From NCBI GenBank assembly GCA_017421975.1, contig JAFOHE010000245.1:1-32869 (forward strand): a stretch of DNA of 32,869 nt, read 5' to 3'. Below the pieces are notes generated by a model. The model worked only from the letters and a program-made list of their open reading frames with translations. It was not told where the DNA came from and made no database searches. Origin of the DNA: Pseudomonadota bacterium (GTDB lineage: Bacteria; Myxococcota_A; Bradymonadia; UBA4248). The position numbers and the translations under genes are program-made. Positions 1-32,869 of the stretch are shown piece by piece. Every line of letters starts with the position of its first letter. Within the stretch, counting starts at the first letter, position 1.

Positions 1-2
1 AA

Positions 3-542
3 TATGAAACCAGAGATAAGCTGTGGAAAGCTAAAGAAAATGTTGATCCAAAAATTAATATGACCTCACAATATAAAAATTTAGATTTAGAAGAAAATGA
101 TGTCACTTTTGAACGGTTAGATTCTCAGTCAAAAGAAAGTATCTTGACAGAATTTAAACAACATGTTGAGAATTCTGATGTTGATGTTGCTGTCAAAGAG
201 AATTTGCGAAAACAAGCTCAGTTGCTTGCAGATTATGATGAAGTCATGAAGGATAATTATGATTCTATGATTGAATATGATTCAGTTGTGAATCAGGCGT
301 TAATGCTTTATGAGTATCAACATCCCGAAGATCGCAGTTCTCAGTATTATCGTCAGCTCAAGGCGATGGCATTTCGGGCGCATATTCGACGTCTTGAACA
401 GCGTTTGGTGAATGAGGAAGCGGAGGTAGAGAATATGGCTAACGATGGTTATACGAACCTCACGCCTTCAGCAAAAGGATCTATGGCGGATCGTGCTTAT
501 GAGCGTCGTGCAATCAAAATGGGCTGGCAGACGACATATTAA
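3..542 (+). CDS. Hypothetical protein, 5' end outside window
   Basis: The reading frame is open from the first complete codon of the window (position 3) to the TAA at 540-542. The 19 codons before the first ATG (position 60) contain no stop and encode charged residues like those that follow. I therefore read this as the 3' part of a longer gene; the ATG at 60 has no clear ribosome binding site and is probably internal. The visible 179 residues are highly charged and predicted mostly helical or coiled-coil, with no signal peptide or membrane segment. The C-terminus turns basic (AYERRAIKMGW). I do not recognise the family. Base composition is AT-rich compared with the housekeeping genes further right, like the neighbouring transposase gene, which fits an accessory region. 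Confidence 0.6.
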   Translation, partial: YETRDKLWKAKENVDPKINMTSQYKNLDLEENDVTFERLDSQSKESILTEFKQHVENSDVDVAVKENLRKQAQLLADYDEVMKDNYDSMIEYDSVVNQALMLYEYQHPEDRSSQYYRQLKAMAFRAHIRRLEQRLVNEEAEVENMANDGYTNLTPSAKGSMADRAYERRAIKMGWQTTY

Positions 543-580
543 TCGCGCAATCGCGCAGGGCGAAGCATGGGCATGGGCGC

Positions 581-1042
581 CTATAGGGTGGGTCTGAGAG
601 CTGTAGGGCGGGGCTTGGAGCTATAGGGCGGGTCTGAGAGCTGTAGGGCGGGTCTGAGAGCTGTAGGGCGGGTCTGAGACCCGCCCGTACAGCAGCTATG
701 TGCATCATGGGCATGGGCATGGGCGCCTATATGGCGGGTTTGAGAGCTATATGGCTGGGCTTAGAGCAATATGGCTGGGCTTAGAGCAATATGGCTGGGC
801 TTGGAGCTATATGGCTGGGCTTAGAGCTATAGAGCGGGGCTTAGAGCTATAGGGCGGGTCTGAGACCCGCCCGTACAGCAGCTATGCGCATCATGGGTAC
901 AGCAGCTATGTGCATCATGGGCATGGGCATGGGTGCCTATATGGCTGGGCTTAGAGCTATATGGCTGGGCTTGGAGCTGCATGGAGGGTCTGATAGCTGT
1001 AGGGCGGGTTTGAGAGCTATAGGGCGGGTCTGGGACCCGCCC
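581..1042. repeat. Array of 20-bp tandem units in three blocks, each ending in a 21-nt palindrome
   Basis: Direct inspection shows contiguous 20-bp units from 581, such as CTGTAGGGCGGGTCTGAGAG and a second type ATGGCTGGGCTTAGAGCTAT. They form three blocks at about 581-680, 731-860 and 941-1030. Each block ends in a near-identical palindrome: a GGGCGGGTC arm, a 3-nt TGA or TGG centre and a GACCCGCCC arm, at 666-686, 852-872 and 1022-1042. Blocks are separated by a linker with CAGCAGCTATGTGCATCATGG and repeats of GCATGG. There are no unique spacers, so this is not CRISPR. The array directly precedes a RAYT transposase gene, the usual setting of REP/BIME repeats, but that relationship is inferred. 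Confidence 0.85.
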
Positions 1043-1082
1043 GTGCAATAAAAAAGAATAGCGTACAGTAAAAAAGAATAGC
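1043..1082. repeat. Direct duplication of a 20-nt AT-rich unit
   Basis: Two adjacent 20-nt copies (1043-1062 and 1063-1082) share TAAAAAAGAATAGC and differ at two positions in their first six bases. They continue the 20-bp period of the array to the left although the sequence is unrelated. They lie 38 bp before the transposase start codon, so they may fall in its promoter or leader region. Confidence 0.7.
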
Positions 1083-1119
1083 ATCGTTCATTGGGCTGCA
1101 GATTTAAAGGGGCTGAGAG

Positions 1120-1635
1120 ATGCATCATTCGAATTATAATCCTGAAATTCATCATAGGCGTTCCATTCGATTAAAAGGGTATGATTATACAACACCAGGA
1201 TTTTATTTTGTGACGATATGCGCGAAAAATGGCAGTCATATATTTGGGAAAATTATTGATAAAAAAATGGTTCTTAGCGAATATGGAAAAATATTAGATC
1301 AATGTTGGAACGAATTGCCTGAACATTATGATAATGTGGGTTTGCGTGAATATTGTATCATGCCCAATCATTTTCATTGTATGATTGAATTATTGAATTG
1401 TGATCTACAATTGAGGACGCCTTTGTACGAGATTATACGTGCCTTGAAATCTTTTTCAGCAAGAAAAATGAATGATTTGCGATTTGTATGTGATAATAGA
1501 AAGAGTCGTTCACCTGTATGGCATCGCAGTTATTATGAGCATATCATTAGACATAGTGATGAATATGCATGTATCGCGAATTATATACGAAAGAATCCAG
1601 AGCGATGGAAACAACACCGAAATCATTGTATGTGA
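1120..1635 (+). CDS. REP-associated tyrosine transposase (RAYT, IS200-like Y1 family)
   Basis: Single-domain Y1 HUH endonuclease of about the usual RAYT length (171 aa). The N-terminus has the family pattern RRSIRLKGYDYTTPGFYFVT (residues 13-32). The metal-binding HUH motif is H84-F85-H86 within MPNHFHCMIE (81-90). The catalytic tyrosine is Y138 or Y139 in WHRSYYEHIIR (134-144). The C-terminus carries the typical YIRKNPERW (155-163). All key residues are present, so the enzyme is probably active. RAYTs are single-copy domesticated relatives of IS200/IS605 transposases that cut and join palindromic REP sequences. Here repeats flank the gene on both sides: the 20-bp array upstream and bulged hairpins starting 23 nt after the stop. 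A weak ribosome site (GGGGCTGAGAG) precedes ATG 1120. Confidence 0.9.
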   Translation: MHHSNYNPEIHHRRSIRLKGYDYTTPGFYFVTICAKNGSHIFGKIIDKKMVLSEYGKILDQCWNELPEHYDNVGLREYCIMPNHFHCMIELLNCDLQLRTPLYEIIRALKSFSARKMNDLRFVCDNRKSRSPVWHRSYYEHIIRHSDEYACIANYIRKNPERWKQHRNHCM

Positions 1636-1657
1636 TAAGCCGTCTCATGCGTCATCG

Positions 1658-1775
1658 TGGCACGCGTATGCCGAGGGCATAGCGTGCCAGGCGCGCCGTA
1701 TGCGCGTAAGCGCATAGGCGGGCGAGGGCAGGCGTATCCTCAGTGCCTCGAAAGGCGCTGAGGATAGCTCTGCCC
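1658..1775 (+). repeat. Cluster of three bulged-G hairpins (REP-like)
   Basis: Three consecutive hairpins share one plan: outer stem, unpaired G, inner stem starting TAT and ending ATA, outer stem. First (1658-1689): TGGCACGC, bulge G1666, TATGCC, loop GAG, GGCATA, GCGTGCCA. Second (1694-1720): CGCC, bulge G1698, TATGCGC, loop GTAA, GCGCATA, GGCG. Third (1726-1775): GGGCAGGC, bulge G1734, a 14-nt arm TATCCTCAGTGCCT, loop CGAA, its partner with one G-T pair, GCTCTGCCC. Stem sequences differ but pairing is kept. The cluster fills the gap between the convergent RAYT and phosphatase genes. A weak outer inverted repeat (CGTCAT at 1650-1655, ATGACG at 1799-1804) may mark element ends. Confidence 0.85.
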
Positions 1776-1877
1776 CAAAAAACTCACCCTCACTTGCAAT
1801 GACGATAGATTCGGCATATTTATCAAAACACACGATTAAATGATAAAACAGCTATAGGTTATTGTTCAGCAATGATC

Positions 1878-2495
1878 TTAAGGCTCGCTCCAGATCGTTT
1901 CATTGGCGTTGAGATAGACCATTTTATAGAAGCCTTCGCGCTTTTCAAAGAGGGAAGCGGAGGCATTGTGAACGACAATATGATAGAGATGGGCTGGCGG
2001 AATATCGAGAAGCGCCATGATGGTATGGCGAATGGGACTGGCATGGGATACAAGAATGACATCCCTGTCATCGTTTTGTTGCATGAGTTCATTCAAAAGC
2101 GCCATCATGCGGTTATGAACCGATTCGGAAGATTCTCCACCGATACCATAACCTTCATGCCATGGATCTTTGAGATGAAGCTGCCAGCGTTGGTCATTTT
2201 GTAAATCATCGAGGCGGCAGCCCGTGAATTCTCCTGTATTGATTTCGATTAATCGATCGTCCACTTCGGGTGTTGTATCGAGCGCTTCAGCGATGGGTGA
2301 AGCCGTTTGTGTCGCTCTCATGAGCGGACTTGAGAGCAATTTCACGGGGCCATTGATCTGTTTTTTTAGGAATTTGGCAAGTTTATTTGCCTGTGTTCTG
2401 CCTTCATGATTCAGTTCAATATCGGTCAATCCCTGAATACGTCGTTCTAAATTCCAAGCCGTTTTGCCATGTCGGCAAAGATAAAGTTTTTTCAT
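1878..2495 (-). CDS. Histidine phosphatase family protein (phosphoglycerate mutase-like)
   Basis: The product has the histidine phosphatase signature LCRHGKTAWN near the N-terminus, with the phospho-accepting His in RHG. The family Arg is in SSPLMRATQTA, the acidic residue in the GESSESV segment, and the second catalytic His in VSHASPIRHT. Length of about 205 aa matches broad-specificity phosphatases such as alpha-ribazole phosphatase (CobC) and related enzymes. Nothing here fixes the substrate, and no cobalamin gene is nearby. I chose the ATG at 2495 because family members begin a few residues before RHG; an in-frame ATG at 2510 would add MISNQ, and neither has a strong ribosome site. It lies downstream of the flavodoxin gene on the same strand and may be read from the same transcript. 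Confidence 0.85.
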   Translation of the reverse strand: MKKLYLCRHGKTAWNLERRIQGLTDIELNHEGRTQANKLAKFLKKQINGPVKLLSSPLMRATQTASPIAEALDTTPEVDDRLIEINTGEFTGCRLDDLQNDQRWQLHLKDPWHEGYGIGGESSESVHNRMMALLNELMQQNDDRDVILVSHASPIRHTIMALLDIPPAHLYHIVVHNASASLFEKREGFYKMVYLNANETIWSEP

Positions 2496-2562
2496 CTGAT
2501 TACTTATCATGAAAGAACTATGCAGAACACGTGAGGGATATTTAGTGAAACTGCAAGTTTGG

Positions 2563-3600
2563 TTAGAGGTTGAGACTGTCTACCCAATTTGCCACAGTTG
2601 AGGACGAGGCACCGATGGCGAATCTTTGTCCTTCGAGCCAGTTGGCATTGGGTGCTGCCTGTTGGAGAAGAATTGCGCTTGAACCAATACCGCTGCTTCC
2701 AGATGTGCAAAACGGCACGATTGTCGTTCCCTCTTTTATAGAAGCATTTTCCAGAAATGTATACATGATTTTGGGTGCTTCAGCCCACCATATTGGGTAG
2801 CCTAAGTAGATTGGGTCATATTGTTCGATATTGTCCATGTCGAATGCGATTGCCGGACGTGCGTTTGGATCATTTTGTTCGATCGAAGTGCGACTATTTT
2901 TGTCCCCATAATTAATATCTTCGTCAGTGTAAGGTGTATCGGGGACAATTTCATATAAAGTAGCACCCGTATGGTTTGAGATGTGTTCGGCAATGGCCTG
3001 TGTATGATGCGTGACGGAAAAATAGGCGACGAGTGGCTTTTTTTGTGTGGCAGTGGGATCTGTTTGTGTATGGATTGCATCTTTGGACAGCGTGAGCGTG
3101 ACATTGTCTTTGTCGAGCAAGGCTTTGAGTTCTTCGTCTGTTTTGTCTGTGATTTTGCCGAGTCGAGTGTAACGATAAGTGTTAGGCGCAAAGAAGATGG
3201 AAATCTGGTTACCAGCATAGAGAACGATATCGCCGAGTTTGGTTGTTATTTGTTCGTCTTGATGGGGTAAAGATTGTCCCAGTGGGCCTACTTGTTCAAA
3301 ATCGCCATATTGTGACATTTGGACAGTAATTGTAGACGTTTTGACCAAATTTTTGAGGGCGTTTACGGCTTCATTATCTTCCCATTGTACATTTATGGCA
3401 ATATCATCAATTTTTGCGAGCATCGTGACCTCGTCGTTTTGATTGTGCTCTGTGTTTTGTTGTGCAGGCACTGATGTTTGTTCGGAAGTGCCGTTATTGT
3501 TGTGTGGGTTAGTTTGTGTGGCGTTAGAATTATTATCGTTGTCTTCGCAGGCTGTGAGTGTCATGGCAGCGAAGAGAAGGGGCAGAAGAAAAAATTTCAT
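2563..3600 (-). CDS. Lipoprotein with cyclophilin-like and flavodoxin domains
   Basis: A 345-aa protein starting with a lipoprotein signal peptide; the lipobox LTAC puts the lipidated cysteine at residue 18. An Asn/Thr/Gln-rich linker follows to about residue 57. Residues about 58-173 match the cyclophilin-like fold domain often fused or adjacent to flavodoxins (segments GDIVLYAGNQISIFF and YTRLGKI). Residues about 188-345 are a flavodoxin with the FMN phosphate loop YFSVTHHTQAIAE and the IYLGYPIWWAEAPKIM segment. The likely role is an FMN-dependent redox protein attached to the membrane outside the cytoplasm. A ribosome site GGGAG precedes the ATG. The hydrolase gene upstream and the LysR gene make up a common redox/hydrolase neighbourhood. 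The electron partner is unknown. Confidence 0.88.
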   Translation of the reverse strand: MKFFLLPLLFAAMTLTACEDNDNNSNATQTNPHNNNGTSEQTSVPAQQNTEHNQNDEVTMLAKIDDIAINVQWEDNEAVNALKNLVKTSTITVQMSQYGDFEQVGPLGQSLPHQDEQITTKLGDIVLYAGNQISIFFAPNTYRYTRLGKITDKTDEELKALLDKDNVTLTLSKDAIHTQTDPTATQKKPLVAYFSVTHHTQAIAEHISNHTGATLYEIVPDTPYTDEDINYGDKNSRTSIEQNDPNARPAIAFDMDNIEQYDPIYLGYPIWWAEAPKIMYTFLENASIKEGTTIVPFCTSGSSGIGSSAILLQQAAPNANWLEGQRFAIGASSSTVANWVDSLNL

Positions 3601-3668
3601 GGATGCGTTCTCCCTGAGCGAAGTGTGAAATCATATATAAAAGAGAAAAATGAACATTTTTGGAATGT

Positions 3669-3801
3669 ACGTGAAGCACTTAAGTGCCGGACATAGATAA
3701 TAACAATACATGGTTTGACAGCGGGGCAAGCCCCACTGTCACATAAGCCAATATGTCTCTACAATCGATAACTATGGCTGGAACAATAAAGTGCTTCATG
3801 T
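3669..3801. repeat. Short element bounded by inverted repeats (MITE-like)
   Basis: The stretch is bounded by 13-bp inverted repeats, ACGTGAAGCACTT (3669-3681) and AAGTGCTTCATGT (3789-3801), matching at 12 of 13 positions. Inside is a second palindrome, TGACAGCGGGGC at 3716-3727 and GCCCCACTGTCA at 3730-3741 with an AA loop and one mismatch, flanked by GACATA and TATGTC. The left end also contains the perfect palindrome GCACTTAAGTGC (3676-3687). No ORF is inside. It fills most of the gap between the hydrolase and flavodoxin genes. No clear target-site duplication was seen, so mobility is unproven. It could instead be a processing or attenuation structure between two co-transcribed genes. Confidence 0.5.
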
Positions 3802-3812
3802 GATAGTTTGTT

Positions 3813-4970
3813 TTATTTTAGATATGTTTTGAAAAACGCATCAAGTTTATCAAAAGGAATTTTTTCCATATTATCGTAGAGATCGACGTGTGAAGCACCT
3901 GGAATAATCATAATTTCCTTATTGCCGACAGTGGCGTTTTCATTTTCAACGTGTTTTCCAGTCATTTTTTCGAAAGCGCCTTCGCTAAAGTATCGGCTGT
4001 GCGCGGCTTCACCATGTATGATGAGCACGGGATTGACGATTTCGTTAATATAATACAGAAAACGCGCATTTAAGAATGAAATTGCGGAAGTTTTGTTCCA
4101 TCCATCATTGGAATTGAGAGAACGTTTGTGATAGCCGCGATCGGTTTTGTAATAGTCAAAATAATCTTTGACGAACTGCGGTTCATCGCCATTGAGTTTT
4201 GGAATGACGCCGCCTGCGCGTTCTGCGGAGCCAGATTTGTAGTCTATGGTGCGTTGTTCACTGAGCGCTTTGCGTTTGGCGTTTCGAGCATCAGCACTAT
4301 CTTCCGAATCAAAGTAGCCATTGCCGTTGACCCGCGTCATATCGTACATCGTCGAAGCGACCGTGGCTTTAATGCGCGTATCAGCAGCAGCGGCGTTGAG
4401 TGCAATGCCACCCCATCCGCAAATACCCAAAATACCGATGGCATCGGGATTGACGCGTTCGTGAGTGGCGAGGAAGTCTACGGCTGCGCCGAAGTCCTCG
4501 GTATTGATGTCCGGGGAGGCCACGTAACGCGGTTCGCCGCTACTCTCACCTGTGTAGGAGGGATCGAAGGCAATCGCCAAAAAGCCACGTTCTGCGAGGG
4601 TTTGAGCGTATAATCCGGAAGATTGTTCTTTGACTGCGCCAAAGGGCCCACTTATGGCAATGGCAGGTAGCTTTTGGCCTGCACTGTCTTTGGGAATGTA
4701 CATGTCAGCCGCAAGCGTCATGCCGAAGCGGGTTTTGAAAGTGACTTTTTGGTGATCGACTTTATCGCTCTGTTTGAAGACTTTATCCCAATGTTGTTCG
4801 AGTGTCATGACTTGTGCTCCTGTGTGGTTGTTTGAGGGTGTTTCGGCGTTAGCCGTGCTGGTTTGTGGGGCGGGGGATGGACAAGGGCAGTCGGTTTCGA
4901 CTGTGGGGGGATTGCTGTTACAGGCTGTGAGAGATAATGCGAAAAGTGCCGTCAGTATGACCTTTTTCAT
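3813..4970 (-). CDS. Alpha/beta-hydrolase lipoprotein
   Basis: From the ATG at 4970 the product is 385 aa. It begins MKKVILTALFALSLTACNSN with a clear lipobox (LTAC), followed by a Pro/Ser/Asn/Thr-rich linker. The body is an alpha/beta hydrolase of the dienelactone-hydrolase/YcjY type. The nucleophile elbow GICGWGG carries Cys where many hydrolases have Ser, which is normal for dienelactone hydrolase relatives. The catalytic His is in GASHVDLYD near the C-terminus. I chose 4970 over an in-frame ATG at 5042 because the signal peptide starts there and TGAGG sits 6-7 nt upstream. The gene is divergent from lysR, which suggests direct regulation. An 11-base G/C homopolymer lies 31-41 bp upstream of the start. 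The substrate cannot be told. Confidence 0.88.
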   Translation of the reverse strand: MKKVILTALFALSLTACNSNPPTVETDCPCPSPAPQTSTANAETPSNNHTGAQVMTLEQHWDKVFKQSDKVDHQKVTFKTRFGMTLAADMYIPKDSAGQKLPAIAISGPFGAVKEQSSGLYAQTLAERGFLAIAFDPSYTGESSGEPRYVASPDINTEDFGAAVDFLATHERVNPDAIGILGICGWGGIALNAAAADTRIKATVASTMYDMTRVNGNGYFDSEDSADARNAKRKALSEQRTIDYKSGSAERAGGVIPKLNGDEPQFVKDYFDYYKTDRGYHKRSLNSNDGWNKTSAISFLNARFLYYINEIVNPVLIIHGEAAHSRYFSEGAFEKMTGKHVENENATVGNKEIMIIPGASHVDLYDNMEKIPFDKLDAFFKTYLK

Positions 4971-5000
4971 GATGAACCTCAATGCAGGCGTGTTTATGTC

Positions 5001-5011
5001 GGGGGGGGGGG
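5001..5011. repeat. Homopolymer tract of 11 G (C on the minus strand)
   Basis: Eleven consecutive G residues on the plus strand lie between the candidate hydrolase promoter (5055-5083) and the hydrolase start codon (4970), so in the leader of that gene. Tracts this long are prone to slipped-strand length change. An in-frame upstream ATG at 5042 reads through the tract, so length changes would shift that extended frame. Confidence 0.9.
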
Positions 5012-5054
5012 TGGAATTGTGTTGACATGTCACATCCATCATCCGTTTTTATCT

Positions 5055-5083
5055 TTTATAGGCATTTTGTGTGAAATATCCAA
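5055..5083 (-). promoter_or_regulatory. Candidate sigma-70-like promoter for the hydrolase gene
   Basis: On the minus strand, TTGGAT (5083-5078) is followed after exactly 17 nt by TATAAA (5060-5055). The -10 is good and the -35 is weak. The predicted transcript would have a leader of roughly 75-80 nt containing the C tract. The same 173-bp gap must also hold the lysR promoter and any LysR binding sites, which I could not assign with confidence. Confidence 0.4.
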
Positions 5084-5143
5084 TACTTATATTTTATTTC
5101 ATGTTATTCTATTTTGGCATAACTGAGCGAATGGGAGGTCGTC

Positions 5144-6019
5144 ATGGAAATCGCAGTTTTGAGAAATTTCATTATGGTAGCGCGTCTTGGCAATGTGACG
5201 CGGGCAGCGGAACGGTTACATATCTCGCAACCCGCATTGTCGAAGCAGCTGAAGGCGCTTGAGGTCGAACTCGACAGAAAGTTGTTCCGGCGCGGCAGCG
5301 CATGCATGCATCTGACGGAGGAAGGGATGCTTTTACTTCAAAGGGCGGAAGATATCGTCGCCATGGTTGACAAGACGGTGATGGATTTCAAATCCCTGGA
5401 TGATGTTATGGGTGGGGACATTTATATTGGCTGTGCTGAATCGCATTTGATTCGATATATTGCCCAGGCTGTAAAATCCTTTCAGTCCAAGTGTCCGCGC
5501 GTTCGGTATCATTTGATGAGTGGAAACACCGAACAGGTGGCAGAGCGTCTGAGTCGTGGTCAACTGGATTTTGCTTTAATATGTGAACCGCCGGATTTGT
5601 TGAAATACAATTATATCGAAATTGATGAACCCGATGTATGGGGCGTAGTTATGCGCAAAGACAGCCCTTTGTCGCAGAAAAAAACGATTCAATATACGGA
5701 TTTGCTCGGTCTTCCGCTGATATGTTCCATACAGGCGATTCGAACGGATTTCCCACGGTGGTGTGGTGATGGCATTGAGAAATTGAATATTTTTACGACA
5801 GTCAATCTTTTTTATAATGGGAGTGTATTTGTTAAAGAAGGATTAGGATATATGTTAATATTTGATAAATTGGCAGATACGGGTGTTGATAGTACGTTAT
5901 GTTTTCGCCCGCTTGAACCGAAGCTTGAAACGCAAATGTATATGATATGGATGAAGCATCAACAGTTTACGCCCGTATCTGGATTATTTATTGAGGAGTT
6001 GAGAAGGACATTAAAATGA
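5144..6019 (+). CDS. LysR-family transcriptional regulator
   Basis: A 291-aa protein, the normal length for the family. It starts with a winged helix-turn-helix: LRNFIMVARLGNVTRAAERL, then HISQPALSKQLKALEVELDRKLFRR (residues about 6-51) with the canonical SQPALSKQ recognition helix. The rest matches the LysR substrate-binding domain. GGAGG precedes ATG 5144 by about 6 nt. It is transcribed divergently from the alpha/beta-hydrolase lipoprotein, the classic arrangement in which a LysR protein controls its neighbour; the effector is unknown. Its stop is only 4 bp from the stop of the convergent tsaE gene, with no terminator between them. Confidence 0.93.
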   Translation: MEIAVLRNFIMVARLGNVTRAAERLHISQPALSKQLKALEVELDRKLFRRGSACMHLTEEGMLLLQRAEDIVAMVDKTVMDFKSLDDVMGGDIYIGCAESHLIRYIAQAVKSFQSKCPRVRYHLMSGNTEQVAERLSRGQLDFALICEPPDLLKYNYIEIDEPDVWGVVMRKDSPLSQKKTIQYTDLLGLPLICSIQAIRTDFPRWCGDGIEKLNIFTTVNLFYNGSVFVKEGLGYMLIFDKLADTGVDSTLCFRPLEPKLETQMYMIWMKHQQFTPVSGLFIEELRRTLK

Positions 6020-6023
6020 GAAA

Positions 6024-6515
6024 TTAAATTTGTTGAAAGACGGGTGCCAGGCGTTGATAAAGCTCGCTCGACGTATCACCTTCGATGGAGAAAAGTCTTG
6101 GAAGATTCGAGAGTTCGACATCTTTGTCATCGCCATCAAAGGCCATATTGATCGTCAAAAATTCGATAGGTTTTGCGCGATCGACTTGTTCGAGCCATTC
6201 GATGAGGACGAGTGCGTTTGGATCTTCAATGCAGTCCCAGTAGCCGGTTGATTCGACTTCTTCGAGGGTAGAGAGGCGATAGAGGTCAAGGTGATAGATG
6301 AGGCGTCCCATACCTTCATATTGATTAATAATGGTAAAAGAGGGGGAGCATACGCGGGCGTCTGAATGGAGATAGGCGCGGGCGATACCGCGGACGAGCT
6401 GAGTTTTGCCAATGCCGAGTGTGCCTTTGAGCGCGAGAATATCGCCGGCCTGGAGGTGTTGGCCAAGTTTTTCGCCAAAAGCGATGGTTTCTTCGAGAGA
6501 TGTTGTTCGTATCAT
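6024..6515 (-). CDS. tsaE: tRNA threonylcarbamoyladenosine biosynthesis ATPase TsaE
   Basis: TsaE is the P-loop ATPase that works with TsaB and TsaD to transfer threonylcarbamoyl to A37 of ANN-decoding tRNAs. Its family motifs are all visible: Walker A GTLGIGKT (residues 31-38 from the chosen start), SPSFTIINQY, HLDLYRL and LVLIEWLE. From the ATG at 6515 the protein is 163 aa, close to the usual ~150. An in-frame ATG at 6578 would add a basic 21-residue extension not typical of the family. Neither start has a strong ribosome site, so the start is moderately certain. The gene lies downstream of a composite repeat (6629-6707) and converges on lysR. Confidence 0.93.
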   Translation of the reverse strand: MIRTTSLEETIAFGEKLGQHLQAGDILALKGTLGIGKTQLVRGIARAYLHSDARVCSPSFTIINQYEGMGRLIYHLDLYRLSTLEEVESTGYWDCIEDPNALVLIEWLEQVDRAKPIEFLTINMAFDGDDKDVELSNLPRLFSIEGDTSSELYQRLAPVFQQI

Positions 6516-6628
6516 AAGCGTCAATGATGTAAAAAGCGTGTTTTTGAAAGAAAAGCGTCGTTTAGTGGAACGTCGCAATTATTATATTATAGTTATGTCG
6601 ATGCACGTCGCAGCGATTTTTGTGTGTT

Positions 6629-6707
6629 GGGGGCGCGGGGGATGCCCCCGCAGAGGGGGTAGCGGCGTATGCCTATGGGCATAGCCGCGTAGGGGGAGAC
6701 TTCCCTC
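6629..6707. repeat. Composite palindromic repeat, copy 1, with bulged-G hairpin core
   Basis: This element is repeated in inverted orientation at 13015-13114. The right arm (6645-6667) is identical over 23 nt to 13067-13089, and the left-arm equivalent (GGGAAGTCTCCCCCTACGCGG, read on the minus strand) matches the other copy at 19 of 21 positions. Between the arms sits a bulged-G hairpin (6662-6688): GCGGC, unpaired G6667, TATGCC, loop TATG, GGCATA, GCCGC. A separate palindrome CGGGGG-ATG-CCCCCG occupies 6636-6650. It lies between the HEAT-repeat gene and tsaE, both on the minus strand. Confidence 0.8.
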
Positions 6708-6715
6708 CACCAAGT

Positions 6716-8767
6716 TTAATCAAAGCCAAAACGCGTGGCAATAGACGTATTATTTTTTATATCAAAAGCTGAATTGAGGATACGCGTTTGTTGTGTTGAA
6801 TCGTCAATGCTTTCATGAGACTGATGTGGGGCGTTGTCGGGCAGGCCGGTCAAATCGGCAAGCAGTGCGCGTGATTGATGGAGCGAGGCGCGGCTAAAGA
6901 GCGTTACGAGGACATTTTGTGCCGGCAAAGCGTGCATAGCACGCAATGCGAGCAGGGCATTATGGACGATGCGTTCATCGTCGGCGTAGAGGCGACTTAA
7001 GAGAGTATCCTTTTCATCAGATGTCATGGGCAGACGGCGCAGGGCTCGGAGGTGTGTGACATGTATGGCACGGAGTGCAAGCCGCGTATTGGAACTGCGG
7101 ATATCGTTTGAGATTTGGTTTGTGGCGAACGGGAAAGTGTCGATGAGATCCGGGTTTTCGATGAAACAGAGGTAGGCTTGTGCGCGCAGCTCGGAAGTGC
7201 CTTGAAGGGCAGCTTGTAGCATTTGCGGGGTGACAGCGCGGTTTTTGCAGGATACGAAGAGGTGCATGCGTTGTGTCGAAGTGGCGGCGTCGCGTGGTAC
7301 GTCGAGTGCCTGGAGGGGAATTTTGGCTGCCATAAGGAGAGCCATGGCAGGCAGGGCGTGACGTCTGCGCGGATCGGAGAGGAGAGTTTGAGCCTCGTCG
7401 ATGGCGGCTTGCGAGGGGGTGTGACCGTTCAATGTCAGGCGTGCGAGCGCCCAACGGGCATAATAACGTGCGCCGATGGTGTCGTCAGTTGAGTCATCCA
7501 GAATGAGTGCTTCGAGGGGGCCGTCGGTTATGGCAAGCGCGGCATCTTCGGCGACAGCGTGGTGTCCCAAGAGTGCGATGAGGCGTGTGGTCACCTGGGG
7601 AGTAGGCGGGTATGTTGCGAGGGCGTGGACGGCGTGACGAACGATGACCGCGTCTGTGGCGTAGGTGGCTTGGAGAGCGAGGGAAAGGCCTTTGGGCGTT
7701 TCGGAAAGTCGTCGGACAAAGACGTCGGTTGCGGGTGTGGGGTGTGCGTAGTCCGTGAGTTTTTGTGGGGAAAATCCGTTGGGCAGGGGGGTGTCGCTCT
7801 GCACGAGTTCGATGAGCGCAGCCATGGCGCGGGAAGGCAGACGTTCGAGGATGGCGGCAACTATGTCTGAAGTAAACAGGGTAGGGTGGGTTTGAACCAT
7901 GCGCATGAGTTCGGGAAACAGGGGTTCAAACGCGGCCAGAATGAGGCTTTTTTGGCGGAGCGTGGCATCGTCCCATTCGGGCAATGCAAGCAGGCGAGCC
8001 AGTCTTTCGTCATTTTGTGTCGTGAGATGGGGCGCTAGTCGAACGAGGGCAAGGAGCGTTTGTTCGCGTTCGTTTTGGGGCAGATCGGAGGCGTCTGTCG
8101 CGAGTAGTGCGTCAAAGAGGCGGTCGGCCTGACCGGCGCGAATCCAGGCATGAAGAATACTCGTTGAAAAATATGAGTTTTTTGCAAAGAAAACGGCTTG
8201 TGGCAGAAGATCCTTCATGCGGGAAGGTGGCATCATGCGGAGAATACGAAGCGCAGCGGCATCAGGTGTATCTGCTTTAATGGTGGTGAGAAGTGTATCG
8301 TAGCGTTCATCCGTTATGAGCGATTCGAGCGCAGTGACGGCGGCGTAACGGACTTCTTCGTCGGGGTGTCGCGTCAGGAGATCGATGAGTGCCGGAATGA
8401 GTTCGGCCCTACCCAGTTGTCGAGCGGCATGACAGGCTTGAATGACGACGCCTCGCCAGTCGTGTCGGAGTGCAGTGGTCAAGTAAGGCAGACATGTTGC
8501 GTCACAGATGGGAGTAGCGACTTCGAGAAGGCGGATGAGTTGTTCAGGATCAAGCGAAGGGTCGTAGCGCAGCTCCAAAAAAGGCAGGATATCCGGAAGC
8601 GGTGTTTGAATGAGGGTATGATATGCCTGTGATGAAACGTCGTCGTCTTGGCTGAACAGGCGATCAGCGAGCACAGACGGTGTCGTCTGTGCTTGGACGC
8701 TGCAAGGACTCAATGCGCATAAGCACGTCAGAAGAAGGAGAAATAAGCTTCGAAGTGGTGCAAACAT
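6716..8767 (-). CDS. Secreted HEAT-repeat protein
   Basis: A 683-aa protein with an N-terminal signal peptide (hydrophobic residues 8-20, probable cleavage after VQA at 26). Most of the rest is a series of HEAT-like helical pairs, for example ALIDLLTRHPDEEVRYAAV and similar segments at roughly 35-50-residue intervals. HEAT solenoids bind other proteins; there is no catalytic motif. The C-terminal ~50 residues are polar and probably unstructured. It begins 31 bp after the deoxynucleoside kinase stop on the same strand and is probably co-transcribed. The partner is unknown, and location in the periplasm is inferred from the signal peptide. No strong ribosome site was found at ATG 8767. Confidence 0.85.
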   Translation of the reverse strand: MFAPLRSLFLLLLTCLCALSPCSVQAQTTPSVLADRLFSQDDDVSSQAYHTLIQTPLPDILPFLELRYDPSLDPEQLIRLLEVATPICDATCLPYLTTALRHDWRGVVIQACHAARQLGRAELIPALIDLLTRHPDEEVRYAAVTALESLITDERYDTLLTTIKADTPDAAALRILRMMPPSRMKDLLPQAVFFAKNSYFSTSILHAWIRAGQADRLFDALLATDASDLPQNEREQTLLALVRLAPHLTTQNDERLARLLALPEWDDATLRQKSLILAAFEPLFPELMRMVQTHPTLFTSDIVAAILERLPSRAMAALIELVQSDTPLPNGFSPQKLTDYAHPTPATDVFVRRLSETPKGLSLALQATYATDAVIVRHAVHALATYPPTPQVTTRLIALLGHHAVAEDAALAITDGPLEALILDDSTDDTIGARYYARWALARLTLNGHTPSQAAIDEAQTLLSDPRRRHALPAMALLMAAKIPLQALDVPRDAATSTQRMHLFVSCKNRAVTPQMLQAALQGTSELRAQAYLCFIENPDLIDTFPFATNQISNDIRSSNTRLALRAIHVTHLRALRRLPMTSDEKDTLLSRLYADDERIVHNALLALRAMHALPAQNVLVTLFSRASLHQSRALLADLTGLPDNAPHQSHESIDDSTQQTRILNSAFDIKNNTSIATRFGFD

Positions 8768-8798
8768 TGTGGGATCGTCTTATGCGAGAAAGCGGGAT

Positions 8799-9416
8799 TT
8801 AGCGGGAGAGAAGTTCCTCGATTTGTTCGATGAGATCAGCACGGTGAATGATGTCGTTGAGGTAATCGAGTTTTTCCGTTTCGATGACGGCTTTGGGGCC
8901 GAGGTCGTATTTTTCGAACCAATTTTCGTACTGAGTATGGAGTCGTTTGATGTAGGAGAGCGGGATGGCCATTTCGGAAGCACGAGCGCGTTTTCGGATA
9001 CGGTGTCGCACGCCGCGGACGGAGCAGCGAAGGTAGATCAGAAGATCGGGTGGTTGAAGCTCCTGTCGAATGGTCTGATAAAGTTCGCGGTACGTATTGT
9101 AATCTCTTTTGCTTAGACCGTGGCGCCGATAAAGATTTTCGACGAAAATCTCGGCATCTTCATAGATGGTGCGGTCGAGGATGACTTTTCCGCCGGATTT
9201 CTGTGCTTCGAGGTGGAGGGCGAATTTCCGCGAGAGATAGAAGATTTGAGAGTTGAATGACCAACGCTTCATATCCTGATAAAAATCGGCGATATAAGGA
9301 TTGTCATCGACGGGTTCGTAGAGCGGATGCAGACCGAAACGACGGCTCATAAAGCCGACCATAGTGGATTTCCCGGCGCCGATGTTGCCGGCAATGGCGA
9401 TGAAACGAGAGGTCAT
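8799..9416 (-). CDS. Deoxynucleoside kinase (dGuo/dAdo kinase type)
   Basis: A 205-aa enzyme of the dNK family, which phosphorylates deoxynucleosides for salvage. Visible are the P-loop GNIGAGKST (residues 10-18), the substrate-binding YEPVDDNPYIADFYQD, the hallmark DRTIYEDAEIF containing the DR[ST] catalytic region, and the Arg-rich lid HRIRKRARASE. Length fits the family. AGGA stands about 7 nt before the start codon, inside the 11-bp gap after the CPBP protease gene, so translation may be coupled. Specificity (dA, dG or pyrimidine) cannot be set from sequence alone, though DRTIYED resembles bacterial purine deoxynucleoside kinases. Confidence 0.92.
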   Translation of the reverse strand: MTSRFIAIAGNIGAGKSTMVGFMSRRFGLHPLYEPVDDNPYIADFYQDMKRWSFNSQIFYLSRKFALHLEAQKSGGKVILDRTIYEDAEIFVENLYRRHGLSKRDYNTYRELYQTIRQELQPPDLLIYLRCSVRGVRHRIRKRARASEMAIPLSYIKRLHTQYENWFEKYDLGPKAVIETEKLDYLNDIIHRADLIEQIEELLSR

Positions 9417-9427
9417 GGTGTTTCCTG

Positions 9428-10771
9428 TTAGATGAAGAAAAGGGATGGAATCATCAAGGCACTATTGTACGTCAGATGCATAGTCATAGACGGGAAGATG
9501 GATTGTGTCTTGCAGCGGAAGTAACCGCTTGTAAAGCCGACGAGAAAGACGGGAAGCAGTGTGAACAGATGGCCGGTTGATTGTGGAATATGGACGCTTG
9601 CAAAGAGTATGGCAGCGATCAGGATACCGGTCCAAGCGCGCAGCCCTTTTGTTTTTCGACCGCCGATGGCAGTCTGAATGACCCCGCGATAGAGGAGTTC
9701 TTCGGATATGCCCGCCATCATGGCAAAGTGCATGAGCGAAAGCCGATAAGTGGTAAACTCGTTGGCGAGGTCACTCATGGCCATTTCGATGTCGTTGACA
9801 CAGACAGCAAAGACGGCGGCGATGATGGCGAGGATAAAACCAATGATGGCAGCCCATTTGAGTGGAGACTTTGTGAAAAAGAGGTGTGCCTCTGTCGTGT
9901 CATGTGTGTCGGATGAAGGCGACGCTGAATCTGTGTCATCATGTTTAAGCGCAACGGATGTGGTATCTCCGTCGTCGGCAGCGGTCGCCATTGCACGCTT
10001 TGTTTCAACAGTCGCTTTTTTTCGTTTTCTCAGGCAGATGAAAAACAAAGCAGTGCCAAAGAGTCCGATAAACATGGCTGCATTGGAGGCCGCGAATGTG
10101 ATGAGAGGCGTCAGACCGCCGTTGCTTTTTGGCATAAAGAAGAAGGCGGCGTAGACGAGGGAAAGGCTCAGAACGAGGGCGCCGATAAAAGCGAGGGGCG
10201 CATCATTCATGGTGTATTGCGGCTTTGGCATTTGATCGCGATGCCGTTGGCCGAAGACGATACCCACGACGAGGAGGCAAAGACAGAGCAGAATCATGCC
10301 TTTATTCAGGTTATATGATTGATCGGCTTCTTCTATCTGAATCAAAAACTGGGTTGGCGAGAGTGCGATGGATGCATTTTGAGCATCGGAGGGAAACAGA
10401 TTACCCGCGTGACGGCACTTGGCCATACCCGATACGCATGAAACGCGGTCGGCAATATCCGTTGTATCAAACGAAAACTCGGTTTCGCTCGACTCAGAGG
10501 CTATTGATGGCTGTGTTTGGGTATTGAGCGTTGTGATGACTGTCGTCTTGGGTGCTTTATCAGACGCCGTGTCGCAGAGATAGTATTTCCAACGATTGTC
10601 CGATTGTAGTTGATTTTGCGGCAGCGCATGTGCTTCAGTCTGCTGACACGCCGTGGGTTCGATAAAATCGATCTGTGTATGCTGCGTGTCGAGCATGACA
10701 CTGTTTATGACAGTGATGCCAAAGACGAGCGTCAGCAGGATGAGACACGTGTGAATGGGACGAAAGGACAT
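9428..10771 (-). CDS. CPBP-family intramembrane glutamic protease with long extracytoplasmic N-terminal domain
   Basis: The C-terminal third is a CPBP (CAAX protease/bacteriocin-processing) domain. EELLYRG supplies the Glu-Glu and Arg, FASVHIPQ the first conserved His and MTMHLTYN the second. Several membrane helices surround these motifs. The N-terminal part is unusual: one membrane segment (about residues 8-26) is followed by about 130 polar residues with paired cysteines, then further membrane helices and a charged ~50-residue loop before the protease domain. The first in-frame start is a TTG at 10783; I prefer ATG 10771, although neither has a good ribosome site. It is first of a probable operon with the deoxynucleoside kinase and HEAT genes. 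Substrate unknown. Confidence 0.85.
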   Translation of the reverse strand: MSFRPIHTCLILLTLVFGITVINSVMLDTQHTQIDFIEPTACQQTEAHALPQNQLQSDNRWKYYLCDTASDKAPKTTVITTLNTQTQPSIASESSETEFSFDTTDIADRVSCVSGMAKCRHAGNLFPSDAQNASIALSPTQFLIQIEEADQSYNLNKGMILLCLCLLVVGIVFGQRHRDQMPKPQYTMNDAPLAFIGALVLSLSLVYAAFFFMPKSNGGLTPLITFAASNAAMFIGLFGTALFFICLRKRKKATVETKRAMATAADDGDTTSVALKHDDTDSASPSSDTHDTTEAHLFFTKSPLKWAAIIGFILAIIAAVFAVCVNDIEMAMSDLANEFTTYRLSLMHFAMMAGISEELLYRGVIQTAIGGRKTKGLRAWTGILIAAILFASVHIPQSTGHLFTLLPVFLVGFTSGYFRCKTQSIFPSMTMHLTYNSALMIPSLFFI

Positions 10772-10887
10772 GAAGCGTAACAATGGCTTGAGCGGCAGAG
10801 CCGTGGGTGAAGCGAAAAAATGGGAAGTGACACCATGAGCGGGTCATAGCCATGATGTGGCAATGAAGCGCGATTGAGACAAAAAAC

Positions 10888-10969
10888 GCGGAGCGTATTT
10901 GTCCGGCTGCAGGACGGGCAAATAGCTCCGCGGCGTGGCGCGTATCGGGCCAGAGGCACGATAGCGACC
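10888..10969 (+). repeat. Pair of bulged-G hairpins; one resembles a terminator for the upstream minus-strand gene
   Basis: First hairpin (10888-10931): GCGGAGC, unpaired G10895, TATTTGTCCG, loop, CGGGCAAATA, GCTCCGC, with one G-T pair. Second (10937-10969): GGCGC, unpaired G10942, TATCG and GCC with a G-A mismatch, loop AGA, GGC and CGATA, then GCG and CC around an extra A. Both follow the same plan as the cluster at 1658-1775. On the minus strand the first hairpin is followed by GTTTTTTG, so it can act as an intrinsic terminator for the HD-GYP gene, whose stop codon is 10 nt away. Confidence 0.8.
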
Positions 10970-10978
10970 GCAAAAACA

Positions 10979-12799
10979 TTATACAGGCATTTTGGATGTA
11001 GCAAAATCGATATTCGGAAAACCGTAGGTGCCGACATCGATATCGCAAATGTGTGGCATGATCTGTTCGATAAAGAGCTGTGTGATATCGGAATCCAATG
11101 CCCCTTCATCGACTTCGCGAAGCAGAATCTCGGCGGCTTCTGAAAACGAATGACGCTGTTTATATGGTCTGTCGCCGCCGGTGAGTGCGTCGAAAATGTC
11201 ACAGATCGTCAAGATGCGACTTTGTAAAAAAATGGCGTCTCCTGACAGACCATAGGGATAACCTGTGCCATTGAGATGTTCGTGGTGTTGAAGGACGAAC
11301 GCAGGGACGCGCGACCAACGGCGTGGCCAAAGAATTTTAGAGAGATAGCGCCATGAGACGAGAACGTGTTGCTGAATATCGCGGCGTTCATCGTCATTAA
11401 GCGTGCCACGGCGTATCTCAAGATTTCTTTGCTCCATGGCGGTCAGAAGCGGTTTTCCTGGACGCGTCGGGATAAATGTTTTCCGCATTTCGTTGAGGCA
11501 CGCCAGGTCGTCCTCGCGAAGTTTGTTGTCGGCACGCTGAAGACGTGTCACGATTTCACGATAACGCGCAAACTGTTGCGGCGAGCGCCATGCATCCCCC
11601 AGGGCTTCCGGCGTCTTGTCTTCGAACCAGGCTGAAAATAGATCAAGTCTTTCCTGAAGAAGCTGGAAATCTCGTGGAAGGAGACGACCCGATTTGAGAA
11701 TGATCTCTTCGCGGATAGCAACTTTGCCAATGTCATGCAGAAGCGCGGCATAGCGCAGTTCGTCAATTTCATCGCGCGTGAACGTGGTCTGTGCGAACGG
11801 CCCCGTCGTCTGGCTATGGATGGCGAGCGCTGTCATCAAAACGTAATTGGCCACGCGCATCGAATGTCCTGCTGTCGCCGGATCGCGCGTATCCAACGCC
11901 GATATCGTCGCTCGGATAAATCCATCCAGAACATCCGAAAGATCCGCATTGAGAATCATACGGGAAGCCGACGCTGCAGCATTCTTCGTGAAAAGCGTCA
12001 CCCATTCAAACTCGCGGTGCGTAAAACAATGCGTTGACTCAAAAACGGCAACGGCATTTTCGAATTGATCCTCGCATATGGGCACGATCATGACCGAGGA
12101 AGGCTCGATTGACTGATCGTCAAAACGATTGACTTCAAAGATTGTCGCTTCCTGGTGCTTGATCGCATATCGAAGCTGCGTCAGGCCAAATGATGCCTGA
12201 CCATGAAATGCTTTCGTTGTCCGCTCATATAAACACGAAAAAATGCGGTACTCGCTGTCACAATGCCATATCGTGCCGCGATCGACGTGACCTAGTGTGC
12301 GAAAAACCATGTCCACGTACTGCGAATAAACCGAGTGAATCGAGTTCTGAAGCGATACTTCGCGCAAACTCTCCAGAAGCGAAGCGATGTCCGCTTGATC
12401 CGTCGGGATCTGAAGCGCACGCATGCTGCAACTCTCTATGCTGTGAATATCATCAAGCTTGTCAAGCGGCTCGTCCGGCGTACACACGCAACGAAGAACG
12501 CTCCGACCCACGTGGATCAGAACATCGCGCGAAAGCATAATCGCCTGTGGATTGTGATGATCCAATAGAACAACGTCCACCCGACTCGTGTGGATCCGCG
12601 TCCCGTGCATACTCTGAAGGTCGCGGTAATAAAATGAATCATGACCAGGACGCGTCAAAAAAGCACCATGAATCGCATCCGCAAGATCATCTTCAATCTG
12701 AAAATCATTATCACAGGCCGTACCTACTCGAACGATACGTCTGTTGAACCTGGCGTTCTTACCGATGTTTTTGCCTGAGATGACTTCAAGTTGCAGCAT
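10979..12799 (-). CDS. FHA-GAF-HD-GYP signalling protein (predicted cyclic-di-GMP phosphodiesterase)
   Basis: From ATG 12799 (GGAAG 6 nt upstream) the protein has 606 aa. A TTG at 12841 is less likely because the FHA strand begins at once after ATG 12799. Residues about 1-105 are FHA-like, with VGTACDNDFQIED and DLQSMHGTRI; the usual Ser and Asn of the phosphothreonine pocket are replaced, so binding is uncertain. About 145-285 is GAF-like. The C-terminal HD-GYP domain has HDIGK (355-359) and HHEHLNGTGYP (505-515), all metal and GYP residues intact. About 150 residues separate the two motifs against ~55 in minimal domains, a long-insert variant. No transmembrane segment, so it is probably cytoplasmic. 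Confidence 0.9.
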   Translation of the reverse strand: MLQLEVISGKNIGKNARFNRRIVRVGTACDNDFQIEDDLADAIHGAFLTRPGHDSFYYRDLQSMHGTRIHTSRVDVVLLDHHNPQAIMLSRDVLIHVGRSVLRCVCTPDEPLDKLDDIHSIESCSMRALQIPTDQADIASLLESLREVSLQNSIHSVYSQYVDMVFRTLGHVDRGTIWHCDSEYRIFSCLYERTTKAFHGQASFGLTQLRYAIKHQEATIFEVNRFDDQSIEPSSVMIVPICEDQFENAVAVFESTHCFTHREFEWVTLFTKNAAASASRMILNADLSDVLDGFIRATISALDTRDPATAGHSMRVANYVLMTALAIHSQTTGPFAQTTFTRDEIDELRYAALLHDIGKVAIREEIILKSGRLLPRDFQLLQERLDLFSAWFEDKTPEALGDAWRSPQQFARYREIVTRLQRADNKLREDDLACLNEMRKTFIPTRPGKPLLTAMEQRNLEIRRGTLNDDERRDIQQHVLVSWRYLSKILWPRRWSRVPAFVLQHHEHLNGTGYPYGLSGDAIFLQSRILTICDIFDALTGGDRPYKQRHSFSEAAEILLREVDEGALDSDITQLFIEQIMPHICDIDVGTYGFPNIDFATSKMPV

Positions 12800-12841
12800 G
12801 GACAGCTTCCAAATAAGACAAAACTGCAGACGTCGTGCCAA

Positions 12842-13013
12842 CAGTTATTCATGTAGGTGAGTGTAGCACAGATCGCTTGGCAAAACAATGTTATTTGTAG
12901 GTTTTATACCCACACTCACTCGCACATAAGAATTCAAAAAAGCAACGCTTTATTCCCCATGAGATGCAAAAATGAAACACGTATCAGAATGAAACCGTCG
13001 TCATCGAAAAATA
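12842..13013. other. Intergenic stretch between divergent-side gene start and repeat element
   Basis: The gap from 12842 to 13206 (365 bp) has no credible gene. Its left part up to 13013 must contain the promoter of the HD-GYP gene on the minus strand, but I could not pick a convincing -35/-10 pair. The right part holds the composite repeat (13015-13114) and a terminator (13157-13182), listed separately. Confidence 0.5.
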
Positions 13014-13014
13014 G

Positions 13015-13114
13015 GGGGGAAGTTTCCCCCTGCGCGGACGATTGACCTCACGGAGTGCGCTCAATTCGCCGCTACCCCCTCTGCGGGGGGCACTCCCCCC
13101 GCAACGCCCCCCAC
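13015..13114. repeat. Composite palindromic repeat, copy 2, with a different core
   Basis: Inverted relative to copy 1 at 6629-6707. The left arm GGGAAGTTTCCCCCTGCGCGG differs at two positions, and the 23-nt right arm (13067-13089) is identical. The following palindrome, GCGGGGGG-CACT-CCCCCCGC, corresponds to the G/C palindrome of copy 1. The core is unrelated: about 29 nt with an ATTGA/TCAAT stem replaces the 17-nt bulged-G hairpin core of copy 1. The element is therefore modular. Confidence 0.8.
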
Positions 13115-13156
13115 GCACGATGGCGCGGTTTCGCGAATCTGTAGGAAATGGTAAAA

Positions 13157-13182
13157 AAAACGCGCTCAGCTGAGCGCGTTTT
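13157..13182. terminator. Bidirectional intrinsic terminator
   Basis: A perfect palindrome CGCGCTCAGCTGAGCGCG (13161-13178) is preceded by a run of A and followed by TTTT, so it can terminate in both directions. On the minus strand it follows the stop of the low-complexity lipoprotein gene (13207) by about 25 nt, in a position to end its transcript. Confidence 0.85.
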
Positions 13183-13206
13183 CTATCCTGGGAGTATGTG
13201 TCTTAA

Positions 13207-14601
13207 TTATCTTCCGCGAGCACTTCGGGCGCCACTACGAGCGGAACGCGTGCTTGTGGAACGGCTGCGGCCATTGTTGTTCTCTTCTTCATCGTCGGAA
13301 TTCGTGTAGTACGTTTTGCTGGCCGTCGGATGGTCAACACGGCTGCCCGACGAGGAGGAAGAAGGACGCGTGACTGTCGCCGCCGGACGCGAGGACGAAC
13401 TGCTGGAAGGACGCGTGACTGTCGCCGCCGGACGCGAGGACGAGCTGCTGGAAGGACGCGTGACTGTCGCCGCCGGACGCGTGGAGACGCTTGATGATGT
13501 GGATGTCGTCGGACGCGTGGAGACGCTTGATGATGTGGATGTCGTCGGACGCGTGACTGTTGCCGCCGGACGCGTGGAGACGCTTGATGATGTGGATGTC
13601 GTCGGACGCGTGACTGTTGCCGCCGGACGCGTGGAGACGCTTGATGATGTGGATGTCATCGGACGCGTGACTGTTGCCGCCGGACGCGTGCTCGTCGCCG
13701 TCGTTACAGTCGTCGGGCGCGTGACCGTCTGAGCCGGACGCGTACTCGTCGCTGTCGTTACAGTCGTCGGACGCGTGACTGTCGGAGTCGGACGTGTAGA
13801 TGTACTCGTGTTGGTCATTGTGGCAGGACGCGTGATCGTCGAAGGCGTGGATAACGATGCGCTGCTTGATGTGATGGCTGAAGGACGCGAGACGGTGTTG
13901 TGCGAAGGGGCGCTGTTGCTATTGTTGTTCTGCGAGGGACGGAAATTGTTGTTTCCGTTGTTGTTATTGATGGATCCGCCGTTGTTATTGTTGTCATAGT
14001 TCGGGCGGGCATTCGCCGGACGGGAATGTGAAGGACGGGAAGCCATGCCAACCGTCTGACGGCCACTGTCGTGGCTGTAACGCGGCGGCGGCGTCTGCTG
14101 ATAATAATGATGCAAGTTGTAGTGTCTATGGTTCGAATCGTAGTAACGGTTCGTCGGCCCATAATACGTATAATAGCTATACGATCCGTGCGTCGTGTAG
14201 TTGTAATAACCACTCGGCGCTGACCACGTGTGGCGATGTGGTCCATCAATGTAACACCAGGCGTTACCATAAGGAAGCGGGTGATGCCCCATGTAGTAGT
14301 ATGTGTCGAAATTGACGTTCGAAACGTAGTATGTCGGATCGCCTACGAAGATGTAGTAGCCGTTCTGAACGACGTAGAAATCTTCGTTATCAGGCGCATA
14401 GTTGTGCGTGTGGTTTCCAGAGATGTTGCACCAATCCGCATCACCATAGATGTCATAAACAGGATGTGAACCTTTATAATGATAGAGTGTGTGTGAATAA
14501 TGGCTGGATGAGCTTACGGTATAGGTTGCCGTTCCAAAACAGCCAGAAAGTCCAAGGGTGCTGAAAAGCGCGAGAGCAATAATTGCAAGTTTCTTCATCA
14601 T
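13207..14601 (-). CDS. Lipoprotein with His/Tyr-rich domain and Thr/Ser/Arg/Pro tandem repeats
   Basis: 464 aa. The signal peptide ends in the lipobox LSGC, giving a lipidated Cys near residue 21. Residues about 25-165 are very rich in Tyr, His, Asn and Gly and contain a duplicated motif: WCNISGNHTHNYAP and WCYIDGPHRHTWSAP, each with Trp-Cys and paired His. An Asn-rich linker follows, then about 170 residues of near-perfect repeats of the type RPAATVTRPTTSTSSSVST. The C-terminus is Arg/Ser-rich (STRSARSGARSARGR) and may bind polyanions. GGGAGG precedes the start by 8 nt, and an intrinsic terminator follows the stop. I do not recognise the family. A surface-exposed or cell-wall-spanning lipoprotein is likely; the paired His/Cys could bind metal, which is only inference. 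Confidence 0.85.
   Translation of the reverse strand: MMKKLAIIALALFSTLGLSGCFGTATYTVSSSSHYSHTLYHYKGSHPVYDIYGDADWCNISGNHTHNYAPDNEDFYVVQNGYYIFVGDPTYYVSNVNFDTYYYMGHHPLPYGNAWCYIDGPHRHTWSAPSGYYNYTTHGSYSYYTYYGPTNRYYDSNHRHYNLHHYYQQTPPPRYSHDSGRQTVGMASRPSHSRPANARPNYDNNNNGGSINNNNGNNNFRPSQNNNSNSAPSHNTVSRPSAITSSSASLSTPSTITRPATMTNTSTSTRPTPTVTRPTTVTTATSTRPAQTVTRPTTVTTATSTRPAATVTRPMTSTSSSVSTRPAATVTRPTTSTSSSVSTRPAATVTRPTTSTSSSVSTRPTTSTSSSVSTRPAATVTRPSSSSSSRPAATVTRPSSSSSSRPAATVTRPSSSSSGSRVDHPTASKTYYTNSDDEEENNNGRSRSTSTRSARSGARSARGR
13360..13800. repeat. In-gene tandem DNA repeats (21-, 36- and 57-bp units)
   Basis: Within the lipoprotein gene, units beginning GGACGCGTG recur. A 21-bp unit (GGACGCGTGACTGTTGCCGCC) alternates with a 36-bp unit that carries GAGACGCTTGATGATGTGGA, giving a 57-bp period. 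One 36-bp unit is directly duplicated without its 21-bp partner near 13480-13550, a sign of past unequal recombination or slippage. Every unit is a multiple of 3, so length change keeps the reading frame and alters only the number of protein repeats. Confidence 0.85.
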
Positions 14602-14644
14602 GATATGTTCCTCCCAGGATGTGGGTCTTAAATGGCTACGTTAG

Positions 14645-14660
14645 CATCGCAGTTGCGATG
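14645..14660. promoter_or_regulatory. 16-bp palindrome between the divergent lipoprotein gene and engB
   Basis: CATCGCA-GT-TGCGATG forms a perfect 16-bp inverted repeat 44 bp upstream of the lipoprotein start. It could be an operator or a leader hairpin of the minus-strand gene. No protein can be assigned. Confidence 0.35.
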
Positions 14661-14815
14661 ATGCTTATAATTAAAGCAAGTCACGTGCCATATCATAGCG
14701 TTATTCCAAAAAAAATCGATAGCTAAATGTTTCAAAATCTTGAAGACTGATAAAGGACGTGCCATAAGCGGCTACCTTATTTTACACATGCATGGATGCG
14801 TCACCGGAGTTTTGC

Positions 14816-15460
14816 ATGGCCTTAAATTATCGAAAAACAAATTTTGTTTTGAGTGCTGCGGATGCACGGCAGTTTCCCAATGATGCTTTGCCGGAAGTCG
14901 CTTTCGTCGGACGTTCAAATGTCGGTAAATCCTCGTTACTGAATATGCTCACGGAGCAGAAAAATCTCGCTAAAACGAGTAAAACGCCCGGACGAACGCA
15001 ACTCGTGAATTTCTTTGTCACCGAAGGTAAGGCGAGACTCGTTGATCTGCCAGGCTACGGATTCGCTGATGTGCCCGAAAAGATTCAGCGGCAGTGGAAT
15101 ACGCTTATGTACAACTATCTCGTGAAGCGTGAACACCTCCTCGGCGTCCTCATTCTTCTCGATATCCGGCGTATGCCCAGTGAACATGATCTTGCCATGA
15201 TCAACATGGTGAATGAGAATAAAATTCCGTTCCTTATCGTTCTGACAAAAAGCGATAAACTGAGTAGAAATGAGGCATTCAATCAGCAGCATCGCATTGC
15301 GAAGACGCTCGATGTGTCGCCCAGTCGCCTTCTCGTGACATCCACACTGTCCAAACTCGGAGTCACGGCTGTTCGAGAATCGCTCGATGCCCTCTTTGAT
15401 GATTTCTTTGCCGTACAGGCACAAATTGATATTGCAACGGATACATCCCCAACACCATGA
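14816..15460 (+). CDS. engB: Ribosome biogenesis GTPase YihA/YsxC (EngB)
   Basis: EngB is an essential GTPase that helps assemble the large ribosomal subunit. All G motifs are visible: G1 GRSNVGKSS (from residue 32), the switch region TSKTPGRTQLVNFF, G3 DLPGYGF and G4 TKSD. Length is 214 aa, as expected. I chose ATG 14816 because CCGGAG lies 6 nt upstream and the protein then starts directly before the first family strand; an ATG at 14792 would add eight residues without a ribosome site. The short C-terminal tail beyond the GTPase domain is poorly conserved. The aminotransferase gene starts 27 bp later. Confidence 0.95.
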   Translation: MALNYRKTNFVLSAADARQFPNDALPEVAFVGRSNVGKSSLLNMLTEQKNLAKTSKTPGRTQLVNFFVTEGKARLVDLPGYGFADVPEKIQRQWNTLMYNYLVKREHLLGVLILLDIRRMPSEHDLAMINMVNENKIPFLIVLTKSDKLSRNEAFNQQHRIAKTLDVSPSRLLVTSTLSKLGVTAVRESLDALFDDFFAVQAQIDIATDTSPTP

Positions 15461-15487
15461 GTTTCTATCTATAAAGGAACCCGTTCT

Positions 15488-16723
15488 ATGAAACTTTCTA
15501 ACAGACTCAATAATGTTAAACCCTCTATGACATTGGCCATCACATCGAGAGCCGCTTCCATGAAAGCTGAAGGTATCGATATCGTGAGTTTTGGCGCAGG
15601 TGAACCCGATTTTGATACGCCCCCGTCCGTTGTCGATGCGGCAAAGTGTGCTTTGGATAAGGGAATGACGCGATACACACCGGTTCCGGGTATGCCGGTT
15701 CTTCGTGCAGCCATCGCCGATTGGTACACGCGAGAATTTGGTATCGACACCACCTCCGATCATGTCATCGTCGGTGTCGGCGGTAAACAAGTCATTTATA
15801 ATGCACTCATGGCTTTGGTCGATGTCGGTGACCGCGTCCTTATTCCGGCTCCCTATTGGGTTTCGTATCCTGCAATGGCGTATCTCGCAGGCGGTGAACC
15901 TGTCTATGTGCGGACGACCGAAAAAACGTCGTTTCTCATGACGCCGCAGGCACTAGAGGAAGCGCTTGAAGAAAATCATCCGAAGGTGCTGATTCTCAAT
16001 TCGCCTTCCAATCCGACTGGACAGGTCTACGAAGAATCGCTCTTGCGCGATTTGGCTGAAGTCCTGAGACGGCATCCCAATGTTATGATTATTTGGGATA
16101 ACATTTATGCACATATTACTTACGGCGATGTGAAACACGTCGATTTTGCTAAAGTGGCGCCTGATCTTGCTGAGCGCATTATAACAACGTGTGGGTTCTC
16201 GAAGAGCTTTGCTATGACAGGGTGGCGTCTAGGGTTCGCCATTGCGGATCCGCGCATCATCAAAGCCATGAGTTCCATTCAGGGACACTCGACCTCCAAT
16301 GCGACGAGTTTTGCTCAGGCCGGTGCCATCGAAGCACTTAAGCTGGATCATTCTTATCTTGAAAATAACCGTCAGCGCTTTGAAAAACGGCGTGGAATCC
16401 TGATCGATGCATTGGCCAAGATTCCAGATGTTTCGCTCGTCGAACCTAAAGGCGCGTTTTATGCGCTCGTCAATGTCAAAAAATATTGCCATACGATTAT
16501 CGATGACAGAATCATTACGAACGATCTTGAACTCGCTGAATACCTCCTCGTCGATGGACACGTTGCCTGTATTCCCGGCTGCGCCTTTGGGGCGGAAGGA
16601 TACTTGCGGCTTTCTTTTGCCATGAGTGAGGAAGCGATTGCTGAAGGCGTTCGGCGCATTGCCGTAGCCCTTTCGAAACTGAAACGGGTTGAGGGAGTTG
16701 AGCCTCACGTATTCTGGGATTAA
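15488..16723 (+). CDS. Class I pyridoxal-phosphate aminotransferase (aspartate aminotransferase, I-gamma type)
   Basis: A 411-aa PLP enzyme that most resembles bacterial aspartate aminotransferases of subgroup I-gamma (AspB/AspC of Bacillus and Thermus type). Visible are FGAGEPDFDTP near the N-terminus, RYTPVPGMPVLR, the PAPYWVSYP segment, NSPSNPTG (171-178), the PLP-stacking region WDNIYAHI (D204, Y207), the Schiff-base Lys K239 in GFSKSFAMTGWRLG, and the carboxylate-binding Arg in GYLRLSFAMS. AAAGGA precedes ATG 15488. The next gene, LuxE-like, starts 2 bp after the stop, so the two are certainly co-transcribed and perhaps translationally coupled. Aspartate/oxaloacetate is the default substrate; the coupling leaves room for a specialised amino donor role. 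Confidence 0.92.
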   Translation: MKLSNRLNNVKPSMTLAITSRAASMKAEGIDIVSFGAGEPDFDTPPSVVDAAKCALDKGMTRYTPVPGMPVLRAAIADWYTREFGIDTTSDHVIVGVGGKQVIYNALMALVDVGDRVLIPAPYWVSYPAMAYLAGGEPVYVRTTEKTSFLMTPQALEEALEENHPKVLILNSPSNPTGQVYEESLLRDLAEVLRRHPNVMIIWDNIYAHITYGDVKHVDFAKVAPDLAERIITTCGFSKSFAMTGWRLGFAIADPRIIKAMSSIQGHSTSNATSFAQAGAIEALKLDHSYLENNRQRFEKRRGILIDALAKIPDVSLVEPKGAFYALVNVKKYCHTIIDDRIITNDLELAEYLLVDGHVACIPGCAFGAEGYLRLSFAMSEEAIAEGVRRIAVALSKLKRVEGVEPHVFWD

Positions 16724-16725
16724 TT

Positions 16726-17934
16726 ATGGTGAATGAAGAAACACGCCGTCAGCTTTTAAGGGAAATCGGCGATTATTTGTTTACTTGCTTTCAGTGGGCA
16801 TCTTCTTTTGATGACGGTCATGGGCATTTCAATGTCCTGGCTTTGAAAAAGCCCGTTTTCCCTGGGCTGGAGGCGCGCATCCTTGCTTATCAGCGCGAGA
16901 CAAATCCCGTCTTCGCGCGTTACTGCGATGTGGCAGGTGTACCGGATGCGCCAAAAGGCCTTCTTGATTGGTATCCATTGCCCGTTGAGTGCTTTAAGTG
17001 TGCCTCTGTTTGTCCTTTCCCTGAAGACCGCTCTGTAGCGACGTTTTATTCGAGCGGAACGACGACGAATGCGCGAAGTATTCATCGTTTTCTCGACCTC
17101 GGACTTATGCAGCGCGCCATCGTCTTTCAGTATGCCAACTTGATCGGCCGTGCCATACTCGAGGGTACGCACATCCTTTCACTCATGCCTTCACCAGAGG
17201 ATAATCCACATTCGTCCTTGGGATACATGATTCAATATCTTATGGACTGCGTGGGCGGAACGCAGAGTGCCTCATTCTTCACGATGGACAAAGGGCTTGA
17301 TGTTGATAAACTTAAAGCGACACTTCGCGCTTTGAGTGCGGATAATGCACCCGTTCATATTATGGGGCCGGCGTTCGCTTACGTCCATTTGCTTGATGCA
17401 CTGGGGGATGAAGTCCTCACGTGTGCTCCTAAAAGTGCTCTCCTCGAAACGGGCGGATACAAAGGCAAATCGCGTGAAATGTCAAAAAATGAACTGCGTG
17501 ACAAACTCTCGCATCAGTTGGGCATCGCACGTGACCGCATTTATGGGGAGTACGGTATGTGCGAACTCTCGAGTCAGGGGTACGAACTCTGTGCTTTGAA
17601 TGCATGGGCGGATCTGATTCCGGAAGAAGGCCTCTTTATACTCCCGCCATGGATGAAGTGTATCATTTATTCACCGGATACAATGCGACCCGTGTTGCCC
17701 GATCACGACGGTCAGATTGCGCTCTTTGATCCGTGCAATCTTGACAGTGTGTCTTTCATTCTCACGGGGGATATCGGCCGTCTCGTGCCCTTGGGCGCGC
17801 GTTTGCGGTCCACCATTCCGGGACACCCGAAATATGCCCTCAAACTCTATGGGCGTGCGCCCAATGCTGTGCCCAAAGGCTGTTCCATGTCATGGGACGA
17901 ATGGCATCAGTCGCTGGAAGGGCGTTCCATGTAA
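16726..17934 (+). CDS. LuxE-type acyl-protein synthetase (adenylate-forming)
   Basis: 402 aa, similar in length to LuxE. In luminous bacteria LuxE activates a fatty acid with ATP and holds it as a thioester for the LuxC reductase. Hallmarks are present: the phosphate-binding SSGTTTNARS (109-118), ETGGYKGKSRE (241-251), and the adenylation motif EYGMCELSSQ (275-284), where most relatives have Thr in place of the Cys. No LuxC, LuxD or LuxAB gene is nearby, so bioluminescence is not suggested. LuxE relatives occur with ketide or modified-lipid pathways in other bacteria. The 2-bp gap to the aminotransferase points to a shared pathway, possibly activation of an acyl group for an amine acceptor, which is inference. 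The stop codon lies in a short direct repeat. Confidence 0.88.
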   Translation: MVNEETRRQLLREIGDYLFTCFQWASSFDDGHGHFNVLALKKPVFPGLEARILAYQRETNPVFARYCDVAGVPDAPKGLLDWYPLPVECFKCASVCPFPEDRSVATFYSSGTTTNARSIHRFLDLGLMQRAIVFQYANLIGRAILEGTHILSLMPSPEDNPHSSLGYMIQYLMDCVGGTQSASFFTMDKGLDVDKLKATLRALSADNAPVHIMGPAFAYVHLLDALGDEVLTCAPKSALLETGGYKGKSREMSKNELRDKLSHQLGIARDRIYGEYGMCELSSQGYELCALNAWADLIPEEGLFILPPWMKCIIYSPDTMRPVLPDHDGQIALFDPCNLDSVSFILTGDIGRLVPLGARLRSTIPGHPKYALKLYGRAPNAVPKGCSMSWDEWHQSLEGRSM

Positions 17935-18053
17935 CGTCCTCAATTCATGTAACGTTCTAACCCAACCAAACGTTTCTTCCAATACACGCTAAATCTGCCA
18001 TGGTTGGAACGTTCCATGTAATGTCTCTACGACCAATCTATGTAACGTTCCTA
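17927..18053. repeat. Four short direct repeats after the LuxE-like gene
   Basis: A 13-15 nt sequence close to CCATGTAACGTTCT occurs four times, with ATG at 17929, 17947, 18015 and 18040. The first copy contains the Met-stop end of the LuxE-like gene (ATGTAA), and copies one and three are both preceded by CGTTC or ACGTTC. Spacing is irregular. No protein or RNA role is evident; partial tandem copying of the gene end, or binding sites, would both fit. Confidence 0.65.
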
Positions 18054-18069
18054 CTTTGAGGGCAAATAC

Positions 18070-18098
18070 TTGAAAACTGGCATAATTCGGGTTAATGG
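18070..18098 (+). promoter_or_regulatory. Candidate promoter for the coiled-coil/OmpA/TcdA genes
   Basis: TTGAAA (18070-18075) is followed after 17 nt by TAATGG (18093-18098). It lies about 65 bp upstream of the start at 18165. The -35 is good and the -10 mediocre. Confidence 0.35.
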
Positions 18099-18164
18099 TA
18101 GCATTATGGAGAGAAGGCGCATTTTCTTATCTGCCTCAATCCTATGTTTACAAGGAGTAAATGA

Positions 18165-18611
18165 ATGAGAAGAATGAAACAAATCGGCCTGGGCATCCTC
18201 GTCGGTACTGGTCTCTGGATGGCTGGTCAGACGGCGGTTATGGCACAGGACACTACCGAATATCGTGACGCCATTCGCGATTATCAAACGCGCATGGATA
18301 AACTCAAAGCCAACGCCACAACGCGTTATAACAGCGAGATGGAATCGATTTCCGAATGGATTGAGCAGTCGCTTATTCTCATCGGAAAGAATGAGCTGAG
18401 CAAAGTCAATTCGCTCGTCGTCAAAACGGGGGTCTATATTGACTACGTTGAAGCCAATCTGGCGAAAGATGCAGCTATGGGCGAAGCTATGACAGCCGAG
18501 ACGGAGCTAAAGGCACTCAAAGCGGAATATGGCAAATTGGAAGCGGAAGTGCAGCAGCTCGAAGCGGAATCACAGCTTTTGAGCAAACAGCTCGAATCCA
18601 TGAAAAAGTAG
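18165..18611 (+). CDS. Small secreted coiled-coil protein
   Basis: 148 aa with a signal peptide (MRRMKQIGLGILVGTGLWMA, probable cleavage after VMA or VMAQ near residue 27). The mature part is helical, and the last ~45 residues form a clear coiled coil with heptads (ETELKALKAEYGKLEAEVQQ). No catalytic residues. AAGGAG precedes the start by 8 nt; an overlapping ATG at 18161 is out of frame. The OmpA-like lipoprotein gene follows 25 bp after the stop. The pair probably acts together in the periplasm, for instance as a scaffold linking outer membrane and peptidoglycan. The family is not recognised. Confidence 0.8.
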   Translation: MRRMKQIGLGILVGTGLWMAGQTAVMAQDTTEYRDAIRDYQTRMDKLKANATTRYNSEMESISEWIEQSLILIGKNELSKVNSLVVKTGVYIDYVEANLAKDAAMGEAMTAETELKALKAEYGKLEAEVQQLEAESQLLSKQLESMKK

Positions 18612-18636
18612 CTCGATGTGTGGCATGGAGAAAATC

Positions 18637-19737
18637 ATGAAATTGAAGATGACACAGTGGATAATGGCGGGACTCATGGCTTCGATGCTCGTCGGATGTG
18701 GTCCTCAGCCTAAACCGGAAGAATTGCTTCAGCTCGAAGAATTGCGGGCGAGTGAGGAATCGGCACAGATTCATCAGGTGGCCCCGGAGGCCTACCGCAG
18801 ATGCACGGATTTGACCGAAAAAGCCGTTTCTGCATGGCAGGATGATGAACTCAGTACGGCAAAGACGTATGCTTCTCTTGGACAACGGCAGTATGCAACG
18901 GCAAAAGCAGAATCAAAGCGGCGCGATGCTTTGGCTAGACGCGATGCTGCACGTGCTGAATATGAAAAATTGAAGCTCCAGATGGAGACGCTCCGAGTCA
19001 AACAACAGGGCTTCGAAACGAATATTGCACAGATGAAGACAAATATTGCGCTCGCTGACAATGCGAACGCGGAACACCGCATTCAGGTGGCCAAAACGGA
19101 ACAGGAAAAGGCACGTGGCATTGAAGCCGATATCTGTGAAGCGTCAAAGGCTGCTTATGCCGAGGCCAATAAAAAGCTCAATGCTGCTGGCAATGCCAAT
19201 GCTTATGGTAAACGTGAAGAGGCGAGCGGACTCGCGGAAGAAGCGACGGCTCTCTTCAAAAAAGCTTACGATCTCGCAAAACCGGAATTTGACAAAAAAC
19301 AGGCGACTGTGCTTCTCGATCAGACACGTAAAAACGTCTATGAAGAAGCCAAGACCATTTTGGGACCCACGTATGTCATATCGACGGATATGAAGGCGAC
19401 GATCATGGTCTTTGCGGCGGCTTTTGCCAAAGACAAATATGAGATCGCTTCCGACAAACAGGCGGCACTCGACCGCGTTGCCGCATTGATCGCAAAATAT
19501 CCGACGGCACAGGTCACGATCGAAGGCTATGTACAGAAAAATACGAAGCAGTATTTTGAGGTGAGTACGAGACGTGCCGAGGCCGTCCGCGATTATCTGA
19601 TCGCCAGAGGCGTGGATTACAAACGCATCATCGCATCGGGTAAGGGCAAGGATATGCTTCGCTACGACGAAAAAGTAAAAGCAAACCGTGCCCAGAATGA
19701 CCGCGTCGAAATCATTATATCTTTAAATAATCTATGA
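18637..19737 (+). CDS. OmpA-domain lipoprotein with long helical N-terminal region
   Basis: From ATG 18637 (GGAG 6 nt upstream) the product has 366 aa; an upstream ATG at 18616 would place extra residues before the signal peptide. The signal peptide ends in the lipobox LVGC. About 210 Ala/Glu/Lys/Gln-rich residues follow, resembling DUF4398-type helical and coiled-coil regions. The C-terminal ~110 residues are OmpA-like: RRAEAVRDYLIARGVDYKRI, then SGKGKDML and ANRAQNDRVEI. The usual GHTD segment is GYVQ here, so the Asp normally in the peptidoglycan-binding loop is missing while the Arg (STRRAEA) is kept. Its stop overlaps the tcdA start by 4 nt. Confidence 0.87.
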   Translation: MKLKMTQWIMAGLMASMLVGCGPQPKPEELLQLEELRASEESAQIHQVAPEAYRRCTDLTEKAVSAWQDDELSTAKTYASLGQRQYATAKAESKRRDALARRDAARAEYEKLKLQMETLRVKQQGFETNIAQMKTNIALADNANAEHRIQVAKTEQEKARGIEADICEASKAAYAEANKKLNAAGNANAYGKREEASGLAEEATALFKKAYDLAKPEFDKKQATVLLDQTRKNVYEEAKTILGPTYVISTDMKATIMVFAAAFAKDKYEIASDKQAALDRVAALIAKYPTAQVTIEGYVQKNTKQYFEVSTRRAEAVRDYLIARGVDYKRIIASGKGKDMLRYDEKVKANRAQNDRVEIIISLNNL

Positions 19738-20474
19738 CATTTCCCAGGCAGTTTCTCAGAGTTGAAACGCTCGTCGGGGAAAACGGCCTCGCTGCGTTTC
19801 GAAAGGCACACGTCGTCATCGTCGGCTATGGGGCCGTCGGCAGCGCTTGTACGGCAGCTCTCGTGCGTTCCGGTATCGGCCACGTGCGCATCATCGATGC
19901 TGACGTCTATGATGTCTCTAACATCAATCGACAGTTCGGTGCCTCCCATCGTACGATTGGGCATAGCAAAGTCGATGTCGGAAAGGCGGAACTCCTCGAT
20001 CTCGTGCCCGATCTCGATATTGAAACTGTGCAGCGGTTTATCCGCGAAGGGGAGATGGAGGACGTCTTTGCCGCTTTCGCGGACGGCGTCGCACCGCAAA
20101 TTGTCGTCGATGCAATCGATTCCGTCGATGCCAAAACGGCTCTGCTCTCGGCATGTGTCCAAAACGGGACGCGCGTCTACAGTAGTATGGGGGCCGCCCG
20201 AAAACGCCATCCCGAAATGATCCGGTTCGACGATATTTCTAAAACGTCTGTTTGTCCGCTTGCGCGCGAAATTCGGCGAAGGCTCCGGCTCGCAGACATC
20301 CATGAGGGCGTCGCGTGCGTTTTCTCTGTCGAGGATGCCGCTAAACCGACTAAGCCTTCTCCCGACAAACGACCCGTGTTGGGAAGCCTCATGACCGTAA
20401 CTGCCGCTTTCGGACTCAGACTCGCTTCCGAAATCTTAAACGATATTTTGGAATCGCGTGTCGTCTGTGATTGA
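19734..20474 (+). CDS. tcdA: tRNA threonylcarbamoyladenosine dehydratase TcdA (YgdL/CsdL)
   Basis: 246 aa, E1/ThiF-fold enzyme that uses ATP to convert t6A37 of tRNA to cyclic ct6A. Visible features are the opening LRVETLVGENGLAAFRKAHV, the nucleotide-binding VIVGYGAVGS (27-36), the acidic ID-AD strand end, NINRQFGASHRTIGHSKVDV with the family Asn-Arg-Gln, and VVDAIDSVDAKTALL. The late region TKPSPDKRPVLGSLMTV is also typical of TcdA rather than of MoeB or ThiF. The ATG overlaps the stop of the OmpA-like gene in ATGA, so translation is probably coupled, an odd pairing of a tRNA-modification enzyme with an envelope lipoprotein. TsaE, which acts upstream in the same modification, is elsewhere in the window (6024-6515). 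Confidence 0.93.
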   Translation: MTFPRQFLRVETLVGENGLAAFRKAHVVIVGYGAVGSACTAALVRSGIGHVRIIDADVYDVSNINRQFGASHRTIGHSKVDVGKAELLDLVPDLDIETVQRFIREGEMEDVFAAFADGVAPQIVVDAIDSVDAKTALLSACVQNGTRVYSSMGAARKRHPEMIRFDDISKTSVCPLAREIRRRLRLADIHEGVACVFSVEDAAKPTKPSPDKRPVLGSLMTVTAAFGLRLASEILNDILESRVVCD

Positions 20475-20548
20475 CAAACATGGGGTTCTTGTGGTTAGAT
20501 ATGATTTGACGTAGTTCTTACGTTGCTAAGCATTATGACTATGCGTCT

Positions 20549-20563
20549 TCAGCAAAATGCTGA
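20549..20563 (+). promoter_or_regulatory. Small leader hairpin before the TPR-like gene
   Basis: TCAGCA-AAA-TGCTGA forms a perfect 6-bp stem with a 3-nt loop, ending 5 nt before the AAGGAG ribosome site of the gene at 20583. It could affect ribosome access or transcript stability. Confidence 0.4.
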
Positions 20564-20582
20564 GAGCTAAGGAGACACAGGC

Positions 20583-22313
20583 ATGCATTTTAAGAGTGGA
20601 AAACGTGGCATCGCTGCAGCATTGCTCGCCAGCGCTTTATTGCTTTCACCGTCTGTCGCCCTCGCACAGGATGGGTTCGACTTCGGTGGCGATGACGGCA
20701 TGGACTTCGGTGGCGGTGACGGCATGGACTTCGGCGGCGATGGCAGTATGGATTTTGGTGGTGGAAGTACGACCACTACTCAGGAAATCGATATGACTTC
20801 ACCCGCCTATGCGGCTTACAGTCAGGCAAAATCGCTCATCGATTCAAAACAATATGCCGAAGGCGCTAAGGTGCTCTATGATACGATCGCCGTCGGCGAT
20901 GATGCTTCCTTTGCACTTTCCAATCAGCTGCATTTCGAACTCGGAAGAGCTTTCTATAATATGGGCTATTATCAGTCAGCACTCAATCACTTCGATCTCG
21001 TAACGACTGGTTCTAAAGAATTCGATGATACGCTCCCTTATCTCGTTCAGATCGGACGCGAACTCCCAGGTGAGCCGCGGCGCTATAGCCGCGTCTACGA
21101 CAATTACCTCGACAAATTCCCCACCGAGGTCGATCCTTCACTCTACTCCGAAGTCGGTTACATCCTCGCAATGGCCGCCTATCGTGAATCTAAACTCGAT
21201 GACGTCGTCTTCTTCGTCGGAAATGTCGCTCAGGATAGCTCCTATTATCCGCGATCCCGTTACCTCGAAGGCGTCACTTACGTCCGACAAAATAACGGTC
21301 AGGCTGCCCTCGATTCCTTCAAGGAAACCTTGCGATGGCTCGACGAAAAAAAAGAACGTGAACCCCTCAATGCTTCCGAAATTCAGCTCCGCGAATTCAC
21401 TGTCGCTGCACTCGGACGCGTCTTCTATCAGGTCGGTTCCACGCTCTGGAAAATGGGCGAACGCGAAAAAGCTTCCAATTCCTGGAATACAGCTCTCAAA
21501 TATTATAACGCTTTCTCCCGTAACAGTAGCATGTGGCTCGAGTCCCTCTTCGAAGCCAGTTGGACGTACTATCGCGTCGATCACTTCGGCAAAGCATTGG
21601 GACTCCTCCTCACACTCAATAGCCCCTTCTTTAACGATAAATATTATCCTGAAGCCATGTTGCTCCAGGCAACCATCTATTATACCAACTGCCACTATGA
21701 TCGCGTCGTCGATATCCTCACCGATTATAAGGCAACTTACGAACCCCTCAAGGCGCAGGTCGATAAACTCGTCGCTCGACTCTTCCAGCCCGAAGAAGTC
21801 TACGACTTCCTCAATATGGTTCAACATGCCGATAAGGATTCCTACGATCCGACTCTCCAGCAGGTTCTCGACGCCGCTGTCCAGGATCGCGACCTCCGAC
21901 GTGGGTTGGCTTACATCGATATGCTCGATGAAGAAGTCAAACGCATTGACAATGATCCTCAAATCGCAGGTACACCACTCGCCGAAACCATGAAACAGGA
22001 TATCGTCGGCGTCAAAGCACTCTCCATCTCCGAAGTCGGTAAAAAAGGTAAACAACGCCTCGAACGCCTTCAGGAAGAATTGCGCGACCTCTCTAACCGT
22101 GCACTCGATATCGAAATCGAAACCACCGAAAAATACGCCGCTCGCGTCGAACTCAAAGAACAAGATCCGCATGCTCTTGATGAATTCGAGCAGGAGATCA
22201 ATGGTGTCCTCAAGGCCGACGACGAACATCTCTTCTGGACTTTCGACGGCGAATATTGGCAGGACGAACTCGGCTATTACTGGTATTACATTTATTCTCG
22301 CTGCGGTCGCTAA
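20583..22313 (+). CDS. Secreted TPR-like protein with Asp-Phe-Gly repeats
   Basis: 576 aa. A signal peptide (cleavage after VALA at residue 28) is followed by five short acidic repeats of the type DFGGDDGM / DFGGGDGM (about 30-60). From about residue 70 the protein is helical with TPR-like pairs, such as AKSLIDSKQYAEGAKVLYDT, FELGRAFYNMGYYQSALNHF and a YPRSRYLEGVTYVRQNNGQA segment. The last ~110 residues look coiled-coil and acidic, ending in an aromatic tail (ELGYYWYYIYSRCGR). AAGGAG lies 8 nt before the start and a strong terminator follows. TPR solenoids of this kind assemble periplasmic or outer-membrane complexes; the partner is unknown. It probably has its own promoter in the 108-bp gap after tcdA. 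Confidence 0.87.
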   Translation: MHFKSGKRGIAAALLASALLLSPSVALAQDGFDFGGDDGMDFGGGDGMDFGGDGSMDFGGGSTTTTQEIDMTSPAYAAYSQAKSLIDSKQYAEGAKVLYDTIAVGDDASFALSNQLHFELGRAFYNMGYYQSALNHFDLVTTGSKEFDDTLPYLVQIGRELPGEPRRYSRVYDNYLDKFPTEVDPSLYSEVGYILAMAAYRESKLDDVVFFVGNVAQDSSYYPRSRYLEGVTYVRQNNGQAALDSFKETLRWLDEKKEREPLNASEIQLREFTVAALGRVFYQVGSTLWKMGEREKASNSWNTALKYYNAFSRNSSMWLESLFEASWTYYRVDHFGKALGLLLTLNSPFFNDKYYPEAMLLQATIYYTNCHYDRVVDILTDYKATYEPLKAQVDKLVARLFQPEEVYDFLNMVQHADKDSYDPTLQQVLDAAVQDRDLRRGLAYIDMLDEEVKRIDNDPQIAGTPLAETMKQDIVGVKALSISEVGKKGKQRLERLQEELRDLSNRALDIEIETTEKYAARVELKEQDPHALDEFEQEINGVLKADDEHLFWTFDGEYWQDELGYYWYYIYSRCGR

Positions 22314-22332
22314 TTTCCGTTGCGATTTGTAT

Positions 22333-22364
22333 AACCCTTGGGATAACCCGCCCAAGGGTTTTTT
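22333..22364 (+). terminator. Intrinsic terminator of the TPR-like gene
   Basis: AACCCTTGGG (22333-22342) pairs perfectly with CCCAAGGGTT (22351-22360) around an 8-nt loop, followed by a run of T. It starts 20 nt after the stop codon at 22313. Confidence 0.9.
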
Positions 22365-22377
22365 CGTTTTTGGGGGC

Positions 22378-22474
22378 GTGCTATGGCTTCGCCATACGCA
22401 CAACCACCGGCGCTATTCGTAAACGAATACGCGCCGGTTGCGCCACGCTATGCGCTTCGCGCATACGCATGGCG
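22378..22474 (-). repeat. Cluster of three bulged hairpins in reverse orientation
   Basis: The same family as at 1658-1775, but here the unpaired base is C on the 3' side, so the element reads on the minus strand. First (22378-22401): GTGC, TATGGC, loop TTC, GCCATA, unpaired C22397, GCAC. Second (22407-22437): CCGGCGC, TATTCGT, loop AA, ACGAATA, unpaired C22430, GCGCCGG. Third (22441-22474): CGCCA and GC, TATGCGC, loop TTC, GCGCATA, unpaired C22466, GC and TGGCG with one C-A mismatch. The cluster lies between the terminator of the TPR-like gene and corA. It happens to be open in the corA frame. Confidence 0.85.
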
Positions 22475-22508
22475 TTTCTTGCTCTTTGTTCGTCCTGGGA
22501 GTTTGTTC

Positions 22509-23558
22509 ATGCGCCGAAGCAAAAAAAGTGGTTTGGAACCAGGTACCCCCGTCTACATCGGTGAAAATCGGTCCGATCACGTTCACGTCGATCTTATGTT
22601 CTATCACCAAAATGCCTTTGAAGAACATCACGATGTCGATATCGAAACGCTCAGGCACTTTCACGAAAAAGAAGGGTGTATTTGGGTGAATGTCGTCGGT
22701 GTCCATGATGTGACGCTTTTGCGCACTTTGGGTGATGTCTTTCAGCTTCATCCCCTTACCGTCGAAGATATTGCCAATACAGATCAACGCCCAAAATATG
22801 AAGATTATCCCAATTACATTTTCTGTGTCTTAAATATGATTCAATATGACGAAAAAGCACAGGAGCTTGCGCTCGAACACTTGAGTTTTGTGACGGGCGA
22901 CCAATTTATGATTTCATTCCAGGAGGAAGCGGGGGACGTCTTTGATCAGGTCAGGGAACGCTTTCGACAAAATAAAGGTAAATTGCGACAAGCCAATAGC
23001 GATAGGTGCATGTATGCACTCATCGATGCCGTTGTCGATGGCTACTTTGTCGCCCTCGAAAAACTCGGCGATGGCATTGATGCCTGCGAAGACGCTTTGT
23101 TCGCCAATATCGAAAAAGTCGATTTGGCCGAAATCCATAGCTTCAAACGGGAAATCCTCGATTTCCGAAAGAGCGTCTGGCCACTGAGAGACGAAATATC
23201 CATGCTCGAAAGAACTGATTCTCCGCTTCTGTCCTCTGAAACACGCCTCTATCTCAGAGACGTCTATGATCATGTCATTCAGATTATTGATATGCTCGAT
23301 TCGAATATTAATATTTTGAGCAGCATACACGATACTTATTTATCTTTATCGAGTAATCGTATGAACGAAATTATGAAAATTCTTACGACGATTGCGACGA
23401 TCTTTAATCCGTTGACATTTATCGTTGGCGTTTATGGGATGAATTTTGACGTTATGCCCGAACTCCATTGGGCTTATGGGTATGCCGTGTGTTGGGTGGT
23501 CATGATTATCATCGCCATTGGTTTGATCGTTTTATTCAAACGCTCCAAATGGCTGTAG
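22509..23558 (+). CDS. corA: CorA-family magnesium/cobalt transporter
   Basis: 349 aa from ATG 22509, normal for CorA. The N-terminal cytoplasmic domain includes WVNVVGVHDVTLLRTLGDVF, HPLTVEDIANTDQRPKYEDY and FVTGDQFMISFQE. A long stalk helix follows, then two C-terminal membrane helices with the selectivity-filter signature YGMNF at the end of the first. The basic C-terminus KRSKWL is typical. I placed the start at 22509 because GGGAG stands 7 nt upstream. The frame stays open to an ATG at 22383, but those 42 codons are just the bulged-hairpin repeats and lack family similarity. It transports Mg2+ or Co2+ across the inner membrane. Confidence 0.93.
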   Translation: MRRSKKSGLEPGTPVYIGENRSDHVHVDLMFYHQNAFEEHHDVDIETLRHFHEKEGCIWVNVVGVHDVTLLRTLGDVFQLHPLTVEDIANTDQRPKYEDYPNYIFCVLNMIQYDEKAQELALEHLSFVTGDQFMISFQEEAGDVFDQVRERFRQNKGKLRQANSDRCMYALIDAVVDGYFVALEKLGDGIDACEDALFANIEKVDLAEIHSFKREILDFRKSVWPLRDEISMLERTDSPLLSSETRLYLRDVYDHVIQIIDMLDSNINILSSIHDTYLSLSSNRMNEIMKILTTIATIFNPLTFIVGVYGMNFDVMPELHWAYGYAVCWVVMIIIAIGLIVLFKRSKWL

Positions 23559-23591
23559 CGGGGGGAAACATATTAATGATAAAGCATAAAA

Positions 23592-23610
23592 ATGATTGAT
23601 AATCACTATC
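23592..23610. promoter_or_regulatory. Fur-box-like site
   Basis: ATGATTGATAATCACTATC matches 14 of 19 positions of the classic Fur consensus, with an intact TGATAATCA core. It is not close to either flanking start codon, which would fit control of an unannotated transcript. One chance match in AT-rich DNA is also possible. Confidence 0.3.
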
Positions 23611-24000
23611 CTCTCCTGCCTGTGATCGCTTTGTCGATGCTGATGGATCGGAGTAAATTGAGTAGATGAAGTGGCGCCGTTTCTTACTTTCGGCTTTGTT
23701 TTTATACAATTAATATAAAATCTGAATTAAAAAAGCAGATTCAGGTAAAATAAGTTGTTCCCATACCAACGAAATATGAGATATTCTCGTCATTATGTAG
23801 GTAAAAGCTGTTACGATAGACATATTTCAGGACATTGTTCTAATGATGCTAAATAACAAAAAATTACAACATTCAGCGTGGTTACAGCGGATTGTACATG
23901 GTTTTAGAAGAAATTGTGTATGTTGTTAAAAAAAGAATTATTTAGACAAATAGGGTGGTTTATGGGAATAGTTCATTTATAAATTACGTTGGATACAAGG

Positions 24001-24028
24001 CACGTCTATTGAATAGACGTGTATTTTT
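24001..24028 (+). terminator. Orphan intrinsic terminator
   Basis: CACGTCTA (24001-24008) and TAGACGTG (24014-24021) form a perfect stem with loop TTGAA, followed by TATTTTTG. It sits 57 bp before the antiporter start and belongs to no annotated gene. Confidence 0.65.
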
Positions 24029-24084
24029 GTGTAAGACATTGTAATATGTCACTTTTTTGAAACAATTTGCATTTGGTTGTCCGG

Positions 24085-26424
24085 ATGATTGATAAGTTTC
24101 CTCTGATCGTTGATCTGGCATTTATCCTGATCGTGGCTGGTACGACGTCGCTGGTTTGCCGCGCGTTGAAATTACCAATCCTCGTAGGGTATCTGCTCGC
24201 TGGCCTCTTGACAGGCCCGCATTTTGCCCTGTTTCCGAATGTCACAGATATGGAAAATATTCATACATGGTCGGAAATTGGCGTCATCTTCTTGTTGTTT
24301 GCTTTAGGCCTCGAATTCAATTTTAAGAGCTTGCTTAAAGTTGGAAAAACTGGGGCGATCACTTCCGGTCTCGTCGTTGCCGGAACGATGTTTTTTTCTT
24401 GGCTTCTTGGCCTCTTTTTCGATTGGAGTATGGCTCAGAGTATCTTTATGGGCGGTATGCTCTCGGTCTCATCGACGATGATTATCGTTAAGGCGTTTGA
24501 AGAGCTTCACCTCAAAGGAAAACGCTTCACACATATCGTCTATGGCGTCGAAATTTTTGAAGATATTGTGGCCATTCTACTCCTCGTCATTTTGCCCATG
24601 GTTGCTCTGAGCCAGGGCGGATCACTCGCACGCGATGTCTCTGTATCGCTCATGCGCGTCATCTTTTTCATGGTGATTTGGTTCGTGGGCGGCATATTCC
24701 TCATTCCGACGCTCCTCCGGAAAATGAAGAATCTCGTCAATGACGAGATTCTTCTTATCCTCTCACTTGCTTTATGCCTCGGCATGGTGCTCCTTGCTGA
24801 TTATGTCGGGCTTTCGACGGCACTCGGCGCTTTCGTCATCGGATCGATTTTGGGAAGCACACCGGAAGCCACGCGCATCGAACATTTGATGACTTCTATC
24901 AAAAATTTGTTCGGTGCTATCTTCTTTGTTTCCGTCGGTATGATGGCTGAACCTGCTGTCATATTGCAACAATGGCAGATGATTCTCCTCGTCCTCGTCC
25001 TCGTCGTGATCATTAAGCCGCTTATGGGGACGATCGGCGTTTATCTCTCGGGACGCGGCCTTGAGGATTCCGTTCGCGCAGGGTTCAGCTTCGGACACAT
25101 CGGCGAATTCTCTTTTATTATCGCGAGCCTGGGTATTAGTCTTAACGTCTTTGAATCGCATATTTATCCCGTTGTTATTGCAGTCAGCGTCATGACGACG
25201 GTGACGACGCCTTATATGATCCGATTGTCAACGCCCGTTTACCATAAATTGGATAAGACTTTGCCAAAAGGATTGAGAAACATTTTTGAAAAAGAAAACA
25301 ATGGCGTCAAACGCACACCCAACAGGCGTGCTGTTCTCGTTAAACATCTCTTTTTTGAAATGTTCGTCATCGTCATGCTCGTCATCGGGATTATCGCATT
25401 TATGGGGGGTATCGTTTCGCCGTTTGTAGCGAATTTGATACAGCAAAAAATGCCTGAAAACGGAGAATTTGTGGGACAGGTGGCATGTTTGAGTGTGACA
25501 CTTCTTGCTATGATGCCGTTTTTAAGCGCTCTCATTTTGCGAAAACATCATTTGAGTCGCGCTGTGTTTATGGTTCTGATTAAAGGTGGAAACCAAAAAC
25601 TCTTTTTGGCAATGCAGATTATTCGTGTCCTCGTCGTCGTGGGGGCGATTGCATTTGTTTTACATTCGATGTCGCCGTTTGAATGGCCAATTGATATTGC
25701 CATTGGTATTGTTTGCCTCGCGATTGTGATGTTCACGCGTGGATTTTTGAAGAATTATATTCGACTTGAGCGCCAATTCTTATTTAATTATAATGAAGCG
25801 GAAAATGCCGAGCGTATGGAAAAATCTTATTCAGAAGATGCCGATGCTTCGATGAATGATATCCGCGAGGGCGAATGGCTCTCTGAAGATCTCACAGTGG
25901 CGTCCTATCACGTGGATGAAGAAAGCGTTTTTCTCGATAAGACGTTGATAGAACTCGATTTGAGGGCGCGTTATGGGTTATTTATCATGCGAATTGATCG
26001 AAAAGATCATGTGATCAATATCCCTGCCGGCGGTGTGTGCATCGCGTTGGGTGATATTTTATATATTGTAGGCACAAAAGAGTCATTCAAACACCTGTAT
26101 CAGGAACCGTGGAATATTTCTGAAAAGAAGCTTCATTATTCATCGATGCAGGCATTTACGACGCGTATGGCTGAACAGGATGAAGGAACGACTGCTTTGC
26201 GTTGCATCGCATTGCCAATAGGCCCGGATGCCTATTTTGCAGGCAAGACGCTTCGTGAATCGGGCATTGCAGCGAGGAATCAGTGCCTCGTCATTGGAAT
26301 TGAAAGATTGGGGCGCGTTTCGATGAATCCTGCACTCGATGAAGTTTTATCGCAGGATGCGCGTTTGTGGGTCGTCGGTGAACCGGACGCATTGACGGAA
26401 CTTATACGCGCCAATATGACATAA
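24085..26424 (+). CDS. Kef-type monovalent cation:proton antiporter with two TrkA-C domains
   Basis: From ATG 24085 the protein has 779 aa; a TTG at 24067 would add six residues, and neither has a strong ribosome site. Residues about 5-380 are a CPA2 Na+/H+ exchanger domain with KLPILVGYLLAGLLTGPHF, FLLFALGLEFNFKSL, GALLSVSST-like and FSFGHIGEFSFI segments. Unlike KefB/KefC, no Rossmann TrkA-N (NAD-binding) domain follows. Instead come about four more membrane segments (roughly 410-570) and then two TrkA-C (RCK-C) domains: LDKTLIELDLRARYGLFIMR with ALGDILYIVG, and FAGKTLRESGIAARNQCLVI. It probably exports K+ or Na+ in exchange for protons, with ligand control by the RCK-C pair. Confidence 0.9.
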   Translation: MIDKFPLIVDLAFILIVAGTTSLVCRALKLPILVGYLLAGLLTGPHFALFPNVTDMENIHTWSEIGVIFLLFALGLEFNFKSLLKVGKTGAITSGLVVAGTMFFSWLLGLFFDWSMAQSIFMGGMLSVSSTMIIVKAFEELHLKGKRFTHIVYGVEIFEDIVAILLLVILPMVALSQGGSLARDVSVSLMRVIFFMVIWFVGGIFLIPTLLRKMKNLVNDEILLILSLALCLGMVLLADYVGLSTALGAFVIGSILGSTPEATRIEHLMTSIKNLFGAIFFVSVGMMAEPAVILQQWQMILLVLVLVVIIKPLMGTIGVYLSGRGLEDSVRAGFSFGHIGEFSFIIASLGISLNVFESHIYPVVIAVSVMTTVTTPYMIRLSTPVYHKLDKTLPKGLRNIFEKENNGVKRTPNRRAVLVKHLFFEMFVIVMLVIGIIAFMGGIVSPFVANLIQQKMPENGEFVGQVACLSVTLLAMMPFLSALILRKHHLSRAVFMVLIKGGNQKLFLAMQIIRVLVVVGAIAFVLHSMSPFEWPIDIAIGIVCLAIVMFTRGFLKNYIRLERQFLFNYNEAENAERMEKSYSEDADASMNDIREGEWLSEDLTVASYHVDEESVFLDKTLIELDLRARYGLFIMRIDRKDHVINIPAGGVCIALGDILYIVGTKESFKHLYQEPWNISEKKLHYSSMQAFTTRMAEQDEGTTALRCIALPIGPDAYFAGKTLRESGIAARNQCLVIGIERLGRVSMNPALDEVLSQDARLWVVGEPDALTELIRANMT

Positions 26425-26524
26425 TGCCGCGTATCCCTTTAGGGGATAGCGGCATTCGCGGCGCCGTATTTCGTGAAATAGGCGCCGCCGCGTGCGGCGT
26501 ATGGGGCCTTAGCCACATAGCCGC
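26423..26524 (+). repeat. Cluster of three bulged-G hairpins abutting the antiporter stop codon
   Basis: First (26423-26456): AATGCCGC, unpaired G26431, TATCCC, loop TTTAG, GGGATA, GCGGCATT. Second (26458-26488): GCGGCGCC, unpaired G26466, TATTTC, loop GT, GAAATA, GGCGCCGC. Third (26494-26524): GCGGC, unpaired G26499, TATG and GGC around a G-A mismatch, loop CTTA, GCC and CATA, GCCGC. The first hairpin starts inside the TAA of the antiporter gene (26422-26424). The cluster fills the gap to the convergent Cys-rich lipoprotein gene. CGCTTTTC follows the third, so it may help terminate plus-strand transcripts. Confidence 0.85.
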
Positions 26525-26547
26525 CGCTTTTCAAAACCATAATATAA

Positions 26548-27858
26548 TTATTTATGCCAACCAGAAAATGTAAGTGAATCCTGATCCATGCCTAATGTGC
26601 AGAAAAGAGCTTTGACATCATCAGGAATCGGGGCTGTACCACAATGCATCATGAGATCAGCAACCGTTTTTTCGCGAAGAGAGGCATCTGCGCAAATATC
26701 TTTTTCGCTTCCCTTTTCTTTAATGTGTTCAAAAAGATTGCATATCGGTAGGGGTTCATCGACGAACAGGAGATTCCACACGCGGTCACGCGTCGTATCG
26801 TCTGTTGCATCGATATGATAATAATATGCAATATCATCAAATTTTCTGAAATTGGGATTGTTATAACAATAATTATTTAAGCAGACCTGATCCAATTTGC
26901 ATGTTTTGATTTTGCCTTTTTTATTGGAACAGATACATGTGGCTTCGTCTTTGCACGTGGGGAGTCCGTTGACGAGTTCAAAGCCTTCGGGCAGAACGTG
27001 GAGCGTATAGCGGTCAACGCATTCGCCTTTCCGGCAGACGGTACCGCGGGCACATGTTTTTTCTTCGCCACAGGCACAGCCGTCAGGGGCGGTACAATAA
27101 TTGATGAGGCGTTTGTCTTTGCCAGGCACGCAGATATAGCCTTCTTCATATTTGCGACCGTCACAGGTACAGCCCTGGGGCGTGGCTTTGAAACCATTGG
27201 TACAGACGAGGGGGGGACAAATATCATCTTTGTGAATCGTCTCGCCATAACAATCACACTCGTCTTTAAAACAACCTAAACTATAATATTTATCTTTATA
27301 GGGTTTGTGGCGGCAGGACAGGCCGCGGCCAGGGACGGGGGAACCGGCGCATGTGCCGAAGGTGCCTGAACAGCCCATGTTCGAATAGACTTTGATTTTG
27401 CCACAAGGACAGCCGTCCGATTCTGTACAACCAATATCATAAATGCCCTTGGCAATTTCCCAACAGGCGTAGCCAGTGTAACTGCTATCGACGAGGGTGT
27501 CCCCGCATTTGCAGACGCCGTCCGTGCAGACGCCGTTCATCGGGCATTTCGTTTCGCCGCAGTCACAGCCTCCGGCATCCTCACAGGTGACGCTCGTTCC
27601 CGTCGGTTCGGCTGCTTTGGGAGCGGGAATGACGGCCGGGTTGGGGTCAGAGGGGGCAGGCCTGTTGGTCGCTGCGACTTTGGATGCATCGGGGGAAGCA
27701 GAAGGCGCTGTTTGCGCAGTTTGTGTCGGCGTGTCTTGTTTTGCTTGGGCAGTCGATGCTTCGTCCCCGCCATTGCTAGGCTCCGTCTTGGTGCCGCAGG
27801 CTGAGAGAAAAAATAGACCAGAAAGGATTAGAAGGGAAATAGAACAAGGTTTTATCAT
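26548..27858 (-). CDS. Cysteine-rich lipoprotein with repeated C-x-C modules
   Basis: 436 aa from ATG 27858. The signal peptide ends in the lipobox LSAC, followed by ~65 Pro/Ala/Thr/Ser-rich linker residues. The middle ~230 residues hold about 30 cysteines in repeated modules: GGCDCGETKCPMNGVC, DGCPCGKIKV, DECDCYGETI, QGCTCDGRKY, DGCACGEEKTCARGTVC, ATCICSNKKG. The spacing recalls small disulfide-knotted or EGF-like modules but is not classic EGF. The C-terminal ~110 residues lack the pattern and look globular. I chose 27858 because the signal peptide begins there, though the GGAGG is 13 nt away; a start at 27894 is possible. Probably an extracellular, disulfide-rich surface protein. Family not recognised. 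Confidence 0.83.
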   Translation of the reverse strand: MIKPCSISLLILSGLFFLSACGTKTEPSNGGDEASTAQAKQDTPTQTAQTAPSASPDASKVAATNRPAPSDPNPAVIPAPKAAEPTGTSVTCEDAGGCDCGETKCPMNGVCTDGVCKCGDTLVDSSYTGYACWEIAKGIYDIGCTESDGCPCGKIKVYSNMGCSGTFGTCAGSPVPGRGLSCRHKPYKDKYYSLGCFKDECDCYGETIHKDDICPPLVCTNGFKATPQGCTCDGRKYEEGYICVPGKDKRLINYCTAPDGCACGEEKTCARGTVCRKGECVDRYTLHVLPEGFELVNGLPTCKDEATCICSNKKGKIKTCKLDQVCLNNYCYNNPNFRKFDDIAYYYHIDATDDTTRDRVWNLLFVDEPLPICNLFEHIKEKGSEKDICADASLREKTVADLMMHCGTAPIPDDVKALFCTLGMDQDSLTFSGWHK

Positions 27859-28006
27859 GCGAATCGCATTGCCTCCATGCGGGATTGCTGCCAAATTGCT
27901 TCATTAAACGTATGGACACGACATACCAACGCAATATATCATATTATATATGTTTGTCAATACGTATCTATGTTGAGCGTTTGTTTTGATGAAATGCGTT
28001 GAAAGG

Positions 28007-28033
28007 TTGACATGGGCTATAAATATGTAATAG
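28007..28033 (+). promoter_or_regulatory. Candidate promoter for the triplicate-domain protein and kinases
   Basis: A perfect -35 TTGACA (28007-28012) is followed after 15 nt by TAATAG (28028-28033), with other AT-rich -10 options nearby. It directly abuts the 27-nt palindrome, placing that palindrome at or just after the transcription start. Confidence 0.4.
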
Positions 28034-28035
28034 TT

Positions 28036-28062
28036 ACAAAATGCAACTTTGTTGCATTTTGT
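28036..28062 (+). promoter_or_regulatory. Perfect 27-nt palindrome just before the ribosome site
   Basis: ACAAAATGCAAC (28036-28047) and GTTGCATTTTGT (28051-28062) form a perfect 12-bp inverted repeat around TTT. It lies immediately upstream of the AAAAGGAG ribosome site (28063-28070) and downstream of TTGACA. As DNA it suits a dimeric repressor; as RNA it is a leader hairpin. No T run follows in a terminator position. The binding protein cannot be named. Confidence 0.6.
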
Positions 28063-28076
28063 AAAAGGAGAAAGAT

Positions 28077-29270
28077 ATGAAGCGATTAATTCCTTTTTGG
28101 GTGATGTTAGCAATATGGAGCGAGAGCGGGTGTGAGGAATCACAAGGCATCATGTCAGACTCGGAAGGCGTTTGGAATACGGCTTTTAGCGTCGTCGTAG
28201 AGAATGAAACGGTGGCAAGTATCGTTCTGGGGGATATGGATAAACAGGTCAGGCTGATCAATGCGGAGGGCGAAATGCAACCTGGCATTCCCGTGTCAGA
28301 ATTGATTCGTGCTTCAAAGGTGAATGGTGGGGCTGATCTGGACGATTTTTTGGCGCAGTATATTTGTGATTACGAATCGGCCAATGACGGATTTCGTCCG
28401 TCAAGCAAAGGGGAGCGTTGTCCGATGGTTTCTTGCTTATATACAAAACAAAGTTATATTAATGTGATGTCAGGCAGGTTGTTCTATGATGATGATACAC
28501 CTATGACGAACGGGTGTTATCACGTTCAAGGCGTCCATAAGGTCATGATGTACAAGGCAAATCAAACAGCCAAATGGATGTGGCTATATCTCAATGGTGA
28601 AATCGTCGGAAGACAGGTAGATATTGATTTATTAAATAAAATGGATATCAATGGTAAACTGGCTGTCCGATGGCGTGATGTGCTTGAAGCCGCTGACATT
28701 CATATTGAAATGAGCCAGTATGTGTGCGAGTTCAGACGGGAGGGTGCTGAAAAAACGATGACGGAAGAGGGCATGTGCGATCGCATTTCGTGCGAGGTAC
28801 TTCAGAATGCTTTTATTTATTTGGATAACCGCGCTTTGGAAGAAAACGGGGTCACTTCTGTTTGTGGTGAAATTACGAATATTCAAGCCATTTATATGAC
28901 TGAAAAATTAGATCATTTCGAATCCCATATTATTCAAATCACGTATCAGGGAAAAACGTTCGACATTGATATTGCAACACTTGGCCAGCAGGCCGTCTTT
29001 GTCAACGCCGTGCCGTCCATCAAGCTTATGGATATCGTGGAGGCAGCCGGAATCAATTTAAATGATCCGGATCAGTTTTTGTGTGACTATGAGGGTGAAG
29101 ATGGCTATCGCCCTAAAGACAGGGATAAATGTTCGGAAGTGTTGTCCTGTGAACGCCTCAATTCGACGTTTGTTTCATTGACGGAGAGCCACAAAATGAA
29201 GATGGACGATGCGCCTTCGAGTTGTTATAACGTGTCATGGCTTAGCAAAATAGAAATCATGCCGCGTTAG
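28077..29270 (+). CDS. Secreted protein with three copies of a four-cysteine domain
   Basis: 397 aa. The N-terminus has a hydrophobic segment and then SESGCEES; Cys19 could be lipidated, but the lipobox is atypical (Glu at -3). The rest is three repeats of ~115 residues. Each has a strand-rich first half, a helix (VSELIRASK, RDVLEAADIH, MDIVEAAGIN), then aromatic-x-Cys-acidic-aromatic, Cys, Ser-Cys and a late Cys: C97/C115/C120/C147, C217/C234/C239/C263 and C336/C352/C358/C383. Conserved spacing suggests two disulfides per repeat. The AAAAGGAG ribosome site is 6 nt upstream. The kinase gene follows 70 bp after the stop, and the Cys-rich lipoprotein is divergent. Family not recognised. Confidence 0.85.
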   Translation: MKRLIPFWVMLAIWSESGCEESQGIMSDSEGVWNTAFSVVVENETVASIVLGDMDKQVRLINAEGEMQPGIPVSELIRASKVNGGADLDDFLAQYICDYESANDGFRPSSKGERCPMVSCLYTKQSYINVMSGRLFYDDDTPMTNGCYHVQGVHKVMMYKANQTAKWMWLYLNGEIVGRQVDIDLLNKMDINGKLAVRWRDVLEAADIHIEMSQYVCEFRREGAEKTMTEEGMCDRISCEVLQNAFIYLDNRALEENGVTSVCGEITNIQAIYMTEKLDHFESHIIQITYQGKTFDIDIATLGQQAVFVNAVPSIKLMDIVEAAGINLNDPDQFLCDYEGEDGYRPKDRDKCSEVLSCERLNSTFVSLTESHKMKMDDAPSSCYNVSWLSKIEIMPR

Positions 29271-29340
29271 ACCTTGAAATGATCATTTGAAAAGATATAA
29301 TGTCGTCAACGTGTTTCGTAGGTTGCAGGGGGAGGCAGCG

Positions 29341-30882
29341 TTGGAAGCAAAACAGAGGCGGCAAACAAAGAATAAGGCTCTCCAGGAGAGGCCAAAGCCA
29401 AACGGTTTTGCGGATTATCCTGCGCTGGCGGGCAAATATACGTTGCTTGAAAAAATTGGGCATGGGGCGCAGGCATCCGTTTTTAAAGCCAGAGACGCCA
29501 ATGGACAAGTTGTAGCCATTAAGATCTTTGATCTTCGTGAAGTAGCGGATTGGAAGGCTGTTGAACTCTGGAAACGCGAGGTTGATGTCCTCAAATCGCT
29601 CCATATCAAGGGTATACCAAAATATATGGATTATATTGAAGATATGCCCCATGCTTATCTGGTGGAATCTTTTATTGAGGCAAAATCCCTCGATACATGG
29701 ATGAACGATGGGTTTAGGTTCACGCAGGCACAAATTGGTTCGATCCTCCGTAAGACGCTTCACATCCTTGATTTGCTTCATCAGCAGATACCACCCATTA
29801 TTCATCGCGATATTAAACCTGGCAATATCCTCGTCGATATTGATGGTGACAAGGTGAAAGTGTGGGTCGTCGATATGGGGGCCGTAACTTCTCTGCGGCA
29901 TAAGAGCCATGCCAGTACGGTAGCAGGGACAGTTGGTTATGCGCCTCCGGAGCAATTTTTGGGGCAGGCGACGCCCGCTTCCGATATTTATGCGCTCGGC
30001 ATGACGATCGTTCACCTGATTACGGGCGTCAAACCTTGGAACATGGATGTCCATGGCCTCGAAATTCAATATGAAAAATATCTTCCGTCTTGGGTGCCCA
30101 CAGGCTTTCGAAAGCTCCTCTTCGATATGCTTCGCCCCGATCCCAATGCGCGTATTCAGAGCGCAAGCGCTGTCATTGAACGGCTAAAAGTACTCAAAAA
30201 AAAAGCTAAAAATGAAGCCCGATTTGCATCCCAAAGGGCTTCGAGCTTGCCATCGTTGCCATCGTTGCCCCTTGTGCCTGTTGCCTGCGGCACAACGGCA
30301 AAAGGAGTGCGTCCCCCTGCGTTGCCATATTCACCTGAGTTTTTCTCTGTACTCAAAGATTATTCACGCGAAGATCAAATTTATATTATCCAAAGTCTTC
30401 ATACTTTAAGCAATAAACCCGATACCGCCATTGTTAATGCCCTTGGCATTGCCATGCGTCAGATTGGTAATAAAAGCAATATAGAGCTCTTGATTGCACG
30501 CACGTTGAATATCTTAACGTATCCCGACCAAATCGATAACTACCGTGAAGGCAGTGCGCATGAAATGAAGATTAAAACGGAAGATGGCCCTGATGGTACC
30601 GTGATTTTGGCCATGATTGTCAGCATAATCGCTGCTTTTGGTGGCATTGCCATGGTCATCTGTGATCCCAACTTTACGTTGGTGATGGCAATGACGTACA
30701 TCTTGGGAGGAAGCTTTTGGATTGGGGTCGCTGGCTACATGGCGAAGGGGTGCGCAGTTACGGTCGCCATCTTGATAATCATCATGTTATGTTCAGAATT
30801 TACACTTGCCGGGTGGGGCATCCTGCTTACCATTGGCGGTATTGCGAGCTTGATTGCACTGGCGACGCGGGATAAAGATTGA
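29341..30882 (+). CDS. Membrane-anchored Ser/Thr protein kinase (first of a tandem pair)
   Basis: 513 aa from a TTG start at 29341, chosen because GGGGGAGG ends 5 nt upstream and the resulting N-terminus (~28 residues before ALAGKYTLLEK) matches the paralogue next door; the upstream TTG at 29287 has no ribosome site. The kinase domain has G-loop IGHGAQASVF, Lys61 (VAIKIF), Glu80, catalytic Asp157 in HRDIKPGN, metal-binding Asp178 in DMG (in place of DFG) and YAPPEQ. A Ser/Pro/Leu linker follows, then a ~60-residue domain (332-392) also found in the next gene, then about four membrane helices to the end. The kinase faces the cytoplasm. Substrates unknown. Confidence 0.9.
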   Translation: MEAKQRRQTKNKALQERPKPNGFADYPALAGKYTLLEKIGHGAQASVFKARDANGQVVAIKIFDLREVADWKAVELWKREVDVLKSLHIKGIPKYMDYIEDMPHAYLVESFIEAKSLDTWMNDGFRFTQAQIGSILRKTLHILDLLHQQIPPIIHRDIKPGNILVDIDGDKVKVWVVDMGAVTSLRHKSHASTVAGTVGYAPPEQFLGQATPASDIYALGMTIVHLITGVKPWNMDVHGLEIQYEKYLPSWVPTGFRKLLFDMLRPDPNARIQSASAVIERLKVLKKKAKNEARFASQRASSLPSLPSLPLVPVACGTTAKGVRPPALPYSPEFFSVLKDYSREDQIYIIQSLHTLSNKPDTAIVNALGIAMRQIGNKSNIELLIARTLNILTYPDQIDNYREGSAHEMKIKTEDGPDGTVILAMIVSIIAAFGGIAMVICDPNFTLVMAMTYILGGSFWIGVAGYMAKGCAVTVAILIIIMLCSEFTLAGWGILLTIGGIASLIALATRDKD

Positions 30883-30900
30883 TCGTAAACAGGGGGAAAC

Positions 30901-32676
30901 ATGGATACGAGTGGTAGAAAGAGCGTAGATGAGCAACGCACGGCATCTGTGGATCAACGTTTGATGTCTGTGCATCCAGCATTGGCTGGCAAATACACGA
31001 TTCTTGAAAAACTCGGACGTGGTGCGCAAGCCTCTGTTTTTAAGGCAAAATCGGTCGATGGACAGATCGTCGCCATCAAGGTCTTTGATTTCCGCGATAT
31101 AGAAGATGTGAAATCCGTGGAGCTCCTGGAACGTGAAGTCGAGGTGCTTAGAAACCTCAAAATTGATGGTATACCAAAATATATTGATTATATTGAAGCC
31201 ATACCGAATATCTATCTTGTGGAATCGTTTATTGAAGCCAAATCCCTCGAACAATGGTTAAAAGAAGGTATTCATCCGACAACAGAGCAGGTGTGTGAAA
31301 TTTTGTCACAGGCATTGACGATTCTCGAGAAGCTTCACCAGCAATTACCGCCTGTCATTCATCGTGATATTAAGCCTGGAAACGTTTTGGTGGATATGGC
31401 GGGTGACACTGTGAAAGTGTGGATTGTTGATCTGGGTTCAGTGACGTCCCTTCGCCGTAAGAGCCGTGCCAGTACGGTCGCGGGGACAATTGGCTATGCT
31501 GCGCCGGAACAGTTTTTGGGCAAGGCGACGCCCGCATCCGATATTTATGGTTTGGGCATGACGTTGGTACACCTGGTATCTGGCGTCGAGCCGTGGAATA
31601 TGGATGTCGATGGGTTGGAAATCCAATATGAAAAGTATTTGCCAGAGAACTTGCCCGATTATCTCAAAATGCTTTTATCTGAAATGTTAAAATCGGATCC
31701 AAAGACGCGCATTTCTGATGCTAAATCCGTTAAAAAACGTCTGAAGAAACTCAAAAAACAATCAAAAACATACGATGTCAATGCCTCGTCTTATACATCA
31801 TCCAACGAGCATCAAATAGATGATGAATTTGATACAAATACCTTTTGGATGTTGGACCAATTTAGTTTAGATGAACAGAAATTTATTGTAAGAGAAATTA
31901 AAACAGTTACCAAAAAATCGAAGTATGAAATTGCAGAAGGAATTCGAAAAGTTCAGCGCACCTATAATGATATAAGCGGAAAGTTTGAATTAATTAGTAA
32001 GACCATGGATGTGTTGTTAAATACAAAACTAGATGAGAAATCTTCAAAGAAGGATTCTGTACCACAAAAGAAAACGGATGACCAATTATTCAGTTTGAAT
32101 ACTTTTTGGATGCTGGATAAATATACATTAGATGATAAAATATTTATTGTCAATGAACTTAGGGAAAGGACAAAAAAGAGCAATGCTGAAATAGCGGAAG
32201 CCATCCAAAAAGTACAGCAAAAGAAAAAAGATTTTGGCTTGAAATATTATTTGATTGAACAAGTTGAAGAAGAATTAAAGCCTGGGTCTAAACAAACAAA
32301 CATACCAGTGACGACGCCAAAATCGACGTATGATTCGTGGACGCCAAAATCGACGTATGAAACAACGACATCAACATCGTTGGAAGAAACAAAAAATTAT
32401 AATCGCGGTTTGAAACATAATTTTATTTTTTGGGATGATACGAAAACTGCCATCTGCATTGGTGGCGGTTTTTTTGCTTTACCCATATTGGCAGTTTTGG
32501 GCTATTTGTCGTACGTCAATCTTGGCCTGGCCTGGACTGTGATCATAGGCGGTGTCACAGGCAGACAGCTCAGAAGCATGACTGCGACCAACAAAAGGGA
32601 CAATGCGCGTTTCATAAGCTTCATTTGGTTGTTCTCCTTTTCTAAAAGTTTCCAACTGCCCAAACGGGCAGAATAA
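30901..32676 (+). CDS. Membrane-anchored Ser/Thr protein kinase (second of a tandem pair)
   Basis: 591 aa; GGGGG precedes ATG 30901, 18 bp after the first kinase. The kinase domain is closely similar to its neighbour: LGRGAQASVF, Lys60, Glu79, HRDIKPGN (Asp156), DLG (Asp177) in place of DFG, and YAAPEQ. A basic linker leads to two copies of a ~60-residue domain (about 312-374 and 399-459) beginning NTFWMLD, then a Thr/Ser-rich stretch with TPKSTY repeated. One or two membrane segments follow (about 497-535) and a short basic tail. The region after the kinase domain is more AT- and Lys-rich than the kinase part. Tandem duplication of one ancestral gene followed by divergence of the tail explains the pair. 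Confidence 0.9.
   Translation: MDTSGRKSVDEQRTASVDQRLMSVHPALAGKYTILEKLGRGAQASVFKAKSVDGQIVAIKVFDFRDIEDVKSVELLEREVEVLRNLKIDGIPKYIDYIEAIPNIYLVESFIEAKSLEQWLKEGIHPTTEQVCEILSQALTILEKLHQQLPPVIHRDIKPGNVLVDMAGDTVKVWIVDLGSVTSLRRKSRASTVAGTIGYAAPEQFLGKATPASDIYGLGMTLVHLVSGVEPWNMDVDGLEIQYEKYLPENLPDYLKMLLSEMLKSDPKTRISDAKSVKKRLKKLKKQSKTYDVNASSYTSSNEHQIDDEFDTNTFWMLDQFSLDEQKFIVREIKTVTKKSKYEIAEGIRKVQRTYNDISGKFELISKTMDVLLNTKLDEKSSKKDSVPQKKTDDQLFSLNTFWMLDKYTLDDKIFIVNELRERTKKSNAEIAEAIQKVQQKKKDFGLKYYLIEQVEEELKPGSKQTNIPVTTPKSTYDSWTPKSTYETTTSTSLEETKNYNRGLKHNFIFWDDTKTAICIGGGFFALPILAVLGYLSYVNLGLAWTVIIGGVTGRQLRSMTATNKRDNARFISFIWLFSFSKSFQLPKRAE
32656..32671 (+). other. Hairpin at the end of the second kinase gene
   Basis: CTGCCC-AAAC-GGGCAG forms a perfect 6-bp stem inside the last codons of the gene, just before the TAA at 32674-32676. 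No T run follows, so it is not a standard terminator. Confidence 0.4.
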
Positions 32677-32738
32677 CAGATTTATTGTATAGCAAAAAAT
32701 GCCATTTTTCCAGTGCGCCGTTCCTCTCTCCCACATTC

Positions 32739-32771
32739 CTGCCTTTTCCACAATTTCAAGGGCAGATTTTT
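32739..32771 (+). terminator. Weak candidate terminator of the kinase genes
   Basis: CTGCCTT (32739-32745) pairs with AAGGGCAG (32758-32765) with one bulged base, followed by ATTTTT. An alternative stem CCACAA (32748-32753) with TTGTGG (32770-32775) overlaps it. The rest of the end region (32677-32869) shows no gene; GTCT, CTCT / AGAG, AGAC at about 32791-32818 could form another hairpin. Confidence 0.35.
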
Positions 32772-32869
32772 GTGGATATTGTCCCTGAAAGTCTCCCTCT
32801 CATGGGCAAGAGAGACGAGAATCGCCTGCGTTTGTCATTGTTATGAAAGCACCCGTAGGGGCGACCTGC

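Follow-up and report, generated by a model that had tools for sequence, protein, structure and literature searches.

A domain of ~62 residues, located between the kinase domain and the membrane segments of two tandem Ser/Thr kinases (K1 and K2), is a real, unnamed family on a known kinase type, and comparisons of profiles and predicted folds indicate that it is very probably homologous to a segment of phage tail tape-measure proteins (TMPs). Both kinase genes lie in the window, the 32,869-nucleotide stretch of DNA analyzed here, which makes up an entire contig (C157) in a draft genome of 3.6 Mb (G000). The source bacterium is uncultured and probably from ruminant gut. To our knowledge, most bacterial Ser/Thr kinases have undefined input domains, and the host contacts of TMPs are poorly understood. 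Here, a kinase input domain can be defined, folded, and counted in copies, and it is tied to a phage protein.

Tandem kinases and their domain copies

K1 (29341..30882, forward strand) and K2 (30901..32676, forward strand; 591 aa) are tandem paralogues with 53% identity over 367 aa, each anchored in the membrane. The K1 frame is open from 29287, and the open reading frame at 29287-30882 comprises 531 aa counted from the first TTG. We favor the TTG at 29341 as the more likely start, because GGGGGAGG precedes it; this choice also reproduces the K1 numbering (332-392) of the original prediction. Protein kinase domains (PF00069) occupy 29437..30171 in K1 (E 4.3e-41; motifs VAIK, HRDIKPGN, DMG, PPE, and TVAGTVGY) and 30994..31728 in K2 (E 7.2e-43; motifs VAIK, HRDIKPGN, DLG, and APE), both on the forward strand. 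These are the hallmarks of eukaryotic-like Ser/Thr kinases (PF00069, VAIK lysine, HRD, DxG, and an APE-like motif), with the DFG position reading DMG in K1 and DLG in K2. As the motifs are intact, both proteins are probably catalytically active. Hydropathy places a C-terminal hydrophobic (transmembrane) region at 30583..30873 in K1 and a C-terminal segment of the same kind at 32440..32550 in K2 (both forward strand). The two kinases are not of the PknB/PASTA type (NF033483), scoring 124 and 116 bits against a cutoff of 450, with the match made by the kinase domain alone. Nor are they TMPs as whole proteins, since they lack TMP regions and the TMPs are separate genes. Near the contig start, at 1120-1635, there is an IS200-like transposase gene (PF01797).

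The domain occurs once in K1 (30331..30525, aa 349-413) and twice in K2, as copy K2a (31831..32025, aa 311-375) and copy K2b (32092..32286, aa 398-462), all on the forward strand. This is the arrangement that the original prediction had proposed, and local alignments bear it out, with scores of 60 for K1/K2a (z 9.6), 51 for K1/K2b (z 7.2), and 148 for K2a/K2b (z 24); for each pair, none of 5,000 shuffles scored as high. The features said to be shared by the copies (an F-x-x-L start, an acidic pair, I-I or I-V, and an L-rich last helix) are indeed present, and the limits of PF00069 together with hydropathy put the copies between kinase and membrane anchor, as claimed. Searches of Pfam, NCBIfam, and PHROG returned no family covering the K1 and K2 tails, in agreement with the view that the domain is not a named one, and the tails of their relatives likewise matched no named domain. 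Because K1 and K2 are tandem paralogues, the likeness between K1 and K2a derives partly from common descent of the whole proteins; that K2 has a second copy, and that other genomes have copies as well, marks the domain as a separate unit. K2a and K2b share 57% nucleotide identity, and a dN of 0.48 against a saturated dS of 3.4 points to an old duplication under purifying selection. The K2 linker between copy b and the membrane segment also contains a Ser/Thr-rich, TPKSTY-type repeat (32317-32361), possibly a region of autophosphorylation.

The window genome has about 40 Ser/Thr kinase matches, yet searching it with a profile of K1, K2a, and K2b recovers these three copies alone. In the closest paralogue (L003, kinase domain 55% identical), the membrane segment directly follows the kinase, without the domain. 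A scan of other genomes, which had been proposed as a check, found kinases with this tail in two more of the eight genomes that represent this bacterial family. In G006, one kinase (L025) has four copies. In G003, a kinase gene within which the contig begins (L053) has five, and another contig ends within the N-terminal half of a similar kinase (L027). The latter shares an Mpl-like neighbor with the G006 kinase, and the two G003 pieces are thus probably one gene. The number of copies per kinase is therefore 1, 2, 4, and 5 (K1, K2, G006, and G003). By tree, copies 1 and 3 of G006 are of type A and copies 2 and 4 of type B, while the G003 array reads A-A-B-A-B. A joint profile of kinase and TMP copies matched in 3 of 379 genomes of the phylum (G000, G003, and G006), all of one bacterial family, and within these 379 genomes the domain is confined to two kinds of protein, kinases and TMPs. 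No domain-bearing kinases were found in IMG/VR, GTDB contigs, or plasmids. The sample comprises 12 kinase copies and 7 distinct TMP copies, all from MAGs.

Relationship to phage tape-measure proteins

Profile A3, built from seven kinase copies and searched against 57 genomes of the class, matched only three proteins outside kinases (E 1.8e-6 to 1.5e-5 per genome). All three, encoded at G000:C32, G006:C78, and G006:C189, are phage tail TMPs. They were identified by C termini like phrog_167 and phrog_27648, by a weak resemblance to the protein annotated as TMP in phage phiCD27, and by the order of the tail module, which runs from sheath (phrog_23, 2.1e-34) through tail assembly chaperone (phrog_3140) and TMP to a LysM-type/baseplate hub. 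In the opposite direction, a profile of these three TMPs only (A4) was searched against 58 genomes, where its sole matches apart from TMPs were kinase tails, in G006 (5.2e-7) and in G003 (2.6e-4 and 1.1e-3). Profile-profile comparison of kinase and TMP copies gave a probability of 97.6 and an E of 3.6e-12. The score was 54.7, against maxima of 16.1 for 150 column permutations and 18.8 for 150 decoys that preserved the hydrophobic pattern, and against 11.6 for a reversed-profile control.

A kinase-only HMM scored six of the seven TMPs at 27-40 bits, where the shuffle maximum was 12. The window copies reach just 3-8 bits with a TMP-only HMM, close to the shuffle maximum, so that their link to the TMPs goes via the G003 and G006 kinase copies and the joint profile. 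Weak scores were also seen for L081, the TMP that has diverged furthest, and for part of the G003 copies. The TMP copies keep the motif TGxDYxxIVxAI, whereas the kinase copies have diverged, with identities down to about 20%. In a tree of the 19 short copies, the TMP copies form one group with the kinase copies across the branch (support 85/79), a split that does not point to recent or repeated exchange. Ten forks of this tree are open, and it gives no direction of transfer.

Predicted structures agree with the profile matches. AlphaFold2 modeled the K1 copy, with the 12 kinase copies only as input, at a pLDDT of 93.2 with helices at 3-8, 14-28, 32-46, and 52-64. A separate run with six TMP copies only gave a pLDDT of 89.8 and helices at 2-5, 14-28, 32-46, and 52-64 for a TMP copy; the agreement is one of helix order and boundaries rather than of superposed coordinates. 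Structure prediction, another of the checks originally proposed, thus yielded a confident four-helix fold, and the strong match to a known family that would have spoken against a new domain did not appear. Foldseek searches of PDB and BFVD found no significant relative (E <= 0.001). The top 50 fold matches of the TMP model do include several tape-measure or minor tail proteins, none of them significant.

The contractile phages of these hosts have one domain copy per TMP, and about 10 phage contigs of 8-36 kb in IMG/VR carry the same TMP segment. We found no kinase genes on the TMP-bearing phage contigs and no cultured phage with the domain. The TMP contigs of G006 match the MAG RGIG4413, from roe deer omasum. 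In two TMPs (TMP75 and TMP78), the domain follows a Gly/Ala-rich hydrophobic segment, and by hydropathy the kinase copies too adjoin hydrophobic segments. PhageMin_Tail (PF10145), the TP901-type TMP core, is a helical TMP region; it was considered as a parent family and rejected, being undetected in all eight family genomes and in the TMPs studied.

Other tail genes were also observed. At the G000:C32 locus (L094), the full tail-sheath gene (4057-5286) is preceded by a partial second copy (1820-2338), a sign of possible decay or rearrangement of this prophage, or of misassembly. In seven of the eight family genomes, two additional tail-sheath genes are conserved (phrog_23, E about 1e-80 and 1e-55). 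Such genes lie at G000:C138:12618-13763, G000:C257:16206-17921, G006:C97, and elsewhere, with one shared contig in G006. They resemble a resident system for contractile injection, distinct from the phage that carries the TMP.

A proposed docking module and rival explanations

The explanation that we prefer, at about an even chance, is that the domain docks proteins at the membrane, either to a host partner common to kinase and TMP or by self-association. We infer a juxtamembrane module for protein docking or sensing, as well as the docking role, the common partner, and any direction of transfer. The kinase copies would be cytosolic, with an apparently active kinase domain on one side and the membrane anchor on the other, and arrays of one to five such copies would govern partner binding or clustering and, through it, the control of kinase activity or the recruitment of substrates. 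Through its single copy, a phage TMP would contact this host partner while the tail is assembled or DNA enters the cell. The partner common to kinase and TMP may be an envelope component; alternatively, the TMP itself may be what the kinase binds. Counted against this explanation is that the conserved positions are mainly those of the hydrophobic core. According to work cited in PMC13277306, ejected TMPs are located in the cell membrane while DNA is being transferred, and inner-membrane proteins such as ManYZ serve the DNA entry of some phages (PMC6832061). We take these findings, together with those on Tab (below), as leads for domain function. The presence of the domain in both kinases and TMPs suggests that bacterial signaling and phage entry or assembly share a small docking module. 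If a common partner exists, one bait would yield both the input of the kinase and a phage entry or assembly factor.

The kinases might instead be phage sensors, whose TMP-like arrays bind incoming or new TMP (or its chaperone), through partner mimicry or like with like, then switch on the kinase and stop the infection. We regard this as unlikely. It would fit the restriction of the domain to kinases and TMPs, and there is precedent both for recognition of a TMP, by Tab (PMC10884400), and for a Ser/Thr kinase, Stk2, that triggers abortive infection (PMC9952470). A domain-bearing TMP occurs along with the kinase in two of the three domain-kinase genomes (G000 and G006) and in none of the other five. 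However, these are eight incomplete genomes, in one of which (G004) the phage TMP gene is cut by the contig end; in G003, which has the kinase, no TMP is seen on the contig with the phage sheath. The co-occurrence is suggestive only. The kinase domains also match the PADLOC models PD-T4-6 and mad6, but these matches are generic, involve the kinase domain only, and are equaled or exceeded by paralogues without the domain. We therefore rejected a defense assignment on this basis. With neither a specific match nor a defense-island context, K1 and K2 do not qualify as defense kinases of the PD-T4-6, MAD6, or Stk2-like kind; of the window genes scanned, all are either housekeeping genes or unassigned, and neither kinase lies in a recognized defense island. 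That the expandable arrays are a receptor for phage tail machinery, with TMP detection triggering a kinase response, seems rather improbable; if true, a phage entry or assembly component and a host sensor would be built from one module. Mutual binding of kinase and TMP, if true, would be a new mode of phage sensing.

Exaptation without a functional link is a doubtful but somewhat better candidate. Recombination between prophage and chromosome would have moved a generic four-helix spacer or oligomerization unit whose jobs are now unrelated, for example, self-association in the kinases. The separation of TMP from kinase copies in the tree is consistent with this, as are the differing sequence constraints on the two sets, and TMP modules are reported to be reused in effectors of host contractile systems (PMC13277306). 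A generic module, however, would be expected in other host proteins, and none was seen in the 379 genomes. We consider it very improbable that amphipathic helices of kinase and TMP are merely alike by chance. The similarity is short and driven by the hydrophobic core, and the TMP profile also matches an unrelated enzyme, HMG-CoA lyase (2ftp, E 0.008), indicating that a helix-TG-x-D-helix motif is able to arise by chance. Yet the kinase match is far stronger, and the reciprocal searches, the pattern-preserving decoys, the common helix boundaries, and the restriction to one bacterial family leave chance convergence strongly disfavored. The candidate relatives among solved structures (transducin alpha, 0.056; TMP 9sze, 0.23; 2ftp, 0.008) were weak and inconsistent, and we judged them to be at chance level. 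A shared partner or self-association is thus preferred over both exaptation and direct sensing of the TMP.

Known systems and other kinase tails

Like kinases of the PknB/PASTA type, AfsK, Stk2, and PD-T4-6, K1 and K2 have a PF00069 domain, its motifs intact, followed by a membrane anchor. Unlike them, their tails contain neither PASTA nor any named domain, but four-helix repeats before the membrane segments. The contractile-phage TMPs share the domain by profile and predicted fold; they differ in having a long coiled N terminus and a C terminus reading GPE.IPLDYSR or GPEAIIPL, both absent from the kinases, and in having one copy where the kinases have one to five. The contractile-injection effectors Tme and Sle1 are likewise cases of TMP modules outside phage (PMC13277306), but those proteins are injected cargo, whereas K1 and K2 carry the module as membrane kinases that stay in the cell. 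Tab, the tail assembly blocker of phage JBD26, is a host-side (prophage) factor that recognizes a TMP, and its defense has been linked to the TMP C-terminal region (PMC10884400). The likeness lies in the idea of TMP recognition, with no homology claimed.

Other tails were also seen among related kinases. Three members of the same kinase clade in G005 and G001 (L028, L029, and L037) have long Sel1-like repeat tails, which suggests that this kinase family exchanges C-terminal modules freely. Seven paralogues in the window genome (L005, L006, L007, and L009-L012) share a different C-terminal region, GRK[ST]xAT(V/I)...FNPPDD...(L/I)H(E/Q)...GD.(I/L)(S/P)ILY. In L005, Pfam matches nothing but the kinase domain, so the shared tail may be a second unnamed domain.
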